Positions 1-64,000 of a stretch of 64,000 nt of DNA are shown here, one piece after another (the stretch's first letter is position 1; each line of letters starts with the position of its first letter). Below the pieces are notes generated by a model. It searched no databases and was not told where the DNA came from. It worked only from the letters and a program-made list of their open reading frames with translations. The stretch comes from Cardiobacteriaceae bacterium (GTDB lineage: Bacteria; Pseudomonadota; Gammaproteobacteria; Cardiobacteriales; Cardiobacteriaceae): contig JAUMXB010000010.1 in NCBI GenBank assembly GCA_030529365.1, positions 1 to 64,000 on the forward strand, written 5' to 3'. The position numbers were made by a program, and so were the translations under genes.

Positions 1-56
1 CTATCTGGCCGCGAGTGTTTTAGCTTTGAGGTAAGTCCAATGTCAGCAGAGCCTAA

Positions 57-708
57 GATGTGTCGTTACATACTTTTAACCACATGGTCAGGATGCTGAT
101 TTTTACTGCGGCAGCACAAGTATCCAGCCTTTTGGCATAACGCGCGGCAATGCCCTGTCAGCATTTGAAACCCCAAGATCAGTTTTCGATCAAATGTCGG
201 AAACGACGCAGATAGCAGTCAAAGAGCAATTGTTCCTGACGGTTGGCTTGCGGTGGAATTACCGCCAGCATACCGGTATTCAGCAGTCAGTGCCCGGAGA
301 TCGTTTGTGTCATATGCCTTGTCGGCCGGCAGATATTCTGCGGACATGTTTTCCGACAACTCCGGTCCATGGTGGCAATCTGCTGCACAGCCTTCGTTCA
401 AGGTAAAACGCACCGGTATGCCGTGGCTGTCCACCGCCAGATGCGGTTTGGTCTCCAGCCTTTTTTGTGCGGCTCATGCCCTGGTTGCCCCCCACCGCGC
501 TGGCAGCGTGGGGATGAACTTTGATATGGGTGGCATCCATCATCAGAGCCATTCTATGTCCTTCTCTCCAGTCAGTGTGTTCAGCAATTGCGTCCAGATA
601 TCTTTGTCACGCCAGTGAGTAAAGCGGCTGTGGACGAGTGGTATGGTAGTGGAGTTATGTAACGAAACAGCGGTTATGGCGGTTTTGATCGTGACGATAC
701 TGCCTAAG
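57..708 (-). mobile_element. IS5-family element remnant, copy 1 (truncated transposase pseudogene)
   Basis: Minus-strand reading gives broken pieces of an IS5-type DDE transposase: an MMDATHIKVHPHA segment near 545-505, a GGNQGMSRTK segment, then SAEYLPADKAYDTND near 345-300. Pieces lie in different frames, so the gene is dead. The usual first ~60 residues (insertion-site region before WRDKGI) are absent. Ends carry imperfect inverted repeats, GTGTCGTTAC near 60 and GTGACGATAC near 690. CTAA lies next to both ends, compatible with the 4-bp target duplication of IS5-group elements. A sister copy with the same internal junction lies at 20761-21398. Confidence 0.8.
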
Positions 709-947
709 CATCGTCATCACACACGAAGTTAAAGTCGGGAAAACTCTGGCTGTCCACATCACCAATCTTGACGGCACAGGCGTTGCCAACGCAACCCTTG
801 TCGCCCGCCTTGATTCGATCGCGGAACTGGAGGCGGTGCATATGTTCATTATTTGACGTCTGCGCAGGTCGGGCGTTTTATCCCCGACGTTTGGTTTGAT
901 GTCGGCCATCAATGGCTAATCTGTTATTTTTTAAAAAAACCATCAAA
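709..947. other. Intergenic stretch, no recognised gene
   Basis: Between the IS remnant and repeat copy 1. The plus strand holds an open run of about 50 codons ending at 868 that resembles protein sequence (VGKTLAVHITNLDGTGVAN is readable) but has no proper start. It may be a scrap of a gene broken by the IS. I cannot name it. Confidence 0.35.
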
Positions 948-1031
948 AATAATCATTTTTTCTCATAAATAAGCGCTTATTACGAGAAAAAATATCGATA
1001 AAAGCACTTTATAATGAGAAAAAATACCATT
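948..1031. repeat. AAGCGCTT modular element, copy 1
   Basis: Two cores, AAGCGCTT at 971-978 and AAGCACTT at 1002-1009, are 31 bp apart. They are separated by an A/T box (CGAGAAAAAATATCG) and flanked by inverted end boxes (AATCATTTTTTCTCA left, TGAGAAAAAATACCATT right). It lies just downstream of the 3' end of the minus-strand fecE. Confidence 0.85.
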
Positions 1032-1064
1032 CAGCAATGACTGGCAAAGAGCGGGGCTGCCGCA

Positions 1065-1883
1065 TCAGGGCGCGGAGCCTTGCGGGAGATGCGCGGCGTA
1101 TTCGTCGGGTGCGCTGTTTTTCACGATGCACATCGGCTTGCCGGATACCGGGCAGAGGTAGGGCGCGGCGTTGACGGCAAAGACGTCCGCAAGCAGTTCT
1201 CCAGTCATCACGTCCTGTGGCGCGCCTTCGGCCACGAGTTCGCCGTTTTTCAGGACGATGAGGTGATCGCAGTAGCGCGCTGCCTGGTTGAGATCATGGA
1301 GCACGGTGATGACGGAGACGCCTTTTTGCTGCTGCTCGCGCATCATATCCATGAGCGCGACCTGATGGTTGAGGTCGAGATAGGTGGTGGGTTCATCCAA
1401 AAGCAGCCACGGCGTTTGCTGGGCGAGCGTCATGGCGAGGAAGGCGCGCTGCTGCTGACCGCCGGAGAGTTCGTCCACGCGCTTGTCGGCGAGGATGTCG
1501 GTATGGGTGGCGGCCATTACGGCTTCGACGATGGCGTGGTCTTGTTGGCCAAGCCGTCCCCAGAGATTCAGGTAGGGGCTTCTGCCGTAGCCGACGAGGG
1601 TACGCACGCTGATGCCTTCCGGCACCATGTGGTGCTGCGGCAGGAGCGCCATGCGGCGTGCGAATTTTTTGGCAGAGAGGCGGTGGATGGATTCGCCGTC
1701 GAGTTCGATGCGGCCGCCCTGCGCGGCCAGGAGACGGGCGATGGTTTTCAAAAGCGTGGACTTGCCGCAGCCGTTCGGGCCAATGAGGGCGGTAATTTTG
1801 CCTTCGGGGATGGTGGCGGAGAGGTCTTTGAGGATGCGGGTCTGGCCATAGCCGCTTTGCAGATGGGAGAGGGTCAGTGCCAT
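1065..1883 (-). CDS. fecE: Ferric citrate ABC transporter ATP-binding protein, FecE-like
   Basis: 272 aa. ATPase that drives import of iron(III)-citrate through the inner-membrane permease pair encoded just upstream. Walker A GPNGCGKST is near residue 35, the ABC signature LSGGQQQRAF is near 135, Walker B LLLDEPT follows, and the switch His is in VLHDLNQA. The MALLPQHHMVPEGI and YLDLNHQVALM stretches closely match E. coli FecE as I remember it. The start at 1883 is chosen because it lies 2 nt after the stop of the permease gene. Longer upstream reading in this frame is an artefact of overlapping the permease. Last gene of a four-gene minus-strand operon. Confidence 0.92.
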   Translation of the reverse strand: MALTLSHLQSGYGQTRILKDLSATIPEGKITALIGPNGCGKSTLLKTIARLLAAQGGRIELDGESIHRLSAKKFARRMALLPQHHMVPEGISVRTLVGYGRSPYLNLWGRLGQQDHAIVEAVMAATHTDILADKRVDELSGGQQQRAFLAMTLAQQTPWLLLDEPTTYLDLNHQVALMDMMREQQQKGVSVITVLHDLNQAARYCDHLIVLKNGELVAEGAPQDVMTGELLADVFAVNAAPYLCPVSGKPMCIVKNSAPDEYAAHLPQGSAP

Positions 1884-1885
1884 GG

Positions 1886-2842
1886 TTACAGGCTCCGTCT
1901 GAGCAGATAGAAGAAATAGGGCGCGCCGATCAGCGCGGTGAAGATGCCGGCGGGCAGTTCCAGCGGCGGATCGATGCTGCGTACGGCGATGTCGCTCAGT
2001 TGCAGGATGAGCGCGCCAGTGAGCATGGCGGCGGGCAGGAGATAGAGATGACGGCCGCCGATGATTTTGCGCGCAAGATGCGGGGCGACGAGGCCGAGAA
2101 AGGCGATGGGACCTGCCACGGCGACGGCCACGGCAGCAAGCAGTACGGCAAGAGCGAGGAGGAAAAGACGCTCGCGCGGCACATTGACGCCGAGAGTGGC
2201 GGCCTTGGCATCGCCCAAGGTGAGCAAGTCGAAGGTTTTGCTGTGAAAAATGGCAAGTGGAATCAGCAGGATGAGCAAGGGAATCGCCACTTGCACGAAA
2301 GTCCATGAGCGTCCCCAGAGGCTGCCGGTGAGCCAGAGCACGGCGGTGTTGATTTCCAGCGGGCTGGTGAGCATGAGGTAATCGGTGATGGCTGCGTAGA
2401 AGGCGGAAAGGGCGACACCAATGAGCGCCATTTGCAGCGGGCCGGTGCGGCGTCCGCAGATGGCGACGAGCATCACGAAGGCAAGCGCTGCGCCGACGCA
2501 GGCGGCAAGCGGCAGCATCCACACGGAAACGCCGGGGATGAAGGAAAGGAGCAGCACGGCAGCGAGGCTCGCGCCGTGGTTGATGGAAAGAATATCGGGC
2601 GAGGCGAGGGGATTGTGGACGATGCCTTGGATGATGGTGCCGGAAAGGGCGAGCGCCGCGCCGATGAAGATGGCGAGAATGGCGCGCGGCAGGCGGTATT
2701 CCCAGATATCGAAGTTTTGCGTGGCAAGGCCATGCCAGATGGCGACGGGCGACTGGAAAGAAGCGCCGAACATCAGGGCGGCGCAGAAGGCAAGCGCCAC
2801 GAGCAAGGCAAGAATATACAACTGGCGCACGGGATGGTTCAT
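1886..2842 (-). CDS. fecD: Ferric citrate ABC transporter permease, FecD-like
   Basis: 318 aa, FecCD/BtuC-family permease with about nine or ten hydrophobic segments. The family signature GTIIQGIVHNPLASPDILSINHG sits near residue 70, and GPIAFLGLVAPHLAR, the coupling region facing the ATPase, near 240. The start at 2842 overlaps the stop of the preceding permease by 4 nt (ATGA), indicating translational coupling. Pairs with the 2839-3849 product as a heterodimer. Assignment to citrate rather than another siderophore rests mainly on the neighbouring FecB-like protein. Confidence 0.88.
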   Translation of the reverse strand: MNHPVRQLYILALLVALAFCAALMFGASFQSPVAIWHGLATQNFDIWEYRLPRAILAIFIGAALALSGTIIQGIVHNPLASPDILSINHGASLAAVLLLSFIPGVSVWMLPLAACVGAALAFVMLVAICGRRTGPLQMALIGVALSAFYAAITDYLMLTSPLEINTAVLWLTGSLWGRSWTFVQVAIPLLILLIPLAIFHSKTFDLLTLGDAKAATLGVNVPRERLFLLALAVLLAAVAVAVAGPIAFLGLVAPHLARKIIGGRHLYLLPAAMLTGALILQLSDIAVRSIDPPLELPAGIFTALIGAPYFFYLLRRSL

Positions 2843-3849
2843 TTTTCGATCCGGCGTTTGGCGAGGATGACGAAGCAGGGCGCGCCGAGGATGGCAATCA
2901 CCGCACCGGCCTGCAATTGTCCGGGATAGGCGATGGCAATGGCGAGCAGGTCGGCGGCGACGAGAAAGAGTGCGCCGAGCAGGGCGCACATGGGCACGGC
3001 GAGGCGCAGGTCGTAGCCGATCCAGAAGCGGGCCAGATGGGGCACGAGCAGGCCGATAAAGGCAATGGGGCCGGTGGTAGCAACGCTTGCCCCCACCCAG
3101 ACGAGCACGATCACGTTGATCAGCAGCCTTAGATGCCTGACCGACAGGCCCAGCGACTGAGCAGCGTCATCGGACAGGCGCAGGAGATTGAGCTTGGGCG
3201 TGAGCCAGACGAGCGGCAGAACGGGCAGGAGCGCAAACAGCCAGTAGGCGGAGAGCTTGCCCCAGTTCATGTTGGTCATGCCGCCTGCAAGCCAGCGCAG
3301 GACGCCGACGGCCTGGTCTTCGGCAATGATCATCGCCGCCTTGCCGAGGGCGAGGCAAAAGGCGCTCACGGCAATGCCGGCGAGAATCAGGCGGCTTTGC
3401 TGCAAGCGCCCGCCTTGGTAGCTGATCCACATGACGAGCGACCACGACAGCGCTCCGCCCACGGCGGCGGCAACAGAAAGACTGATGCCGCGCAGGAAAG
3501 CGGGGGCAAAGGCGGTGGTGAGGATGACGCCCAGCGCTGCGCCAGCGTTGATGGAAAGGAGCGAAGGCGAGGCGAGCGGATTGCGCGTCATGGTTTGCAG
3601 GAGCAGACCGGATACGGCGAGCGTCGCGCCGCACAAGATGCCGACCAATATGCGTGGCAGGCGTGATTCGATCACCAGGCGCTCGGCGATGGCATGGTAT
3701 TCGCTGTCCGTAATCGCATGGTAAAGCGCGGCCACGACATCTGCCGGGGCGATGGCCACCGGCGAATAGAGAAAAGCAAGCGCAAAAGAGAGCGCTGCCA
3801 GCAATGCGGCCGGCAGCGCCCATTTCAGCCAGTGCGGCAGGATTGCCAT
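2839..3849 (-). CDS. fecC: Ferric citrate ABC transporter permease, FecC-like
   Basis: 336 aa, FecCD-family inner-membrane permease. The signature LLLQTMTRNPLASPSLLSIN is near residue 82 and GPIAFIGLLVPHLARFWIG near 255, with multiple hydrophobic helices throughout. It begins 6 nt after the binding-protein gene and overlaps the next permease by 4 nt. Forms the transmembrane channel with the 1886-2842 product. Confidence 0.88.
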   Translation of the reverse strand: MAILPHWLKWALPAALLAALSFALAFLYSPVAIAPADVVAALYHAITDSEYHAIAERLVIESRLPRILVGILCGATLAVSGLLLQTMTRNPLASPSLLSINAGAALGVILTTAFAPAFLRGISLSVAAAVGGALSWSLVMWISYQGGRLQQSRLILAGIAVSAFCLALGKAAMIIAEDQAVGVLRWLAGGMTNMNWGKLSAYWLFALLPVLPLVWLTPKLNLLRLSDDAAQSLGLSVRHLRLLINVIVLVWVGASVATTGPIAFIGLLVPHLARFWIGYDLRLAVPMCALLGALFLVAADLLAIAIAYPGQLQAGAVIAILGAPCFVILAKRRIEK

Positions 3850-3855
3850 GCCTGA

Positions 3856-4737
3856 TTATTTTTGCGCCGCGGCGTCGCGGATTTGCTCGGCCATGGCGCG
3901 GGCGGCATACAGCCCGCGTGCGCGAGACCACAAATTGGGATCGATGCTCACCACCTGGCCGGCCTTGGCGGCTTTCAGGGCAGGCCAGAGCGCTTCTTTT
4001 TCCCATTTTTTCACCATGCTTTCCTCGCGGTAGTGGGCGACGAAAATCCAGTCGGGATCGATCGCCAGCACCTGCTCGAGACCGGCATCGTAAATGGGTT
4101 TGTTGCCCGGCGCATCGGGCACGTCGAAGCCCAGGTGCTCAAGAAGCGCGCCGGAATAGCTTTGTTTGGAATGGATATCGAAGCCGTCTTCGCGCGAGCT
4201 GCCGACAAACGCTTTCTGCCCTTGCGGGAGATTCGCCTTGATTTCGGCGATTTCCTTGTCGAGGGCGTCGATTTTCGCTTTCATCTTGTCGCCTTTGCCG
4301 ACCACTTCACCAATGGTTTGCGCCTGCACGAGAATGTCGGCATACGTGCCGTGGCGTGAATTGAGGAGCAGCACCGGTGCGATTTTCCCGAGTTCGTCGT
4401 AGGCGGCGGTATGACGATCCTTGTCGGCGATGATGAGATCGGGCTTCAAGCTCGCGATGGTTTCCATATTGGGCTGTGAACGGGTGCCGACTGACGTGTA
4501 TTCGCCGATTTGCTCGCGGATTTGCGGGAGAAGGCGCTTGGCGTCGTTGTCATCGGCAACGCCCACCGGCGCCACGCCTGCATTGGCAAGCGCGTCCACA
4601 AAGGAAAACTCCAGGGCGACGATGCGCTCCGGGGTTTTGTCGAGGGTGAAGTCGCCTTTTTCATCCTTGACGGTCACGGCATGGGCGGCAAGGGAAAGGG
4701 CAGCCAGGGCGGTGAGGCAGGTTTTGATAATACGCAT
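3856..4737 (-). CDS. fecB: Periplasmic iron(III)-dicitrate binding protein, FecB-like
   Basis: 293 aa with a signal peptide (hydrophobic residues 6-20, cleavage probably after AHA). Mature start TVKDEKGDFTLDKTPERIV and the stretches PVGVADDNDAKRLLP, VGTRSQPN, KPDLIIAD and VAHYREESMVKKWE closely parallel E. coli FecB as I remember it. This makes ferric citrate the likeliest ligand. First gene of the fecBCDE operon. No fecA outer-membrane receptor and no fecI/fecR regulators are visible in this window, so they would have to lie elsewhere. Confidence 0.9.
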   Translation of the reverse strand: MRIIKTCLTALAALSLAAHAVTVKDEKGDFTLDKTPERIVALEFSFVDALANAGVAPVGVADDNDAKRLLPQIREQIGEYTSVGTRSQPNMETIASLKPDLIIADKDRHTAAYDELGKIAPVLLLNSRHGTYADILVQAQTIGEVVGKGDKMKAKIDALDKEIAEIKANLPQGQKAFVGSSREDGFDIHSKQSYSGALLEHLGFDVPDAPGNKPIYDAGLEQVLAIDPDWIFVAHYREESMVKKWEKEALWPALKAAKAGQVVSIDPNLWSRARGLYAARAMAEQIRDAAAQK

Positions 4738-5089
4738 GAGAATAGTCCTTGTTTGGATTCAAGGTGCGCATCTTGAAGAAAACGGTTGTGCTTTGCAAGC
4801 GGCAGGGAAAGATTTTTTCAGGGAAAACACAGCAGAGTGTGAGAAACGCGGGCAGGGATTGATACCCAACATCAAACATTTGTCGGCACGGGTTTTCAGG
4901 AAAAGCGCTTTGCACTTCTCGTGAGTCTCCCACAAAGTAGGCTGATTTACGGGCTAACGATGTTTACAGGCTAATTTGCATCATCTCGTACGTCGGCTCC
5001 ATGCGCGAACGCATTCCTACGCAAATCCGGGTGACGCCGCAGGCGGGTGGCATCAGCGTCCTGTCCGGTAATGACGTTAAGAAACTGTA
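4738..5089. other. Intergenic region upstream of fecB
   Basis: Should hold the fec promoter (minus strand), but I could not assign -35/-10 boxes with confidence. A lone AAGCGCTT lies near 4906 without the other repeat modules. On the plus strand 4941-5090 is an open run of 49 codons ending in TAG five bases before repeat copy 2. Its readable tail is QIRVTPQAGGISVLSGNDV. It looks like the 3' end of a lost gene, but I do not recognise the family. Confidence 0.4.
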
Positions 5090-5176
5090 GAAAATAGCGA
5101 TTTTTTACCACATCAAAGCGCTTATGGTGAGATTTTTTCTCAATATAAGCGCTTGTCGGTGAGAAAATTTATCATC
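5088..5176. repeat. AAGCGCTT modular element, copy 2
   Basis: Cores at 5116-5123 and 5147-5154, 31 bp apart. The left end box is ATAGCGATTTTTTACCA, the middle box TGAGATTTTTTCTCA, and the right box TGAGAAAATTTATCA. Here the ATAG/TTTTTACC end lies left, so the element is inverted relative to copies such as 7, 8 and 10. Its right end touches the tonB stop codon. Confidence 0.88.
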
Positions 5177-5843
5177 ACTTTCGGGAGAAGCGGATGGGGA
5201 TGTTGAACGACATGGCCTGGCCGCTTGGCGTAGGCTGGTATTTCGCCGTTTTTTGCACGGTGGCGAGAGCGGCATTGTCCAGCGCGGGATTGCCGCTGCT
5301 TTTGCTGATGCGGATATTGCTGAAGCGGCCATTGGCTTCCACAGTAAAGGCAATGGTTACAGTGCCTTGGTCGCGGATGTTGCGCGGTTTGTTGCGCGCC
5401 AGCGCTCGTTGCAGACCGCCATGATAGATTTTGAGCGCGTCTTTTTGCTCGCCGGTGGAAGGGTGGGGCGAATGCTGGCTGGCAGGCGGCGCGCTTGGCG
5501 TGGCAACAGGTTGGGTTGCCGGCGGAATGGCCGCTGGCGTGAACAATGGCTTTTCTGATCGGGGCGAAGGCGCGGTTTCCGTTTGGTGCGGCATGGCCTT
5601 TTCTTTCTTTTTCTGCCTTCCCTGTTTTTTTACGGGTTTTTTGCGCGGTTTTTCTGGCTTGGGCTTTTCGGCTTTCGGCTGGGGTTCGGGTACAGGCGGC
5701 GCCATGATGGCGAGCATGTTCAGATCAAAGGGCTGGTAATCATCAGTGGCAGATATTGTGTGGCTGGTGACCTGACGCCACACGACGCTTGCAATGGCAA
5801 TGTGCAGAGCGGCCGAAAGCAGAAGAGCCGTAGCGTTGCGCAT
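5175..5843 (-). CDS. tonB: TonB energy transducer
   Basis: 222 aa. Links the ExbBD proton channel in the inner membrane to outer-membrane TonB-dependent receptors. There is an N-terminal membrane anchor (LLLSAALHIAIASVVW, with the conserved His), then a long Pro/Lys/Glu-rich periplasmic spacer (KPKPEKPRKKPVKK). The C-terminal TonB domain (VTIAFTVEANGRFSNIRISKSSG, YQPTPSG) is near residues 150-222. The start at 5843 overlaps the exbD stop (TGATG). Last gene of exbB-exbD-tonB and the only TonB set visible, so it may energise ferric citrate and haem uptake. Confidence 0.93.
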   Translation of the reverse strand: MRNATALLLSAALHIAIASVVWRQVTSHTISATDDYQPFDLNMLAIMAPPVPEPQPKAEKPKPEKPRKKPVKKQGRQKKKEKAMPHQTETAPSPRSEKPLFTPAAIPPATQPVATPSAPPASQHSPHPSTGEQKDALKIYHGGLQRALARNKPRNIRDQGTVTIAFTVEANGRFSNIRISKSSGNPALDNAALATVQKTAKYQPTPSGQAMSFNIPIRFSRK

Positions 5844-6229
5844 CAAGGGGTTTCCGGCAGAGCAAGGATATTGACCTGGTTGATCTGGCGCTGGCGCAGC
5901 AGGTCGCCAATCCTGACAAACAGGGCAAAGGGCGCATCGGCATCCAGCTTGAGATTGACGCGCTGATCGGCGTTCCATTGCCCGATCGTGGCTTCCAGTG
6001 CCTCGAAATCGATGGCTTCGTCATCCAGATAGAAAATGCCGTCTTTGCTGACCGTGATCAGCCGGCTTTGCGTGACGGATTCTTCCAGCGCCGTTGCCGT
6101 GCTGGAAGTGGGGGTGTTGACCTTGATTTTTCCCTGCGCGATGAAGGTGGCGCTGGTCAACACGATCGCCAGCAGCACCAGCATGATGTCAATGAAGGGA
6201 ATAACGTTGATCTGGTCGAATTTTTTCAT
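5843..6229 (-). CDS. exbD: Biopolymer transport protein ExbD
   Basis: 128 aa. A single N-terminal transmembrane helix (INVIPFIDIMLVLLAIVLTSATF) carries the conserved proton-path Asp in FIDIMLVLL (residue 14), followed by the periplasmic domain. It overlaps tonB by 1 nt and exbB by 4 nt, a tightly coupled operon. Part of the ExbB-ExbD-TonB proton-driven motor. Confidence 0.94.
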   Translation of the reverse strand: MKKFDQINVIPFIDIMLVLLAIVLTSATFIAQGKIKVNTPTSSTATALEESVTQSRLITVSKDGIFYLDDEAIDFEALEATIGQWNADQRVNLKLDADAPFALFVRIGDLLRQRQINQVNILALPETP

Positions 6230-6687
6230 GCGTTCGTACTGTGCAGCGCTTGCCAGGACTCGCGCTTGACTTCCACGGTGCGCGACAGGCCGTTGTAAAA
6301 CATGACCGACGGAATGGCGACGAGAATGCCGAGCGCTGTTGCCTTGAGCGCGAGCGCCAGCCCGATCATGATCTGCGCGACATCGATATTGCCGCCTTGC
6401 GCGCCCATGTCGTAAAACGTGATCAAAATGCCGATCACCGTGCCCAGCAGCCCTACATAAGGCGCATTGGCGCCCACGGTATAGATCGCGGTCAAATTTC
6501 GTTCCAGCGCGATGTTGAGTTCATGGATATTGGGATAATCACGCAGGTTGATGCGGCGATAGAAAAAGTATCTCTCCAGCACTTTCCACAGCATGATGAA
6601 ACTCATCAGCCCGAGCACGGCAAAGATCACGGCATCGATATGGTTTTTCCAGAAGAGCGGAGACAAAAACAAATTGAAATCAAACAT
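6226..6687 (-). CDS. exbB: Biopolymer transport protein ExbB (short form)
   Basis: 153 aa, MotA/TolQ/ExbB family. TM1 is near residues 18-35. The paired TM2/TM3 region is APYVGLLGTVIGILITFYDMG and IGLALALKATALGILVAIPSVMFYN. It is shorter than E. coli ExbB (244 aa), lacking the long N-terminal extension, a known short form in several families. First gene of exbB-exbD-tonB, divergent from hugZ with a shared 196-bp control region. Confidence 0.92.
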   Translation of the reverse strand: MFDFNLFLSPLFWKNHIDAVIFAVLGLMSFIMLWKVLERYFFYRRINLRDYPNIHELNIALERNLTAIYTVGANAPYVGLLGTVIGILITFYDMGAQGGNIDVAQIMIGLALALKATALGILVAIPSVMFYNGLSRTVEVKRESWQALHSTNA

Positions 6688-6748
6688 GAATGATTGAAAT
6701 GCATCAGTAAAATTGCCGGCTATCGTACGCCAAACGCTTGGTGGTGTA

Positions 6749-6767
6749 AATAATAAACTTTATTGTT
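6749..6767. promoter_or_regulatory. Candidate Fur-type operator between exbB and hugZ
   Basis: AATAAA-C-TTTATT at 6752-6764 is a perfect 6-1-6 inverted repeat in an AT-rich stretch, the same half-site geometry as Fur boxes. Sequence identity to the Fur consensus is only partial. Its position between two iron/haem operons supports the idea. Confidence 0.4.
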
Positions 6768-6883
6768 TAGATTGTTTGAATCGTGCATTTTCTTTATCAT
6801 GATGCCTGCCCCCCGATCATTCGGGCTTTCCCCATGAGCCGCGAGAGATGCGGGAGTTCCCTGTATATTTGCAAGAGAAATCC

Positions 6884-7639
6884 ATGAAAAAAGATTTTGC
6901 CCAAGAACGAGAAAACCCCTATACCACTGCCCAGGCCGTGGAAGACGTGCGTAGCCACATGCTGGATACTTTTGCCGGCAGTCTGGCCACGATCTGCCGC
7001 GATGACCATCCGCTGGCTGCCTATCCCGTGTCGTCTGTTGTGCCGTTTTTCCTTGATGACAATTTCCAGCCCATCATCCTGATCGCCGATATTGCCGAGC
7101 ATACCCACAATGCACTCGCCAATCCGAAAGCATCCATTTTCCTGCGCGAAGGTCTGGACAAGAAAGACGTGCAAACGCAATGGCGTATCTGCATGATCGG
7201 CGATCTGCTGCCGGTAGGCGAAGAAGAGGCGGAGGCCATCGGCGAACAATACTATGCGCATTTCCCGGGCGCTCGCGGCTATAATCGCACACACGGCTTC
7301 CGCTTTTTCCGTCTCAATCTGAAAAAATATCGCATCATCATGGGATTCGGTGCGATTCGCTGGGTCAAGGCAGAAGCGGTTTGCGAGGCGAATCCCTTTG
7401 CCGAAAGCAAGTACGGCATGATCAGGCATATGAACGAAGACCATGAGAGTGCCATGCGTACCTATTTGCGTCAAATTGGCGTGACCGTGCAGGAAGACAA
7501 GAAAGTGGAAATGGCCAACCTGCACCAGTATGGCTGCACCTTGCGCCACGGTGATGGCCTGCATTTTGTGCCATTTGCCCAAAAGGCAAGTACGGCGCAG
7601 GAAGTTCGGGAAATGCTGGTAGCCATGGCAAAAGCCTGA
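6884..7639 (+). CDS. hugZ: HugZ-family haem utilisation protein
   Basis: 251 aa. An N-terminal split-barrel FMN-binding-like domain (about residues 10-160, from DVRSHMLDTFAGSLATICRDDHPLAAYPVSSVVPF to WRICMIGDL) is followed by a C-terminal DUF2470-type domain with IRHMNEDHESAM. This is the layout of HugZ/HutZ proteins, which bind and help degrade haem in the cytoplasm. The start at 6884 is preferred over 6848 because AGAGAAA lies six or so bases upstream and the family begins near here. Divergent from exbB-exbD-tonB, which suggests joint iron regulation. Confidence 0.85.
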   Translation: MKKDFAQERENPYTTAQAVEDVRSHMLDTFAGSLATICRDDHPLAAYPVSSVVPFFLDDNFQPIILIADIAEHTHNALANPKASIFLREGLDKKDVQTQWRICMIGDLLPVGEEEAEAIGEQYYAHFPGARGYNRTHGFRFFRLNLKKYRIIMGFGAIRWVKAEAVCEANPFAESKYGMIRHMNEDHESAMRTYLRQIGVTVQEDKKVEMANLHQYGCTLRHGDGLHFVPFAQKASTAQEVREMLVAMAKA

Positions 7640-7662
7640 GTTTATGCACGCAGAACAATTGC

Positions 7663-7687
7663 AAACCCGCCTTGCGCGGGTTTTTTG
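7663..7687 (+). terminator. Rho-independent terminator after hugZ
   Basis: Hairpin AACCCGCC-TTGC-GCGGGTT followed by a T run. An isolated AAGCGCTT inside a 14-bp palindrome (CAGAAGCGCTTCTG) lies just beyond it at about 7695-7708. Confidence 0.85.
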
Positions 7688-7903
7688 TTACTTGCAGAAG
7701 CGCTTCTGGCCATACCGGCAATGGCTCCAAAATAGTCTCCAGGCGACATGAAGTTGAAGCTGTCCTCATCTATAAAGCAAGTCTCGAAAGTTTTCAGATT
7801 TATTTAATTTATTGTTTTTGATTTATTTTTATGGTTTGAGTGGGGATTTGTTGTATCAAAAAAACAACAGGCGGCATTTTGTTGGTTTCTTGCAACAAAA
7901 GTG

Positions 7904-7932
7904 TTGCACCATTGAAAAAAAGCCAGTATGAT
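7904..7932 (+). promoter_or_regulatory. Sigma-70 promoter of the porin gene
   Basis: -35 TTGCAC at 7904-7909, a 17-bp spacer and -10 TATGAT at 7927-7932. This gives a leader of about 50 nt. A Shine-Dalgarno AGGAG at 7980-7984 is 7 nt before the ATG at 7992. Confidence 0.8.
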
Positions 7933-7991
7933 TGCCCACGGATTAGGCAATCCGCGAATCACACAGTTAGCAAATTGCTAGGAGAATACTC

Positions 7992-8948
7992 ATGAAAAAA
8001 TCACTGATTGCACTGGGCGTTGCCGCTGGCATGTTCGGCGTTGCTCACGCAGACACTACTAACCTCTACGGTGCTCTTGGTTTCTCAATGTCAGTTACTG
8101 ATTCTGAAGCTGGCTTCAAAGACAATGTTTGGGATCTGGCCAAACACACTTCACGTTTCGGTATCAAGGGCACTGAAGACCTGAGCAATGGCTTGCAGGC
8201 TTTCTTCAAGTTTGAGCTTGATGTAGATCCTGAAGGCGATTGGAAAGACAATATGCGCAGCAATCCGAAAGGCGCTAACGGTACTCGTTTCGCTTACATC
8301 GGTTTGAAAGGCGACTTCGGTACTCTGACTCTTGGCCGTCAGAACTCTCTGTGGAAAACCGTCATGGATCAAAACAACTTCAATGACGTATTTACCTCAG
8401 CAGCTGGAATTGGCAAATTGGGTCGTGTAAGCAAGGCAGTCAGCTACGTCTCTCCGGCTTTCAGCGGTTTCCAATTTGCAGGTTCTGCTATTTTTGATGG
8501 CGCGAACCCTGCAACCAAAGGTGCTGATGCTTATGAAGTTGCAGCTCTGTATGACAACTATGGCGTAAATGCTGGCGTTGTGTACAGCAATATCAAAGTT
8601 GGAACAGGCCGTGCTAAAGATACTACTGAATTGACTGGTCTGAATGTTGGCTACAAGATGGATGACACCTTCTCTGTCAACTTTGGTGCTGCTCACAAAT
8701 CCAGCGCTGGCGAGCGTTATAACCTGCAAGGCGAGTACTTCCTCGGCGCGAACACCTTCCGTGCTGGCGTGAACTATGACGACAACAAAGGTAAAGGTGC
8801 TTCTGATCCTTTGACAGCTGCTCTTGGCTATCAGTACAACTTCAGCAAGCGTACTTACGTTTGGGTTGAAGGTGAATACACTGATTACGATGTTAAAGGC
8901 AAAGACAACGGCTACCAAGTATTCGTAGGTGCCCGTCACAACTTCTAA
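7992..8948 (+). CDS. General outer-membrane porin
   Basis: 318 aa. The signal peptide MKKSLIALGVAAGMFGVAHA is cleaved before DTTNLYGALGF. Typical trimeric porin features follow: alternating beta strands, SRFGIKGTEDLSNGLQAFFKFELD, FAYIGLKGDFGTLTLGRQNS (start of the constriction-loop region) and a C-terminal VFVGARHNF ending in the Phe required for BAM recognition. It resembles neisserial/betaproteobacterial-type porins (Porin_4 group). A strong promoter, a good ribosome-binding site, biased codon use and a terminator all point to an abundant protein. The substrate cannot be told. Confidence 0.93.
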   Translation: MKKSLIALGVAAGMFGVAHADTTNLYGALGFSMSVTDSEAGFKDNVWDLAKHTSRFGIKGTEDLSNGLQAFFKFELDVDPEGDWKDNMRSNPKGANGTRFAYIGLKGDFGTLTLGRQNSLWKTVMDQNNFNDVFTSAAGIGKLGRVSKAVSYVSPAFSGFQFAGSAIFDGANPATKGADAYEVAALYDNYGVNAGVVYSNIKVGTGRAKDTTELTGLNVGYKMDDTFSVNFGAAHKSSAGERYNLQGEYFLGANTFRAGVNYDDNKGKGASDPLTAALGYQYNFSKRTYVWVEGEYTDYDVKGKDNGYQVFVGARHNF

Positions 8949-8971
8949 TCGATTTCTCGATTCAGAATGTG

Positions 8972-9000
8972 AAAAAAGCGAGCTTCGGCTCGCTTTTTTT
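8972..9000 (+). terminator. Rho-independent terminator after the porin
   Basis: AAAAAAGCGAGC-TTCG-GCTCGCTTTTTTT: a UUCG-type loop on a GC stem with a T run. Confidence 0.92.
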
Positions 9001-9082
9001 GTGCGTAGTTTTTGTGATATTGCCATTTCTTAGAAACCAGTACGATCGTGTTGCTCCATAATCGCGCAAGGATTGTCCACGT

Positions 9083-9412
9083 GTAGGTTGGTAGTGAGCC
9101 GTTAGGCGGACTCCAACTCATGATGAACGTTGATTGTTGGGGTTCGCTGCGTTCACCGCCAACCTACGCCCGCTATCGCTGTGCGATAGATGTCGCGAGT
9201 AACGTTCACTATCGATCCCGAAAATCCCGGCATGCGAATGCTTTGCGATGCCGAATCTCCGCGTGCGTGCCGCTACACGGCACACACCCTACCAACGCGC
9301 CCGTAAGGTAGATGTCAATCCACTGTCGCGAAGCGATCGCAGGTTGGTGGTGAGCCGTTGGGCGGACTTGAACATTGATTGTTGGGGTTCGCTGCGCTCA
9401 CCGCCAACCTAC
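9083..9412. repeat. Cluster of four GTAGGTTGG/GGGGTTCGC small repeats
   Basis: Four copies of a 30-37 bp unit with the theme GTTGGGGTTCGCTGCG-CTCACCGCCAACCTAC or its reverse lie at 9083-9117, 9136-9167, 9339-9369 and 9381-9412. They are arranged as two facing pairs, so each pair can form a large hairpin. Single copies occur at 22884, 39819 and 63609. The intervening 9170-9338 shows no gene. Confidence 0.75.
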
Positions 9413-9462
9413 AGACGGATAATCCTTGTGCGGTGATAGAACAACGCCATTGGTATTACGCA

Positions 9463-9491
9463 TAAAAAAAGCGGCATCATGCCGCTTTTTC
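9463..9491. terminator. Bidirectional terminator
   Basis: AAAAAAAGCGGCATCATGCCGCTTTTT hairpin. It can terminate the minus-strand gene ending at 9519 as well as any plus-strand read-through. Confidence 0.8.
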
Positions 9492-9518
9492 TTTGTGCTC
9501 TGAAAATAGCAAGGCGTT

Positions 9519-10235
9519 TTACTGACCTTTCAAACGGATAGGACGAACGCCGGCTTCTGCTGCGGAGGGAACGCCTTGCGCATGGTAGCCTGCGCCGCCG
9601 TAGTGCTGGTGGCCGCTTTGCGGACGGGCGTGCATGGTTGCAGTGCGCTGATCTTGGCGCATGTTGCCGTGCGGATGGGCATAGCGGTAGTGGGTCGGGC
9701 CGCCGCTGACATGGCCATGGCGGCTGTGGATATCGGCAGGGCCAGTTTGTACCGGCGTATCGGTAGCGGGGTTGCCGCCGCCTTGCAGGCTGAAGGTGAT
9801 GTCGTAGCGGCGCGGTTTTTTGTTGCGCGCGGCATCTTTGCGGATATTGACGATGCGCAGTTCGTATTCTCCGTTTTGCGGGAGCACTTGGCCGTCTGCG
9901 AAGCGTTTGCCGTCTTCGGGGCGGAAAACGCCGGCGTCGATTTGTCGTGTGCTTTGGTTGCGGGTGATGTGGATGGTTTGCCCGGCCTGGCCGTGGAAGC
10001 GGTAAATGGCGGTTTTGAGTCCGCGAACGCTGCCGGAAACGCGCGCGCTGCCTTGGGAGAGGTCAAGGTTTTTTACCGGGATGTTGCGGCGCTTTTGTGC
10101 GGCATGCGCGGGCATGACGGGGGTGTTGGCGGGCAGGTTCTGCAAGCCGGGCTGGCCGACGGTGTATTGCTGAGGTTGCTGTGCCATGGCCATGCTGCTG
10201 GCGAGGATGGCGGCAATTATCAGGGTGTGTTTCAT
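9519..10235 (-). CDS. Secreted protein with a beta-sandwich domain of lysozyme-inhibitor (PliG)-like appearance
   Basis: 238 aa with a signal peptide (MKHTLIIAAILASSMAMAQ). Residues about 60-150 read as a small beta-sandwich (ARVSGSVRGLKTAIYRF, GQAGQTIHITRN, DGQVLPQNGEYELRIVNIRKDAARNKKPRRYDITF). The spacing of GQ-hydrophobic, LP..G.Y.lRV and R.AAR motifs recalls g-type lysozyme inhibitors and pre-peptidase C-terminal domains. The last 85 residues are His/Gly/Gln-rich and probably disordered, and could bind metal. The function is inference. It has its own terminator and stands alone. Confidence 0.6.
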   Translation of the reverse strand: MKHTLIIAAILASSMAMAQQPQQYTVGQPGLQNLPANTPVMPAHAAQKRRNIPVKNLDLSQGSARVSGSVRGLKTAIYRFHGQAGQTIHITRNQSTRQIDAGVFRPEDGKRFADGQVLPQNGEYELRIVNIRKDAARNKKPRRYDITFSLQGGGNPATDTPVQTGPADIHSRHGHVSGGPTHYRYAHPHGNMRQDQRTATMHARPQSGHQHYGGAGYHAQGVPSAAEAGVRPIRLKGQ

Positions 10236-10339
10236 TTTCGCTCCTTGAAAGATGGGTGGGGTGATGAGGCATGATACCGCAACTTTTGCTGTGGCGGGTG
10301 ATGGACGTCGATGGTGGAAAGGGGTTGTAATGTGAAAAA

Positions 10340-10424
10340 ATATAGTGATTTTTTCTCATAGATAAGCGCTTATAGTGGTAAAAAATTGCTATTGAAGCGC
10401 TTCTTAGTGAAAAAATAACTCATA
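10340..10424. repeat. AAGCGCTT modular element, copy 3
   Basis: Cores at 10364-10371 and 10395-10402, 31 bp apart. The left box is ATAGTGATTTTTTCTCA. The middle box is of end type (TGGTAAAAAATTGCTA). The right end overlaps the grxB stop codon. Confidence 0.85.
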
Positions 10425-11064
10425 TTGCCCGTTCAAAGAAAAGGGGGATGTTGCAGCGTGCGGAGAGGGTTTCCATGTAGGTGCGCACGGTTTGCGGCCA
10501 GATGACGTTGCGAACGGCGGAAAGCAGGCGCAGGGTGGAGAAAACTTCGATGTCTTCCATGCTGAGGTGGCCTTTGAGTGCGCCCGGGCTTTTGATGAGG
10601 GGGACGAGGGTTTCGAGGTCGGTGTTGAGGTATTCGATGTAATGGGGGCTGCGGGCGAGATTTTCGGAGAAGTCGCCGATGATGGCGGTTTTGCGCTCGG
10701 TGTAATAGTCGATGGCGCTTTGGCTGGCAAATTCCGCGAGACCGAGGCGGGGAGCGCGGGGCATGACGAGGTGGTTGTTGTAGTTGCGGACGGTTTGCAG
10801 CCATTGGCTGATTTCGGGGCGGATGGCGGGGTCGAGCTGCTGGTTGGAGAGGCTGTCGATGTAGCGCACGATGTCGAGGCTTTCGCCCATGGCGCTGCCG
10901 TCTTTTTTGACGAGGATGGGCACCATTTTTTTGCCGACGAGGCTGATGGGGGTTGCTTCGTCATCGTTGGCGAGAATGACGTGCTCAAAGCCAATGCCGC
11001 GCAGGCCAAAGATCATGCGGGCTTTGACGCAATAGGGGCAGTGGTCGTAGGTATAGAGTTTCAT
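10420..11064 (-). CDS. grxB: Glutaredoxin 2
   Basis: 214 aa. A GST-like glutaredoxin with the redox motif CPYC at residues 9-12 (MKLYTYDHCPYC), the thioredoxin-fold cis-Pro in KMVPIL, ESLDIVRYID for glutathione binding and an all-helical C-terminal domain. Length and sequence match E. coli GrxB (215 aa). It reduces protein disulfides using glutathione in the cytoplasm. The start overlaps the mvaD stop by 4 nt, so the two are co-transcribed. The stop codon lies inside the edge of repeat copy 3. Confidence 0.95.
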   Translation of the reverse strand: MKLYTYDHCPYCVKARMIFGLRGIGFEHVILANDDEATPISLVGKKMVPILVKKDGSAMGESLDIVRYIDSLSNQQLDPAIRPEISQWLQTVRNYNNHLVMPRAPRLGLAEFASQSAIDYYTERKTAIIGDFSENLARSPHYIEYLNTDLETLVPLIKSPGALKGHLSMEDIEVFSTLRLLSAVRNVIWPQTVRTYMETLSARCNIPLFFERAI

Positions 11065-12077
11065 GGGCTATCCTCGGCTTGTTTCTGAAAATCAGGGTGG
11101 AACGGGTTGATGAGGGTGGCTTGCGGCCAGATGGCGCGGATATCGGTTTCGTCTCGGCTGTGGTAGAGGAGTTTGAGGTTGGGGCCGGCATCGATGGTGG
11201 CGTAGTGCTCGAGGCCTTCCGCGCGCAGGGCATGTACGCGGCCAAGGGCGTCGAGGCTCGCGCCTTGCAGGTAGATGAGCGCGGGGCGCGCGGCCATCAT
11301 GGTGGCGTGCATGGCGAGGGCGTTGGTTTCGGCGGTTTGCCCGAGGGTGGTGAAGTCGCGTGCGGCAATGGCCTGGCGCAGGGTGATGCGGTCGGCTTCG
11401 GCGGTTTGCGGCCAGTTGGTATAGAGGGGGCTGGTGGCGAGGGTGTGGTTCATGCCGTCGCGCGACGGGGTTTTTTTCTCGCGGGTATCGACGGGCAGGA
11501 GGGCGACGCGCAGGTCGTGCCAGTCGGTAATGATGGGGCTTGCGATGCTGTCGGAGCCGTCTGCACGCTCGCCGCGCTGCCATTCCACAAAGCCGTGCCA
11601 CAGGGAGCGTGCGGCGCTGCCGCTGCCGATGCGTGCGAGTGCGGACAGGACGGTTTCCGGCAGGTTCAGGCGGAAATACTGGTTGAGCGCCAGGGAAAGC
11701 GCGGCATAGGCAGAGGCGCTGGAGGCGAGGCCGGCTGCGGTGGGGATGGTGTTAGTGCTGTCAATCAGGAGGGGGTGGAAAGCATCGCGGCGGATGAGAT
11801 CGACGAAGGCAAAGGCGCGGCGATGGAAGGCGCTGTCTGGCGGGATGGTTTCGCCATTGACGCGGAGGGTGTCGGCGTGGTTTGCGGTGATGACGGTGCG
11901 GGTGCCATGTTCGGCAAGCGAGACGGAAAGGCTGCCGTTCATGGGCAGGTTGAGGATGGCGTCGCGCTTGCCCCAGTATTTGACGAGTGCGATATTGCTG
12001 GGGGCATAGGCCTGGCCGTGCGGCGCGGGGCGCAAGGTGGCTGGCAGATGGGGGGCGAGGTATTGCGCGGGAGTCAC
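11061..12077 (-). CDS. mvaD: Diphosphomevalonate decarboxylase
   Basis: 338 aa, GHMP superfamily. Converts mevalonate 5-diphosphate to isopentenyl diphosphate. Recognised by APSNIALVKYWGKRD near residue 26, the ATP loop TIPTAAGLASSASAYAAL near 110, and GSGSAARSLWHGFVEW near 150. An active-site Asp region is in the DAGPNLKLLY stretch near 290. The mevalonate route is uncommon in Gammaproteobacteria, most of which use the MEP route. Mevalonate kinase follows upstream at 12248-13162. No phosphomevalonate kinase, HMG-CoA synthase or reductase is in the window. Confidence 0.93.
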   Translation of the reverse strand: MTPAQYLAPHLPATLRPAPHGQAYAPSNIALVKYWGKRDAILNLPMNGSLSVSLAEHGTRTVITANHADTLRVNGETIPPDSAFHRRAFAFVDLIRRDAFHPLLIDSTNTIPTAAGLASSASAYAALSLALNQYFRLNLPETVLSALARIGSGSAARSLWHGFVEWQRGERADGSDSIASPIITDWHDLRVALLPVDTREKKTPSRDGMNHTLATSPLYTNWPQTAEADRITLRQAIAARDFTTLGQTAETNALAMHATMMAARPALIYLQGASLDALGRVHALRAEGLEHYATIDAGPNLKLLYHSRDETDIRAIWPQATLINPFHPDFQKQAEDSP

Positions 12078-12160
12078 GGGGTTGGCCAGGATGAGGGGAG
12101 GCTTAGTATATAGCTCTGTTCCGGCTTGTGTCAGCCTCTGCGTGGTGAAGACGGGGTTGA

Positions 12161-12256
12161 AATATAATCATAGTTTTTTTTGCCATTATTAAGCGCTTGT
12201 ATGGATGTTTTTTATCGCGATAAGCGCTTATGGATGGTAAAAAGATGCTATTTTTT
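12161..12256. repeat. AAGCGCTT modular element, copy 4
   Basis: Cores at 12191-12198 and 12222-12229, 31 bp apart. Both ends are of the TTTTTnCCA/TGGTAAAAA type (ATAGTTTTTTTTGCCA left, TGGTAAAAAGATGCTATTTTTT right). The CTA of the right end is, on the minus strand, the TAG stop of the mevalonate kinase gene. It separates mvaD-grxB from the kinase gene. Confidence 0.87.
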
Positions 12257-13162
12257 CTGATTTTCTATCATCAATCCGCTGCGGCTGATGCGGATGGGGC
12301 TGTGTTGCGCCGGCAAGGTGCCGGCAAAGGCCACGATGCAGTCGCCCAGGCCGGAGCCGCTGATTTTGGCGGCGTGGGTTGCAGGATGGCGAAGCGCTTC
12401 GTGCAGGTGTTGCTGCTGGGTGGCGTCGCAGACGCCAAGATCGTGCAGATGCTGCTGGTAGCGGTTGAGCAGGCTGTAAAACAGCGGCCAGTTCTCCGCT
12501 TGTGCGGCGGCGATGGTTTGCGCGGTGGTTTCGCCCATGCGCTGGTAGAGCTGTTCGTAACGTCCGGGATCATGCTGCATGCGCGCGGCAACCTGCGCGA
12601 GCACTTCGCCGGTGGGCGTTTTGTAGCCGGCGTAACGCAGGCTCGGCGGCGCGGGCGGCAAGGGAAGGGGGGTAATGTGCACAGTGGGCAGGTTGCGGTA
12701 GGCAATCATGCCGCCCCACAGGCTGGCGGCCAGGTCGGCGCCGCTGCCGCGTCCTTGCAGACCGCGAATGATGGTGAGCGCCTGGGCGTGCAGAGTGGGC
12801 AGGCTGGTGTCATGGCCGCCGTGCGCGGCAAGCGCGGCAAGCGTGGCAACGGTGACGGCGGCAGAGCTGCCGAGGCCAAGTGTGGGATCAATGGCGGAAT
12901 CGATATGCAGCCGCAGTGCGCCGCTTCCGGGATAGCGCTCGAGGCAGGCAAGCACGAAGCGCAGTTTTGCATCGGGATGGAGCAGGCCGACAGGAGCGCA
13001 GTAATGCCCGAGGGCGCTTTCGATATGCACCTGGCCGTCATCGCCGGGAGCAAGACGCACATGGATGCGCTGGTCGATGGCGCAAACGATGGCGGGATGG
13101 CCATACACCACGGCATGTTCGCCGCTGATCATGAGAGAGCCGGGGGCGCTGGTATGGATCAT
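12248..13162 (-). CDS. mvk: Mevalonate kinase
   Basis: 304 aa, GHMP kinase. Phosphorylates mevalonate in the isoprenoid pathway. Motifs: an N-terminal PGSLMISGEHAVVYGHPAI (substrate side), the ATP loop GLGSSAAVTVATLAA near residue 95, QGRGSGADLAASLWGG near 145 and a C-terminal KISGSGLGDCIVA. The start at 13162 overlaps the stop of the exporter gene upstream by 4 nt. It ends with TAG contributed by repeat copy 4. A phosphomevalonate kinase activity is not excluded, but the STSGEHAVVYG-like start favours mevalonate kinase. Confidence 0.85.
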   Translation of the reverse strand: MIHTSAPGSLMISGEHAVVYGHPAIVCAIDQRIHVRLAPGDDGQVHIESALGHYCAPVGLLHPDAKLRFVLACLERYPGSGALRLHIDSAIDPTLGLGSSAAVTVATLAALAAHGGHDTSLPTLHAQALTIIRGLQGRGSGADLAASLWGGMIAYRNLPTVHITPLPLPPAPPSLRYAGYKTPTGEVLAQVAARMQHDPGRYEQLYQRMGETTAQTIAAAQAENWPLFYSLLNRYQQHLHDLGVCDATQQQHLHEALRHPATHAAKISGSGLGDCIVAFAGTLPAQHSPIRISRSGLMIENQKK

Positions 13163-14046
13163 GGGGTTTTCTTCCGGGTTTTGTTCAGGGTTTTGCTGAG
13201 CGTGATGAGCAGCACGCCGCCGAGGATCACGACAATGGCGACGAAATCCTTGCTGCTGGGGCGCTCGTTGGCCAGCAGCATGCCGAGGATGACGGCAATC
13301 ACGGGATTGACGTAGGCATAGCTGCCGACCAGCGCCGGGCGGGCGTTCTGCAACAGCCATACATAAGAGGAATACGCAAAAATGGAGCCGAAAAGCAGCA
13401 AGTAACCCAAGGCCAGCCAGCCGCTGCCGGTTGGCCAGGCGGCAAACTGCTCGCCTTTGAAAAAGCCGATTGCCAGCATGAAGACGCTGGCGCAAAGCAT
13501 TTGTGCGGCAGCGGCCATGAATGGCGGCGGCAGGTTCCGCCCTCTGCTCCAGATGGATGCGAATGCCCAGGAAACCGGCGCAATCATCAGGGCAATCAAA
13601 CCAATACGACTGGCGCTGAGTTCTCCGCCCAGATTGAGCAAAATAATGCCGGCAAAGCCGATGGCAAGGCCGAGCCATTCGGTGCTGCTGGAGCGCTCGC
13701 CGCGAAGTGTGGCAAAAAGCGCAATCCACAAGGCCGATGAGGCAACGGCAACAGCCGTGACGCCGGATGACACATATTGCTGGGCGGTATTGACCATGCC
13801 GTTGCCCATGGCCAGCATAAGGAATCCCATCAGGGCGCAATTCAGCCATTGTTGCGGTGTGGGATGGGCATAACCGCGAACGCGCAGCACGGCATACATC
13901 AGGCTCCCCGCCAGCAGAAAGCGGATGCCGCCCAGCCAGAATGGCGGAAATCCGCCTTCCAGGGCAAAGCGGATGCCAAGATAGGTGGAACCCCAAACGA
14001 TATAAACCGTGATCAGAGCGAGAAACAAGCGCCAGGAGTAGGACAT
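13159..14046 (-). CDS. EamA-family drug/metabolite exporter, YedA-like
   Basis: 295 aa with two EamA repeats, ten predicted transmembrane helices. The opening VYIVWGSTYLGIRFALEG and GMVNTAQQYVSSGVTAVAVAS are typical of the YedA/RhaT-like subgroup. The second repeat begins near residue 150 and ends YVNPVIAVILGMLLANE. It is co-transcribed with a second EamA gene (2-nt gap) and with mevalonate kinase (4-nt overlap). The substrate is unknown. Confidence 0.85.
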   Translation of the reverse strand: MSYSWRLFLALITVYIVWGSTYLGIRFALEGGFPPFWLGGIRFLLAGSLMYAVLRVRGYAHPTPQQWLNCALMGFLMLAMGNGMVNTAQQYVSSGVTAVAVASSALWIALFATLRGERSSSTEWLGLAIGFAGIILLNLGGELSASRIGLIALMIAPVSWAFASIWSRGRNLPPPFMAAAAQMLCASVFMLAIGFFKGEQFAAWPTGSGWLALGYLLLFGSIFAYSSYVWLLQNARPALVGSYAYVNPVIAVILGMLLANERPSSKDFVAIVVILGGVLLITLSKTLNKTRKKTP

Positions 14047-14048
14047 GG

Positions 14049-14930
14049 TCAGGATTCCTTGGTTGGCCTGGGCGGCAGGGCAGAAAGAATACCACCGGCC
14101 ACGATGATGCTCATGCCGATGAATTCCTGCACACCCAGGTGTTCATGAAAGAAATAATGCGCCATGACGGCAGAAAAAATCACGGTGAGGTAGTTCATTG
14201 CAGCCACGGTAAACTTGGGGCCGACGGCATAGGCGCGCGTGAGCGAAAGCTGGGCGACCAGGGCGGTTGCGCCAATGGCGAAAAGATAGGGAATTGCGCG
14301 CATTTCCGGGAAATGCCAGCCCTGAACGCTCACAATCAGCGCGCAGGTCAGCGTGCAAATGAGGGCGAAGTAAAACACGATGCGCCATGCCGGTTCGCCG
14401 ATGCGCGTCATTTCCCGAACCTGCAAGTAAGCCCAGCCGGCCAGCGCGCCGCTTGCCAGTGCGCTGAAAAGCCCCCATTCCTGCCCTTCGGCAACTCCCG
14501 GCTTGAGAATGACGGCAACGCCAACAAGCCCCAGCAGCAAGGCAATGGCAGTGATCGGCGCGATGCGTTCGCCCAGCACGATGAAAGACAACAACGCCAG
14601 AAAAATGGAAGAGGTATAGCTCAGCGTAATGGCCGTGGCGAGCGGCAGGCTGGTAATGGCGTAGAAGAAAAGAATCAGGGAAATCGTGCCGGCGATGCTG
14701 CGGCTCAGGTGGCGACCGATATGCGGCGTGGCAAATCGTCTGCGCCGGGCAAGGGCCAGCAAACCCAGCACGATCACGGTCAATAATGTGCGCCAGAAAG
14801 CCAGTTCGCTGGAATGAAAGGGGAAAAGGCGATCGGTTTCCTTGATGACAATTCCCATCACAGCGAAATTTATTGTGGCAAGCAAAGCCCAGAAAATGCC
14901 TGCGGAGATGGATGGTGTGGCGCCGGGCAT
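14049..14930 (-). CDS. EamA-family transporter
   Basis: 293 aa from the chosen start, ten hydrophobic segments in two EamA repeats (SAGIFWALLATINFAVMGIVIKE first, then SGALAGWAYLQVREM). An alternative ATG at 14963 lies on a minus-strand TATAAT that looks like the -10 box, so the downstream ATG at 14930 is preferred. Neither has a strong Shine-Dalgarno. First gene of a run with the YedA-like exporter and mvk. Confidence 0.78.
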   Translation of the reverse strand: MPGATPSISAGIFWALLATINFAVMGIVIKETDRLFPFHSSELAFWRTLLTVIVLGLLALARRRRFATPHIGRHLSRSIAGTISLILFFYAITSLPLATAITLSYTSSIFLALLSFIVLGERIAPITAIALLLGLVGVAVILKPGVAEGQEWGLFSALASGALAGWAYLQVREMTRIGEPAWRIVFYFALICTLTCALIVSVQGWHFPEMRAIPYLFAIGATALVAQLSLTRAYAVGPKFTVAAMNYLTVIFSAVMAHYFFHEHLGVQEFIGMSIIVAGGILSALPPRPTKES

Positions 14931-15033
14931 GGAAAGATCCGGAAATAATAAAAAGGGCGACATTATAAGCACAGAGGCGGGACAAGAGAGACGCAAGGAA
15001 AAGCAGAATGGGCTGTTTTTGGTACCGCCACGC

Positions 15034-15042
15034 TGATATAAT
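15034..15042 (+). promoter_or_regulatory. Extended -10 promoter of pckA
   Basis: TGATATAAT (TG-n-TATAAT) at 15034-15042 in the divergent gap. No clear -35. A ribosome-binding site CGGAGA at 15065-15070 lies 8 nt before the ATG at 15079. Confidence 0.6.
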
Positions 15043-15078
15043 AAAAAAATATTAATAATCCATACGGAGAGTTTGACG

Positions 15079-16683
15079 ATGACAGCAAATAATGATAGGC
15101 ATATTGTTGATTTGAAAAAATATGGCATTCAAAAACAGGCGAAACGCAATCTTGCGCCTGGCAGCCTTTATGAAGAAGCGCTCGCGAATGACAGCGGCTC
15201 CGCCATTTCCTCCACTGGTGCATTGATCGCCTATTCTGGTGTGAAAACGGGGCGCTCCCCCAAAGACAAGCGCGTCGTCCAGCATCCCGATTCGCAGGAC
15301 AACATCTGGTGGGGCAATGTCAACATCCCGTTCTCTCCTGCATCGCATGCCAAAAACCGCGAGCGTGCCGTCGCTTTCCTGAACCAGGCAGAGCAAGTCT
15401 ATGTGTTTGACGGATTTGCAGGCTGGGATGAAGAGCACCGCATCAAGGTGCGCGTCATTACCACCCGTCCGTATCATGCCCTGTTCATGCACAATATGCT
15501 GATCCGCCCGACAGTTGAAGAACTCGATCAGTTCGGCGAGCCGGAATACGTCATCTTCAACGCCGGGCAGCAGGAAGCCGATACTTCCGTGGAGGGCGTG
15601 GCCAGCAAGACTTCCGTATCCCTCTCCTTCGAAGAGCGCGACATGGTTATCCTTGGCACGGAATACGCCGGCGAAATGAAGAAAGGCATCTTTACCATCA
15701 TGAACTATCTCATGCCGCTCAAAGGCGAGCTTTCCATGCACTGCTCGGCCACAGCCGAACAGGGTGGTGACAAGTCTGTCGTGCTTTTTGGCCTGTCCGG
15801 TACCGGTAAAACCACTCTTTCTGCCGATCCCAAGCGCGAACTCATCGGCGATGATGAGCACGTCTGGACAGAAAGCGGCATCTTCAACATTGAAGGCGGC
15901 TGCTACGCCAAGGCCATCGATCTCTCTGCCGAAAAAGAGCCTGATATCTTTGGCGCGCTCACCTTCGGTGCCGTGCTGGAAAACGTGATTTACGACAAGG
16001 ACACTCGCGTAGTCGATTACACCGACACCAGCATCACGGAAAATACCCGTGGCGCCTATCCCATCGAGCACATCAAAAACGCGCGCATTCCCTGCAAGGC
16101 CGGTCTGCCGACCGATGTCATCTTCCTCACCTGCGATGCCTTCGGCGTATTGCCGCCGGTAGCCAAGCTCACGCCGGCGCAGGCCATGTTCCACTTCATC
16201 TCCGGTTACACGGCAAAAGTCGCCGGTACTGAAGTTGGTGTTACCGAACCCACGGCCACTTTCTCCGCCTGCTTTGGCGCGCCCTTCATGGTATGGCATC
16301 CGGCGAAATATGCCGAACTGCTTGCCGAAAAAATCAAGCGCTACAATGTCAACGTCTGGCTCGTCAATACCGGTTGGGCGGGGGGCGCATATGGCGTGGG
16401 CGAGCGCATCAAGCTCAAATACTCCCGCGCTATCCTTGATGCCATCAACAGCGGCGAATTGGCCAAGGCACAGGGGGAAACCGATCCCCGCTTCGGCTTT
16501 ACCATCATCACCAAATGCAGCGGCGTGCCGGACGAAATCCTCAACCCTGCAAATGGCTGGCAGGATAAATCCGCCTATGCAGCCCAGGCCAACAAACTGG
16601 TGGATATGTTCAATAACAATTTCACCCAGTATGCCGACAAGGCCAGTGAAGAAATCCGCGCAGCCGCGCCGAAAAAGCAGTAA
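15079..16683 (+). CDS. pckA: Phosphoenolpyruvate carboxykinase (ATP)
   Basis: 534 aa. Converts oxaloacetate plus ATP to phosphoenolpyruvate, the entry to gluconeogenesis. Motifs: TGRSPKDKRVV (substrate loop) near residue 57, the kinase-1a P-loop FGLSGTGKTTLSADP near 240, a metal-binding GDDEHVW segment, ENTRGAYPIEHI and NVWLVNTGWAGG. Length is near the family's ~535-540. The ATG at 15079 fits the ribosome-binding site better than the in-frame TTG at 15073. Confidence 0.97.
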   Translation: MTANNDRHIVDLKKYGIQKQAKRNLAPGSLYEEALANDSGSAISSTGALIAYSGVKTGRSPKDKRVVQHPDSQDNIWWGNVNIPFSPASHAKNRERAVAFLNQAEQVYVFDGFAGWDEEHRIKVRVITTRPYHALFMHNMLIRPTVEELDQFGEPEYVIFNAGQQEADTSVEGVASKTSVSLSFEERDMVILGTEYAGEMKKGIFTIMNYLMPLKGELSMHCSATAEQGGDKSVVLFGLSGTGKTTLSADPKRELIGDDEHVWTESGIFNIEGGCYAKAIDLSAEKEPDIFGALTFGAVLENVIYDKDTRVVDYTDTSITENTRGAYPIEHIKNARIPCKAGLPTDVIFLTCDAFGVLPPVAKLTPAQAMFHFISGYTAKVAGTEVGVTEPTATFSACFGAPFMVWHPAKYAELLAEKIKRYNVNVWLVNTGWAGGAYGVGERIKLKYSRAILDAINSGELAKAQGETDPRFGFTIITKCSGVPDEILNPANGWQDKSAYAAQANKLVDMFNNNFTQYADKASEEIRAAAPKKQ

Positions 16684-16716
16684 ATAAAACCCTTAATAAA
16701 ATATTGGGACCATGAA

Positions 16717-16746
16717 AAATATCGCACCTTTTGAGGTGCGATATTT
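16717..16746 (+). terminator. Hairpin after pckA
   Basis: AATATCGCACC-TTTT-GGTGCGATATT-like stem-loop (11-12 bp stem) with a short A/T tail. Probable terminator or 3' stabiliser. Confidence 0.65.
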
Positions 16747-16806
16747 AAGTGAAAAACATAGTGTTGTGCGATTTTGCGACAAAACCTTCCGATTGACAGG
16801 GAAAAT

Positions 16807-17018
16807 GCTATAATCCTGTTGTGGTTTTACAACAAGATCGACGAATGCAACATCGATGCAATGGTGGATGGCGGAATATTCGGATGAGAGCTTTTTCGGA
16901 TGTTTCAAAAAAACCACAAAAAGGTGCATGCAATGCTTGCATGTTGGTTAAAACCCCAGTAATATTCACAAAGCCAAAATGGCTGTGAATTCATTCTCAA
17001 TGGAATAGGTGCATATAT
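16807..17018 (+). promoter_or_regulatory. Promoter and long leader of the Slam-substrate lipoprotein gene
   Basis: An extended -10 TGCTATAAT at 16806-16814 is well formed. The -35 is unclear (TTCCGA at 16 bp). The leader is about 200 nt and holds several stem-loops: GTTGTGGTTTTACAAC, a TGCATGC/GCATG palindromic run near 16926, and TTCACAAAGCC-AAAAT-GGCTGTGAA near 16965-16989. The last stem sits about 30 nt before the start codon and could control translation. No known riboswitch recognised. Confidence 0.55.
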
Positions 17019-18836
17019 ATGAAACTATCTAATCTTTCCTTGGCGATTCTTGTTGCTATGGGTGTCGCCGCCTGTGGTGGCAGCGACAGCAATGATGCTC
17101 CCAAAGATCCGCAGACTCCTTCCACTCCGGCTCCTCCCCCTCCTCCGGTAGTTCCGCCGAGCACTGACAACGTGTTGGTTGACCCGACTGGTACTGACGT
17201 GGTTGAAAACTTCAACCCTGCGCAAACTCCTTCTGTAGGTACACTGCAATATATCCGTCGTGCTAACTCTGCTTATGACCTCACCAAGAACCCATCAAAA
17301 CAAGGTTCTTCTACTCCTCTCTTGAACGTTGATCTTGATCAGCAAAACCCGAAATTGACCAACATCGTTTTGGCTCGTAAGAACGAAAACAAAGTTGCTG
17401 GTACTCCGCAGCTTGTTCAGTTCTTTGGTGGTACTTCTGGCGAAGCTTTTGATGCAACAGGTAAGCCGTACGCTGTCATGGCTGGTAAAACTTACCAAGC
17501 TTTGCAAGTTCACAACTTTAAAAACGTTGATTTGTTTGTAGATCATCTGCCTCAAATGAATACAGCGGTTAAACATGATAAAAATACAGCAGATCGTACC
17601 CCTGCTTTGCCAGTTCCAGCAGCAGTAGATTTTCCTAAAGGTGGCCCTGCTGTTGCTGTAGGTACAGCAAATACTTATTTGCAGGCACAAGGTGCCGCTG
17701 CTAATAAGGCCGGAATTGCCGGTAAAGATTTGGTGTGGTGGACTGCGGGCGCTGTTGGCCAAACAGGCGGTAAGGCAACTGCATTCGAAAATACAGTAAC
17801 TAATGGCGGTCTTGATGCTGCTGTAACAGGTGTAGATGCGACTAACGGTTTGATTCGTATTGGTGGCCTCTTCAAAGGTACCCAAGAAGCTCTGCCGACT
17901 CTTGGTCAAGAAAAGAATAAAATCGCTAATAATAAGTGGGAAGATCACCATAGAACTACTACCCGTATCTTTGGTAACTATCACTTGGGTTATGTGCCAG
18001 CGGTTGGTCCTGGTGCAGGGTCTACTCAACGCGTAGCTTTGAACAGCTTCGATGGCGCAGCAAGCTTTGCGGCTGTAAACGCTACTCCTGGTAATTATGA
18101 TTCAAAGGTAATTGCTTACAGCTTGGGTGCCCATCCGATTACTTTGGAACATGTTCAATATGGTCGTGTAACTAACAATTTGGATGAAGTTGCAGCTGTC
18201 AAGGTTAGTGGTACTTTCTGGCATTCTCCAGACCTGAAAAAAGGTGACAGTAAGAGCGTAGATAACTACTTCTACCGTGGTACTCGCGAAACCAGCATTG
18301 CTGACATGGCTAAGCTGCCAACTGATCAGGTTGTCACTTACAAAGGTCATGCCCTGATGTATGGCATTGATAATGGTTTCCATAAGAATGACGATAAAGG
18401 CCAGCCATTGCCTAACGCGTTCCTTTACCAAGCAGCTCCTGAAGCTATCGGTTTGGGTAACTTCGTGAAAGCACAAGTTGATTTCGGTAAACAGCGTGTT
18501 GCAGGTTATGTATATAACGCTTGGTTGCTGAACAATAAGAAAGCAGACGTAACTGAGAACAAACTGGTTCAGTTTGCGGGCAATATCACTGGTAACACTG
18601 TAATCGGTACCGCAGATCGTACTTATATTTCTGGTGATGAGAAAGCTGATTTCCGTGCTTCTTTCTTCGGTGCTAAAGCGAACGAAATGGGCGGTTCATT
18701 CAACTCGATCACTACTGACCAGAAATACGGTAATGAAGGTTGGGGTGGTGTGTTCGGTGCGCAGCGCACTATTGCAGTCACTCCTGACTCTAACACCTTC
18801 TTGGGTGATGACGGTAACAGTGTTTACTCTCTGTAA
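17019..18836 (+). CDS. Slam-dependent surface lipoprotein, TbpB/HpuA-like C-terminal barrel
   Basis: 605 aa. A type II signal peptide with lipobox VAAC (Cys19) is followed by a Pro/Thr linker (APPPPPVVPPS) and a large exported domain. The C-terminus reads DFRASFFGAKANEMGGSFN...WGGVFGAQR, the end-of-barrel motif seen in transferrin-binding-like proteins exported by Slam. The next gene is a Slam homologue, confirming the pair (type XI secretion). The ligand is unknown; iron or haem carriers are typical for this class. A/T-rich codon use unlike its housekeeping neighbours suggests acquisition or high expression. Confidence 0.82.
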   Translation: MKLSNLSLAILVAMGVAACGGSDSNDAPKDPQTPSTPAPPPPPVVPPSTDNVLVDPTGTDVVENFNPAQTPSVGTLQYIRRANSAYDLTKNPSKQGSSTPLLNVDLDQQNPKLTNIVLARKNENKVAGTPQLVQFFGGTSGEAFDATGKPYAVMAGKTYQALQVHNFKNVDLFVDHLPQMNTAVKHDKNTADRTPALPVPAAVDFPKGGPAVAVGTANTYLQAQGAAANKAGIAGKDLVWWTAGAVGQTGGKATAFENTVTNGGLDAAVTGVDATNGLIRIGGLFKGTQEALPTLGQEKNKIANNKWEDHHRTTTRIFGNYHLGYVPAVGPGAGSTQRVALNSFDGAASFAAVNATPGNYDSKVIAYSLGAHPITLEHVQYGRVTNNLDEVAAVKVSGTFWHSPDLKKGDSKSVDNYFYRGTRETSIADMAKLPTDQVVTYKGHALMYGIDNGFHKNDDKGQPLPNAFLYQAAPEAIGLGNFVKAQVDFGKQRVAGYVYNAWLLNNKKADVTENKLVQFAGNITGNTVIGTADRTYISGDEKADFRASFFGAKANEMGGSFNSITTDQKYGNEGWGGVFGAQRTIAVTPDSNTFLGDDGNSVYSL

Positions 18837-18869
18837 TACTGGACAGTTTTTCTCGTAAAACTGAATGAA

Positions 18870-18900
18870 AAAACGGCCACCACATGGTGGCCGTTTTTTT
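18870..18900 (+). terminator. Strong terminator between the lipoprotein and Slam genes
   Basis: AAACGGCCACC-ACAT-GGTGGCCGTTTTTTT, an 11-bp stem plus T run. It should make the lipoprotein far more abundant than its translocon if the two share a promoter. Confidence 0.9.
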
Positions 18901-18940
18901 ATACAATATGCGTTTGTTTTTTATGACTGGTAATTTCACA

Positions 18941-20449
18941 ATGTCTAAAGCTAAATCAGGTTTTTCAATGTCTTTGCGTGCTATTGCCGTATTTGGTGTA
19001 TCCTCGGCGATATTTACTGCTTCAGCGCAAGAGAAGATAGCGATCAATATTGAGCAGGATAATGATACTCTCGCACCTAACGCTATAGAAAGTAATCCAG
19101 CTGAAGCATTGGGCAAGCCGCTTGCGAATACTTTGCCAAGCTACGATGAGCAGAAGTCGGAAGATATCGTATTTATGCCTGAAGAATTGATTGCTAATCC
19201 AAAGCAATTGGAGTCTTTATTGGTACAAGCAATCTATGGATATGAAGTAGAGGGACTTAAATTGCTCATCCCTCTCTATACCCAAGTTGAAACTAGGGAT
19301 GAATCTTTAGTGGAATGGGGTAATGCACTGATTGCAATGAATGCAAATCGTACAGCTGAAGCTGTAGCACTGTACCGTAAATTAATTTCTCATTTCCCGG
19401 ATAATCAGTTGCTGCGTTTTCAAACAGCTATGGCACTTTATCGCAATAATGAAATGATTGCAGCCAAGGATCAATTTGAGAAGCTTCGTGCAACGAAGCT
19501 CTCCCAAAAAGACCTTGAAGTGATTAATGAATTTATTACCCAAATTGATAAGCGGGACGAATGGGCATTTGAAGGTTCATTGAGCTATATCCACGATAAT
19601 AATATTAATAATGTTGCCCCCAAAGGAACTAAAATTCTATTGGGTAATGGTTTTGAATTAATATCGAACAGAGATCCAGAAAAAGCACAAGGCGTTGATT
19701 TTTCATTTGGCGCAAACAAGAAATGGTCAATCAATGATAATTTCTATTCCTCGTTTGCAGCATCTGTAGATGGCGTGCATTATTTCGGAAAAAGAAAATA
19801 CGATGATATTACAGCCAGGATTTCTGGTGGCGTAGGTTATCGTACATCCACGATTGATCTTGAATTGACTCCGTACTTCCAGAAGCGTTTTTATGGTCAG
19901 GGAGGGAGCGGTGATGGCGAATTGCATGCCTATTCAACAAGCGCAGGTTTACAGTTGAATGGTGGATACTGGTTTACGCCAAAATGGAAATATCAGGGAG
20001 TACTTGAATATGGCTACGATGACCATATTGATTCATATAGCTATCTTGACGGCAAGCGTATCAATTTCTCGAATACTTTTTTCTTCGCGCCTAGCCAAAA
20101 ACAATATTGGTATGCCGGATTGGATACGGGTTATAAAGATGCCCGTTCAGGAAAAGATGCTTATAACCGCCACGGTATCCGGTTAGGATGGGGGCAGGAA
20201 TGGGGCAAAGGTATTTCGACTCGTTTGACGGGCGGGATTGCCAAGCGCTATGCAAAAGGGGGGGATTTATTCGGTATTGAGCGTAAGGATAAAGAATATA
20301 ATGCGAGCCTCAGCCTATGGCATCGTAATCTGCATTTCTGGGGAATCACGCCCAAACTCGTTTTCTCACACAGTAAAGTGAAGAGTAACAACTTGTTTTA
20401 CAACTACGATACAAACAAGTTCTATCTTGATTTTAGTAAAAGTTTTTAA
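18941..20449 (+). CDS. Surface lipoprotein assembly modifier (Slam)
   Basis: 502 aa from the chosen start. A signal peptide (LRAIAVFGVSSAIFTASAQ) is followed by a periplasmic helical, TPR-like domain (about residues 75-195; LVEWGNALIAMNANRTAEAVALYRKL, LLRFQTAMALY). A 14-strand-type outer-membrane barrel runs from about 210 (WAFEGSLSYIHDNNINN) to the C-terminal NKFYLDFSKSF, a hallmark ending of the DUF560/Slam family. It moves the upstream lipoprotein to the cell surface. Earlier in-frame ATGs at 18908 and 18923 are possible, and none has a clear ribosome-binding site. Markedly AT-rich. Confidence 0.9.
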   Translation: MSKAKSGFSMSLRAIAVFGVSSAIFTASAQEKIAINIEQDNDTLAPNAIESNPAEALGKPLANTLPSYDEQKSEDIVFMPEELIANPKQLESLLVQAIYGYEVEGLKLLIPLYTQVETRDESLVEWGNALIAMNANRTAEAVALYRKLISHFPDNQLLRFQTAMALYRNNEMIAAKDQFEKLRATKLSQKDLEVINEFITQIDKRDEWAFEGSLSYIHDNNINNVAPKGTKILLGNGFELISNRDPEKAQGVDFSFGANKKWSINDNFYSSFAASVDGVHYFGKRKYDDITARISGGVGYRTSTIDLELTPYFQKRFYGQGGSGDGELHAYSTSAGLQLNGGYWFTPKWKYQGVLEYGYDDHIDSYSYLDGKRINFSNTFFFAPSQKQYWYAGLDTGYKDARSGKDAYNRHGIRLGWGQEWGKGISTRLTGGIAKRYAKGGDLFGIERKDKEYNASLSLWHRNLHFWGITPKLVFSHSKVKSNNLFYNYDTNKFYLDFSKSF

Positions 20450-20760
20450 TTTTTTGGAAAAGATGGATTGACCCTATATAGCATAAGAAGATTTTATGAT
20501 TTTAATATCTTGTTTTTATGCAAATTAGGGTTAATATATTTTGATTTTGAAATATTTTTTGGTGAATTTTGTATAGAAATTAAATTCATAATTTATAGCA
20601 AGTGTTCGAGGATTGAAATTTTTTAAAAACTTAAACTTACCCATCTATTACTATAATGAATTGTGAGATGATCGTCATACGTACTATTTTTGACTTAGAT
20701 GGGCAATCGATAGCCCATTATTATATTGATAAAATTTTGTAATCTTTCATCCGTATCTAG
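20450..20760. other. AT-rich intergenic stretch
   Basis: Very AT-rich DNA between the Slam gene and the IS5 remnant. I see no gene, no clear terminator and no repeat module. Confidence 0.6.
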
Positions 20761-21398
20761 AGTGTGTCGTCACAATACCTTTAACCACATGGTCAAAATT
20801 CGGATTTCCACTGCGGCGGCAAATGAATCCAGCCTTTTGCATAGAGTGTGGCAATGCCCCGTCAGCATTTGAAATCCCAAAATCGGTTTTCGATCAAACG
20901 CCGGAAACGATACAGGTAACCGTCAAAAGCCAACGGCTCCCGACGGTTGGCTTTGGGCGGGATCACCGCCACCATGCCGGCCCCGGCGGCCAGTGCCCGG
21001 ATATCGTTGGTGTCACAAGCCTTGTCGGCCAGCAGATATTCTGCGGGCATGCCTGCTATCAACGCCGGCGCATGGTGGCAATCTGCCGCGCTGCCGTCGC
21101 TCAAGACAAAATGCAGTGGCATGCCGTGGTTGTCCACCTCCAGATGCAGTTTGGTGTTCAGCCCCCTTTTGTGCGGCTCATGCCCTGGTTACCACCCGCC
21201 GCTCCGGCAGCGTGGGGATGAGCTTTGATATGGGGGCATCCATCATCAGCCATTCTATGTCCTTCCCGTCAGTCAGGGTGTGCGGCAGTTGTGTCCGGAT
21301 GCCTTTGTCACGCCAGCGGGTAAAGCGGCTGTGGGCGAGTGGTATCGTAGTGGAGTTATGTCACGAAACAGTGGTTATGGCGATTTTGATCGTGACGA
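20761..21398 (-). mobile_element. IS5-family element remnant, copy 2 (truncated transposase pseudogene)
   Basis: Terminal inverted repeat GTGTCGTCAC (left) and GTGACGACAC (right). The minus-strand frames give RFTRWRDKGIRTQLPHTLTD, EWLMMDAP, then DNHGMPLHFVLSDGSAADCH, MPAEYLLADKACDTND and FRRLIENRFWDFKC, so it is a frameshifted IS5-type transposase. The N-terminal ~60 residues are missing at the same junction as copy 1 (GTGGTATCGTAGTGGAGTTA here). CTAG lies beside the left end. Confidence 0.85.
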
Positions 21399-21534
21399 CA
21401 CGGCCCATGCTATCTGGCCAAGCATAGGAATGCTCATCTTTCTAAAATGGCAGAGCTGTTTGATTGCTCCGTTAACGTAATACACAAAAAACAAAAATCA
21501 ATATTTTCTTGAAAAATTACTACTTGCGGTGAGC

Positions 21535-21975
21535 AAGATTCGGAAGAGGCCAAATGTTATGAATCAAGCTTGGCAAAACTTGACGATCATAAAAAAGCGT
21601 GCCTGGACGAAACGGGGAGAAGTCTATTTGCATCGTCCTTATGGTCGCGGCGACAGGAGCGAGCGTGTAGTGGCAAAAGATATTGTTGCTGACTGCTGTG
21701 TAGGCCAATGTTGAGCTCATTGCAGCAATGATATATACGAATACGATGACCAGCGCGTTTTTTGAGGCATGGTTTTGGCAGGAATCACTGCCGACGCTGC
21801 GCGAGAAAAGTGTGATTGTTCCTGACAATGCATGCTTCCAACGGATGAAGTTTTGCAGCGGCTTGCCCATTAGCGGGTTTATAGACTTGTGCCTTTGTCG
21901 CTTTATTTTCCAGAGCTTAATTGCATTGAGAAAAGGTGAGCGCATCTCAAGGGATACTTGTGTAACGTTTTGAGA
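21535..21975 (+). pseudogene. IS630-family transposase remnant
   Basis: Plus-strand translation with one or two frame changes gives KKRAWTKRGEVYLHRPYGRGDRS, then ELIAAMIYTNTMTSAFFEAWF, SVIVPDNACFQRMK and finally a shifted YSPELNCIEKRWAHLKG. These are the DDE-domain landmarks of IS630/Tc1-type transposases (D in VPDNA, PPYSPELN-IEK). The N-terminal DNA-binding part is absent. The minus-strand open frame over the same bases is taken as a shadow. Together with the IS5 copy, this marks the right edge of the AT-rich Slam region. Confidence 0.7.
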
Positions 21976-22111
21976 CATGCCCTCGGTTTTGATAAGGCTC
22001 TGTTGTCTTGTTTTCAGGTTGAATCTCTAAGGGTGCATTCCCTGCTGCTTGCGGCGTAAATAGCATAAAAACACGCTGTAAACCCAATTCGACTTCAATG
22101 GCAATTTTTTA

Positions 22112-22816
22112 TCATTTTTCTTGCAGGGTGTGTTGCAGTTCTTTGTGGCTGATCGGGCCGTAGGGCATGCTGCGGGTTTTGCCGGCGATGTCTTCGCGGT
22201 AGCGGATGAAATCGGCTTCGTTGTCGATCATGAGGAAGGGGTTGCCGGCGAGCTGCTCGGCGAGAGTGGTTTCTTCCTGGATGCCGTAGTGGTGTCCGAC
22301 CCAGAGGCGGGTGGCAGGAGGGAGTTTTTTGAGTTTTTGCAAGGAGTGGTAGAGCGCTTGCGCGTCGCCGCCTTTGAGATCGGCGCGGCCTGCGCCATAG
22401 ACGAAGAGGGTGTCGCCGGTGATGAGGTCTTGGCCGATGTGATAGCAGACGCTGCCTGCGGTGTGGCCGGGGGTGGCGATGACGCCGATGGTGGTGCTGG
22501 CAAAGGCGATTTCGTCGCCGTCGCTGACGAGGACGGCGTCTTTCGGGCAGTCCGGCCAGTAGGGCAGTTCGGCTTCGGGCACGAAGAGGGTGACGCCGTC
22601 GTAGTAGAGTTTTTCCACGGCGTTGACGTGATCGGGATGGCTGTGGGTGATGAGGATGCCGGTGAGGGCAAGGCCTTCTTCGTCCAGCACCTGCTGGATG
22701 CCGTCGGCATCCCAGGCGGGATCGACGACCATGGCGTCGCCGGTGTGGCGGTCGGCGATGAGGTGGATGAAGTTGTCGTGGTCTTCGACCATGAGCTGGA
22801 TGATGTCGTAGGCCAT
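22112..22816 (-). CDS. MBL-fold metallo-hydrolase (glyoxalase II-like)
   Basis: 234 aa. The zinc motif HxHxDH is seen as THSHPDHVN at residues 57-64. Further ligands are in TPGHTAGSVCYH and GDTLFV, and the C-terminal GHHYGIQEETTL. It acts on small thioesters or related substrates in the cytoplasm. The family includes glyoxalase II and persulfide dioxygenases, and the exact substrate cannot be told. The start at 22816 follows AAGGAC with 7-nt spacing. Confidence 0.85.
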   Translation of the reverse strand: MAYDIIQLMVEDHDNFIHLIADRHTGDAMVVDPAWDADGIQQVLDEEGLALTGILITHSHPDHVNAVEKLYYDGVTLFVPEAELPYWPDCPKDAVLVSDGDEIAFASTTIGVIATPGHTAGSVCYHIGQDLITGDTLFVYGAGRADLKGGDAQALYHSLQKLKKLPPATRLWVGHHYGIQEETTLAEQLAGNPFLMIDNEADFIRYREDIAGKTRSMPYGPISHKELQHTLQEK

Positions 22817-22883
22817 GGGGTGTCCTTGTTGAGGGCGGTGCAAGTTGTCCGAGAGGGAGAAAAATATGTATGCCTGCCAGTTT

Positions 22884-22920
22884 GTCGGGGTTCGCGTGTG
22901 CTACGCTCACCGCCAACCTG
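22884..22920. repeat. GGGGTTCGC...CGCCAACCTG small repeat, single copy
   Basis: A single unit of the family clustered at 9083-9412. It lies in the gap between the MBL hydrolase and smpB. Confidence 0.65.
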
Positions 22921-22943
22921 CGGCATGGCATTGTCTTTGTTAT

Positions 22944-23414
22944 TTACTGCGCTTTTTTCATGAGGCGTTCTTTTTGCCGCGCCCAGTCGCGGTCTTTCTT
23001 CACGGCGCGCTTGTCGAATTCTTTCTTGCCCTTGGCAATGGCGAGGTTGACTTTGACGTAGCCGTTTTTCCAGTAGAGGTTGACGGGGACGAGGGTGTAG
23101 CCGTCGCGCTCGGCGGCGCCGATGAGTTTGGCGATTTCGCGCTTGTGCAGGAGGAGTTTGCGGGTGCGCGAGGGATCGGGGAAAACGTGGGTGGAGGCGG
23201 CGGGCAGCGGCGTGATGTAGGCGCCAAAGAGGAAGAGTTCGCCGTTTTTCACGAGGATGTGGCTTTCTTTCACCTGGATGCGGCCAGCGCGCAGCGCTTT
23301 CACTTCCCAGCCTTCGAGCGCGATGCCGGCTTCGAAGTGCTCTTCGAGGAAGTAGTCGTGGAAGGCTTTTTTGTTGGTGATGATGTTGTTGTCGGGGGTC
23401 TTTTTTTGCTTCAT
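22944..23414 (-). CDS. smpB: SsrA-binding protein SmpB
   Basis: 156 aa. Binds tmRNA and delivers it to stalled ribosomes. Motifs: [31 protein letters not shown], the [10 protein letters not shown] loop, and a basic C-terminal tail [18 protein letters not shown] that probes the mRNA channel. Length matches the family (~155-160). Divergent from ratA-ratB, the arrangement seen in many Gammaproteobacteria. Confidence 0.97.
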
Positions 23415-23467
23415 GTTTGCGTGCCGGGGGCTTACAATGCCGCGCCTGTCAAGAAAGGACGCTCATT

Positions 23468-23905
23468 GTGCCACAAATCCGCAAAGCGAAAAAATTGCCC
23501 TTCAGTGCGGCGCAGATGTTCGATCTGGTTGCCGATGTGGAAAAGTATCCGGCGTTTTTGCCGTGGTGCGCGGCGGCAGCGTTGATCCGGCGTGACGAGC
23601 GCGAGATTGTCGGGCGGCTGACCGTGGAGAAGGGCGGTTTGCGCAAGTCGTTCACCACGCGCAACTGCTACGATTATCCGCACTGGATGGATATCGCGCT
23701 GGTGGAAGGGCCATTCCGCCATTTGAGCGGACGCTGGGATTTCGTCGAGGAAGGGGATGGCTGCACGGTGCGCTACGAGATGCGCTTTGAGGTACCATTT
23801 CTGCTGGCGCCCATTCTCGGCGGGCTGATGGAATACATGGCGAACAGCATGGTGGATGCCTTTGCCAAGCGCGCGCAGGAGATATATGGACACGATTCGC
23901 GTTGA
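23468..23905 (+). CDS. ratA: RatA, START/COQ10-domain protein
   Basis: 145 aa with a GTG start at 23468, 8 nt after AAGGA. A polyketide cyclase/START-like domain over nearly the full length (MFDLVADVEKYPAFLPWC, LRKSFTTRN, LSGRWDFVEEGDGCTVRYEMRFE). In E. coli RatA is reported to block 70S assembly, and homologues (COQ10) carry ubiquinone, so the role here may be either. Overlaps ratB by 20 nt and is divergent from smpB. Confidence 0.9.
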   Translation: MPQIRKAKKLPFSAAQMFDLVADVEKYPAFLPWCAAAALIRRDEREIVGRLTVEKGGLRKSFTTRNCYDYPHWMDIALVEGPFRHLSGRWDFVEEGDGCTVRYEMRFEVPFLLAPILGGLMEYMANSMVDAFAKRAQEIYGHDSR

Positions 23906-24170
23906 AGTGGCCTATGGCCATGCCGGGGCGCAGCGCATCATAGCGCTGACCGTTTATCCGGGAACGACGGCAAAACAGGCGGTCGAGCGCTCCGGCATGG
24001 TGCGCTTTTTCCCGGAGATTGACATGAATGCGCTCGATCTCGGTATTTTTTCGCAGGGCTGCACGCCGGATACGGTGCTGCGCGACGGCGATCGCGTGGA
24101 GATTTACCGCCCGCTCCTGTGCGATCCCAAGGAGATGCGCCGGCAGCGAGCAAGAAAGCACAAAGAATAG
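23886..24170 (+). CDS. ratB: RatB/RnfH-family ubiquitin-fold protein
   Basis: 94 aa, UPF0125. IRVEVAYGHAGAQRIIALTVYPGTTAKQAVERSG and LRDGDRVEIYRPLLCDPKEMRRQRA are the family landmarks. It begins inside ratA. The stop TAG at 24168-24170 lies within the left end box of repeat copy 5 (AATAGTAATTTTTTCTCA). Function is unsettled in general; it is usually found next to ratA and smpB. Confidence 0.92.
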   Translation: MDTIRVEVAYGHAGAQRIIALTVYPGTTAKQAVERSGMVRFFPEIDMNALDLGIFSQGCTPDTVLRDGDRVEIYRPLLCDPKEMRRQRARKHKE

Positions 24171-24250
24171 TAATTTTTTCTCACGAATAAGTGCTTTTTA
24201 TGAGGAATTCTCTCGTCGTGAAGCGCTTTTGGTGGGAAATTTTTTCATAT
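24166..24250. repeat. AAGCGCTT modular element, copy 5
   Basis: Cores AAGTGCTT at 24189-24196 and AAGCGCTT at 24221-24228, 32 bp apart (one base more than usual). The end box ATAGTAATTTTTTCTCA supplies the ratB stop. The middle box is TGAGGAATTCTCTCG. Confidence 0.83.
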
Positions 24251-24281
24251 GGCAGGGTTTTTTAGTCGTGAGGGAATGAAT

Positions 24282-25589
24282 ATGTCGAACCAACCCGTGA
24301 TGGCGTTGCTGCTCAATTGGCGGCTGCATGTTTTTGTATTGCTGATTGCCGTGTTGTGCGAATGGATAGGGATTATCCGCGTGCCGATAGGCATTGGTAC
24401 GCTGGTGCTGCTGCCCCTGCTCTATGCCTTCGTGATGGCTTTGCTGCTGAATCCCAACGTGGTGGCGCCCGCTTCCCGCCTGATCAGCCGCGAGCAGTGC
24501 CAGGTGGCGACGTATGCGGTGATTTTGAGCGTGATGCCGTTTATTGCCAAGTTCGGGACGACGATCGGCCCGAAAGTGAGCGAGATCATTGCAGCGGGGC
24601 CGGCGCTGATCCTGCAGGAAATCGGTAACGTCGCCACGGCGTTGTTCGCCCTGCCGGTCGCGGTCTTGCTCTTCAACATGGGACGCGAAGCGGTAGGCGC
24701 CACGCATTCCATCGCCCGCGAACCCAATATTGCGCTGATTGCCGACAAATACGGCCTGAAAAGCCCGGAAGGAATTGGCGTAATGGGTGTTTATGTGATG
24801 GGAACCTTGTTCGGTGCGATTTATTTTTCGCTGATGGCGGGCGTGGTCGGCTCCTGGGGCATTTTCGATATGCGTGCGCTGGCCATGGCCTGCGGCATCG
24901 GCAGCGGCAGCATGATGGGCGCGTGTTCGGCAGCGCTCGGTGAACTGGTGCCAGCGGAGAAAGAAAGCATTGCCGCCTTTGCCGCCAGCTCCAATCTGCT
25001 GACGTATGCGACCGGGTTGTTCGTGAGTCTTTTCATTGCGCTGCCGTTTACCAACTGGTTCTACAAGGTGCTGCGCAAATTGCGTCCGCAAAGGGAAGCG
25101 GCAGGGCACGGCCTGCATGGCGCGGGCATGGAGGCGCCGGAACAACCGGCGCCATTGTCTCTGCAAACGAGTTTTATCCTGCTCGCGGTGATTTGCGCCG
25201 TGTTGCTGGTGAGCAACTGGGTGGGGCAGAAGGTGAATCCGCTGGAAGGGTTGCCGGGTATGCTCATGCTGTATGGCTGCTGCGTGGGCGGCATGCTCAT
25301 TCGTCATGCCGTGCCGCTGGGCGGCATTCCCGCGATTGCCTGGGTGTCCATTTTGGGGATTGTCATTTCCCTGCCGCAGTTCCCGGGGAATGCCTACGTG
25401 CTGGAAAGCGCGGGCAAGCTCGGCGTGTTGCAGCTGATTACGCCGGTGCTGGCCTACGCGGGCTTCGCCATTTCGCAGATGGAAGTGGATCTCTTCAAGC
25501 GCGCCGGCTTCAAGATTGCCGTGGTTGCGCTTCTGACATTTACCGGCACGTTTATCGGTTCGGTCGTGATTGCGGATGTGATGCTGTAA
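24282..25589 (+). CDS. DUF3100 family multi-pass membrane protein
   Basis: 435 aa with about ten to twelve hydrophobic helices. Resembles the DUF3100 family (LHVFVLLIAVLCEWIGIIRVPIGIGTLVLLPLLYAFVMALLLN near the start; SKFGTTIGP-like FIAKFGTTIGPKVSEIIAAGPALILQEIGN). The function of the family is unknown to me; a transporter is plausible. The start at 24282 is chosen because AGGGA lies 6 nt upstream. The ATGs at 24249 and 24276 are less well placed. Confidence 0.78.
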   Translation: MSNQPVMALLLNWRLHVFVLLIAVLCEWIGIIRVPIGIGTLVLLPLLYAFVMALLLNPNVVAPASRLISREQCQVATYAVILSVMPFIAKFGTTIGPKVSEIIAAGPALILQEIGNVATALFALPVAVLLFNMGREAVGATHSIAREPNIALIADKYGLKSPEGIGVMGVYVMGTLFGAIYFSLMAGVVGSWGIFDMRALAMACGIGSGSMMGACSAALGELVPAEKESIAAFAASSNLLTYATGLFVSLFIALPFTNWFYKVLRKLRPQREAAGHGLHGAGMEAPEQPAPLSLQTSFILLAVICAVLLVSNWVGQKVNPLEGLPGMLMLYGCCVGGMLIRHAVPLGGIPAIAWVSILGIVISLPQFPGNAYVLESAGKLGVLQLITPVLAYAGFAISQMEVDLFKRAGFKIAVVALLTFTGTFIGSVVIADVML

Positions 25590-25616
25590 GTCTTGTTTCA
25601 TAAATTAGCTTGAAAT

Positions 25617-25663
25617 CGTCTGTTTTTACCATCAGAAAGCGCTTATTGCGGTAGAAACAGACG
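25617..25663. repeat. AAGCGCTT modular element, copy 6 (single core)
   Basis: One AAGCGCTT at 25637-25644 flanked by 14-bp inverted arms CGTCTGTTTTTACC and GGTAGAAACAGACG. Symmetric mini-version of the family, just upstream of the initiator tRNA promoter. Confidence 0.75.
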
Positions 25664-25709
25664 ATAAAAAGCAAATGAATGATAATTAATAATTTTCACC
25701 AATTTTCGC

Positions 25710-25737
25710 TTGCAATCCGTTTTTCGATGGCTATAAT
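25710..25737 (+). promoter_or_regulatory. Promoter of the metY-rimP-nusA-infB operon
   Basis: -35 TTGCAA at 25710-25715, 16-bp spacer, -10 TATAAT at 25732-25737. The tRNA starts 16 nt downstream. Confidence 0.8.
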
Positions 25738-25752
25738 AGCCGCTCTTTCAGT

Positions 25753-25829
<77 letters not shown>

Positions 25830-25848
25830 AAACAGATTCTTATAAGAA

Positions 25849-25873
25849 AGCCCTTGTTCACAAGGGCTTTTTT
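25849..25873 (+). terminator. Terminator/attenuator between tRNA-fMet and rimP
   Basis: AAGCCCTTG-TTCA-CAAGGGCTTTTTT stem-loop with a T run. Partial read-through would feed the nusA operon. Confidence 0.85.
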
Positions 25874-25917
25874 GTTGCCCTGATCGGGCGAAAAACAGGT
25901 GCTGGCAAGGGGGAAAC

Positions 25918-26388
25918 ATGTCGCGCGAAGAAGTGGTTGAAGCATTGTGCCGTCCGGTTGTGGAAGGCATGGGATTTGAATGGGTGGGCGTGGAATACCA
26001 CCACAATTCGCAAAACGCGATTTTGCGCATTTATGTGGATCGCCCGGAGGGCGGCATTGCCATGGATGACGTGGTGGCCGTCACCGAGCAGATCAATCCG
26101 CTGCTCGATGTGGAAGATCCGATCAGCGGCATGTACACCCTGGAAGTGTCTTCGCCCGGCCTCGACCGCCCGCTCTTTACGCTGGCGCACTACGAGAAAT
26201 TCATTGGTCGCGAGGCGAAAGTGACGCTGAAGCGCGCGCTGGATCGCCGTCGCCGCTTTGAAGGGGAAATCGTGAAAGTGGAGGATGGCAACGTCATCCT
26301 GAATATTCGTGACGGCAAGGAGTGGCGCGAAGTGGCTGTGGAATTTGCCAATATTGACAAGGCGCGTCTCGTGCCGGTTTTTGACTAA
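25918..26388 (+). CDS. rimP: Ribosome maturation factor RimP
   Basis: 156 aa. Needed for 30S subunit maturation. Conserved stretches: ALCRPVVEGMGFEWVGVEYH, LRIYVDRPEGGIAMDDVVAVTEQI, YTLEVSSPGLDRPLF, and an SH3-like C-terminal domain from about residue 95. Twelve nt separate it from nusA. Confidence 0.96.
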   Translation: MSREEVVEALCRPVVEGMGFEWVGVEYHHNSQNAILRIYVDRPEGGIAMDDVVAVTEQINPLLDVEDPISGMYTLEVSSPGLDRPLFTLAHYEKFIGREAKVTLKRALDRRRRFEGEIVKVEDGNVILNIRDGKEWREVAVEFANIDKARLVPVFD

Positions 26389-26400
26389 GGGAGCTGTCGG

Positions 26401-27888
26401 ATGTCCAAAGAATTGTTGACCGTAGTGGAAATGGTTGCCAACGAAAAGAGCGTGGATCACAGCGTGATTTTCGAGGCGCTGGAAGCAGCGCTCGCCGCTG
26501 CCACGCGCAAGCGTTATGGCGATATGCAGATCGATGCGCGTGTGGTGATCAATCCGCGCAGCGGCGAATATGAAACCTTCCGTCTCTGGCATGTGGTGGA
26601 TGACGACGCGCTTCTGGAAAACCCGGACGCGGAGATGCGCGAAACGGTAGCGCGCGCCGAATTCCCGGATGCCGATTTGCAGGTGGGCGACGTGCACGAA
26701 GTGCCGATCGAAAACGAGCCTTTTGGCCGAATCAGCGCGATGATGGCGAAGCAGATCATCATCCAGAAGCTGCGCGAGGCTGAGCGCGAGAAAGTTTATC
26801 AGCAGTTTATCGACAAGGAAGGCGAGCTGATCAGCGGCATTGTGCGCCGCTATGAGCGCGGCAATGCCATTGTCGATGTGGGCGGCGTGGAAGGTACGAT
26901 TTTGCGCAGCGACATGATTCCGCGCGAGCCGCTGCGCGTCGGCGATCGCGTGCGCGGCTATCTCGCCAAGGTCAACCGCGAGATGAAAGGTCCGCAATTG
27001 CAGATCAGCCGTGTGGCGCCAGAATTTCTGACTCACCTGTTCAAGCTGGAAGTGCCGGAAATCGGCATGGGCAATATCGACATCATGGGCGCGGCGCGCG
27101 ATCCGGGGCAGCGTGCCAAGATTGCCGTGCGTACCTTTGATCCGCGCATTGATCCCGTGGGCGCGTGCGTGGGCATTCGCGGCTCGCGCGTGCAGGGCGT
27201 CATGAACGAACTGGCTGGCGAGCGCATCGATATTGTGCTGTGGGACGAGGATCCGGAAGAATACGTGCGCAAGGCGATGGCACCGGCCGTCATTCTTCAG
27301 ACGGCGCTGGATATGGACAAACGCATGATTGACATTGCCGTTGCCGAAGAAAAACTGCCGCAGGCGGTGGGTCGTGGCGGACAGAACGTGCGTCTCGCCA
27401 GCGAGCTCACGGGCTGGAAAATCAATGTGCTATCGGAAAAGGAATTTGCCGCGCGTCAGGCCGAAGTGGCCGGTGAGCGCGAAGCGGCGCTGGCCGATGT
27501 GCTGGGTATCGATGAGGAAACGGCAAGCCATCTGAATGCTGCCGGTTACCAGAGCCCGGAAGAAGTGGCCTATGCCGAGCGCGAGGATTTGCTTGCTGTC
27601 GAGGGCTTGAATGAAGAAGCGGTTGATGCCCTGATGGAGCGCGCCGCCGATTATCTGCTCACCCAGGCGTTTGTGGCGGAGAGCGATCCCGACGAGGAAA
27701 TGCAGATGGCGCTTGTCGAGATGGATGACATGGATGAAGACGTTGTCGCCACGTTGCTGGAAAACGGCTTGCAGACCCGCGAAGATCTGGCCGAGCTGTC
27801 GTTGGACGAGTTGATGAAAATGGCAGGACTGGAGCGGGAAGCCGCAAGCGCCCTGATTTTGAAAGCCCGCGAACCATGGTTCCGTTGA
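26401..27888 (+). CDS. nusA: Transcription termination/antitermination factor NusA
   Basis: 495 aa. The N-terminal RNA polymerase-binding domain (residues 1-130) is followed by S1 (GELISGIVRRYERGNAIVDVGG, about 140-200), KH1 and KH2 (FDPRIDPVGACVGIRGSRVQGVMNELAGERIDIVLW; LPQAVGRGGQNVRLASELTGWKI). Two C-terminal acidic HhH-type repeats (about 355-420 and 435-495) are as in proteobacterial NusA. Middle of the rimP-nusA-infB operon. Confidence 0.98.
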   Translation: MSKELLTVVEMVANEKSVDHSVIFEALEAALAAATRKRYGDMQIDARVVINPRSGEYETFRLWHVVDDDALLENPDAEMRETVARAEFPDADLQVGDVHEVPIENEPFGRISAMMAKQIIIQKLREAEREKVYQQFIDKEGELISGIVRRYERGNAIVDVGGVEGTILRSDMIPREPLRVGDRVRGYLAKVNREMKGPQLQISRVAPEFLTHLFKLEVPEIGMGNIDIMGAARDPGQRAKIAVRTFDPRIDPVGACVGIRGSRVQGVMNELAGERIDIVLWDEDPEEYVRKAMAPAVILQTALDMDKRMIDIAVAEEKLPQAVGRGGQNVRLASELTGWKINVLSEKEFAARQAEVAGEREAALADVLGIDEETASHLNAAGYQSPEEVAYAEREDLLAVEGLNEEAVDALMERAADYLLTQAFVAESDPDEEMQMALVEMDDMDEDVVATLLENGLQTREDLAELSLDELMKMAGLEREAASALILKAREPWFR

Positions 27889-27903
27889 GAAGGGGGTAAA
27901 AAT

Positions 27904-30525
27904 ATGAGTACAGTTTCAGAGTTTGCAAAACAATTATCGAAAACAATACCTTCTATTACTGCTTCACGTGTTCTGACGCTGTTGTCGGAAGCAGGAATCA
28001 ATGTTGAGGGCGAAGACACAGTGTTGACGCCGGCGCAAAAAATGGCACTGCACAAGCATATGACCATGAAAAAAGGCGGTGCGAAGGGCGGGGCCAAAAA
28101 GGCGGCAGAGGCGAAAAAGCCTGTCAAGGCAAAAACGGATCAGGCCAGGGCGAAGAAACCGGCCGAGAAAAAGCTGAGCCCGCTAGAGCTTGCCAAGCAG
28201 ATGGCCGAGCAGAAGCGCATGGAGCAGGGCGAGGCGATGCGCGATAACGAAGCGCGCGTCTATCAGGAAGCCATCGAGGCGGAAAAAGAGCGCGAAGCCG
28301 AGGAAAAGGCGCGCCGTGCCCGCAAGGAGCAGGAAGCGCTGGAAGCGGAAGCAGCGGAAGCCAAGCGTCGCCAGGCGGAAGAGCAGTTGCAGGCGCAATT
28401 GGCCGCCCAGGAAAAGGAACGCGCGCAGCGCGAGGCCGAAGACGCCAAACGCAATGCCGAAGCGGAGGTGCGCAAGCAGGCCGAGCGTGAAAAACGCTCC
28501 GCCAAGGAGCAGGCCGAATTGGAGCGCCAGCGTCAGGAAGCGCTGAAAGATGTGGAAAAGCGCGAGGGTTATGAAGAAGAAGCCGAATCGCGCTTCCATA
28601 TCCAGTCGCGCGAGCGCGGCGGCCGCAATGACCGTGGCGGCAAGCGCGCTGTGCGTGGCGACGACGAGCGCAAGGGGGGCAGTAGCGCCGGTGCCCGTGG
28701 TGGCAAGCACAAGCGCGATCGCCAGAACGAACGCAAGGGCGGCAAGTTCGAGAAACCTGTTGCGCCGGTATCGCGCGAAGTGCGCATTCCCGAGACGATT
28801 ACCGTCGGCGAACTTGCCCAGAAGATGAGCCTGAAAGCGAGCGATCTCATCAAGGCGATGATGAAAATGGGCTCGATGGTCACCATCAACCAGTTGCTCG
28901 ACCAGGAAACGGCGGCGCTGGTTGCCGAGGAACTCGGCCACAAGTACGTACTCCTCAAGGAAAACGAGCTGGAAGAGCAGGTGATGGCGGAAGCGGAAGG
29001 CAACGTCGTCGATATTGCCGAGCGTGCGCCAGTGGTCACCATCATGGGCCACGTTGACCACGGCAAGACCTCGCTGCTTGACTATATCCGCAATACCCGC
29101 GTGGTCGCGGGCGAAGCGGGCGGCATTACCCAGCATATTGGTGCTTACCGCGTGAAAACGGCGCGCGGCGAAATCACTTTCCTCGATACGCCGGGCCACG
29201 CCGCCTTTACCGCGATGCGTGCGCGCGGCGCGTCGGCGACCGATATCGTCATCCTCGTGGTTGCCGCTGATGACGGCGTGATGCCGCAAACCAAGGAAGC
29301 AATCGATCACGCCAAGGCCGCCAATGTGCCGCTCATCGTTGCTGTCAACAAAATGGACAAGCCGGAAGCCGATCCCGAGCGCGTGCGCAGCGAGCTGTCG
29401 CAATACGGCATCATTTCCGAAGAGTGGGGCGGCGAGAACCTCTTTGCTGAAGTATCGGCGAAAACCGGTATGGGCATTGATGATTTGCTCGAAAAAGTGC
29501 TGATTCAGGCGGAAGTGCTGGAGCTGAAAGCGCCGAAATCCGGCGTGGGCAAGGGCGTGGTCATCGAATCGCGCCTCGACAAGGGGCGCGGCAGTGTCGC
29601 CACCGTGCTGGTGCAATCCGGGGTGATGAAAAAAGGCGACATCATGCTCGCCGGCATGGAATACGGCAAAATCCGCGCCATGCTCAACGAAAAAGGCGAG
29701 GAACTGGAAGAAGCCGGTCCGTCCACGCCGGTGGAAGTGCTTGGCCTTTCCGGCACGCCGAATGCTGGCGATGATGTCATCATCGTCGAAAACGAGCGCA
29801 AGGCGCGCGAGATTGCCAACTTCCGCCAGGGCAAGTTCAAGGAAATCAAGATTGCCCGCCAGCAGAAAGCGAAGCTGGAGAACCTCTTCAGCCATACCAC
29901 CAGCGGCGAAGTGCATACCGTCAACCTCATGGTCAAGGCCGACGTGCAGGGTTCCGTGGAAGCGCTTTCCGATTCTTTGCTGAAACTCGCGACCGATGAA
30001 GTGAAAGTGAATATCGTCGCGGCCGGCATCGGCGGGATTACCGAATCCGACGTGCAGCTCGCCATCGCTTCCGAAGCCATCATCATCGCCTTCAACGTGC
30101 GCGCGGAAAGCAATGCCAAGAAGCTCGTCGAGCAGGAAGGCGTGGATCTGCGCTACTACAGCATTATTTACGAGGCCATCGACCAGGTGAAAGCCGCGAT
30201 GCAGGGCATGCTGTCGCCGGAAGTGCGCGAAGAAATCATCGGCTTGGCCGAAGTGCGCGACGTTTTCCGCTCCTCCAAATTGGGTGCGATTGCGGGATGC
30301 ATCGTCGAGGACGGCGTGCTCAAGCGCAACAACCCGATCCGCGTCCTGCGCGACAATGTCGTCATCTACGAAGGTGCGCTGGAATCCCTGCGCCGCTTCA
30401 AGGATGACGTCAGCGAAGTGCGCGCCGGTACCGAGTGCGGCCTCGGCGTGAAGAACTACAACGACGTGCGCGTCGGCGACCAGATCGAATGCTACGAGCG
30501 CGTCTCCGTCGAGAGGACGCTGTAA
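27904..30525 (+). CDS. infB: Translation initiation factor IF-2
   Basis: 873 aa. The first IF2_N domain is at residues 1-55. A long Lys/Glu/Ala/Arg-rich helical linker (60-230) and a Gly/Arg-rich stretch follow, then the second IF2_N ([27 protein letters not shown], near 297). The GTPase domain has GHVDHGKTS at about 382, DTPGHAAF and NKMD near 482, followed by domains II, III and the fMet-tRNA-binding C-terminal domain. The length fits the long proteobacterial form. The stop overlaps the rbfA start (TAATG). Confidence 0.98.
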
Positions 30526-30905
30526 TGGCCGGCGCAAGAGGAAAAGGTATTGACCGCACGCGGCGCATCGGTGAACAGATGCGGCGCGATCTCGCGCAGG
30601 CGGTGGGCGAGATTCTCGATCATCCGCATGCCAGCATGCTGTCGTTCACCGACGTGCGCGTCACCCGCGACCTGTCGTTTGCCAAAGTCTATGTCACCCA
30701 CGTACTCGACAGCGCCGCCGAGCGCGTCGAGCTGGTCAAGGCCTTGAATGAGCACGCCGGACAATTTCGCCACTATCTCGCCAAAAAACTCTCCATCCGC
30801 AAAATGCCGGAACTCACCTTCCATTACGATGAATCGGTGGAATACGGCGCGCGCATGGAGCATTTGCTGGAAGATCTGGTCAAGGATTTGCCGGAAGAAC
30901 CGTAG
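30525..30905 (+). CDS. rbfA: Ribosome-binding factor A
   Basis: 126 aa. KH-like fold acting in late 30S maturation. RIGEQMRRDLAQAVGEIL, VTRDLSFAKVYVTHV and a C-terminal ELTFHYDESVEYGARMEHLLEDL are family landmarks. The start ATG shares one base with the infB stop. Confidence 0.96.
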   Translation: MAGARGKGIDRTRRIGEQMRRDLAQAVGEILDHPHASMLSFTDVRVTRDLSFAKVYVTHVLDSAAERVELVKALNEHAGQFRHYLAKKLSIRKMPELTFHYDESVEYGARMEHLLEDLVKDLPEEP

Positions 30906-30938
30906 GTCGGCCACTTTGTGTCCGGTCTGCAATGAAGT

Positions 30939-31023
30939 TGAGAAATTTTCTCATCAATAAGCGCTTATCGTGAGAAATTTTCTCGTGATAAGCGCTTTTG
31001 TTTGGTAAAAATACACTATTTTT
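30939..31023. repeat. AAGCGCTT modular element, copy 7
   Basis: A textbook copy: TGAGAAATTTTCTCA, core 30959-30966, TGAGAAATTTTCTCG, core 30990-30997 (31 bp), end box TGGTAAAAATACACTATTTTT. It ends 10 nt before the truB start codon. Confidence 0.92.
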
Positions 31024-31032
31024 GGCTTATTC

Positions 31033-31926
31033 ATGAAAAGAACAAGAAAGCCGCTGCACGCCGTGCTGTTGCTCGACAAGCCGGTAGGCGTGAGCAGCAA
31101 TCATGCCTTGCAACAGGCGCGCTGGATCTATCAGGCGGCCAAGGCCGGGCATGGCGGTACGCTTGATCCCTTTGCCAGCGGTTTGCTGCCGGTGCTTTTT
31201 GGCGATGCCACCAAGTTCGGACGTTATTTTCTGGATGGCGACAAGGCCTACGAGGTGCGGCTCGCCTTCGGCGCGGAAACGGATACCGGCGATTTGACCG
31301 GGCAGGTGATGCGTGAAGCAGTGGTGCCGAATTTGCAAGCAATGGATTGGCAAACGGTTTGTACGCAATTTACGGGTGCGCAGATGCAGACGCCGCCCGC
31401 CTTTTCGGCGCTGAAGATTGACGGGCAACGCGCCTACGAACTGGCGCGGCGCGGCGAAATGCCGGAGATGGCGGCGCGCGAAGTGGTGATTCACGAGTTG
31501 CGGGTGTTGCAAGTGCATGAGCAGGCGGTGGACTTGTATGTGCGTTGCAGCAAAGGCACCTATATCCGCTCGCTGGTGCGCGATATAGCGGCGTATCTTG
31601 GCAGCGCCGGTCATGCCAGCGCGTTGCGCCGTGTGGAAGTGGCGGGTTTGCAGGATATGGTAGCGCTTGGATCTTTGCGCGCCTTGCGCGAGGCGGAGGA
31701 TTTTGCCGCCTTGCAGGATTTTCTGTTGCCGCTGGAGGCTTGCGTGGCGCATTTGCCGCGCGTGGAGGTGCCGCCGGAAAAATTCCGCTTTATCCGCAAT
31801 GGCAACGACATCGCCTGCGTTTGTGCGCATCCCGGTGAAGTCGCGCTCTATCACGAGGACGCATTTTTCGGCGTCGGCGAGTCGCGCGACGGGCGCGTCT
31901 ATCCGCTGCGACTATGCAGCATGTAA
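31033..31926 (+). CDS. truB: tRNA pseudouridine(55) synthase
   Basis: 297 aa. Makes the universal pseudouridine in the T-loop. The catalytic Asp45 is in HGGTLDPFASGLLPV. LLLDKPVGVSSN is near residue 13 and the C-terminal PUA-like region ends the protein (FIRNGNDIACV). Follows rbfA after repeat copy 7, as in the classic infB-rbfA-truB order. Confidence 0.96.
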   Translation: MKRTRKPLHAVLLLDKPVGVSSNHALQQARWIYQAAKAGHGGTLDPFASGLLPVLFGDATKFGRYFLDGDKAYEVRLAFGAETDTGDLTGQVMREAVVPNLQAMDWQTVCTQFTGAQMQTPPAFSALKIDGQRAYELARRGEMPEMAAREVVIHELRVLQVHEQAVDLYVRCSKGTYIRSLVRDIAAYLGSAGHASALRRVEVAGLQDMVALGSLRALREAEDFAALQDFLLPLEACVAHLPRVEVPPEKFRFIRNGNDIACVCAHPGEVALYHEDAFFGVGESRDGRVYPLRLCSM

Positions 31927-32055
31927 GCGCGCTTCATTCAAGATAATGGGAAAACGGATTCCAGTTTTCCTGCTGCGGCAATCTTGGACAATTTGTTGAT
32001 TGAACGATAGTATTTCATCCAATTTCCATTTGCCATCCATGAGGTTTTCAAAATC

Positions 32056-32346
32056 ATGCACCCAGCCAAAGTTTCGCGCGCGCGTTTGCAATGGCTCACC
32101 GATTTGCCCAATGTCGGCGCGGCGACGGCTGCGGATTTGCAAGCGTTGGGCATAAAGCGCCCGCAGGATTTGCACGGGATGGATGCGCTGGCGCTTTACC
32201 ACGCGCTTTGCGAACGACAGGGGGCGCGGATGGATCCGTGCATGCTCGATGTTTTCCTGTCGCTTGAAGATTTCATGGCGGGCGGCGAGGCGCGAGCATG
32301 GTGGCACTATACGGCGGAACGCAAGCGGCGTTATCCGCAGGTTTGA
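32056..32346 (+). CDS. Small helix-hairpin-helix protein (Cdd1/pathogenicity-locus type)
   Basis: 96 aa. RLQWLTDLPNVGAATAADLQALGIKRPQDLHGMDALALYHALCERQGARMDPCMLDVF is an HhH-type DNA-binding-like fold seen in small proteins of the Cdd1 family, whose function is not known to me. The stop TGA at 32344-32346 is the first three bases of repeat copy 8. Confidence 0.75.
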   Translation: MHPAKVSRARLQWLTDLPNVGAATAADLQALGIKRPQDLHGMDALALYHALCERQGARMDPCMLDVFLSLEDFMAGGEARAWWHYTAERKRRYPQV

Positions 32347-32427
32347 GAAATTTTCTCATCATTAAGCGCTTATGTCGGGAAATTTTCTCGCGATAAGCGC
32401 TTAATTATGGTAAAAAATAACTATTTT
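32344..32427. repeat. AAGCGCTT modular element, copy 8
   Basis: TGAGAAATTTTCTCA, core 32364-32371, GGGAAATTTTCTCG, core 32395-32402 (31 bp), end box TGGTAAAAAATAACTATTTT. It fills the whole 91-bp gap between the HhH gene stop and the queA start. Confidence 0.92.
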
Positions 32428-32437
32428 CAAGGTTTTT

Positions 32438-33466
32438 ATGAATTATACCAAGTCAGATTTCCATTATGATTTGCCGGATCATCTTATTGCCCGTCATCCT
32501 TTGCCCGAACGCAGCGGCGCGCGCATGTTGGTGGTGGAGGGTGAGGCGTTGGCTGATCGCGAGGTGCGCGATTTTGTTTCGATGCTGCGCGACGGAGATT
32601 TGCTGGTGTTCAACAATACGCGCGTGCTGCCTGCGCGTCTTTTCGGGCAAAAGGCGAGCGGCGGCAAGGTGGAGATTCTGATCGAGCGCCTGCACGATGC
32701 GCATCGCGCGAGCGCTTATGTGCGGGCGTCGAAATCGCCGAAGGCAGGCGGCGAGATCCTGGTCGGCCATCATCGCCTCACGGTCGGCGGACGCCATGAG
32801 GCGCTTTTCCTGCTGGAAAGCGCAACACCCTGGCCGCAACTGCTTGCCGAGGCGGGCGAGATGCCGATTCCGCCCTATCTGGAACGCGCGGCGGACGACA
32901 GCGATGACGAGCGTTACCAGACGGTTTATGCCAGGCATCCGGGCGCGGTGGCCGCGCCGACGGCGGGTCTGCATTTTGACGAGGCGATGCTGGCCGCGAT
33001 TGCCGCACGCGGCATTGCCACGGCGGAAGTGACGCTGCATGTCGGCGCGGGCACTTTCCAGCCGGTGCGCCACGAGAATCTCGCCGAGCATGTGATGCAC
33101 GAGGAATGGCTTGCCGTGCCGCAGGAGGTAGTGGATGCGGTGGCGGCGTGCAAAGCGCGCGGCGGACGGGTGGTGGCAGTGGGCACGACGAGTTTGCGCG
33201 CGCTGGAAAGCGCGGCGGCATCTGGCGAATTGCAGGCTTTTGAGGGGGATACCGATCTCTTTATCACGCCGGGCTACCGCTTCCGCGTGGTCGATGCGCT
33301 GTTTACCAATTTCCATTTGCCGGAATCGACTTTGCTGATGCTGGTGAGCGCTTTTGCCGGCTATGAAAATATTCGCGCGGCGTACCGCCATGCCATCGGG
33401 CAGGGCTATCGCTTTTTCAGCTATGGCGATGCGATGTTTTTGCCGCGGAATATGAATGAATGGTGA
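32438..33466 (+). CDS. queA: S-adenosylmethionine:tRNA ribosyltransferase-isomerase
   Basis: 342 aa. Makes epoxyqueuosine in the anticodon wobble base. [63 protein letters not shown], and [32 protein letters not shown] are diagnostic. Length is typical. No tgt, yajC or secD follows, unlike the common order. Confidence 0.97.
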
Positions 33467-33528
33467 GCAGGACGGACGTTTGAACTTGCTATGATGCGGC
33501 TTGTTTCTCATCATCGAAGGAAAATGTC

Positions 33529-33918
33529 ATGCAGAAAATGTGGATTGTTCCCGCGCTTGCCGCCGCTGTGCTGGCCGGTTGCGCGGATCCGAACACGACT
33601 TACGGCGCCAACCAGCACAAGGTGATTGGCGCGACCACAGGTGCCGTGGTGGGCGGCGTGCTCGGCCACCAGATGGATGATGACCGCGGCCGTTATGTGG
33701 GCGCGGCAGTTGGCGCGCTGGCCGGTGCCGCACTGGGTCACCAGATGGACAACACCCAGAATACCACCCAGTATTACCGCAACCAGAACCAGCAACCGCA
33801 GCGCCAGCAATACCAGCAGCCGCAGCCCTACCAACAACCGCAATACCAGCAGCAGGGCTATTATCAGCAGCCCTACCAGCAGCAGCCCAATTATTATCCG
33901 CAACAAACCTGGAGGTAA
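33529..33918 (+). CDS. Glycine-zipper lipoprotein with a Gln/Tyr-rich tail
   Basis: 129 aa. Lipoprotein signal with lipobox LAGC (Cys17). Two glycine-zipper helices (IGATTGAVVGGVLGHQ and VGAAVGALAGAALGHQ) are separated by MDDDRGRY. From about residue 78 the chain is almost only Gln, Pro, Tyr and Asn, a disordered low-complexity tail. The N-terminal half is paralogous to the next gene, 3 nt downstream. Confidence 0.8.
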   Translation: MQKMWIVPALAAAVLAGCADPNTTYGANQHKVIGATTGAVVGGVLGHQMDDDRGRYVGAAVGALAGAALGHQMDNTQNTTQYYRNQNQQPQRQQYQQPQPYQQPQYQQQGYYQQPYQQQPNYYPQQTWR

Positions 33919-33921
33919 GTC

Positions 33922-34584
33922 ATGAAGAAACTGTTCGTATTATCCGCAGCGGCGGCCATGGTGCTTTCCGGCTGTGCGGATCCCAATTTCCAGATGAGCA
34001 ATCATCAGCGCGCCGCGATCGGCACGGCGGTGGGCGCTTTGGCTGGCGGCGTGATTGGTCATCAGGTGGATGACGACAAGGGCCGTTACGTTGGCGCGGT
34101 AGCCGGTGCGCTGGCGGGAGCGGCGATTGGCAATTACATGGACAACCAGCAGCGCCAGCTCCAGCAGCAAATGGCAGGCAGCGGCGTGCAGGTGCAGCGT
34201 GTGGATGAATCCACCATCCAGCTCAATATCCAGAGCGAAATCCTGTTTGATCTGGATCAGGCCGCGATCAAGCCTGCGTTCTATCCGTCGCTCAATTCCA
34301 TTGCGCAAACCTTGCAGCAATACCCGAACACCATCGTGCATGTGTACGGCTTTACCGACGGCAGCGGCAGCCCGCAGCATAACCAGAACCTGTCGCAGCG
34401 TCGCGCGCAAAGCGCCGCGCAATATCTGGCGAGCCAGGGCGTGGCGCAGAACCGTTTCGTCGTGCAGGGCTACGGCGAGCGTTTTGCCACGGCCGAGCGC
34501 AACCCGCAGGATCGTCGCGTGGCCATCTTCATCAAGGCCATCGACCAGAACAATCCCAACGCCGCCTATACGCCCATGTATTGA
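33922..34584 (+). CDS. OmpA-family lipoprotein with glycine zipper (YiaD-like)
   Basis: 220 aa. Lipobox LSGC (Cys18), two glycine-zipper helices (IGTAVGALAGGVIGHQ, VGAVAGALAGAAIGNY), then a peptidoglycan-binding OmpA C-terminal domain: ILFDLDQAAIKPAF, VHVYGFTDGSGSPQHNQNLSQRRAQSAAQYL, and NRFVVQGYGERFA. Likely tethers the outer membrane to peptidoglycan. Tandem paralogue of the preceding gene; the two probably form one operon. Confidence 0.88.
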   Translation: MKKLFVLSAAAAMVLSGCADPNFQMSNHQRAAIGTAVGALAGGVIGHQVDDDKGRYVGAVAGALAGAAIGNYMDNQQRQLQQQMAGSGVQVQRVDESTIQLNIQSEILFDLDQAAIKPAFYPSLNSIAQTLQQYPNTIVHVYGFTDGSGSPQHNQNLSQRRAQSAAQYLASQGVAQNRFVVQGYGERFATAERNPQDRRVAIFIKAIDQNNPNAAYTPMY

Positions 34585-34602
34585 TGCGCGCTTGGCATCT
34601 GC

Positions 34603-34628
34603 AAAACACGGCTTCGGCCGTGTTTTTT
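34603..34628 (+). terminator. Terminator after the lipoprotein pair
   Basis: AACACGGC-TTCG-GCCGTGTTTTTTT. Confidence 0.9.
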
Positions 34629-34640
34629 TATGCCCAGAAA

Positions 34641-34727
34641 ATATGGTGATTTTTTACCACCATCAAGCGCTTGTTGCGAGAAAATTTATCACGATAAGCG
34701 CTTAATAATGGTAAAAATACACTATAA
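34641..34727. repeat. AAGCGCTT modular element, copy 9
   Basis: Symmetric: end box TATGGTGATTTTTTACCA, core 34665-34672, GAGAAAATTTATCA, core 34696-34703 (31 bp), end box TGGTAAAAATACACTATAAA. Both ends are of the TTTTTACC/GGTAAAAA type. Confidence 0.92.
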
Positions 34728-34904
34728 AGGCACAAATCTTGTTGGTGCTATTTTGGGGATTTCCTTGCAGGCCGCTCCGCCAGATTGACAGCAGGAATGG
34801 ACAAGCGCTGGCGCAGCGTGACGCGCACAAAATGGCCACGCAATCTGGCAACTGCGCGGGCGCGCGGCTATACTTGCGCCTTTGTTTTTGGCAAGGTTTT
34901 GAAC

Positions 34905-36215
34905 ATGAAAACGGTGGCAATCGGGATTATCGGCTATGGCACGGTAGGGCAGGGCGTTTGCGAAGTGCTGGAGAAAAACGCGCGCGAAATCCAGCGGCGC
35001 TGCGGCTATCAGCTCACAGTGCGCAAGGTAGCGAAGCGCAGCTGGGCAGGAATTGATGTGGCTGCACTGCCGTTTGCGACCACGACTGACGCAGAAGACA
35101 TCGTCAATGATCCATCCGTCGATGTCGTGATCGAGCTCATGGGCGGTTATGACCCGGCCTACGCTCTCATCGAGCAGGCGCTCAAAAACGGCAAGCATGT
35201 GATCACTGCCAACAAGGCGCTCATTGCCACGCGCGGCCAGGCGCTTTTCGAGCTTGCGCGCCAGAACAATCTTGAGCTTGCCTACGAGGCGGCAGTGGCC
35301 GGCGGCATTCCCATCATCAAGGTGCTGCGCGAAGGGATGAGCGGCAATGAAGTGACCGCGGTTGCCGGCATCATCAACGGCACCGGCAACTTCATTCTCT
35401 CGGCAATGAGCGAGGAGGGGCGCGATTTTGCCGATGTGCTGCGCGAAGCACAGGCGCTTGGCTACGCCGAGGCTGACCCGGCTTTTGACATCAATGGCAC
35501 CGATGCCGCGCACAAAATCACCATTCTCGCCGCCATTGCCTTCGGCATTCCCTTGCAGTTCGATCGCGTCTATATGGAAGGCATCGAGCGCATTACGCCG
35601 CAGGATATTGCCAATGCGGCGGAACTGGGTTACGTCATCAAGCATCTGGGTCTTGCCGTGCGCCGCGAAAAAGGCGTGGAAATCCGCGTGCATCCGACGC
35701 TGATTCCCAAAGATGCAGTGCTCGCGAGTGTTTCAGGAGTGATGAATGCCGTGCAGGTGCGCGGCAATGCCATCGGCAACAGCCTTTATTACGGCCCGGG
35801 TGCCGGACGCTTGCCGACGGCTTCTGCCGTGGTCGCCGATTTGATCGACGTGGTGCGTGAACTGGATCTCGATCCCGAAGACCGTCTGGCCGAATTCGGC
35901 TTTGAACAGCTGCACAGCGCGGAATCCCTGCCGGTGCTCGATGTGCAGGAATTCATGAGTGCTTTCTATGTGCATCTCAATGTGGATGACAGCGTCGGCG
36001 TGCTCGCCAAAGTGACGGAAATCTTCGCGCGCCACGGCATTTCCATCGAATCGCTGGTGCAGAAAAACGCGCTGCGCCGCAAGGATATCGTGCCCCTCAT
36101 CGTGCTCACCGCGCCGGTGGAAGGGCGCTATATCCGCCGCGCCGTCAAGGAATTGGCCGAGCTTGCCTGCGTGCATGGCGAAATCAAGCTGATTCATGTG
36201 GAGTCGCTCGCCTGA
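34905..36215 (+). CDS. hom: Homoserine dehydrogenase
   Basis: 436 aa, monofunctional form. Reduces aspartate semialdehyde to homoserine for threonine and methionine. NAD(P) loop GYGTVGQG at residues 10-17, NKALIA near 103, NGTGNFILSAM near 170, the catalytic region YAEADPAFDINGTDAAHKI near 195, and a C-terminal ACT regulatory domain (FYVHLNVDDSVGVLAKVTEIFARHGISIES). A possible -10 TATACT lies at 34869. The stop overlaps the recJ start (TGATG). Confidence 0.95.
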   Translation: MKTVAIGIIGYGTVGQGVCEVLEKNAREIQRRCGYQLTVRKVAKRSWAGIDVAALPFATTTDAEDIVNDPSVDVVIELMGGYDPAYALIEQALKNGKHVITANKALIATRGQALFELARQNNLELAYEAAVAGGIPIIKVLREGMSGNEVTAVAGIINGTGNFILSAMSEEGRDFADVLREAQALGYAEADPAFDINGTDAAHKITILAAIAFGIPLQFDRVYMEGIERITPQDIANAAELGYVIKHLGLAVRREKGVEIRVHPTLIPKDAVLASVSGVMNAVQVRGNAIGNSLYYGPGAGRLPTASAVVADLIDVVRELDLDPEDRLAEFGFEQLHSAESLPVLDVQEFMSAFYVHLNVDDSVGVLAKVTEIFARHGISIESLVQKNALRRKDIVPLIVLTAPVEGRYIRRAVKELAELACVHGEIKLIHVESLA

Positions 36216-37891
36216 TGAGCCTGATTCGCCAGCGCCCGCCGCGCATGGATATCGCGCGTCTGCCCGAGCAGTGGCATCCGGTGGTGCGCGCGATTTATGC
36301 CGCGCGACTCGCGGGCGATGATGAAGTGGACAAGCGCCTGAAATATTTGCAGGGTACTGATGGTTTTGCCGATATGGACAAGGCGGTTGCGCGTCTTGCC
36401 GCAGCCATTGCCGTGGGCGAGCGCATCGTCGTCTATGGCGATTACGACGTCGATGGCGCGACTTCCACCGCGCTTGCCGTGCGCATTTTGCGGCGCCTGC
36501 GCGCCAATGTCGGCTGGTTCGTGCCGCATCGCCAGGCGCATGGCTACGGGCTATCCGTCGCCGGTCTCGATGCCCTTGACGAAAACCCCGCGCTCATTCT
36601 GACCGTGGATAACGGCATCGCCAGCCATGCCGCCGTTCTGGAAGCAAAAGCGCGCGGCATCGACGTCATCGTCTGCGATCATCACACCCCGGATGAACTC
36701 CTTCCAGAGGCTGTGGCCGTAGTCAACCCGCGCAGGAAAGACAGCGTGCAAGCGCCGCAGCATCTCGCGGGCGTCGGCGTTACCTTCTATCTGTTCATAG
36801 CCTTGCAGCATTATCTGAAAGCGCGCGAGGCCTGGCCGGAAGATTTGTATCTCACCGATTATCTCGATCTCGTCGCGCTTGGCACTGTGGCCGACGTAGT
36901 GCCGCTCGATTACAACAACCGCATTCTCGTTGATCGCGGACTCAAGCGCCTGCGCGACGGTCAGGGCAACACCGGCATCCGCGCGCTCTGCGACATTGCC
37001 AATCTCGATCCGGCTGCCATCGGCGCGAGCGACATCGGCTTTGCCCTGGCTCCGCGCCTGAATGCGCTCGGTCGCCTAGGTGATATGAGCGATGGCGTGT
37101 TGTTACTGCTCGCTGACGATTGGCCGACCGTGCAGGAACTCGCCATGCTCTGCGACGACATGAACCGCGACCGCAAGGCGCTCGAACATGCCACCCTGCG
37201 CGAAGCGCTTGCCCAGGCCGACAGCGCCCTGCCCGTCATCAGCGCCTATTCGCCGCACTGGCACGAAGGCATCCTCGGTATCATTGCCGGTCGCCTGAAA
37301 AGCCACTACGCGCGTCCGGCCATGGTCGCCTGCGAACACGACGACGGCGCGCACATCAAAGCCTCGTTGCGCTCGGTGGAAGGCGTCAATATCCACGATT
37401 TGTTGCAAGCGGCAGCTGCGCACGTCCCCGGCCTGCAATTCGGTGGTCATGCCATGGCGGCGGGGCTTACCGTGCGCAAAGACGCCTGGCCGCAACTGGT
37501 GCAGGCGCTGAACCGCGCCTTTGCCGAACAGATCGGGCAACTGCCGCCAGTACCCGTCTATATCGACGGCGAACTGCCGCACGAACTCATTGACGTCGAA
37601 TGGGCGCGCTATTTCGAGCAGCTCGAGCCGTGGGGCGCATCACTGCCCGCACCAGCCTTTGCCAACGTCTTCAGCGTCATTGAATGCAAGCGCCTCGGGC
37701 ACGCGCACAGCCGCCTGCGCCTGCGCGAACCCTTTTCCGGCAACGTCTTCACTGCCTCGTGGTTCTTCCATCAGGCCGATTACGGCTATGGCGACACCCT
37801 GCGCATCGTCTATGAAATGCAGGTCAACCGCTTCCACGGCGACGAACGCCTCGATCTGCTGATTCGCCATGCCGAGCCGTATGTTGCCTAG
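36215..37891 (+). CDS. recJ: Single-stranded-DNA-specific exonuclease RecJ
   Basis: 558 aa. 5'-3' ssDNA exonuclease in recombination and mismatch repair. DHH-family motifs: YGDYDVDGATS at residues 75-84, LTVDNGIASH near 131, VCDHHTPDE near 156, and the DHHA1 motif FGGHAMAAG near 415. A C-terminal OB-like domain follows. Translationally coupled to hom. It lies between hom and thrC, whereas pseudomonads have hom-thrC-recJ. Confidence 0.96.
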   Translation: MSLIRQRPPRMDIARLPEQWHPVVRAIYAARLAGDDEVDKRLKYLQGTDGFADMDKAVARLAAAIAVGERIVVYGDYDVDGATSTALAVRILRRLRANVGWFVPHRQAHGYGLSVAGLDALDENPALILTVDNGIASHAAVLEAKARGIDVIVCDHHTPDELLPEAVAVVNPRRKDSVQAPQHLAGVGVTFYLFIALQHYLKAREAWPEDLYLTDYLDLVALGTVADVVPLDYNNRILVDRGLKRLRDGQGNTGIRALCDIANLDPAAIGASDIGFALAPRLNALGRLGDMSDGVLLLLADDWPTVQELAMLCDDMNRDRKALEHATLREALAQADSALPVISAYSPHWHEGILGIIAGRLKSHYARPAMVACEHDDGAHIKASLRSVEGVNIHDLLQAAAAHVPGLQFGGHAMAAGLTVRKDAWPQLVQALNRAFAEQIGQLPPVPVYIDGELPHELIDVEWARYFEQLEPWGASLPAPAFANVFSVIECKRLGHAHSRLRLREPFSGNVFTASWFFHQADYGYGDTLRIVYEMQVNRFHGDERLDLLIRHAEPYVA

Positions 37892-37895
37892 TGTT

Positions 37896-37978
37896 TGATA
37901 AATTTTCTCAATATAAAGCGCTTTATATGATAAATTTTCTCACTATAAGCGCTTATAAATGGTAAAAATCTACTATAA
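37896..37978. repeat. AAGCGCTT modular element, copy 10
   Basis: TGATAAATTTTCTCA, core 37916-37923, TGATAAATTTTCTCA, core 37947-37954 (31 bp), end box TGGTAAAAATCTACTATAAA. It starts 5 nt after the recJ stop and ends 26 nt before the thrC start. Confidence 0.92.
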
Positions 37979-38004
37979 AACCAAGATTCATGAAAGGAGT
38001 TGTT

Positions 38005-39414
38005 ATGAACTATGTTTCCACCCGCGGGGCGGCGCTGGGCACGTTCTGCGATGTCTTGCTGGCCGGGCTTGCGCCCGATGGCGGGCTGGCCATGCCGGAG
38101 CGTTTCCCCCACATTGATGCCGCGACCCTGCAATCCTGGCGCGCGCTCGATTACGCTGATCTCGCCTTTGCCGTGATGCAGCCTTTCGTGAGCGATATTC
38201 CCGCCGATGACCTGCGCGCGCTGCTACGTCGTACCTATACGGAAAATGCTTTTCACAGCAAGGATATTACGCCGTTGACGCGACTTGGCGCGAGCGATAC
38301 CTATTTGCTGGAACTCTCCAACGGCCCGTCGCTGGCGTTCAAAGACATGGCGATGCAGTTTTTGGGTCAGGTGTTTGAATATGTACTGGAAAAACGCGGC
38401 GAGACGATCAATATCCTCGGCGCGACGTCCGGCGATACCGGCTCTGCCGCCGAATACGCCATGCTCGGCAAGCACAATGTGAACGTGTTCATGCTCTCGC
38501 CCTTCGGCCGCATGAGTGCTTTCCAGCAGGCACAGATGTACAGCCTTGATGCACCGAATATTTTCAATATCGCGGTGCGCGGCGTCTTCGATGATTGCCA
38601 GGATCTGGTGAAAGCGGTGAATGCCGATGCCGGTTTCAAGGCGCGCTATCGCATCGGCGCGGTCAATTCCATCAACTGGGCGCGCATCCTCGCCCAGGTG
38701 GTCTATTATTTCAAGGCGTATCTGGCACTTGGTCTGAAAGATGGCGCGGAGATGGATGTTTGCGTGCCCTCCGGCAACTTCGGCAATATCTTCAGCGGAT
38801 TCGTCGCCAAGGCAATGGGTCTGCCCATCGGTCAGCTCGTGGTCGCCACCAATGAGAACGACGTGCTGCACGAGTTCTTTACAAGCGGCCACTATCGCGC
38901 GCGCCCGGCAAGCGATGTGGCCGCCACGTCCAGCCCGTCGATGGATATCGGCAAGGCGAGCAACTTCGAGCGCTTTGTCTATCTGACGGGCGGGCGCGAT
39001 GCCGCACAAACGGCTGCGCTGTGGCGCGAACTCGATGAGAAGGGCGCTTTCACCTTGCAGGGCGCGGCGTGGCAGGCCGTGCAGGCGAGCGGCTTTGCTG
39101 CCGGCAAATCGACGCATGCGGATCGTCTGGCCACGATTCGCGCGGTCAAGGCGGAGCATGGGCGTCTTATTGATCCGCATACCGCGGACGGCGTGTTTGT
39201 TGCCAAAGCGTTTGCCCGTGCCGGCGTGCCCATGGTATGCCTGGAAACGGCCCTGCCGGCCAAGTTCGCCGCGACCATGGTGGAAGCGACGGGCGAAGAA
39301 CCGCCGCGCCCGGCGCGCTTCGATGGTATCGAGGAGAAGCCGCGCCATGTGCAGGTGATGGATAACGACGTGGCCGCGCTGAAAGCGTTTATCGCGGAAA
39401 AGCTCGGCGCTTGA
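38005..39414 (+). CDS. thrC: Threonine synthase
   Basis: 469 aa. PLP enzyme making threonine from phosphohomoserine. The PLP lysine is K113 in SLAFKDMAMQ. Other motifs are INILGATSGDTGSAAEYA near 130, VPSGNFGNIFSGFVAKAMG near 255, and an N-terminal YVSTRG. The start at 38005 follows AAGGAG by 5 nt; the in-frame ATG at 37990 precedes that site and is rejected. Same pathway as hom; homoserine kinase is not in the window. Confidence 0.96.
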   Translation: MNYVSTRGAALGTFCDVLLAGLAPDGGLAMPERFPHIDAATLQSWRALDYADLAFAVMQPFVSDIPADDLRALLRRTYTENAFHSKDITPLTRLGASDTYLLELSNGPSLAFKDMAMQFLGQVFEYVLEKRGETINILGATSGDTGSAAEYAMLGKHNVNVFMLSPFGRMSAFQQAQMYSLDAPNIFNIAVRGVFDDCQDLVKAVNADAGFKARYRIGAVNSINWARILAQVVYYFKAYLALGLKDGAEMDVCVPSGNFGNIFSGFVAKAMGLPIGQLVVATNENDVLHEFFTSGHYRARPASDVAATSSPSMDIGKASNFERFVYLTGGRDAAQTAALWRELDEKGAFTLQGAAWQAVQASGFAAGKSTHADRLATIRAVKAEHGRLIDPHTADGVFVAKAFARAGVPMVCLETALPAKFAATMVEATGEEPPRPARFDGIEEKPRHVQVMDNDVAALKAFIAEKLGA

Positions 39415-39499
39415 AGAAGCGGCGGCGGAGCGGGCGGCTGCGCCATTCCGCTGCCGGATATGGCCGCCTCCCCAAAAAATGGCATAGGATTTTTCTTTT

Positions 39500-39596
39500 A
39501 ACCCTTTGAACAAAGGGATTTATTCAAAGGGTTGTCTATGTCATTTTTCGGGGGGCGCTATATGGGAATGGCGGGTTTTTCCCGCCATTTTTTGTT
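39500..39596 (+). terminator. Two stem-loops after thrC
   Basis: The first, AACCCTTTGAA and TTCAAAGGGTT, is a perfect 11-bp inverted repeat at 39500-39533. The second, AATGGCGGG-TTTTT-CCCGCCATTTTTT at 39566-39596, is a standard rho-independent terminator. Confidence 0.85.
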
Positions 39597-39599
39597 GTT

Positions 39600-39655
39600 T
39601 TATGGTGATTTTTTACCGCATAAAGCGCTTATGGATGGTAAAAAATGCTATTTTA
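39600..39655. repeat. AAGCGCTT modular element, copy 11 (single core)
   Basis: One core at 39623-39630 between two end boxes, TATGGTGATTTTTTACC and TGGTAAAAAATGCTATTTT. Near-perfect palindrome around the core; the minimal form of the family. Confidence 0.88.
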
Positions 39656-39884
39656 GGTCAAAAAAAGAAACATCTTGCCTGGCGGATATGGCGTTTGCAG
39701 CGGTGCGGGTTTCCGGCACAAAACGCTGCGCGCCTCGCGGTTTTTGGACCCGAGCGCCCGGCCGTGCATTTCGGCAGGTGCAAGAGCGGTGAACCAGCAC
39801 CGGCATTCCCGCTGCCCTGTTGGGGTTCGTGCTGGCGCACTCACCACCAACTTGCAGGGCGACGGTTTTTGGGAATGGTGCGGC
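39656..39884. other. GC-rich intergenic stretch with a small repeat
   Basis: Holds one GTTGGGGTTCG...CCACCAACTTGC repeat at 39819-39858, related to the 9083-9412 cluster. No gene seen in the rest. Confidence 0.6.
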
Positions 39885-41138
39885 TCAATATCTTGAAAGC
39901 CCCAGGTCGTCGGTGCGGATGTCCGGCGTGTTGCCGGCGACGAGGTCGGCAATGAGGCGGCCGGAGCCGAGCGACATGGTCCAGCCCAGGGTGCCGTGGC
40001 CGGTGTTGATGTAGAGGTTTTTCAGGCGGGTGCCGCCGATGATGGGAGTGCTGTCCGGCGTCATCGGGCGCAGGCCGCTCCAGTAGGTGCTTTGCGAGAG
40101 GTCGCCGCCGTCGGGGAAAAGGTCGCGCACGACGAGTTCCAGGGTTTCGCGGTGCTTGGGCGGCAGCTTGAGCTGGTAGCCGGAGAGTTCGGCCATGCCG
40201 CCGATGCGGATGCGTTCGTCAAAGCGGGTGATGGCGACTTTGTAGGTTTCGTCGAGCACGGTGGATTCGGGCGCGCCGGCCGGGTTGGTGATGGGGACGG
40301 TGAGCGAGTAGCCCTTGACGGGATAGACGGGCAGATTGAGGCCGAGGCTTGCCAGCGCCGGGCGGCTGAAGGAGCCGAGCGCGCAGACCACGGCATCGGC
40401 TTCAAAGCGCTCGCCCTTGGCGATCACGGCGCTGACGCGGCCGTTTTCTTCGAGCAGGCGCTCGATTGGGGTGTTGTAGCGGAACTGCACGCCGCGTTCA
40501 GCCAGCAGCGCGGCGAGACGCGTGGTGAAAAGATAGCAGTCGCCGGTGTGGTCGTTGGGCAGGTGCAGGGCGCCGGCGAGGCGGTTGGTGGCGTGCGCGA
40601 GGGCGGGTTCGTATTGCAGGCATTCGCGCGCGGTGAGTTCGCGGTAGGGCACGCCATATTCGGCGAGCACGGCGATGTCCTTGCGCGCGGCGAGCATTTC
40701 CTTTTCCGTGCGGAAGATTTGCAGCGTGCCGAGTTTGCGGCCTTCAAAGTCGAAATCGGGATTTTCCTGCTGGAATTCGGCAAACATGGCGCGGCTGTAT
40801 TCGGAGATGCGCACCATGCGTTCCTTGTTGGTCTTGTAGCGGGCTTCGGTGCAGTTGGCGAGCATTTGCAGCAGCCATTTGGCCTGGAAGGCGCTGCCGT
40901 CCGGACGGATGATGAGCGGCGAGTGCGGCTTGAACATCCATTTCATCGCTTTCAGCGGGATGCCGGGCGCGGCCCACGGCGTGGTGTAGCCATAGGAGAG
41001 TTCACCGGCGTTGGCATGGCTGGTTTCTTCGGCGGCGCCGGACGCGCGGTCGATGACGATGACTTCATGGCCGGCTTTGTGCAGATACCAGGCACTGCTG
41101 ATGCCAACGACGCCAGCGCCCAATACGATGACTTTCAT
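39885..41138 (-). CDS. dadA: D-amino acid dehydrogenase small subunit
   Basis: 417 aa. FAD enzyme oxidising D-amino acids (D-alanine in alanine catabolism) at the inner membrane. FAD-binding [19 protein letters not shown] at the start, [29 protein letters not shown] near 42, [12 protein letters not shown] near 285, and [15 protein letters not shown] with [16 protein letters not shown] at the end. Start at 41138, not the longer upstream frame. Divergent from an Lrp-type gene, which suggests control by that regulator. The alanine racemase partner is not visible here. Confidence 0.95.
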
Positions 41139-41268
41139 GCGGTTTTTCCTTGTGGTGGGGTGAAGGTTGCAAAGGGTGATAGTGTAGCCGGGATAAAAAA
41201 GTGTTTTTCGGTTATTTTTTGCGGTATAAAAGTGTTTTTTATGGTTTTGGGCAAGGTTCGCAGGGGTT

Positions 41269-41733
41269 ATGAAGGATATTGACAAAATAGACCGCAAAAT
41301 TTTGCAGTTGCTGCAAGGCAACGGGCGCATGTCGATGACGGAGCTTGCCGAGCGGGTGGGGATGTCGGTATCGCCGGTGACGGAGCGGGTGCGCCGCCTT
41401 GAGCGCGACGGCGTGATCACCGGCTATGGCGCGCGTATCAATCCGCAGGCGCTGGGGTTGGGGCTCTTGGTGTTCGTGGAGATCAAGCTGCGCTCGAAAT
41501 CGGGCAATATTTTTGACGATTTCCGCCGCGAGGTGGCGAAAGTGCCGCAGATTTTGGAGTGTTATCTGGTGTCGGGCGAATACGATTATTTGCTGAAATT
41601 GCGCTTGCCGGACATGGCGGCCTACCGCGACATGCTCGGCAATATTTTGCTGCAATTGCCGGCGGCGGCGGAAAGCCGCAGTTATGTGGTGATGGAGGAG
41701 GCCAAGGAGAGCGCGGCCTTGCATTGGTCATGA
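41269..41733 (+). CDS. Lrp/AsnC-family transcriptional regulator
   Basis: 154 aa. An N-terminal HTH ([44 protein letters not shown]) is followed by the RAM/AsnC ligand-binding domain ([27 protein letters not shown]). Close in look to Lrp-type regulators of dadA (as in DadR/BkdR). Shares a 130-bp control region with dadA and overlaps rlmD by 4 nt. Confidence 0.92.
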
Positions 41734-42968
41734 AAGGGGAAGTGCTGGATCTGGATTATCGCGGCCGCGGTGTGGTGCGCGAGGGCGGGCGAGTGGTGTT
41801 TGTGGCAGGCGCGTTGCCGGGTGAGGTGGTGGAATATCGCGTGACGCAAGCAAAAAAGCGCTTTGCCGAGGGCGAGATGACGGACGTTTTGCAGGCATCG
41901 CCTGATCGCGTTGCGCCGCCTTGCCCGCATTACGCGCAATGCGGCGGCTGCGATTTGCAGCATTTGGCGCTTGCCGCACAGCGGCAGTGGAAAGAGAAAT
42001 GGTGGCGCGGGCAACTGGCGCGGCATGGCGGCGGCGAGCCGCAAATGCTCTGGCCGCTGCTCGCGGGCGACGGCTGGCATTACCGGCGCCGCGCGCGGCT
42101 GGCAGTGGCAGGCAAAACGCTGGGATTTCGCGGGCGGGCGACGCACGAGGTGGTGGCAGTGGAAAGCTGCATGGTGCTGGAGCCGCGGCTGGATGCGTTG
42201 TTGCCGGCGCTTGCCGGGATATTGCCGCAAGTGCCGGTGGTCGAAGGGGTGACGCTGGATGCGGGCGATGACAGCGTGGCCGTTGGTTTTATCAGCCGTG
42301 AGCGCTTGCCGGACGCCGCGCGTGTGGCGTTGCGCGATGTTGCCGGGCAAACAGGTGCGGCGGTGTGGTGGAGTAAAGAGCAGGTAGCCGGTGCAGCGCT
42401 TTCCTATCGCTTGCCCGGATTTGGCGTGGAGATTGCCTATACGCCGCAGGATTTCACTCAGGCCAATGCTGCGCTCAATCGCGCGATGGTGGCGCAGGCG
42501 ATGGATGTGTTGCAGCCGCAGGCAGGCGAGCGTATTGCCGATTTCTTTGCCGGGCTCGGCAATTTTTCCCTGCCGATGGCGCGGCTGGGCGCGGAAGTGC
42601 TGGCGCTGGAAGGCGAGCAGGAGATGGTCAGGCGCGCGCAGGCACTGGCCGATGCACACGGTTTGCCGGTGCGCGCGGTGCGCGAGGATTTGTTCGCCGT
42701 GACGGATAAACGACTGAAAGCCTTTGGGAAGTTTGATGCCTGGCTGCTGGATCCGCCGCGTGCCGGGGCGCAGGCACTGGTGCAGGCGATGACGGCGAAA
42801 ACAGCGCCGCAGCGGATAGTGTATGTCTCGTGCGATGCCGCCACGCTGGTGCGCGATGCGGCGATCTTGCGCAGCAAGGGTTATCGGCTGGCGGGCGGCG
42901 GCGTGATCGACATGTTTGCGCAGACGGCGCATCTGGAAAGCATGGCGCTGTTTGTTCGTGAAAGATAG
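41730..42968 (+). CDS. rlmD: 23S rRNA (uracil-1939-C5)-methyltransferase
   Basis: 412 aa. A TRAM-like N-terminus (LDYRGRGVVREGGRVVFVAGALPGEVVEY), a Fe-S cysteine cluster CPHYAQCGGCDLQHL at about 70-84, the SAM-binding FTQANAALNRAMV and ERIADFFAGLGNFSLPMA, and DPPRAGA plus VSCDAATLVRD with the catalytic Cys. The stop TAG at 42966-42968 is part of the ATAG end box of repeat copy 12. Overlaps the Lrp-type gene by 4 nt. Confidence 0.94.
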   Translation: MKGEVLDLDYRGRGVVREGGRVVFVAGALPGEVVEYRVTQAKKRFAEGEMTDVLQASPDRVAPPCPHYAQCGGCDLQHLALAAQRQWKEKWWRGQLARHGGGEPQMLWPLLAGDGWHYRRRARLAVAGKTLGFRGRATHEVVAVESCMVLEPRLDALLPALAGILPQVPVVEGVTLDAGDDSVAVGFISRERLPDAARVALRDVAGQTGAAVWWSKEQVAGAALSYRLPGFGVEIAYTPQDFTQANAALNRAMVAQAMDVLQPQAGERIADFFAGLGNFSLPMARLGAEVLALEGEQEMVRRAQALADAHGLPVRAVREDLFAVTDKRLKAFGKFDAWLLDPPRAGAQALVQAMTAKTAPQRIVYVSCDAATLVRDAAILRSKGYRLAGGGVIDMFAQTAHLESMALFVRER

Positions 42969-43046
42969 TGATTTTTTACCATAATGAAGCGCTTGATGTG
43001 AGATTTTTTACAAATAAAGCGCTTCAAGTTGGGAAAATTTATCATC
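42964..43046. repeat. AAGCGCTT modular element, copy 12
   Basis: End box ATAGTGATTTTTTACCA, core 42987-42994, TGAGATTTTTTACA, core 43017-43024 (30 bp, one short), right box GGGAAAATTTATCA. Orientation is inverted relative to copies 7, 8 and 10. Confidence 0.87.
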
Positions 43047-43208
43047 TTGGTGTTTTGCGCAAGCTGCGGGCCCTGAACGGGATGAGGAATGGGCAAAGCA
43101 GGCGGATGACATGCAAAGCAGTTGAGACGTCATCGGCGCGGGCGGTAAAATAGCGCTGCCCGGCAGCCAACAGGCTGCCATTGCCGATTCATTCAATGAG
43201 GAACTGCC

Positions 43209-44288
43209 ATGAGCAAACTGCTTGATATTGTAAAACCCGGCGTAGTAACCGGCGATGATGTGCAAAAAGTTTTTGCCTACGCCAAGGCCCACGGATTCGC
43301 CATTCCCGCCATGAACTGCGTCGGCTCCGATTCCGTCAACGTCGCGATGGAGGCAGCCGCCCGCGTACGCGCGCCAGTCATCATCCAGTTCTCCAACGGC
43401 GGCGCATCCTTTTATGCGGGCAAGGGCATCAAGCCGGCATCGGGCGCGCGCCCTGACGTGCTTGGCGCGATTGCCGGCGCCAAACATGTGCACACGCTCG
43501 CCGAGGAATACGGCGTGCCGGTGATTCTCCATACCGACCACTGCGCGAAGAAGCTGCTGCCCTGGGTGGACGGCCTGCTCGAAGCCGGCGAAAAACACTT
43601 TGCCGAAACAGGCAAGCCGCTCTTTTCCTCGCACATGCTCGATCTTTCCGAAGAGCCGATCGAGGAGAACATGGAAATCTGCCGCAAGTATCTGGAGCGC
43701 ATGGATAAAATCGGCATGACGCTGGAAATCGAAATCGGCATTACCGGCGGCGAGGAAGACGGCGTGGACAACAGCGGCGTTGATGAATCGCATCTCTACA
43801 CCCGTCCTTCCGAAGTGCTCTACGTTTACGACCAGCTGAGCCCGATCAGCAAGCGCTTCACCATCGCGGCTGCCTTTGGCAACGTGCATGGCGTGTACAA
43901 GCCCGGCAACGTCAAGCTGAAGCCTTCCATCCTCGGCGATTCGCAGGCCTTTGTCAGCGCGGAGCGCGGCCTGCCGAAAAATACGCTGGATTTCGTTTTC
44001 CACGGCGGCTCCGGTTCTTCGCTGGAAGAAATCCGCGAAGCCATCGGCTACGGCGTGATCAAGATGAATATCGATACCGACACGCAATGGGCGGCCTGGG
44101 AAGGGGTTCTCAAGTTCTACAATGAAAACAAGGACTATCTGCAAGGCCAGCTCGGCAACCCGGAAGGTGAGGACAAGCCTAACAAGAAATACTACGATCC
44201 GCGCGTGTGGCTGCGCAAAATGGAAGAGAGCACGGTCAAGCGTCTGGAACAGGCTTTTGACGATCTCAATTGCCGCGATGTGCTGTAA
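43209..44288 (+). CDS. fba: Fructose-bisphosphate aldolase, class II
   Basis: 359 aa. Zinc-dependent cleavage of fructose 1,6-bisphosphate in glycolysis/gluconeogenesis. ILHTDHCAKKLLPW carries the catalytic Asp110 and zinc ligand His111. Other markers are LEIEIGITGGEEDGVDN near 172, AAFGNVHGVYKPGNVKL near 225, DFVFHGGSGSS, and MNIDTDTQWA. Matches the E. coli FbaA type (359 aa). Free-standing with its own terminator. Confidence 0.97.
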   Translation: MSKLLDIVKPGVVTGDDVQKVFAYAKAHGFAIPAMNCVGSDSVNVAMEAAARVRAPVIIQFSNGGASFYAGKGIKPASGARPDVLGAIAGAKHVHTLAEEYGVPVILHTDHCAKKLLPWVDGLLEAGEKHFAETGKPLFSSHMLDLSEEPIEENMEICRKYLERMDKIGMTLEIEIGITGGEEDGVDNSGVDESHLYTRPSEVLYVYDQLSPISKRFTIAAAFGNVHGVYKPGNVKLKPSILGDSQAFVSAERGLPKNTLDFVFHGGSGSSLEEIREAIGYGVIKMNIDTDTQWAAWEGVLKFYNENKDYLQGQLGNPEGEDKPNKKYYDPRVWLRKMEESTVKRLEQAFDDLNCRDVL

Positions 44289-44308
44289 GCCCGTGGCGAA
44301 TGCTGGTG

Positions 44309-44337
44309 AAAACGCTGCTTTGGCAGCGTTTTTTTAT
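44309..44337 (+). terminator. Terminator after fba
   Basis: AAAACGCTGC-TTTG-GCAGCGTTTTTTT. Confidence 0.92.
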
Positions 44338-44423
44338 GCGGGTGCGGTTTGTATGGGCGATGGATTCATCGGAGAGGGATTGCCGGGCGAATCCCGCTTT
44401 ATGCACCTTGTGCAGATTTTGTT

Positions 44424-44510
44424 GATGAGAAATTTTCTCATCAATAAGCGCTTTCCTTGATAAAATTTCTCACAATAAGCGCTTTTTTTGTGGTAAAAAA
44501 CCACTATTTT
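44424..44510. repeat. AAGCGCTT modular element, copy 13
   Basis: TGAGAAATTTTCTCA, core 44446-44453, TGATAAAATTTCTCA, core 44477-44484 (31 bp), end box TGGTAAAAAACCACTATTTTT. Lies between the converging fba and DedA genes. Confidence 0.92.
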
Positions 44511-44534
44511 TGGATTGTTTTTGAAAATGAATTT

Positions 44535-45197
44535 TCAGGATGAAGGATTGCGTTTGCGCAATTCCTTGAGACGCGCGCGGGTGGTGCGGAAGAAGGCAAG
44601 GCGGCGCTTGCGTTTCCACAGGTAGTACACCACCACGGCGATGCAGGCGAGGACGATGGCGGCAGTCAGATACTTGAACTCGCGCATTTTTTCCACCAGC
44701 CATTCGTGATTTTCCGCGCCATAGTGCCCCACATAGACAAACAGCGGCACGGAAAGAATCGCGGCGAGGCCGTCCATGGAGGCGAATTGCCAGTAGCTGA
44801 CGCGGCGGGTAATGCCGGTGATGACGTAGATGGGCGCGCGCAGGCCGGGCAGGAAACGGGCAATGAAAATCAGGCGGTTGCCGTAACGGCGGAACAAGTA
44901 ATCGATGCGGTTCATGCGCTCCGGCGTGAGCAACTTGGCAAACCAGCGTTTCTGGCGGATGTGCGGCCCGAAATGCCAGCCGATGGCGTACATCAGGGAA
45001 TCGCCGACGAGTACGCCCATGTAGGAAACGAAGACCATCCAGTGCACGTTCTGCGGGCCGAGCGCCGAAATGATGCCGGCGGTGACCAGCGTGATGTCTT
45101 CGGGAAGGGGCAGACCCATGCCGCACAGGAGCAATACACCAAAAACGGCGTAGTAGCCGTACTCGAAAAAGAAGGTTTGCAGAAAGCCAAAATCCAT
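44535..45197 (-). CDS. DedA-family membrane protein
   Basis: 220 aa. FGVLLLCGMGLPLPEDITLVTAG and the motif FIARFLPGLRAPIYVITGITRRV are DedA hallmarks, with several hydrophobic segments and a basic C-terminal tail. DedA proteins are linked to lipid-carrier flipping and membrane homeostasis. ATG at 45197 chosen; a GTG at 45203 is also in frame. Confidence 0.9.
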   Translation of the reverse strand: MDFGFLQTFFFEYGYYAVFGVLLLCGMGLPLPEDITLVTAGIISALGPQNVHWMVFVSYMGVLVGDSLMYAIGWHFGPHIRQKRWFAKLLTPERMNRIDYLFRRYGNRLIFIARFLPGLRAPIYVITGITRRVSYWQFASMDGLAAILSVPLFVYVGHYGAENHEWLVEKMREFKYLTAAIVLACIAVVVYYLWKRKRRLAFFRTTRARLKELRKRNPSS

Positions 45198-45416
45198 GGA
45201 CACTCAGGAATGATGCGGCAAAACGGGTCGCCATGATACCAAAGCGGCGGTGCTCTTGTCCTGCAATGTTGCGGCTTTCGCGGCAGGGAAGGTTGGGGTT
45301 GCGAGAGGGGCGGGTTTGCCCGCCAGGGTGCGCGAGGATTTGGGGAAGCGCTTGTGGCAGCAGAGGCTACGGCAAATGCGCTGCGGGAAGGCGGCGCGTT
45401 TGCCGGAAAAGGGGAG

Positions 45417-46166
45417 TTATGGCTCGCGGGCGATGCTGAGGCCGGCAAAGCTTTGCGCCACGGGCATGATTTCGATGCGGTTGATATTGACGTGTGGCGG
45501 GCGTTCGGCAATCCAGAGGATGGTTTCGGCGATGTCGTCCGCGGAAAGCGCTTCGACGTTGGCATACACCTGCGCAGCCTTGCCGCTATCGCCATGAAAG
45601 CGCACCTGCGAAAATTCGGTGCCGCCGCAGAGACCGGGCTCGATGTTGCTGACGCGTACCTTGCTGCCGGCAAGATCGGCGCGCAGGTTCTGCGAGAATT
45701 GTTTGACGAAGGCCTTGGTGGCGCCATAGACGTTGCCGCCGAAATAGGGCCAGTTGCCGGCAGTGGAGCCGAGGTTGATGATGTGGCCGCGGTTGCGCGC
45801 GACCATGCCCGGCAAGACGGCGCGGGTGAGGCGGAGCAGGCCGATGATGTTGGTTTGCACCATTTCTTCCCAGTCGGCAAGACTGCTTTCCTGCGCCGGG
45901 GTCATGCCGCGCGCGAGTCCGGCATTGTTGACGAGCACGTCAGGCTCGCGCCATGCCTCCGGCAGGGATGCCAGGGCGCGTTGCAGGGCTTCGGCATCGC
46001 CCACATCAACGGCGAGGGGATGGAAGGCGTCGCCCAGCTCCTGTTGCAGGGCTTGCAGGCGCTCCGTCCGCCGGGCAATGCCAAGCACGCGGTGGCCATG
46101 GGCGATGAACTGCCGTGCCATCGCGGCACCAAATCCGGCACTGGCGCCGGTAATCCAGACTAGCAT
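45417..46166 (-). CDS. ydfG: Short-chain dehydrogenase, YdfG-like 3-hydroxy acid dehydrogenase
   Basis: 249 aa. NADP loop TGASAGFGAAMARQF at residues 6-20, NNAGLARGM near 80, catalytic Ser in INLGSTAG and YGATK (Tyr/Lys) near 147. The C-terminal DIEPGL-like NIEPGLCGGTEFSQVRF and HVNINRIEIMPVAQSFAGL match E. coli YdfG closely. Acts on serine and 3-hydroxy acids in the cytoplasm. Confidence 0.92.
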   Translation of the reverse strand: MLVWITGASAGFGAAMARQFIAHGHRVLGIARRTERLQALQQELGDAFHPLAVDVGDAEALQRALASLPEAWREPDVLVNNAGLARGMTPAQESSLADWEEMVQTNIIGLLRLTRAVLPGMVARNRGHIINLGSTAGNWPYFGGNVYGATKAFVKQFSQNLRADLAGSKVRVSNIEPGLCGGTEFSQVRFHGDSGKAAQVYANVEALSADDIAETILWIAERPPHVNINRIEIMPVAQSFAGLSIAREP

Positions 46167-46238
46167 GGGATGCTCCTCGTTGGGGTTTGCGCAATCCGGG
46201 CGCGCCGCGGGGCGCTGCCCGGGGATGGTCCGTGCGTG

Positions 46239-48302
46239 TTAGAAAAGCGGCTCGGAGAAGTTGAAGTGGAAGCCGTCCATCGGCGGCACCATGCCGTTGC
46301 CTTGCAGGTATTTGATGTCATACGGCCAGACGCGCGAGAGCTGTGCCGGCGATTCCATGTAGTCGGCAATGAGCATGACGTTGTTTTCTTCGGCATAGTC
46401 CTTGACTTGCTTCATGAAACGCTGTTCTTCGTCGTCTTCGAAGGTGTCGATTTCGCGCATGTCGAGCTTGAGGATGTCCGGTTTCATGCGGGTGAGCAGC
46501 TCGCGGATGTCGTCATCGAAACGGCCCACTTCGGTCAGCGCAAACCGGGTGCCGTGCGGGCGCAGGGCGTTGATGAAGTTCATGGATCCGGAGAAGGCAT
46601 TGCCGAGCACATCGACGCTCATTTCAAACACGATCTGCGCGGGTGCGATGCCGGTCTGCTTGAACTGGCTCAGCGTCCAGGCGGCAAAGGTTTCGTCGTT
46701 CAGCGCGTCGGTGGTGAGATGGATAAAGCCGCGCAGCGCTTTCTGGTCGCCGTCATAGGAAAGAACATCTTGCAGGAAAGTGTTGATTTTCACCCGGTCG
46801 ATCTGGCGTGCGATGCCGTAGCGGTCGGCCGCCTGCAAGAGGGTGTTGACGTCGTCGCTTTCCATGCGCTCGTCGTCGTCGTCGCCCGGGAGTATGGTGA
46901 GGCGCTCGGCATAGCGGGGGATGCCGTCAACATCCAGCGAGCTGATCGGCTGGTAGCTGACCTTGATGCGGCGCTCGTTGAGGATGCGCTGCAATTGCAG
47001 CACGCGGCGCTCGTCCTTGCGCGACATGTCGCCGGCGGCAGGCTCGGCCACGCGCTCGCCGCTTTGTCCGCTGGCAAGGGCGCGCGCGGCACGGAAGCTG
47101 CGCGAGACGAGATCGTTGAAGCCGGTTTTGGTGTGCACTTCCTGCATGCCGGCAAAAACGCGGGGATGAACGAGACGCCCGACATTGTCCGGCACCACTT
47201 CGTCAAGACGGGGGATGAGGTTCTGGATGCGGCTGATGACGGTTGCCTTGTCGTCCTGCGCCCAGAGAATGAGGCCGTCATCGGTGAAACGCGCCATTTC
47301 CGTGCTCGGCGGCATGCCGCGTTTCAGGGTATCGACCACGGCCGTCATCAGCAGTTCGGCGGCGTTGTAGCCGTCTTTCTGCCACACTTCACGGTAGTTT
47401 TCGAGAAAGATGTATGTCCAGATGCCGAGCAGACGCTGATCCTGCTGGCGTTCCTGGGTCTGGCGGATGGATGCCCGCAAGACCAGCGGGCCGGGCAGGC
47501 CCGTCGTGGCATCCACGCCACCGCCGCTGCCGCCGCCACTGCTGTTGCGCAGATAGACCTGAACGACTTCCTCCTCGCCATCGATATGCACTTGCGAGAC
47601 GAACATTTGCAGTTCCATTTTCTCCCCGGACAGGGATTGCCATTCCAGCAGCTCGGCGGGAACCACATCCTTTTTCAGCGCCATGCGCAGCATTTCCTTG
47701 ACGTTGCGCTCGCTCTTGCGCGGCACGAAATTCATCAGGGTGAGATCGTCGAGCGCTTCGCGGCTGTCAACGGCAAAGGTGCGCATGAAGGCGGGGTTGA
47801 CGTCGATAAACAGGCCGTCGCGCACATAGCACACCGGATCCGGCACATCGAGATAAAGGCGGTCATAGCGCTCGGCAAGCGCCTTGTACTGCTTTTCGGC
47901 ATGAAGCTTGGCCTGTTGCAGGCGGGCGGCGGACATGATCTGCTGCACCGTCTTGATCGCGCTCAACAGGTCGCGGCGGCCGATCACGTAATCCGCGCCC
48001 TGCTTGATGCCCTCGTCCATGCCAAGACCCTGCGTATCGATCATGAGCAGCGGCACCGGCGATTTCAGGCGTTGCAGCGCGGCACGGATTTTGTCCGCTC
48101 CCGGCAGGTCGGGCGCGGCGGAAAGCACCAGAACGTCAATATGCTGCTCGCTGTCGGCAAGACGCGCTTCGATATCCTCGACCGTTTCGCACGTCTCTTC
48201 CTGCACCCGGTAAAAACGCCCCAATCCCTTGGTAAACGCGTGCATCCATTCCAAATCCCGGGACACCATCAAAAGCGAACAGACATCTTGTTGTTCAGCC
48301 AT
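46239..48302 (-). CDS. FimX-like protein: receiver, PAS, degenerate GGDEF and degenerate EAL domains
   Basis: 687 aa. A receiver-like domain occupies residues 1-130 (SLLMVSRDLEWMHAF, IDVLVLSAAPDLPGADK). A PAS domain follows at about 145-265 (YDRLYLDVPDPVCYVRDG, MNFVPRKSERNV). A GGDEF-type domain with the signature lost (RFTDDGLILWAQ) is near 345-365. An EAL-type domain from about 450 reads YAERLTIL in place of EALLR and ends IKYLQGNGMVPP. The domain order and double degeneracy match P. aeruginosa FimX, a c-di-GMP sensor for type IV pili. Catalysis is unlikely; c-di-GMP binding by the EAL-like domain is plausible. Confidence 0.8.
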   Translation of the reverse strand: MAEQQDVCSLLMVSRDLEWMHAFTKGLGRFYRVQEETCETVEDIEARLADSEQHIDVLVLSAAPDLPGADKIRAALQRLKSPVPLLMIDTQGLGMDEGIKQGADYVIGRRDLLSAIKTVQQIMSAARLQQAKLHAEKQYKALAERYDRLYLDVPDPVCYVRDGLFIDVNPAFMRTFAVDSREALDDLTLMNFVPRKSERNVKEMLRMALKKDVVPAELLEWQSLSGEKMELQMFVSQVHIDGEEEVVQVYLRNSSGGGSGGGVDATTGLPGPLVLRASIRQTQERQQDQRLLGIWTYIFLENYREVWQKDGYNAAELLMTAVVDTLKRGMPPSTEMARFTDDGLILWAQDDKATVISRIQNLIPRLDEVVPDNVGRLVHPRVFAGMQEVHTKTGFNDLVSRSFRAARALASGQSGERVAEPAAGDMSRKDERRVLQLQRILNERRIKVSYQPISSLDVDGIPRYAERLTILPGDDDDERMESDDVNTLLQAADRYGIARQIDRVKINTFLQDVLSYDGDQKALRGFIHLTTDALNDETFAAWTLSQFKQTGIAPAQIVFEMSVDVLGNAFSGSMNFINALRPHGTRFALTEVGRFDDDIRELLTRMKPDILKLDMREIDTFEDDEEQRFMKQVKDYAEENNVMLIADYMESPAQLSRVWPYDIKYLQGNGMVPPMDGFHFNFSEPLF

Positions 48303-48424
48303 AGCTTATTCCTTCCGTTAATCTTGAATATCGCCACCGTGCGCGCGGCAGTCGCAGGCGTGCAATATTATCAGGCTTGCCGGCCAAGCTCAAAAATCCC
48401 GGCGCAACAAGCAACCGCGATATC

Positions 48425-48508
48425 ATGATAAATTTTCTCATCATGAAGCGCTTATGGCGATAAATTTTCTCACGATAAGCGCTTATAGATGAGAAAAAAC
48501 CACTATAT
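48425..48508. repeat. AAGCGCTT modular element, copy 14
   Basis: TGATAAATTTTCTCA, core 48446-48453, CGATAAATTTTCTCA, core 48477-48484 (31 bp), end box GATGAGAAAAAACCACTATA. Lies in the divergent gap between the FimX-like gene and the next plus-strand gene. Confidence 0.92.
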
Positions 48509-48597
48509 TACAATCATTAATAAAAGTAATGTTTGAGTAGGCCATTTGTGGCGATGCCGCTATAATCATCACTTTCCGTTTGCCTGAAGGATTCCGC

Positions 48598-49614
48598 ATG
48601 GCGCTGCTCGACAATGCCCTTACCCGCCGCCTCAACACCCCGTTTCCGTTCTGGCAGGCGCCGCTTCCCTTTGAACTCGTCTCGCCGGAATTTGCCGGGC
48701 AGATCAGCGCGGCCGGCGCATTGGGCATGTTGCGCATTTCCCTGTTTGAAACCTGCGCCAACCTGCAAGCGCGCATCGAGCGCTACCGCATCCATCACGC
48801 CAGTCCGGCCTTCTGTTTCTACCACACCCTGCCGCAGCAGCCGCAAATGATGCCGGTGCCCGCCTGGGAAAGCGAAGCCTTTTTCGCAAGTCTCGATATC
48901 TTCCCGCCCCCCGATATCGCCGCGCCGGACAGCTTCGAGGATCTCCTCGGCACAGCCATTGCCGCCGGGCCGCGCGCCATCGGCTTTGCCCACGGGCTGC
49001 CCGACAGGGATTACATCACCGCCCTGCGCGAACAGGGCATCTTCACCTTTGCCGTCTGCACCGATATGGCCGAGGCAGTCGCCGCCGAGATTTTCGGCGT
49101 GGACGCGCTGGTGCTGCAAGGGCCGGAAGCCGGCGGCGAACGCGCCGGTTTTGCCAATGATCTCGCCTCTCCCGCGCAACCGGCCTTGAGTCTGCTCCAG
49201 CAAGTGCGCCGCGACATCAGCCTGCCGCTCATCGTCTGGGGCGACCTTGCCGACAGCGCCGATATCGTTGCCGCCATTCTTTGCGGCGCGCAAAGCGTGA
49301 TGCTCGATCGTCCGTGGCTCACCTGCGCCGAAGCAGAGCTTGATGAAGCGCAATACCGTATCCTGCGCGAGGCGAGCGAATTCGAAAACCGCGCCACCAC
49401 CTGCTACAGCGCCCATCCGCTGCGCCATTTCCGCAGCTCGTCCGCACAGCCGCATACCGAAGCCGGCTCGCGCGAAGCGCTGTGGCACCACTATTTCGCC
49501 CGGGAACCGCAGGCGCGCCCGCTCTGCGCCGCTTCCAGCCCCACGCCGCAGACCGGCGATCTCAATGCGCTGCTGCATCATTACCAGCAGGGCATCCGCC
49601 AGTTTCTTGCCTGA
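48598..49614 (+). CDS. Nitronate monooxygenase-family flavoprotein
   Basis: 338 aa. FMN-dependent TIM-barrel family (2-nitropropane dioxygenase-like): FPFWQAPLPFELVSPEFAGQISAAGALGML at the start, IGFAHGLPD, VDALVLQGPEAGGERAG near 170, and PLIVWGDLADSADIVAAILCGAQSVML near 215-245. Start at 48598 after GAAGG (7 nt). A TATAAT at 48561 may be its -10. Overlaps mnmC by one base. The physiological substrate is unknown. Confidence 0.82.
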   Translation: MALLDNALTRRLNTPFPFWQAPLPFELVSPEFAGQISAAGALGMLRISLFETCANLQARIERYRIHHASPAFCFYHTLPQQPQMMPVPAWESEAFFASLDIFPPPDIAAPDSFEDLLGTAIAAGPRAIGFAHGLPDRDYITALREQGIFTFAVCTDMAEAVAAEIFGVDALVLQGPEAGGERAGFANDLASPAQPALSLLQQVRRDISLPLIVWGDLADSADIVAAILCGAQSVMLDRPWLTCAEAELDEAQYRILREASEFENRATTCYSAHPLRHFRSSSAQPHTEAGSREALWHHYFAREPQARPLCAASSPTPQTGDLNALLHHYQQGIRQFLA

Positions 49615-51458
49615 TGCTGCTCGAATACGCCGAACTGGGCGAGCGCGACGGCCAGCCGTTTGCGCAGGCCTTCGCCGACATCTATTACAACCCGGCGGAC
49701 GGCATCGCCGAAAGCGGGCATACTTTTCTCGCCGGCAATGACCTGTTCGCCCGTTTTGCCACGTTGGGCCGCGGCCATTTCACCATCGCCGAGACCGGCT
49801 TCGGCACCGGGCTCAACTTTTTCCTGACCGCACGGCATTTTCTGGAACGCGTGCCGCAAGGGCGGCTGACCTACATCAGCGTGGAAAAATACCCCATCGC
49901 GCCGGAAAGCCTTGCCCGCATCCAGCGCGATTTTCCCTGTCCCGAGCTGCGCGCCGCCTTTCTCCGCCAGAACCCGCAAAATCATCCGGGATTTCATCTT
50001 TTGCATCTCCATCCGCAGATTGATTTGCTGTTGTTGCTGGGTGATGCGATGGCGCTTTATCGCGAAGTCGATGCGCAAGTAGATGCCTGGTATCTGGACG
50101 GTTTTGCACCAGCCAAAAATCCCGATTTGTGGACAGATGCGCTGTGGCAGGAAATGGCGCGCCTGAGCCGTGCGGGCACGACAGCGGCCACGTTTACCGC
50201 GGCGCGAGTGGTGCGCGATGGCCTGGCATCGGCCGGTTTCCATGTCGAGCGGGTGCCGGGGTTCGGGCGCAAACGCCACATGCTGCGCGCCTGTTGCCAT
50301 GTGCCGCGACCGGCAGCGCCCGTCTGGCATGATCGCACGCCGCCGCTAGCGGATGACGGGCCGGTTGCCGTGATCGGCGCGGGCATTGCCGGCAGCGCCA
50401 CGGCGCATCGCCTCGCGGCGAGTGGACTCCGCGTCCATCTCTATCACGATGCTGTTCGCCATCCCCCGGCCAGCGCCGTGCCGGTCGCCATTCCCTATCT
50501 TAATCCGGGCATCGTGGACAGCCCGGAACGGCGCTATCACCTCACCGCCTGGCATCACGCCTGGCGCACCTTGCACGAACTTGCGCGCGTGGCGCCGTCC
50601 GTATTCGCGCCTTGCGCCATTCATCGTCTGGCAGAGGATGATGCGCGCCATGAAGCGCTGTTTGCCCAAAAGCTGCTGTCGGATCAGCACTGGCAGCTCG
50701 ACAGCGGTATGCTGAGCGACCGGCAGTCCGGCATCGTCCGCATGCCCGAACTGTGCGCCGCGCTGGTCGATCATCCGCAGATTGAAACGTTTTCCCTTGC
50801 GCTCGATGCCTTGCCACGCACGGCGCAAGGCTGGCAGATCGGCGGGCGCGAATACGCGGGCGTCGTTCTCGCCTGCGGCTGGCAAACCGCGCTGTTGCCC
50901 GAGGCATATGCCCGCGATGCCATCCGTCCCCTGCGCGGGCAGGGCACGCTGTTCCGCGGCCTGATCCCTGATGCGGTGTATTGCGCGGAGAAAACGCTGA
51001 TTCCGCTGGCCGATGGCGTCTATGCCGGCGCGAGTTACCAGCCCAACGACAGCGATACTGCGCCGCGCGCCGCCGACCGCGACGCCAATGCCGCGTTCGT
51101 GCATCGCCTTTATCCGCAGGCCGGCCTTCATGATGCGCGCGATTTCACCGGCATCCGCGCCGCTGCCCGTGATTACCTGCCGTTGGTGGGCGGTATCGCA
51201 GAAAGCGCTGCGCTGGCCAGGGATTACGCACTCTGGCGCAAGGATGCGCGCCGTGCCATCCATGCCACGCCGCTTTACCATCCCGGGTTCTATCTGCATG
51301 CCGGTCTGGGCTCCAAGGGCGCGACCCACTCCTTTCTCAATGCCGACCTCATCGCGGCACAGCTCACCGGCTCGCCGTTGCCCTTGCCGCGCAGCCTGCT
51401 TGCCCATCTCGTGCCGGCGCGCTTTTTTATCCGCAACCTCAAACGCGGGCAGGTATAA
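49614..51458 (+). CDS. mnmC: Bifunctional tRNA 5-methylaminomethyl-2-thiouridine methyltransferase/oxidoreductase MnmC
   Basis: 614 aa. N-terminal MnmD methyltransferase (residues 1-230: FTIAETGFGTGLNFFLTA, DAWYLDGFAPAKNPDLWT, TFTAARVVRDGLASAGFHVERVPGFGRKRHML). The C-terminal FAD oxidase begins PVAVIGAGIAGSATAHRLA near 252 and includes FTGIRAAARDYLPLVGG. Completes the wobble modification mnm5s2U. Slightly shorter than E. coli MnmC (668 aa). The start overlaps the previous stop (TGATG). Confidence 0.95.
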   Translation: MLLEYAELGERDGQPFAQAFADIYYNPADGIAESGHTFLAGNDLFARFATLGRGHFTIAETGFGTGLNFFLTARHFLERVPQGRLTYISVEKYPIAPESLARIQRDFPCPELRAAFLRQNPQNHPGFHLLHLHPQIDLLLLLGDAMALYREVDAQVDAWYLDGFAPAKNPDLWTDALWQEMARLSRAGTTAATFTAARVVRDGLASAGFHVERVPGFGRKRHMLRACCHVPRPAAPVWHDRTPPLADDGPVAVIGAGIAGSATAHRLAASGLRVHLYHDAVRHPPASAVPVAIPYLNPGIVDSPERRYHLTAWHHAWRTLHELARVAPSVFAPCAIHRLAEDDARHEALFAQKLLSDQHWQLDSGMLSDRQSGIVRMPELCAALVDHPQIETFSLALDALPRTAQGWQIGGREYAGVVLACGWQTALLPEAYARDAIRPLRGQGTLFRGLIPDAVYCAEKTLIPLADGVYAGASYQPNDSDTAPRAADRDANAAFVHRLYPQAGLHDARDFTGIRAAARDYLPLVGGIAESAALARDYALWRKDARRAIHATPLYHPGFYLHAGLGSKGATHSFLNADLIAAQLTGSPLPLPRSLLAHLVPARFFIRNLKRGQV

Positions 51459-51489
51459 TCCGTCTTCTGCAAGACAAGGAGTCCCGTTC

Positions 51490-52074
51490 ATGAAACTGAT
51501 TTTATTCCTCGCCGCATTGTTTGCCGCGGCCTATCTTTTTGGCAATTATCACGCTTTCCGCCCCAACATCATGCAGCCCGCGCTGGTGCAGATCAATCAT
51601 GCGCGCGAGAACAACCCGCAGGCGCTGTGCAACCTGCTCGCCATCGATGCCAAGGTCACTATTGTTGACAATATTCCGCGCAACAAGGTCAATCTCGTCG
51701 ATGTGGACAAAACGGCAGCCTGCAATTACTTCCACAAGAGCGCCCGTTTGATGCTGCCCAACAACCCGCCGCAGAAAAACGGCTTTATCCGCGATATTCT
51801 GCAAAACGTGGTGATCACCCACGAAGACATCAGCAAAGACCACGGCAGCGTTTCCTTCGGCACTGACGAACGGCGCCGTGAAATGCGCGACCGCGGTACG
51901 CTGCTTTCCGGCAAGACCACCACCAGGCTGGATATGAAGCGAAAATGGCTGGCCGGCGGCATGGACTGCCTGTTCAACAGCGACGAAAAGCCGCACTGCC
52001 CGCCCAGCTGGAGCAACGGCATGCAAATCACCCGCATGGAGCTGAAGCGGGATTACCAAATCATTCCCGAATAA
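51490..52074 (+). CDS. Small membrane-anchored or exported protein, function unknown
   Basis: 194 aa. One N-terminal hydrophobic segment (LILFLAALFAAAYLF), then a soluble, probably periplasmic domain with three Cys (CNLLAIDAKVTIV, ACNYFHKSA, GGMDCLF). The start at 51490 follows AAGGAG by 8 nt. It sits between mnmC and an MFS gene on the same strand. I do not recognise the family. Confidence 0.75.
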   Translation: MKLILFLAALFAAAYLFGNYHAFRPNIMQPALVQINHARENNPQALCNLLAIDAKVTIVDNIPRNKVNLVDVDKTAACNYFHKSARLMLPNNPPQKNGFIRDILQNVVITHEDISKDHGSVSFGTDERRREMRDRGTLLSGKTTTRLDMKRKWLAGGMDCLFNSDEKPHCPPSWSNGMQITRMELKRDYQIIPE

Positions 52075-52086
52075 GGGGCTGCAACC

Positions 52087-53361
52087 ATGTGGGAGGCGCT
52101 GCGTACCCATCGCATTCTTTTCCTGAGCTTCGGCATGCTCATGCTCGGCACGGGCCTGCAAAATACCCTGATTGGCCTGCGCGCGGCGGAAGAAGGCTTT
52201 TCGTCCACCGCCACCGGCCTGATCATGGCGAGTTTCTATCTCGGCTTTCTCGTCAGCGCCATCTATGCGGGCAAATACATCGCCCGCGTCGGCCATATCC
52301 GCGTTTTCGCCGCCGCTTCCGCGCTTTGCTCCATCACCATTCTCCTGCACGGCATGCTCATCAATCCCTGGGTGTGGATTGCCATTCGTTTTATCACCGG
52401 CTTTTGCATCTCCGGCCTCTACATCATCTGCGAAAGCTGGCTGAATGCGCAAAGCGCCAACCACCAGCGCGGGCAATCGCTTGCTGCCTACGTGATCGTG
52501 ATCTATGTGAGCCAGTCTTTGGGGCAGCTCTTTTTCACCATTGCCGGCCCCAAGGACATGCTGCTTTTCCTGGTGGCCTCCATTGCCATTTCGCTCGCGT
52601 CCATCCCCTTGCTGCTCACCCGCCTGAAAACGCCGAAAATCGCCAAGCAGCAAAGCAGCATGGGCATGGCGAGCCTGTATCAGCGCTCGCCGCTCGGCAC
52701 CGTTGGCATTTTTGCCGCAAGCTTTTCCAGCAGCATTCTTGGCAGCCTGATGCCGGTGTATGCCGCCAAATCAGGACTCGACAACCACAGCACTGGCTAT
52801 CTGGTGATAGCCCTCAACCTCGGCTGCATCTTGCTGATGTCGCCGGTGGGCAAGCTCTCCGACCGCTTTGACCGGCGCAAGGTGATGACGCTTGCGGCCG
52901 CCGCGAGCGCAGTCACGGCATTGCTCACGGTGACGTTCTCCGGCAATTTCATCCTGTTCCTGATATTGATCGGCCTGCTCGGCGGCTGTGCCCTGCCTTT
53001 GGGCAGCCTCGCTTCCGCCTATATCAACGACTGGCTGGCTGGCGATGAAATCATTTCCGCCGCGAGCACCATCGTGCTGGTCGGCGGCTGCGGCGCGGTA
53101 CTCGGGCCGCTGGTGGCGGGCACGCTGATGGACTGGTTCAGTCTCAACGCCTTTTTCTACGTGGTGATTGCCGTGCTCGGCATCTTCAGCGGCTTTGCGA
53201 TTTACCGCATGACGCGGCGCAGCCGCAGCAGCCTGGGCGAAGCGACCCATGCCGTGCCGATGGGGCCGCTCAATCCGGTGAGCATTACCCAGGCGTATGA
53301 CCAGCGTCAGCTCGCTGCGGAACTCGAAGACGACGAACCTGCGCCCAGCACCTCAAGCTGA
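52087..53361 (+). CDS. Major facilitator superfamily transporter (YcaD-like)
   Basis: 424 aa, twelve hydrophobic segments. [55 protein letters not shown] and [13 protein letters not shown] (loop 2-3 and loop 8-9 MFS motifs) are clear. The C-terminal tail from about 378 is hydrophilic and acidic. The last 55 bases overlap the 3' end of the convergent cca gene. The substrate is unknown. Confidence 0.88.
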
Positions 53362-54398
53362 GCCGCACGCAGCGCGTCGCCGATGGCCGCGCCCTGCAAT
53401 CCCTGGGCGATGAACGGCGCAGGCGACAGCGCCTGCAAGGCCGGTAGGCGCGCGCGCATATCCTTTTCCGTTTCCCGTTCTCCCAGCACTTGCGCGAGAC
53501 GCAAAGCATTGGCACCGTCTTTCAGGCTGTCGGTGCGCTTGAAAAGCTGCCAGCGCGCCTCTGCATCCGCCTTTTGCCAATGGCGCACCGTGCCGGCAAA
53601 ATCCTGTACCCAGTCTATCCAGCGCCGCACCGCGTTGGGCAAGGGCAGCGTCTTCCGCAAGGCTTCAGCCGCTGCGGCCTGACCTTCCAGCGCCAGCGCC
53701 AACCGTTCGGCAGCGCTTGCCGCCGTATCCGTCTGCAAGGCTGCGCACAATTTCTCCGCATCCACGGCGGCGGTGCCAAAGAGCACGAAAAGCGCGCCCA
53801 CTTCTGCCAATCCTGCAAAAAAGCACCACGGCGCCGCGCTTTGCAGGGCGCATTCGCATTCGCGCCAGACGCGTTCGCCGGTGAGCGTTGCCAGTTCGCC
53901 GCTTGCTGCCATTTCGCGGCAGAGCGCGAGCGTTTCCCCGGCCACGGTAAACCCCAGCGGCGCAAAGCGCGCATGAAAGCGGAAAAGGCGCAACACGCGC
54001 AGCGGATCCTCGGCAAAGGCGGGCGAGACATGGCGCAACACGCGCGCCTCGAGATCAGCACGGCCGCCGTAAGGATCGATGATGTTTCCGTTTTCGTCTT
54101 CCGCTATGGCGTTTACCGTCAGATCACGACGGCGCAAATCTTCCTCCAGCGTCACCTCGGGCGAAAAGGCAAAGGCAAAGCCGTGATGGCCGGGCGCGGT
54201 TTTGCGCTCCTGCCGCGCCAGCGCGTATTCCTCGCCGGTTTGCGGATGGATGAAGACGGGAAAATCTCGCCCCACCGCCTGAAAGCCTTTTGCCAGCATG
54301 GCCTCGGGTGTGGCGCCGACCACCACATAATCGCGGTCTTTGACCGCAAGCCCGAGCAAACGGTCGCGAACCGCACCGCCGACCAGATAAATGTCCAC
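53307..54398 (-). CDS. cca: CCA tRNA nucleotidyltransferase
   Basis: 363 aa, class II nucleotidyltransferase. [25 protein letters not shown] (catalytic Asps), [23 protein letters not shown], and [17 protein letters not shown]. Adds or repairs the 3' CCA of tRNAs. E. coli Cca has 412 residues with a C-terminal HD phosphohydrolase domain. Here no HD motif is seen and the protein ends in a Ser-rich tail inside the convergent overlap. Confidence 0.93.
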
Positions 54399-54407
54399 AA
54401 ACCCTCC

Positions 54408-54493
54408 ATGAGAATTTTTCTCATCATTAAGCGCTTATTGTGAGAAATTTTCTCACAATAAGCGCTTTATAGTGGTAAAAATAATCTATTTTT
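54408..54493. repeat. AAGCGCTT modular element, copy 15
   Basis: TGAGAATTTTTCTCA, core 54429-54436, TGAGAAATTTTCTCA, core 54460-54467 (31 bp), end box GTGGTAAAAATAATCTATTTTT. Starts 10 nt upstream of the cca start codon. Confidence 0.92.
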
Positions 54494-54596
54494 CAATAAA
54501 AAATGAAAAGCATTAAAACCATGTCAACATGGCTGCAAAGATCATATCGCGGCATTGGCGCAAACGCCACAGCATGCGCATCGGCAAGCCAAAAAA

Positions 54597-54640
54597 TAAC
54601 AGTCATTCTCATTGCAGTTTTCAGACCAATTTTCTATACT
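54597..54640 (+). promoter_or_regulatory. Promoter with a candidate Fur box for the 54699 gene
   Basis: -35 TTGCAG at 54612-54617, 17-bp spacer, -10 TATACT at 54635-54640. Immediately upstream, TAACAGTCATTCTCA at 54597-54611 matches the 7-1-7 Fur consensus (TGATAATNATTATCA, read on the other strand) at 11 of 14 positions by my count. A repressor there would cover the -35. Confidence 0.55.
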
Positions 54641-54698
54641 GCACTGCCTTGGTACTGATTACCAATTCTTAGTTTTCCATCCATTTTTGGAGTCAATC

Positions 54699-55442
54699 AT
54701 GAAGAAGCAGGCAGGTTTGAGAAATTCTTTGCTTTCATTGGCCGTTTTGCTGGCGGGGCAGGCGGTGGCGGCATCATCCGAAGTGACGTATCCGGCGTAT
54801 TTCGAGAAAATTTCGCCCATCGTCATGCAGGATGATCTCGCGAAAATCCTCGGCTCTTCCAATGGCCTCTTTGAATATACTTTTGCCGATGCCGCCAAGG
54901 GCGCGGGGCATGTCTGCCCGGCAGTGGCCGGTGCGTGGATGGAAACGCGCGTGGCCTTGCAGGCGCTTTATGGCGAGGAAACACCGGTGCGCGGACGCAT
55001 TCACGTGATTCTCAAGGGCAGCGAGGATGACGGCTTTACCGGCGCGATGGCGAACGTCATCGGCATGATTACCGGCGCCACGCGCAAGCAGGGCTTTGGC
55101 GGACAATTCGGCGCGCCCGAGCACAAGCGCCAGGATTTGCTCGCCTTCAAGAACGACAACAGCGAAGGGCCGATGTACGCGATCTTCACCCGTCTCGATG
55201 CCGCTCTCAAGCCGGAAAAATGCGTGAAAGTGGTCTATAACCCGCAGGCTGTGCCGTTCAAGGAAGAAATCAAGCCCTTGATGGCGAAAGTGAAGAAAGG
55301 CGAGGCCAGCGACGGGGAAAAGGCGGAATTTGGCACGCTGTGGCAGGAGCGCGTCGAGCGCATGATCATCACCAATTTCGAGGAAGGCAGAAATGCGGAG
55401 ATGATCCGGCTGGAAGAGTGCAACGTTGCCGATCATTTCTGA
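54699..55442 (+). CDS. Secreted FmdE-like protein, possibly iron-regulated
   Basis: 247 aa with a signal peptide (LLSLAVLLAGQAVAA). The segment GAGHVCPAVAGAWMETRVALQALYG (about 67-91) followed by VIGMITGATRKQGFGGQFGAP recalls the FmdE domain, with a GHxCP metal-binding motif. FmdE itself is linked to formylmethanofuran dehydrogenases, but many stray homologues have unknown roles. The start at 54699 follows GGAG by 6 nt. A candidate Fur box overlaps its promoter. The family assignment is tentative. Confidence 0.6.
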   Translation: MKKQAGLRNSLLSLAVLLAGQAVAASSEVTYPAYFEKISPIVMQDDLAKILGSSNGLFEYTFADAAKGAGHVCPAVAGAWMETRVALQALYGEETPVRGRIHVILKGSEDDGFTGAMANVIGMITGATRKQGFGGQFGAPEHKRQDLLAFKNDNSEGPMYAIFTRLDAALKPEKCVKVVYNPQAVPFKEEIKPLMAKVKKGEASDGEKAEFGTLWQERVERMIITNFEEGRNAEMIRLEECNVADHF

Positions 55443-55461
55443 GCGCTGTTTGATATGCGTC

Positions 55462-55487
55462 AACCCGCCGTCATGGCGGGTTTTTTG
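55462..55487 (+). terminator. Terminator between the FmdE-like gene and rsmI
   Basis: AACCCGCC-GTCAT-GGCGGGTTTTTT. Confidence 0.9.
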
Positions 55488-55538
55488 ATGGCGGAATTCG
55501 GCACTATACTGCACGCTTTTCACGGCGCGGAGAAACGC

Positions 55539-56378
55539 ATGGCGGGCACATTGTTTGTGGTGGCGACACCGATTGGGCATCTGGAAGATATCTCGGCGCG
55601 GGCGCAGGCCACCTTGCGCGCGGCGGCAGTGATTGCCTGCGAGGATACGCGGGTGAGCCGCCGCCTGCTCGATGCCTGCGGCATTGCCACGCCGCTGGTG
55701 GCGCTGCATCAGCACAACGAACGCGGCGCGGCTGAGGCACTGCTGGCGCGCTTGCAGGCAGGCGAGGATGTGGCGCTGATTTCGGATGCGGGCACGCCGC
55801 TGGTGTCTGATCCGGGCGCGACGTTGACGCGCATGGCGCATGAGACAGGCATCAGGGTATCGCCCGTGCCGGGTGCGAGTGCGGTGATGGCGGCCCTGTC
55901 GGCAAGCGGTTTGCCGGGGGATGCCTTCCATTTCGCCGGATTCGTGCCGAGCCGCGCGGGTGAACGCACGCGCTTTCTTGAAAGCTTTCGCGCGAGCGCC
56001 GTGACTACCGTGATGTTCGAAACGCCGCACCGCATTGCCGATACGCTCGCGGCGATGGCGGAAAGCTATGCGGGCGGGCGCGTGCTGGTGATTGCGCGCG
56101 AGCTGACCAAGCAGTTCGAAGAAATTGTGCGCCTGCGCATTGATGAGGCGTGCGCGTGGCTTGCCAGCGATGCCAACCATGCGCGCGGCGAATTCGTGCT
56201 TGTGCTCGACGCGGCAGAAGTGCAAACCGATGACGCCGCCTGGCAGGCGCTTGCCGAAGATTTGCGCGCGGCGGGCGTATCGAGCCGCGATGCCGCCGCC
56301 ATCGTTGCGCGGCATTGCGATGCGCCCAAGAAAGCGGTGTACCAATATCTGATTGCCGCGGACGGGGAAAATCGCTAA
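55539..56378 (+). CDS. rsmI: 16S rRNA (cytidine-1402-2'-O)-methyltransferase
   Basis: 279 aa. TLFVVATPIGHLEDISARAQATLRAAAVIACEDTRVSRRLL, LISDAGTPLVSDPGATL, VSPVPGASAVMAALSASGLP and FVPSR are diagnostic of the tetrapyrrole-methylase fold enzyme RsmI. A -10-like TATACT at 55505 and GGAG before the start suggest its own promoter. Followed closely by gmk. Confidence 0.95.
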   Translation: MAGTLFVVATPIGHLEDISARAQATLRAAAVIACEDTRVSRRLLDACGIATPLVALHQHNERGAAEALLARLQAGEDVALISDAGTPLVSDPGATLTRMAHETGIRVSPVPGASAVMAALSASGLPGDAFHFAGFVPSRAGERTRFLESFRASAVTTVMFETPHRIADTLAAMAESYAGGRVLVIARELTKQFEEIVRLRIDEACAWLASDANHARGEFVLVLDAAEVQTDDAAWQALAEDLRAAGVSSRDAAAIVARHCDAPKKAVYQYLIAADGENR

Positions 56379-56405
56379 AGTCTCGCGCCAAATTTCGGAG
56401 GGAAC

Positions 56406-57017
56406 ATGAAAGGTCAGCTTTGGATCGTGGCCGCGCCGTCCGGCGGCGGCAAGACCTCGTTGATTGGCGAGGCGGTGCGCGTGCTCGATGGCGTGGTGGA
56501 ATCCGTGTCGCACACCACGCGCGAATGCCGCCCCGGCGAGGAAAACGGCGTGCATTATCATTTTGTCTCGCAAGCGGATTTCGACGATTTGGTCGCCAAG
56601 GGCGATTTTCTCGAATGGGCGCAGGTTTTCCAGCATGCCTATGGCACCTCGGGCGCGAAAGTCGATGAACTGCTCGATGCGGGCTACGACGTGATCCTCA
56701 ACATCGACTGGCAGGGCGCGCAGCAGGTGAAGGCCAAGCGCCCGGATACGCGCATGGTTTTCCTGTTGCCGCCTTCGCTCGACGCGCTGCGCGAACGCCT
56801 CACCAAACGCGGGCAGGACAGCGATGCCGTGGTTGAGAAGCGCATGGCGCAAGCCACCGAGCAAATCGGCCATTGGCGCGAGTTTGAATACGTGATCGTC
56901 AATGACGACTTCGCACGCGCCGCGCGCGAACTGCAAGGGCTGATTCTCGCCGACCGCCTGAAACGCGAACGCTGCTGCGGCGATTTGCAGGCGCTGCTCG
57001 GCAGATTGGGGCAGTGA
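56406..57017 (+). CDS. gmk: Guanylate kinase
   Basis: 203 aa. P-loop APSGGGKTSL near residue 10, SVSHTTRECRPGEENGVHYHFVS (GMP binding) near 35, and NIDWQGAQQVK near 97. Converts GMP to GDP. rpoZ, the common next gene, is not present. Confidence 0.97.
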   Translation: MKGQLWIVAAPSGGGKTSLIGEAVRVLDGVVESVSHTTRECRPGEENGVHYHFVSQADFDDLVAKGDFLEWAQVFQHAYGTSGAKVDELLDAGYDVILNIDWQGAQQVKAKRPDTRMVFLLPPSLDALRERLTKRGQDSDAVVEKRMAQATEQIGHWREFEYVIVNDDFARAARELQGLILADRLKRERCCGDLQALLGRLGQ

Positions 57018-57220
57018 ATGAAAGACATTCACCATCGCGCCACGACGGACGTTGCAGGCAACCTCCCTGCCTGATGCCCGATATCGGAAACGTCAGTCAT
57101 GAATCACTGACGTTGGGGCAAGCGCATACCCGCAGGGCGTGAGGATGCAGTTTGCCTGGGTTCATTCGTGTGCATTCGTGTGCGTGTCGGCGTTGCTGTC
57201 GCATCTTTGTTTTGGTTTGT
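57018..57220. other. Intergenic stretch with a short inverted repeat
   Basis: AACGTCAGT and ACTGACGTT, 9-bp arms at 57089-57114 with an 8-base gap. No T run follows, so it is not an obvious terminator. Otherwise no gene seen. Confidence 0.55.
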
Positions 57221-57305
57221 TGATAAATTTTCTCATCAATAAGTGCTTATTGCGATAAATTTTCTCATAATAAGCGCTTGTGGATGGTAAAAAAGTACCA
57301 TTTTT
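57221..57305. repeat. AAGCGCTT modular element, copy 16
   Basis: TGATAAATTTTCTCA, core AAGTGCTT 57241-57248, CGATAAATTTTCTCA, core AAGCGCTT 57272-57279 (31 bp), end box TGGTAAAAAAGTACCATTTTT. Ends 9 nt before the next start codon. Confidence 0.92.
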
Positions 57306-57314
57306 GGAGTTTTA

Positions 57315-58235
57315 ATGAAATCATGGAAACTGCCGCATCCCTATGTGATGCTTTTTTTGGCACCGCTTTTCTGGGCGACAAGCAATGTGACCGGGAAAAT
57401 CGGCAAGGGGCTGCTCACGCCGTATGAATTCACGTTCTGGCGCTGGATAGTGGCGGCGGCGGTGATGACGGCGGTGTTCTGGCCGGTGATCCGCGCGGAT
57501 TTGCCGGTGCTGAAAAAGCGCATGCTGTGGCTCTTCATCGTGGGCGGCAGCGGGTTCGCGCTGTTCAATATCGTGCTTTACAGTGCGTTTCGCCATGGCG
57601 CGAGCGTGACCAACGTCTCCATCATTACGGCGCTGATTCCGGTGATGGTGTTGCTGGTGGACGTGTTTTTCCTGCGCGGGCGCGCCCATCCCCTGCAATG
57701 GCTGGGTGTAGCGCTGTCTTTTCTCGGCGTGGTCTGGGTGGTGAGCGGTGGCAGGCCGCTTGCCCTGCTCGAGCAGGGGATTGCACGCGGCGATTCGCTC
57801 GCGTTTGTGACGTCGGCGATTTATGCCGCTTATTCGCTGGCGCTGCGTCATGCGCCCAAGGTGCATTGGGCGAGTTTGCTGTGGGCGATGTGCGTGGCGG
57901 CGGTGGTGGTGAGCGTGCCGTTTTATGCCTATGAAGGGATGACGCAGGGTTTTCGCCTGCCAGGCGTCAAGGCATGGCTGCTGGTTCTGTATGTTGCCAT
58001 TTTCATTGCGATTGTTTCCAAGCTGTTTTACATGGAAAGCGTGATTGCCATTGGTGCGAGCCGTGCGGCGCTGACGATGAATCTGCTGCCGGTGTTCGGC
58101 GCAATCGTTGGCGTGATGTTTTTTGCCGATGAGGAGCTGAGCGCGCATGTGCTGGTGGCGCTGGTGCTGGTGGGCGGCGGGATTTTGCTGTCGGAGTGGG
58201 GCGCGGCACAGCAGCGAAGGTTGGGAATGGTGTGA
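57315..58235 (+). CDS. EamA-family transporter
   Basis: 306 aa. Ten hydrophobic segments in two EamA repeats: APLFWATSNVTGKIGKGLLTPYEFTFWRWIVAA, SITALIPVMVLL-type NVSIITALIPVMVLLVDVFFLRG, and a second repeat ending ALTMNLLPVFGAIVGVMFFADEE. Third EamA exporter in the window. A GGAG within the end of repeat copy 16 serves as its ribosome-binding site. Confidence 0.87.
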   Translation: MKSWKLPHPYVMLFLAPLFWATSNVTGKIGKGLLTPYEFTFWRWIVAAAVMTAVFWPVIRADLPVLKKRMLWLFIVGGSGFALFNIVLYSAFRHGASVTNVSIITALIPVMVLLVDVFFLRGRAHPLQWLGVALSFLGVVWVVSGGRPLALLEQGIARGDSLAFVTSAIYAAYSLALRHAPKVHWASLLWAMCVAAVVVSVPFYAYEGMTQGFRLPGVKAWLLVLYVAIFIAIVSKLFYMESVIAIGASRAALTMNLLPVFGAIVGVMFFADEELSAHVLVALVLVGGGILLSEWGAAQQRRLGMV

Positions 58236-58575
58236 TGGCGGGTTGGCCGCCTTGTAGGGACGTAGCCTGCTACGTCTTGTATGAAGGGAAAGGCGGACGT
58301 TGCAGCCCCGGACGACATTCACCTACGGGAAAACGCATGGCGCGGAAACGGTATTGAAGAACCGGCCGCGCGGTCGCGAAGCGCGAAAAAGAAAATATCC
58401 CGAGACACTACCACAGATGTCAGCAACACAGTGCCTGGCAAGATGCCTGACCGCATGGGCTTACGCCCATCCTGCGAATCGCTGCGCGATGGCGGGCTAA
58501 AGCAAATTGGATTTATCTGTTTACACATGTGGTTGCGACGAAGCGCCTCAAAGCCCCTGGGCGCAGCCGCAGACG
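58236..58575. other. Intergenic region, no recognised gene
   Basis: Begins with a small hairpin ACGTAGC-CTG-CTACGT near 58260. Short open frames exist in several phases, but none resembles a known protein. Confidence 0.5.
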
Positions 58576-58751
58576 CGGGGCTTTTTTGGCGGGGTTACGG
58601 GCTTGGGTGTTTGAGCGACAGCGAGTTTACAAGCCCGCCGCCAAAAGCCCCGCGGCAAGGGAAAACTGCGCCCCGGGGTCGCCTTTCTTTGGTTCCAAAA
58701 CAGGAACACGTCCTTTGGCGACGCAAAGAACGTGTTCCTGTTTTTGGAACC
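58576..58751. repeat. Two large nested inverted repeats (hairpin element)
   Basis: IR1 spans 58576-58652: CGGGGCTTTTTTGGCGGG pairs with CCGCCAAAAGCCCCG, extended by GGGCTT/AAGCCC. IR2 spans 58691-58751: GGTTCCAAAACAGGAACACGT pairs with ACGTGTTCCTGTTTTTGGAACC, with an inner CTTTG/CAAAG stem. Both would form strong cruciforms or RNA hairpins. The GGGGTCGCCTTTCTTTGG wording resembles dispersed repeats in other proteobacteria. An open frame runs through it to 58912, ending in a 39-codon AT-richer tail (start 58794) that I cannot identify. Confidence 0.7.
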
Positions 58752-58946
58752 GGCCGCGCGGCCGCAAAGCGCAATCTCGAAAAGAGCGAACCATGCAGAA
58801 AATCACCATGGACTTGTTGACGCAAATATTGTGGAAAACTTTGTTTCCCTCTCATCCTAATGCCATGCCAGTCGAGCAATTGGCCTTTGCTTTGAATTTC
58901 GTCGATATTTAAACCAAAAACGCTCTAAAGCCCACCTTACGGACAA

Positions 58947-59030
58947 TGAGAAATTTTCTCATCAATAAGCGCTTATGGCGAGAAAATTTATCAACATAAG
59001 CGCTTATTGATGGTAAAAAGTTGCTATTTA
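58947..59030. repeat. AAGCGCTT modular element, copy 17
   Basis: TGAGAAATTTTCTCA, core 58967-58974, CGAGAAAATTTATCA, core 58998-59005 (31 bp), end box TGGTAAAAAGTTGCTATT. Its edge touches the yjdM stop codon. Confidence 0.92.
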
Positions 59031-59363
59031 CGATGATTTCTTGACGAATTCGCTTTTCAGCATCATGCCGCCGAAGCCATCGATTTTGCAGTCGATGTTG
59101 TGGTCGGCGCCGGGGATGACGCGGATGTTTTTCACTTTGGCGCCCTGTTTGATGCTCTGGCTGCTGCCTTTGGGCTTCAGAGCCTTGATGAGGACGACGC
59201 TGTCGCCATCCTGCAAGACGGCGCCGTTGGCGTCGAGGACTTGTTCTTCCGCGTCGGCGGGCGCGGCGTTGTCATCCCATTCATAAGCGCATTCGGGGCA
59301 GATGTTCAGGGTGCCGTCGAAGTAGGCGTAGGGGCTTTGGCATTGCGGGCAGGTGAGGCTCAT
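59028..59363 (-). CDS. yjdM: YjdM/PhnA-family zinc-ribbon protein
   Basis: 111 aa. An N-terminal zinc ribbon with two Cys pairs (CPQC and [10 protein letters not shown]) is followed by the PhnA domain [26 protein letters not shown] and [22 protein letters not shown]. Nearly collinear with E. coli YjdM (formerly PhnA), whose role is unsettled despite the historical phosphonate name. The stop abuts repeat copy 17. Confidence 0.95.
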
Positions 59364-59385
59364 GATGTTTTCCTTGGTTTTGTAA

Positions 59386-60030
59386 TCAGGCGATATGGAA
59401 GTCGGCAGTGAGCGGCGAGTTTTCCAGGGCAAGGCGGATGCGGTCGCCGCTTGCGAGTTTGCCGACGCCCTGCGGGGTGCCGGTGTAGATGATGTCGCCG
59501 GGGTGCAGGGTGAAGTGGCGGCTTAAGTATTCGATGATGTCGGCGATGGGGAAGAGCATGAGGGCGGTGTGGCCGTTTTGGCGGCGTTCGCCGTTCAGGT
59601 CCATGTAAAAGCGGATGTTTTCGGGCTCGAGGCCTTGCGCGGGGACGAAGGGGGTGAGCACGGCGGCGTGGTCGAAGCCTTTGGCGAGTGTCCACGGCAA
59701 GCCGGCGTTTTTGGCTTTTTCCTGTAAATCGCGCGCGGTGAGGTCGAGGCCGAGGGCGTAGCCGGCGATGTGATCAAGCGCTTGTTCACGCGCGATGTTT
59801 TTGCCGCCGTGGCCGAGATGGAGGACGAGTTCGGCTTCGTAGTGGACGTCGTTCGAGGTGGCGGGCAGATGGATGGCGGGAGCCGAGGTGAGCGCGCTTT
59901 GCGGTTTGAGGAAGACGACGGGCTCGGCCGGGCGGGCGTTGCCGAGTTCTTCGATGTGCGCGGCGTAGTTGCGGCCGATGCAGTAGATGGTGTGCAGCGG
60001 ATGGCGGCTGCCGTCAAGATAAGCAAGCAT
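59386..60030 (-). CDS. Fumarylacetoacetate hydrolase-family protein
   Basis: 214 aa. [40 protein letters not shown] (metal-binding Glu pair), and [19 protein letters not shown] are FAH-family landmarks, as in YcgM and oxaloacetate tautomerase/acylpyruvase relatives. Lies 22 nt upstream of yjdM and may be co-transcribed with it. Confidence 0.88.
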
Positions 60031-60133
60031 GGGGTTCTCCGGGGAAGTCAGCGCGGCAAGGGTATCACAGTTTCCGCTTTTCCTTGCCGGCGGGTAACAT
60101 GGCGCGCTTTATAAGCCGATAAGGGAGGGTTTT

Positions 60134-60637
60134 ATGGCTGATTTGTATATGTTTTATATGGGCGGCAATGCCGGGCGCAGCAATATCGAGGTGCATGATG
60201 TGCAGTTCGTGGCCTGCGACTCGGTGGAAGAGGCGATTCCGGCGCTGAAGGCGGCGTGGTTCGGCGATGCCAACAAGGTGCATATCGATGGTTATCAGAT
60301 CGTCAACTGGGCAGATGGCTATGCAATCGATCTGGTGCGCGAGGGGACGGAGAACGGCGGGCTGAATCTGTATTTCGTCAATGTGGGCGGTTACTTGCCG
60401 CATCAGCTGGCCGAGGCGCACGAGTTCGGGCTGTTCGTGGCGGAAAATGCGGAAGCGGCCAAGGAGAAGGCGAAGCGCTCGCTGCTGTTGCATCATGCCT
60501 TGCAGCACAAGGACAATCTCAAGGATGTGGATGATTGTCTGCTGCTTGCCGAGGTGAATGGCTGGCAGGTGCGCTTGCGCGAGGATGCGCAGGGCAGTGC
60601 GCTGCCGCCGGAATGGCAGGGGTATCATCCGGTTTGA
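60134..60637 (+). CDS. DUF1543-family protein
   Basis: 167 aa. LYMFYMGGNAGRSNIEVHDVQFVACDSVEEAIPALKAAWFGD and KVHIDGYQIVNWADGYAIDLV match the DUF1543 pattern, a cytoplasmic family without assigned function. Ribosome-binding site AGGGAGG a few bases upstream. Confidence 0.85.
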   Translation: MADLYMFYMGGNAGRSNIEVHDVQFVACDSVEEAIPALKAAWFGDANKVHIDGYQIVNWADGYAIDLVREGTENGGLNLYFVNVGGYLPHQLAEAHEFGLFVAENAEAAKEKAKRSLLLHHALQHKDNLKDVDDCLLLAEVNGWQVRLREDAQGSALPPEWQGYHPV

Positions 60638-60642
60638 AGGGG

Positions 60643-60747
60643 GTATTTTTTCTCGTGATGAAGCGCTTGTTGCGATAAGTTTTCTCTCGCTGCGCGAGCT
60701 GTTCCAGTCGTGACAAACGCTTGTTTATGGTGAAAAATGCTACTTTT
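60643..60747. repeat. AAGCGCTT modular element, copy 18 (interrupted)
   Basis: Core AAGCGCTT at 60661-60668 and a decayed core AAACGCTT at 60715-60722, 54 bp apart, that is 31 plus about 23. The extra bases (around TCGCTGCGCGAGCTG) interrupt the middle box after GATAAGTTTTCTC. The end box is ATGGTGAAAAATGCTACTTTT. A decayed or inserted copy. Confidence 0.7.
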
Positions 60748-60865
60748 GTTGCTTTTGCGAGAAAAACATCAAGCTTGGCTGCCGCCGGCGTGGAGTCGCA
60801 GCAGCGCGGGTCATCCGTGCAACCGGACTTCCGGCCGATAGATCTATATCATATTGATTTTAAAT
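60748..60865. other. Short gap before the TetR-type gene 3' end
   Basis: No gene or regulatory signal recognised. Confidence 0.4.
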
Positions 60866-61507
60866 TTATTTTTGAATTTCGGGGGGGGGGGACATTAATC
60901 CTGCCTCGACGATTACACGCAGTTCGGCGATCAGGCTTGGCATGTCCAGCATGGAGTCCCTATCGTCGGCGTAGATGTTGAAGATGTCCTTGCCATTGAA
61001 GCTGTAGAGGATGGCCTTGAACAGCACGAAGATGCGCCTTTTCAGGCACTCTTCATCGAAATGGGGCAGGCTTTCTTGCAGCAGGCAAAGAAGGGTATGA
61101 ATCATTTCTTCGGAGGCTGCCCGGATGAGCTGATGGCTTTGCGGCGATTCATTGCCGATGCGAATCAGGAGGTTGATTACCTGGAAACCGCGCCGACCGG
61201 GCAGGGCGGAGAGTTCTTCCAGCGGACGCAGCAGGGCATTGACGATATCGGGGATGGTTGCGAGCGGCGGCAGGTTGTGCAGCGCCTGGGCGCAGGAACG
61301 CACATATGGAATATAGCGGTGAAGGAAAATGGCTTTGGTAAGGCCTTCCTTGCTGCCGAAATAATAGTTGACGGCAGCGAGATTGACTTCGGCTTCCTGG
61401 GTGATGTGGCGAAGTGATGTTGCGCTTATACCTTGTGTAATATAGAGTTTTTCGGCTGCTTGGATGATGCGGTCTTTGGTAGGAATTCGGGGAAAGTGCT
61501 CGAGCAT
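60866..61507 (-). CDS. TetR/AcrR-family transcriptional regulator with a poly-C tract at its 3' end
   Basis: 213 aa. An N-terminal HTH (KDRIIQAAEKLYITQGISATSLRHITQEAEVNLAAVNYYFGSKEGL, residues 10-55) is followed by a helical ligand-binding domain. The last codons contain an 11-base C run (plus-strand G tract at 60881-60891), read as SPPPEIQK. Changing the run by one base gives other short tails. The target is unknown; no divergent partner gene is seen. The ATG at 61507 is used. Confidence 0.88.
   Translation of the reverse strand: MLEHFPRIPTKDRIIQAAEKLYITQGISATSLRHITQEAEVNLAAVNYYFGSKEGLTKAIFLHRYIPYVRSCAQALHNLPPLATIPDIVNALLRPLEELSALPGRRGFQVINLLIRIGNESPQSHQLIRAASEEMIHTLLCLLQESLPHFDEECLKRRIFVLFKAILYSFNGKDIFNIYADDRDSMLDMPSLIAELRVIVEAGLMSPPPEIQK
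60881..60891. repeat. Homopolymeric G tract (11 G)
   Basis: The run of 11 G on the plus strand lies inside the 3' end of the TetR-type gene. Tracts of this length are prone to slipped-strand length change. Confidence 0.9.
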
Positions 61508-61651
61508 CTCGAGTCTCCTTCTTGTTATTATTGGCGGAACATTATACGGATATGACAGGGGATGACTATTAAATTAACACATTTGACATGTTTTGATATG
61601 TTTCGAGAAAAATTGATATTTCCGGACATGATACTGAATAAATCCAAAGAG

Positions 61652-61678
61652 GCCGTGCCGTATTTTGGACGGCACGGC
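61652..61678. terminator. Hairpin after hslU
   Basis: GCCGTGCCGT and ACGGCACGGC, 10-bp stem, 7-base loop. Just downstream of the minus-strand hslU stop. The T run is poor in that direction, so the strength is uncertain. Confidence 0.6.
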
Positions 61679-61695
61679 TTGCATCAGGAGCCGGT

Positions 61696-63066
61696 TTACA
61701 GAATGAAGCGGCTCAGGTCTTCGTTGCTGGAAATGTCGCCAAGCGTTTTTTCCACATAGTCGCCATCGATGCGCACGGTGTCGCCGTCGGCGCGGTCGGC
61801 AGCGTCGAATGAGAGGCTTTCGGTCAGCTTTTCCAGCAGGGTGTGCAGGCGGCGCGCGCCGATGTTTTCCGTGGTGCGGTTTACGTGGCAGGCGATTTCC
61901 GCGAGTTTGTTGACGCCGCAGTCAGTAAACTCCAGACGCAGATTTTCCGTGGCGAACAGCGCGGTGTATTGTTTGATGAGCGAGGCATCGGGTTCGGTGA
62001 GGATGCGCTTGAATTCCTCGACGCCGAGCGCTTTCAGCTCGACGCGCACCGGCAGGCGTCCTTGCAGCTCGGGAATGAGGTCGGAAGGCTTGGCGAGATG
62101 GAAAGCGCCGGAAGCGATGAACAAAATATGATCGGTTTTGATCATGCCGTATTTGGTGGAGACGGTCGAGCCTTCCACGAGCGGCAGCAAATCGCGCTGC
62201 ACGCCTTCGCGCGAGACATCTCCGCCGGTGACGTCGCTGCGTTTGGCCACTTTGTCGATTTCGTCGATGAAGACGATGCCGTTCTGCTCGGCATTGCGGA
62301 TGGCGGTTTGCTTGATTTCCTCATCGGAGACGAGGTTGTCCGCTTCTTCTTCAGCGAGCTGCACGAGGGCATCGGCAACGCTCATCTTGCGCTTGCTCTT
62401 GCGGCCGCGGCCAAGGTTTTTGAACATTTCGGTGAGCTGGTTGCTCATTTCTTCCATACCGGGCGGCGTCATCACTTCAAAGGTGGCGCCTGCCGTGTCG
62501 CTGACTTCGATTTCGATGATTTTGTCGTTCAGCTCTTCGCGCAGGATGCGTTCGCGATAGGTTTTGCGCGCGGGGTTGTCGGGCGTGCTTTGCTCGACGT
62601 CATCCGACCACAGGGTTTGCGTGCGCGCGGGCGGCACCAGGGCATCGAGGACGCGCTCGAGCGCTTTTTCGCGTGCCTTGGCTTTCACGCGCACGCGCGC
62701 GCGTTCGCGCTCGAGTTTGATCGCGGTTTCGGCGAGATCACGGATGATGGAATCGACATCGCGGCCGACATAGCCGACTTCGGTGAATTTGGTGGCTTCG
62801 ACCTTGACGAAGGGCGCTTCGGCGAGCTTGGCGAGGCGACGCGCGATTTCGGTTTTGCCGACGCCGGTCGGGCCGATCATCAGGATGTTTTTCGGGGTGA
62901 TTTCACTTCTGAGTGGTTCGTCGATCTGGCGACGGCGCCAGCGGCTGCGCAGGGCATTGGCGACAGCGCGTTTGGCCTCTTTCTGGCCGACGATATGGCG
63001 GTCGAGTTCTTCGACAATTTCACGCGGCGTCATGTTCAAATCACGATATTCGGTGTTGCTGTCCAT
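61696..63066 (-). CDS. hslU: ATP-dependent protease ATPase subunit HslU
   Basis: 456 aa. AAA+ unfoldase partnering Hsl[35 protein letters not shown] near the start, Walker [16 protein letters not shown] near 62, an I-domain insertion, Walker [12 protein letters not shown], sensor region [15 protein letters not shown], and the conserved C-terminal DLSRFIL that docks into HslV. The start at 63066 ([14 protein letters not shown]) with AGGA upstream is chosen. An in-frame extension to 63108 lacks a signal. Three more copies of this same start lie upstream. Confidence 0.97.
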
Positions 63067-63577
63067 GTAGGAGTCCTTAAATATTGAATCGGAGAGCGCC
63101 GCGTGCACTCGGAGGCAGGCAAAGGCGCTGAAAATAAAGTCACTGCTGGTTGCGGTTGACGGAGAGGTTTGCGGGCGTCATGCGCCTCGTGTCACGGGCG
63201 TCATGTTCAAATCACGATATTCGGTGTTGCTGTCCATGTAGGGGTCCTTGATTTTGAAGAGGAGAGCGCCGCGTGCACTCGGAGGCAGGCAAAGGCGCTG
63301 AAAATAAAGTCACTGCTGGTTGCGGTTGACGGAGAGGTTTGCGGGCGTCATGCGCCTCGTGTCACGGGCGTCATGTTCAAATCACGATATTCGGTGTTGC
63401 TGTCCATGTAGGGGTCCTTGATTTTGAAGAGGAGAGCGCCGCGTGCACTCGGAGGCAGGCAAAGGCGCTGAAAATAAAGTCACTGCTGGTTGCGGTTGAC
63501 GGAGAGGTTTGCGGGCGTCATGCGCCTCGTGTCACGGGCGTCATGTTGAGATCGCGGTATTCGGTTGAGTTGTCCAT
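63067..63577 (-). repeat. Three tandem 170-bp repeats carrying extra hslU start sites
   Basis: Units of about 170 bp repeat with start codons on the minus strand at 63577, 63407 and 63237, then the true hslU start at 63066 (spacings 170, 170, 171). Each unit has AAGGA, ATG and [14 protein letters not shown] ([14 protein letters not shown] in the outermost), then VTRGA and a TGA stop. This gives three 19-residue upstream frames (63577-63518, 63407-63348, 63237-63178). The two inner units are nearly identical, pointing to recent slippage or unequal exchange. Confidence 0.93.
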
Positions 63578-63608
63578 GTAAGAGTCCTTGGATATTGGAA
63601 TGCTTTGT

Positions 63609-63643
63609 GTTGGGGTTCGCCTGCGGCTCACCGCCAACCTGCG
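63609..63643. repeat. GTTGGGGTTCGC...CCGCCAACCTGC small repeat
   Basis: A single unit of the 9083-9412 family, between hslV and the tandem repeats. Confidence 0.7.
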
Positions 63644-63649
63644 GGCGAC

Positions 63650-64000
63650 TTAGTCTTTCAGCTCGTCGGTGATGATGTTGTGATTGGTGTAAACGCAGAC
63701 ATCGGCGGCGATTTCCAGGCTTTTGCGGGCAATGTCGAGCGCGTTCATGTCGGTGTTGTGATAAAGCGCGCGGGCAGCGGAAAGGGCGAACATGCCGCCT
63801 GAGCCAATGGCGGCGATATGGTCTTCCGGTTCGACGATGTCGCCGTTGCCAGAGAGAATGAGGGTGTGATCAGGATCGGCGACGATGAGCATGGCTTCCA
63901 GACGGCGCAGGGCGCGGTCGGTGCGCCATTCCTTGGCAAGCTCGACGGCGGCGCGCAAAAGCTGGCCGTTTTGCGCTTCGAGCTTGGCTTCGAAGAGTTC
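63650..64000 (-). CDS. hslV: ATP-dependent protease subunit HslV (C-terminal part, cut by window end)
   Basis: The last 116 codons plus stop. [60 protein letters not shown] is the HslV core, with the GSGG motif of the Ntn-hydrolase fold. The N-terminal catalytic Thr lies beyond the window. Upstream partner of hslU, separated from it by the tandem repeat block. Confidence 0.95.

Follow-up and report, generated by a model that had tools for sequence, protein, structure and literature searches.

A composite palindromic repeat at gene ends in a Cardiobacteriaceae genus, with stop codons of adjoining genes as its likely by-product

The stretch of DNA analysed here (the window) spans 64,000 nucleotides, positions 1–64,000 of one contig of a Cardiobacteriaceae bacterium whose 2.30-Mb genome lies on 32 contigs. 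Among its genes are tonB, grxB, mvk, ratB/RnfH, recJ, rlmD and yjdM, and between them lie 18 copies of an interspersed, composite palindromic repeat of about 83 bp. An Rfam search of the window returned one tRNA and nothing else. Elements were called with a profile HMM (scores are nhmmer bits), gene identities were taken from Pfam, and genes were predicted with a home-made caller whose stops are more certain than its starts. Genome-wide counts rest on 743 kb sampled as stretches, about one third of the genome, and the sister species of the same genus (G007) served as the orthology reference.

The plan of the element, derived from 73 copies with a 31-bp pitch, follows the order B-A-B-A-B'. The A box is AAGCGCTT, and two A boxes stand 31 bp apart; the B box is TGAGAAATTTTCTCA-like, with the half-site TGRKAAA, and B' is a distinct terminus on one side, TGGTAAAAAATnACTATTTTT. 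The pitch corresponds to three helical turns with a B box midway, which suggests two faces of bound protein. The profile HMM found 224 copies in the 743 kb, or about 690 per genome; 149 elements carry two A boxes, 61 carry one and 13 carry three. Only 3.5% of element bases overlap genes (96.5% lie outside), in a sample that is 81% coding, and outside the elements AAGCGCTT occurs at the frequency of the Markov expectation. Like a MITE, the element is short, high-copy (224 copies in 743 kb), non-coding and interspersed; its termini are often unlike, with B on one side and B' on the other, and the flank of B' extends variably. A DNA uptake sequence, a short motif found about once per kb in genes and between them, was rejected as an identity, for the element occurs about 0.3 times per kb and is nearly always intergenic.

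Several genes of the window end inside an element, which is assigned the strand to which its B' end points. The initial annotation had placed four stop codons within elements, and the HMM and gene calls gave the same coordinates: the TAG of mvk, a GHMP kinase gene on the minus strand (12248–12250), lies in the B' end (TGGTAAAAAGATGCTATTTT) of the plus-strand element 12177–12253, whose A boxes are at 12191–12198 and 12222–12229; the TAG of ratB/RnfH (24168–24170; Ub-RnfH by Pfam) lies within the edge of the minus-strand element 24164–24246 (38.7 bits); the TAG of rlmD (42966–42968; tRNA_U5-meth_tr) within that of 42963–43044 (minus, 51.4 bits); and the stop of the Cdd1/HhH gene (Cdd1 by Pfam) is the TGA formed by the first bases (32344–32346) of 32344–32427 (plus, 75.0 bits). 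The looser contacts it had listed were also confirmed: the minus-strand stop of grxB (10420–10422; Glutaredoxin2_C) lies inside 10340–10422 (minus, 51.0 bits), that of yjdM (59028–59030, minus; YjdM by Pfam) at the edge of 58947–59029 (plus, 72.8 bits), and that of tonB (5175; TonB_C) touches the end, 5174, of element 5091–5174 (minus, 67.3 bits). An open frame at 4941–5090, said to stop 5 nt before the last of these, does end there, with the element starting directly at 5091 and no such gap; as a gene the frame is without support, the caller giving it 29 aa and a score of 8.7. One case had been missed: the gene at 53490–54443 runs 35 nt into the plus-strand element 54409–54491 (72.2 bits). 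The stops of recJ (37891) and of a DUF1543 gene (60637) fall 4 nt ahead of elements 37896–37976 (plus, 58.1 bits) and 60642–60742 (plus, 37.4 bits), respectively. In total, 9 of the 18 elements are flush with a stop, and the window is thus richer in such contacts than the genome average.

The remaining elements are 948–1029 (minus, 48.7 bits), 30939–31021 (plus, 74.6 bits), 34641–34722 (minus, 69.7 bits, with a terminator hairpin at about 34603–34633 upstream of it), 57221–57303 (plus, 65.7 bits), a copy in a convergent gap at 44426–44509 (plus, 67.2 bits), another in a divergent gap at 48426–48508 (plus, 73.2 bits), a short copy with one A box at 25613–25655 (minus, 26.8 bits) and a partial one at 39603–39649 (plus, 28.2 bits). 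The middle B box of 60642–60742 carries a short nested insert, TCGCTGCGCGAGCTGTTCCAGTC. Three elements of the sister species have it in their middle B box as well, and the related CTCGCTGCGCGAGCTCTTCGAGTCCCG occurs elsewhere in that genome. Other repeats were seen as well. A second repeat, about 105 bp long (39459–39562), recurs in the sister species with 79–93% identity in more than 20 places, frequently no more than a few hundred bp away from an element, and further repeat families at 9082–9168 and 9320–9413 have about 20 similar places there. A 170-bp unit stands in three tandem copies, 92–98% identical, at 63081–63590, and a duplication of about 640 bp, 79–91% identical, links 70–709 with 20775–21410, 20.7 kb apart.

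The initial annotation had proposed comparing the distance between element edges and stop codons with that at shuffled positions. We re-placed each element randomly inside its own gap, using gaps with one element only, and scored gene ends in an edge zone from −7 to +9 nt of the element edge. Of these tandem gaps in the 743 kb, 44 of 138 had a stop in this zone (32%, against 18% expected; p=0.0002), as had 15 of the 36 convergent gaps (42%, against 26% expected; p=0.004). Divergent gaps present the element with no 3' end, and a gene end came that close in 1 of 20 of them (24% expected). Enrichment is therefore present across about one third of the genome. The suggested preference for gene ends is supported; its size is small, about 1.7-fold once short gaps are allowed for.

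A preference of this kind could in principle come from the insertion enzyme, for example a RAYT transposase that targets stop codons or gene ends in trans, in the manner known from REP sequences. Besides the 1.7-fold edge excess, this idea can draw on an intact RAYT gene with two elements directly upstream in the sister species (G007:C53) and on the decayed remains of a RAYT gene close to an element in the genome under study (G000:C7). With an element every 3 kb or so, however, nearness to a RAYT gene is weak evidence; RAYT genes occur without elements in relatives (three copies in G003, one in G001), several relatives have none, and no intact copy is found in the own genome. The phyletic match is thus not clean, and a RAYT is unlikely to be the cause. 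Tolerance alone accounts for the edge excess, with a mirror image at gene starts, and we consider enzyme targeting improbable.

That mirror image is pronounced. On the start side, the zone from −7 to +9 nt was occupied in 2% of cases against 17% expected, and the zone from 10 to 28 nt in 31% against 16% (743 kb). The excess at stops and the deficit at starts together indicate that elements are packed as tightly as the stop codon and the ribosome-binding region permit. Copies would have been inserted at many places and survived where harmless, the harmless zone extending as far as a stop codon itself while staying about 10 nt clear of a start; the avoidance of some 10 nt before starts and the excess at 10–28 nt are what such survival predicts. 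Insertion may in addition favour gene ends mildly, as placement within the gap is non-uniform even after this sieve. At three elements of the window the ATG that opens the following gene lies exactly 13 nt past the CTAT of B', or CCAT in the third, with no evident Shine-Dalgarno sequence (ATG 31033 at 30939–31033, ATG 32438 at 32344–32438, ATG 57315 at 57221–57315), and the sister species retains the 13-nt spacing at the first two. The B' flank shows a weak extension to TTTTnTGAAA about 13 nt farther out, with or without a gene start at that place, so that wTGAAA 13 nt past CTAT belongs to the repeat, and a dedicated promoter with a fixed start codon was ruled out for the B' end.

We then asked how the stops arise. 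Of the gene ends facing an element in the 743 kb, 33 of 225 have their stop inside it, on the B' side mostly as the TAG of ATAGT and on the B side mostly as the TGA of TGAGAAA. Of the frames read inward, 26–29% met a stop within 12 nt in the elements, 24% in dinucleotide shuffles of the same elements and 9% in element-free 3' flanks. Enrichment of the element in stops beyond its composition is thereby ruled out, since their frequency is about that of the shuffles. At the B' edge, 11 in-element stops lie at −6/−7 (an edge TAG or TAA) and 3 lie deeper; this predominance could also reflect site choice. Most likely, the stop codons follow incidentally from the places in which the repeat is tolerated and from its high A+T content.

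Elements might alternatively be selected right behind stops as transcription terminators or REP-like mRNA 3'-end structures, and ribosomes could stall at a hairpin no farther than 15 nt from a stop; E. coli REPs at that distance influence translation (PMC12306157). The transcribed element does fold strongly (mean MFE −27 against −11 kcal/mol for shuffles), although its symmetry accounts for this, and only 3 of 32 flush tandem genes have another terminator. On the other hand, the arms show no covariation, half-sites vary independently, and orientation is unbiased, with B' proximal at 122 and distal at 103 gene ends in the 743 kb; in the first 410 kb, B' shares the direction of transcription in 33 tandem gaps and opposes it in 48. 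Any terminator hairpin usually comes after the stop and before the element (seen for 15 of 38 elements situated more than 60 nt away), the stem is not directly followed by a U-tract, and elements are present in divergent gaps too (21 of 50). An intrinsic terminator, with a G+C-rich stem, a direct U-tract and an orientation matching the gene, was rejected on these grounds, as was an RNA hairpin under selection, because arm pairing is no better than in shuffled controls except weakly beside A boxes. The absent orientation bias and covariation, the terminators preceding elements and the shuffle-like stop frequency speak against the job in termination that the initial annotation had offered as one reading, and we regard selection for such a job as unlikely. 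A weak effect on transcript ends may nevertheless exist, given how few flush tandem genes have another terminator.

Comparison with the sister species showed stops changing hands between gene and element. The tail of rlmD reads LFVRER-TAG here, with the TAG in the element, and LFVQEK-TAA there, with the stop at the same codon position; the 74 nt remaining on that contig contain no element. For mvk, the sister species stops at a TAA immediately before the element, whereas here the element's TAG is used and the tail is slightly longer. The reverse holds for the gene at 31033–31926, which has its own TAA here and ends at the element's TGA, in the same place, there; the Cdd1/HhH gene is absent from the place behind its orthologue, and the counterpart of element 32344–32427 terminates the preceding gene with the same TGA. 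The gene at 53490–54443 ends at the element's first TGA in the sister species, while a 1-nt shift here leads to a TGA 35 nt further in. In both species the same element edge ends yjdM. From these pairs we infer that a native stop decays and the element stop behind it takes over, the direction of each change being likewise read from the comparison. An A+T-rich element with TAG or TGA near its edges would offer a ready-made stop; once it abutted a gene, the native stop would be free to mutate and the element stop could replace it with the protein little changed, the stops thereby being a by-product.

Positions of the elements are largely shared. Elements 12177–12253, 30939–31021, 34641–34722 and 48426–48508 are conserved at their places and the arrangement at 58947–59029 is identical, whereas the gap orthologous to that of 10340–10422 is without an element; overall, 9 of the 12 evaluable elements of the window lie at the same place in the sister species. 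Among 24 adjacent orthologous gene pairs of the first sample, 6 had an element in both species, 2 only here, none only in the sister species and 16 in neither, so that 6 of 8 element gaps but 0 of 16 element-free gaps of the own genome contain one there (Fisher p=0.0002). Such orthologous copies reflect shared ancestry and hence are not independent insertions. Within them, A boxes were identical at 237 of 238 positions and B half-sites at 347 of 389, against 207 of 366 (57%) in spacers and 2979 of 4656 (64%) at fourfold sites of flanking genes. A boxes unchanged while spacers and fourfold sites drift indicate strong purifying selection on them and, judged by sequence comparison, this selection acts on the DNA, not on a hairpin. 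As to the domain separation that the initial annotation had also suggested, such strict conservation of A boxes at orthologous places would be compatible with a role at the level of DNA. With less certainty, we infer that the A boxes bind a protein. The boxes would be kept because a predicted sequence-specific dimeric DNA-binding protein, nucleoid-structuring or regulatory, uses them. Tolerated insertion with later stop takeover, together with boxes kept by such a protein, is probably the overall explanation.

As AAGCGCTT has the core AAnCGnTT, the core of LacI-type operators, we searched the bacterial family for LacI helix-turn-helix (HTH) proteins. Each of the two element-bearing genomes encodes one and 0 of 10 relatives does, and the sugar operon beside this gene has a one-A element in its promoter gap as the only palindrome of this kind there. 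The A boxes would then be operators of the genus's one LacI-family regulator and the elements a genome-wide array of LacI-type sites. Yet the two genomes are sister species and amount to one coincidence; the gene resembles a local sugar-operon regulator, its neighbours being a tagatose-type kinase gene, which it adjoins, and sugar-transport genes; some 1,300 sites would be enough to titrate out an ordinary repressor; and elements are in any case present in 21 of the 50 divergent gaps that measure 80 bp or more. Unlike LacI-type operators, whose core they fit, the A boxes of the element come in hundreds of pairs alternating with another palindrome. We therefore think this reading very improbable, and the LacI-family protein is a candidate A-box factor in the sense of a lead. 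In both species an element lies 8–9 nt behind the 3' end of its gene. A bolder proposal, which we hold to be a long shot, is that gene boundaries in the genus are marked by about 690 phased docking arrays for two proteins, in which A boxes occupy one helical face and B boxes the other; a dedicated predicted factor, perhaps the genus's only LacI-family protein, would read them, and they would organise the chromosome, with positions fixed between species.

The element is confined to two sister species of one genus. They contain 462 and 446 exact A-pairs, nine other genomes of the family have 0 or 1 each, and no other genome among 369 sampled from the class has more than 1, one exception aside. 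One further family member of another genus, G008, stands apart with 68; related elements were rejected there, as its A-pairs arise from a different, very abundant scattered palindrome, CAAAGCGCTTTG, also found in genes. That genome has 4,391 copies of AAGCGCTT, mostly within CAAAGCGCTTTG, at about one per kb, inside genes and paired at gene ends, and the palindrome looks like the HIP1 or uptake-signal type. In two other genomes, G009 and G010, the octamer is nearly missing (4 and 7 copies).

Stop codons supplied by repeats are already known, and the repeat family appears to be the new part. REP termini often give a TAG stop to flanking genes (PMC3733652), and E. coli REPs cluster near stops, many within 15 nt (PMC12306157). 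In one pneumococcal genome, 36 genes take their stop from BOX with no clear truncation of their proteins, and BOX can supply starts (PMC3049150). Like REP/BIME sequences (GTAG- and CGTC-tagged REPs; Stenotrophomonas SMAGs), the element is a high-copy palindromic intergenic repeat near gene ends. A REP, however, is a single stem-loop of 20–40 nt with GTAG or CGTC at its foot, whereas the element is an 83-bp composite with two kinds of box at a 31-bp pitch, without arm covariation, without such a tag at either end of its consensus and with an inconsistent RAYT association in the family. It shares with Streptococcus BOX, of about 100 bp, a modular build and the encoding of gene stops, but sequence and host are unrelated, and BOX carries terminal inverted repeats and target-site duplications; for the element, neither could be demonstrated. 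No published description of the family turned up in searches of open literature for Cardiobacterium or the octamer, and as far as searched it is new to the record. The element illustrates how an abundant repeat can come to supply stops, and sometimes starts, with no function dedicated to this, along the path also taken by REP and BOX repeats. The 8-bp cores, constant at orthologous sites amid drift, imply that the family probably binds something, and it could help to identify a DNA-binding protein that is specific to the genus and acts genome-wide.

Two elements of the window, 37896–37976 and 44426–44509, correspond to two elements each in the sister species, bordering extra DNA or contig breaks: the former has two copies flanking about 1.8 kb, and for the latter both orthologous genes each carry an element, on separate contigs. 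Gene content and order differ at these places between the two species, as if elements were rearrangement points.

Follow-up and report, generated by a model that had tools for sequence, protein, structure and literature searches.

The hslV-hslU junction at the end of a 64,000-nt stretch of DNA from a Cardiobacteriaceae bacterium (the window) raises the question of how the start of hslU came to stand several times over ahead of the gene itself, and what the additional starts could do for HslU. The two genes are the last of the window and run in the same direction, on the minus strand. The first-pass annotation had described a 170-bp repeat of the ribosome-binding site, the ATG and 14 hslU codons, closed by a TGA after VTRGA, and this was borne out for three copies: each unit contains an AAGGA ribosome-binding site, an ATG, the first 14 codons of hslU, the residues VTRGA and a TGA. 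The three 170-nt copies lie head to tail, and the true hslU start provides a fourth, incomplete one. By Tandem Repeats Finder the repeat spans 63020-63590 (period 170, 3.3 copies, score 1019), and the start of the array, previously given as 63577, is corrected to 63590. The layout of the junction is as follows.

61696..63066, minus strand: hslU (456 aa; TIGR00390, 652.7 bits; residues 12-456 matched from model position 1)
63067..63649, minus strand: hslV-hslU intergenic region, 583 nt, containing the entire array
63081..63250, minus strand: inner unit u3, same as u2 across decoy and spacer
63178..63237, minus strand: decoy ORF of u3, 19 codons, stop TGA
63251..63420, minus strand: inner unit u2, 5' part of the true start joined to the tail of the outer unit
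63348..63407, minus strand: decoy ORF of u2, 19 codons, stop TGA
63421..63590, minus strand: outer unit u1, ancestral decoy and orthologue of the one unit in G001
63518..63577, minus strand: decoy ORF of u1, 19 codons, stop TGA
63608..63640, minus strand: REP-like dispersed repeat between hslV and u1, at the same place in G001
63650..64000, minus strand: 3' part of hslV, which continues past the window end (NF003964, 293.2 bits)

The ATG positions are 63577, 63407 and 63237 for the decoys and 63066 for the productive hslU start. Both HslU and HslV are matched by their family models along their whole length. Each decoy peptide consists of MD(NS/SN) and 15 further residues before the stop. HslU has 11 residues ahead of the canonical MTPREIV, that is, before position 1 of the family model, and since these residues precede the HslU model, the duplicated piece is mostly the N-terminal extension of HslU together with the ribosome-binding site. 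Versions of this extension are also present in family relatives. We tested the 190 window ORFs of 100 aa or more for a second copy of their head in the 600 nt upstream, and hslU alone had one; copies that form a tandem array from the head of the adjacent gene are far above chance at such length and identity.

Each inner unit combines the true hslU start with an older decoy

We compared the units of the window genome (G000) with each other and with the junction of the sole other species compared within the genus (G001), where the order is hslV, REP-like element, decoy (19 residues), spacer and hslU. When aligned on their ATGs, the two inner units, described in the first-pass annotation as nearly identical, showed no difference between -140 and +147. 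Against these two, the outer unit had 8 differing positions, confined to the 30 nt that begin at the ATG; the next 110 nt formed an identical run common to the tails of all three units. An alignment of the starts gave two types, one comprising the outer decoy of the window genome and the G001 decoy, and the other comprising the true starts of both genomes; the inner decoys of the window genome carry true-start letters up to AACATGACGCC and outer-decoy letters beyond.

Judged from this alignment, the inner units are recombinants of the true hslU start and the outer decoy. Since they join the true start to the outer-unit tail, and the outer type is found in G001, the outer unit is the ancestral decoy rather than an aged copy, common to G001 and, as a remnant, to G009, a genome of a second genus (g4). 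Its divergence had earlier been taken to mean that the array is not new, which was a misreading: the outer start diverged from the hslU start before the species split, and the expansion to three units is recent. The copies are identical yet ~9% different from G001, and by this measure the expansion is recent or the copies have been homogenised. From a G001-like ancestor, the window lineage would have reached three units by a misaligned (unequal) exchange between decoy and true start, repeated once.

This simple exchange history does not predict one feature, namely that the 20 nt ahead of the true ATG in the window genome differ from the inner units, whereas the same stretch in G001 matches them. 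Because it is the G001 counterpart and not the window's own sequence that matches the inner units, the leader of the true start would have changed after the first exchange. Relative to the inner units, positions 63067-63095, just ahead of the true ATG, show clustered changes and one extra base.

We consider it highly improbable that the array is an assembly artefact and that the real unit number is one or two. The copy number given by the assembly does carry some uncertainty: it is a 32-contig draft, and a shift of 170 brings 287 identical nt of the inner units into register, a length that exceeds common short reads. However, assemblers tend to collapse repeats and seldom expand them, the hybrid inner decoys are absent from G001 and so must derive from real sequence, and the single-unit state was independently seen in G001.

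The unit is confined to a few hslV-hslU junctions within the family

The hslV-hslU junction was present in all 12 family (Cardiobacteriaceae) genomes. The comparison of unit number that had been proposed earlier could be made between species, with three units in the window genome and one in G001; G009 had a damaged remnant and the other 9 of the 12 genomes had none. The G009 remnant, CTCAACATGACGCC..GACACG.AGGCG.CA.AATG, aligns both with the beginning of the spacer and with the end of the decoy that derives from hslU, with scores of 36-38 against shuffle maxima of 27-31 (500 shuffles each, versus G000 and G001). The G004 junction had no match to the G001 unit above chance (its score was reached in 391 of 500 shuffles), and the other members of the 12 had short junctions or nothing of the unit.

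In most relatives, hslV and hslU adjoin closely or overlap. Across 30 hslVU loci, drawn from a search of 57 genomes in which 47 had a match, the gap between the two genes was at most 75 nt in 23 and at least 100 nt in 7. In eleven of these loci the genes are 30 nt or more apart, and these junctions were compared with their own hslU head; a resemblance was found in three (G000, G001 and G009), with 0 of 200 shuffles scoring as high. The hslVU matches in G011:C21 and L010 (G011:C22) were equal in length and score and are probably an assembly duplicate.

Outside the locus, the 170-nt unit had no other good match across the 12 family genomes (best E 0.018), and because it has no second home in these genomes, the unit is not a mobile element. 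We likewise rejected a mobile-element origin of the spacer, for which there was no second good site in the 12 family genomes and no exact viral-contig match of its 22-base pattern. The REP-like element at 63608-63640 was rejected as the source of the unit, since it is not part of the array and does not recur with the units. Counted from codon 5 on, the decoy shows 3 differences from the g4 start of G004 and 5 from its own true start, a greater closeness to g4 that is suggestive only and on which we do not build. In our reconstruction, the hslU translation-start region would have been partly duplicated in tandem in the ancestor of this genus and the related genus g4, leaving one 19-codon decoy cistron between hslV and hslU.

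Dispersed repeats in the window

With E up to 1, G000 contained 52 matches to the REP-like repeat (~33 nt) and G001 contained 62, many of them in opposed pairs; there were just 4 weak matches in G004 and 2 in G009, so that the repeat is apparently genus-specific. A Y1 transposase matched by Pfam in G000, which by eye we take to be IS200-like, was considered as its partner; its surroundings did not contain the exact REP pattern, and the idea was dropped. Another dispersed repeat, of ~85-105 nt and composed in part of TGATAAATTTTCTC and GCGCTTAT, lies at 37896-37966, 44426-44485, 48427-48486 and 58948-59007 and has dozens of copies in the genus. A third, of ~105 nt, lies at 39455-39568 and has many G001 copies with 72-93% identity.

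The decoy unit diverges less than control intergenic DNA

Between G000 and G001, the decoy unit (decoy and spacer) differed at 15 of 169 sites (14 or 15, depending on the aligner), compared with 280 of 1162 sites in nine control intergenic segments, a count pooled by hand over crude gene calls with shadow frames (Fisher 2.4e-6). Fourfold sites differed at 68 of 215 positions in hslU (31.6%) and at 30 of 95 in hslV. The decoy ORF had only 2 changes in 60 nt, one silent and one between TGA and TAA, the final 72 nt ahead of the inner ATG had 4, and the REP-like part had 4 in 45. Expressed as matches over the longer length, conservation was 0.91 for the decoy unit and 0.90 for the whole hslV-hslU region, against 0.40-0.83 for all 11 controls, including those of unequal length, which are hard to align. 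The region was thus top of 12 intergenic regions, a rank that is not strong alone; the junctions 31927-32437 and 58236-59027, of very unequal length, were left out of the 11 controls. A second pooled test, which used 6 of the 11 controls and left out 5 of very unequal length, was weaker (Fisher p 5.2e-5).

We also considered whether a recently exchanged DNA tract lies behind the low divergence. Fourfold sites differed at 10 of 28 positions in the last 60 codons of hslV and at 6 of 26 in the first 60 codons of hslU, so the flanks as a whole are not unusually similar and this explanation was rejected. The very start of hslU is an exception: its first 15 codons had 1 third-position change, and fourfold differences numbered 0 of 5 in the first 15 codons and 1 of 10 in the first 30. 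Gene-start regions may be slow in general here.

Part of the unit is not kept. A second small ORF of 13 codons overlaps the decoy stop (ATGA in G000, TAATG in G001), and we considered it as a conserved, coupled cistron; however, its stretch had 9 changes in 37 nt, including amino-acid changes, which equals the control rate. Taken together, the comparison of the two genomes suggests that the decoy unit is not simply decaying and that there is selection on it. This signal is only suggestive since it comes from one species pair, in which G001 is 78% complete in 210 contigs.

The array could also be a neutral relic of a partial duplication long ago and slippage more recently, with neither selection nor an effect on expression. 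The unit has decayed in G009 and is missing from 9 of the 12 family genomes; being damaged in G009 and absent from G004 and G011, the decoy is dispensable in the family. Recent identical copies are also the product expected of slippage. On the other hand, divergence of the unit is about a third of that in control intergenic stretches and at fourfold sites, and we regard a relic of this kind as possible but doubtful.

The decoys carry the signals of short leader cistrons

Decoys had been proposed as possible translation starts, and their signals are indeed of a usable kind. The AAGGA core lies 7 nt ahead of the ATG in all starts, the anti-SD energy is -5.1 for the decoys versus -5.8 for the true hslU start, and the opening cost is similar among the starts (5.3-6.7 kcal/mol). 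Since Shine-Dalgarno core, spacing and opening cost resemble those of the true start, the 19-codon decoy cistrons are likely translated wherever hslVU mRNA is made. They also have the features of bacterial leader-peptide cistrons, namely a start codon with its own Shine-Dalgarno sequence, a short frame and a stop ahead of the main gene. Unlike the usual leader ORF, this one consists of the gene's own first 14 codons, three times over. The third decoy (63237) is in frame with hslU (63066) in the window genome, with a single TGA between them. We rejected read-through from this decoy into HslU, because the spacing in G001 is 169 nt and its decoy is out of frame; the frame in the window genome is accordingly taken as chance.

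We think, on the strength of gene spacing and start signals, that the one ancestral unit serves as a leader and keeps the translation of hslU apart from that of hslV, because here hslU is set off from hslV, whereas most relatives have the two genes close or overlapping. In a report on heat-evolved E. coli, translational coupling of hslV and hslU is raised as a possibility (PMC10044804). The decoys would be translated as short leader peptides whenever hslVU mRNA is made, and the long interval would separate hslU from hslV translation, such that hslU would rely on its own start. The outer unit would be kept by selection as the hslU leader, and the number of extra units would be close to neutral. 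The combined account, comprising an old duplication, unequal exchange, an outer unit kept as the hslU leader and extra units that are near neutral, is the one we favour, with a probability of roughly 0.6.

Alternatively, along the lines of the first-pass annotation, the decoys could act as an attenuator in which their starts catch ribosomes that terminate early, such that HslU falls relative to HslV with unit number and unequal exchange serves as a slow switch. Every decoy keeps AAGGA and ATG at equal spacing, the true start has the slightly better Shine-Dalgarno match, clustered changes set the 20 nt ahead of the true ATG apart from the inner decoys, and the species differ in unit number. However, each start of a polycistronic bacterial mRNA loads ribosomes independently, so an upstream decoy need not compete with the true start. 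No clear conserved structure was seen to join the decoy and the true start: the unit has no marked RNA structure (fold z -0.54), and a two-sequence fold consensus of G000 and G001 had 50 identical, 2 one-sided, 2 compensatory and 0 broken pairs, while each sequence alone folds differently. We consider an attenuator of this kind unlikely. The broader proposal, that a selected decoy leader was copied from the gene's own start and that changes in decoy number by unequal exchange could make the HslU:HslV ratio adjustable, is in our estimate a long shot.

The spacer could instead hold a DNA or RNA element for hslU, such as its own promoter or a protein site, with the start codons as passengers. The low rate of change over the 72 nt that lead up to the inner ATG would fit such an element, as would the promoter activity reported for the repeat-bearing senX3-regX3 intergenic region of M. 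tuberculosis (PMC4213456). However, there was no sigma-70-like promoter or terminator-like site in 63000-63700 and no Rfam match of note at the array, and the decoy ORF is conserved too. We judge a spacer element quite unlikely.

Likeness to known arrays

By analogy, the MIRU array between senX3 and regX3 is the nearest known case in form. MIRUs are dispersed across the M. tuberculosis genome, and small ORFs within them overlap adjacent start and stop codons. In contrast, the hslVU unit is confined to hslVU, with no other good site in the 12 family genomes, and it copies the downstream gene's own start, which MIRUs are not known to do. The senX3-regX3 region resembles the hslVU array in having tandem units between two genes of one operon, there of 77 and 53 bp, and their make-up varies among strains (PMC4213456). 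A tandem duplication of a leader region ahead of a gene is also on record, by title, for the ermC translational attenuator of plasmid pSES6 (Lodder et al. 1996, in the references of PMC6157413). Attenuators of the erm type work through inducer-dependent stalling on a leader peptide and alternative hairpins that mask the start of the main gene. In the ermC case a known drug-responsive attenuator is altered, whereas the hslVU array has no known attenuator, stall peptide or inducer. A keyword search of titles and abstract openings, covering few subscription journals, returned neither hslVU start repeats nor arrays of a gene's own start. The hslVU array is a real, modest variant of intercistronic tandem-repeat arrays.

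Thus, the array is real and its origin is well explained, and its interest is modest. It offers a clean natural case in which a gene's own start was duplicated, persisted as an additional short cistron while two species diverged, and was later amplified through recombination of the decoy with the original. Should the decoys alter HslU output, they would provide a simple, evolvable means of setting the ratio of two subunits within one protease.
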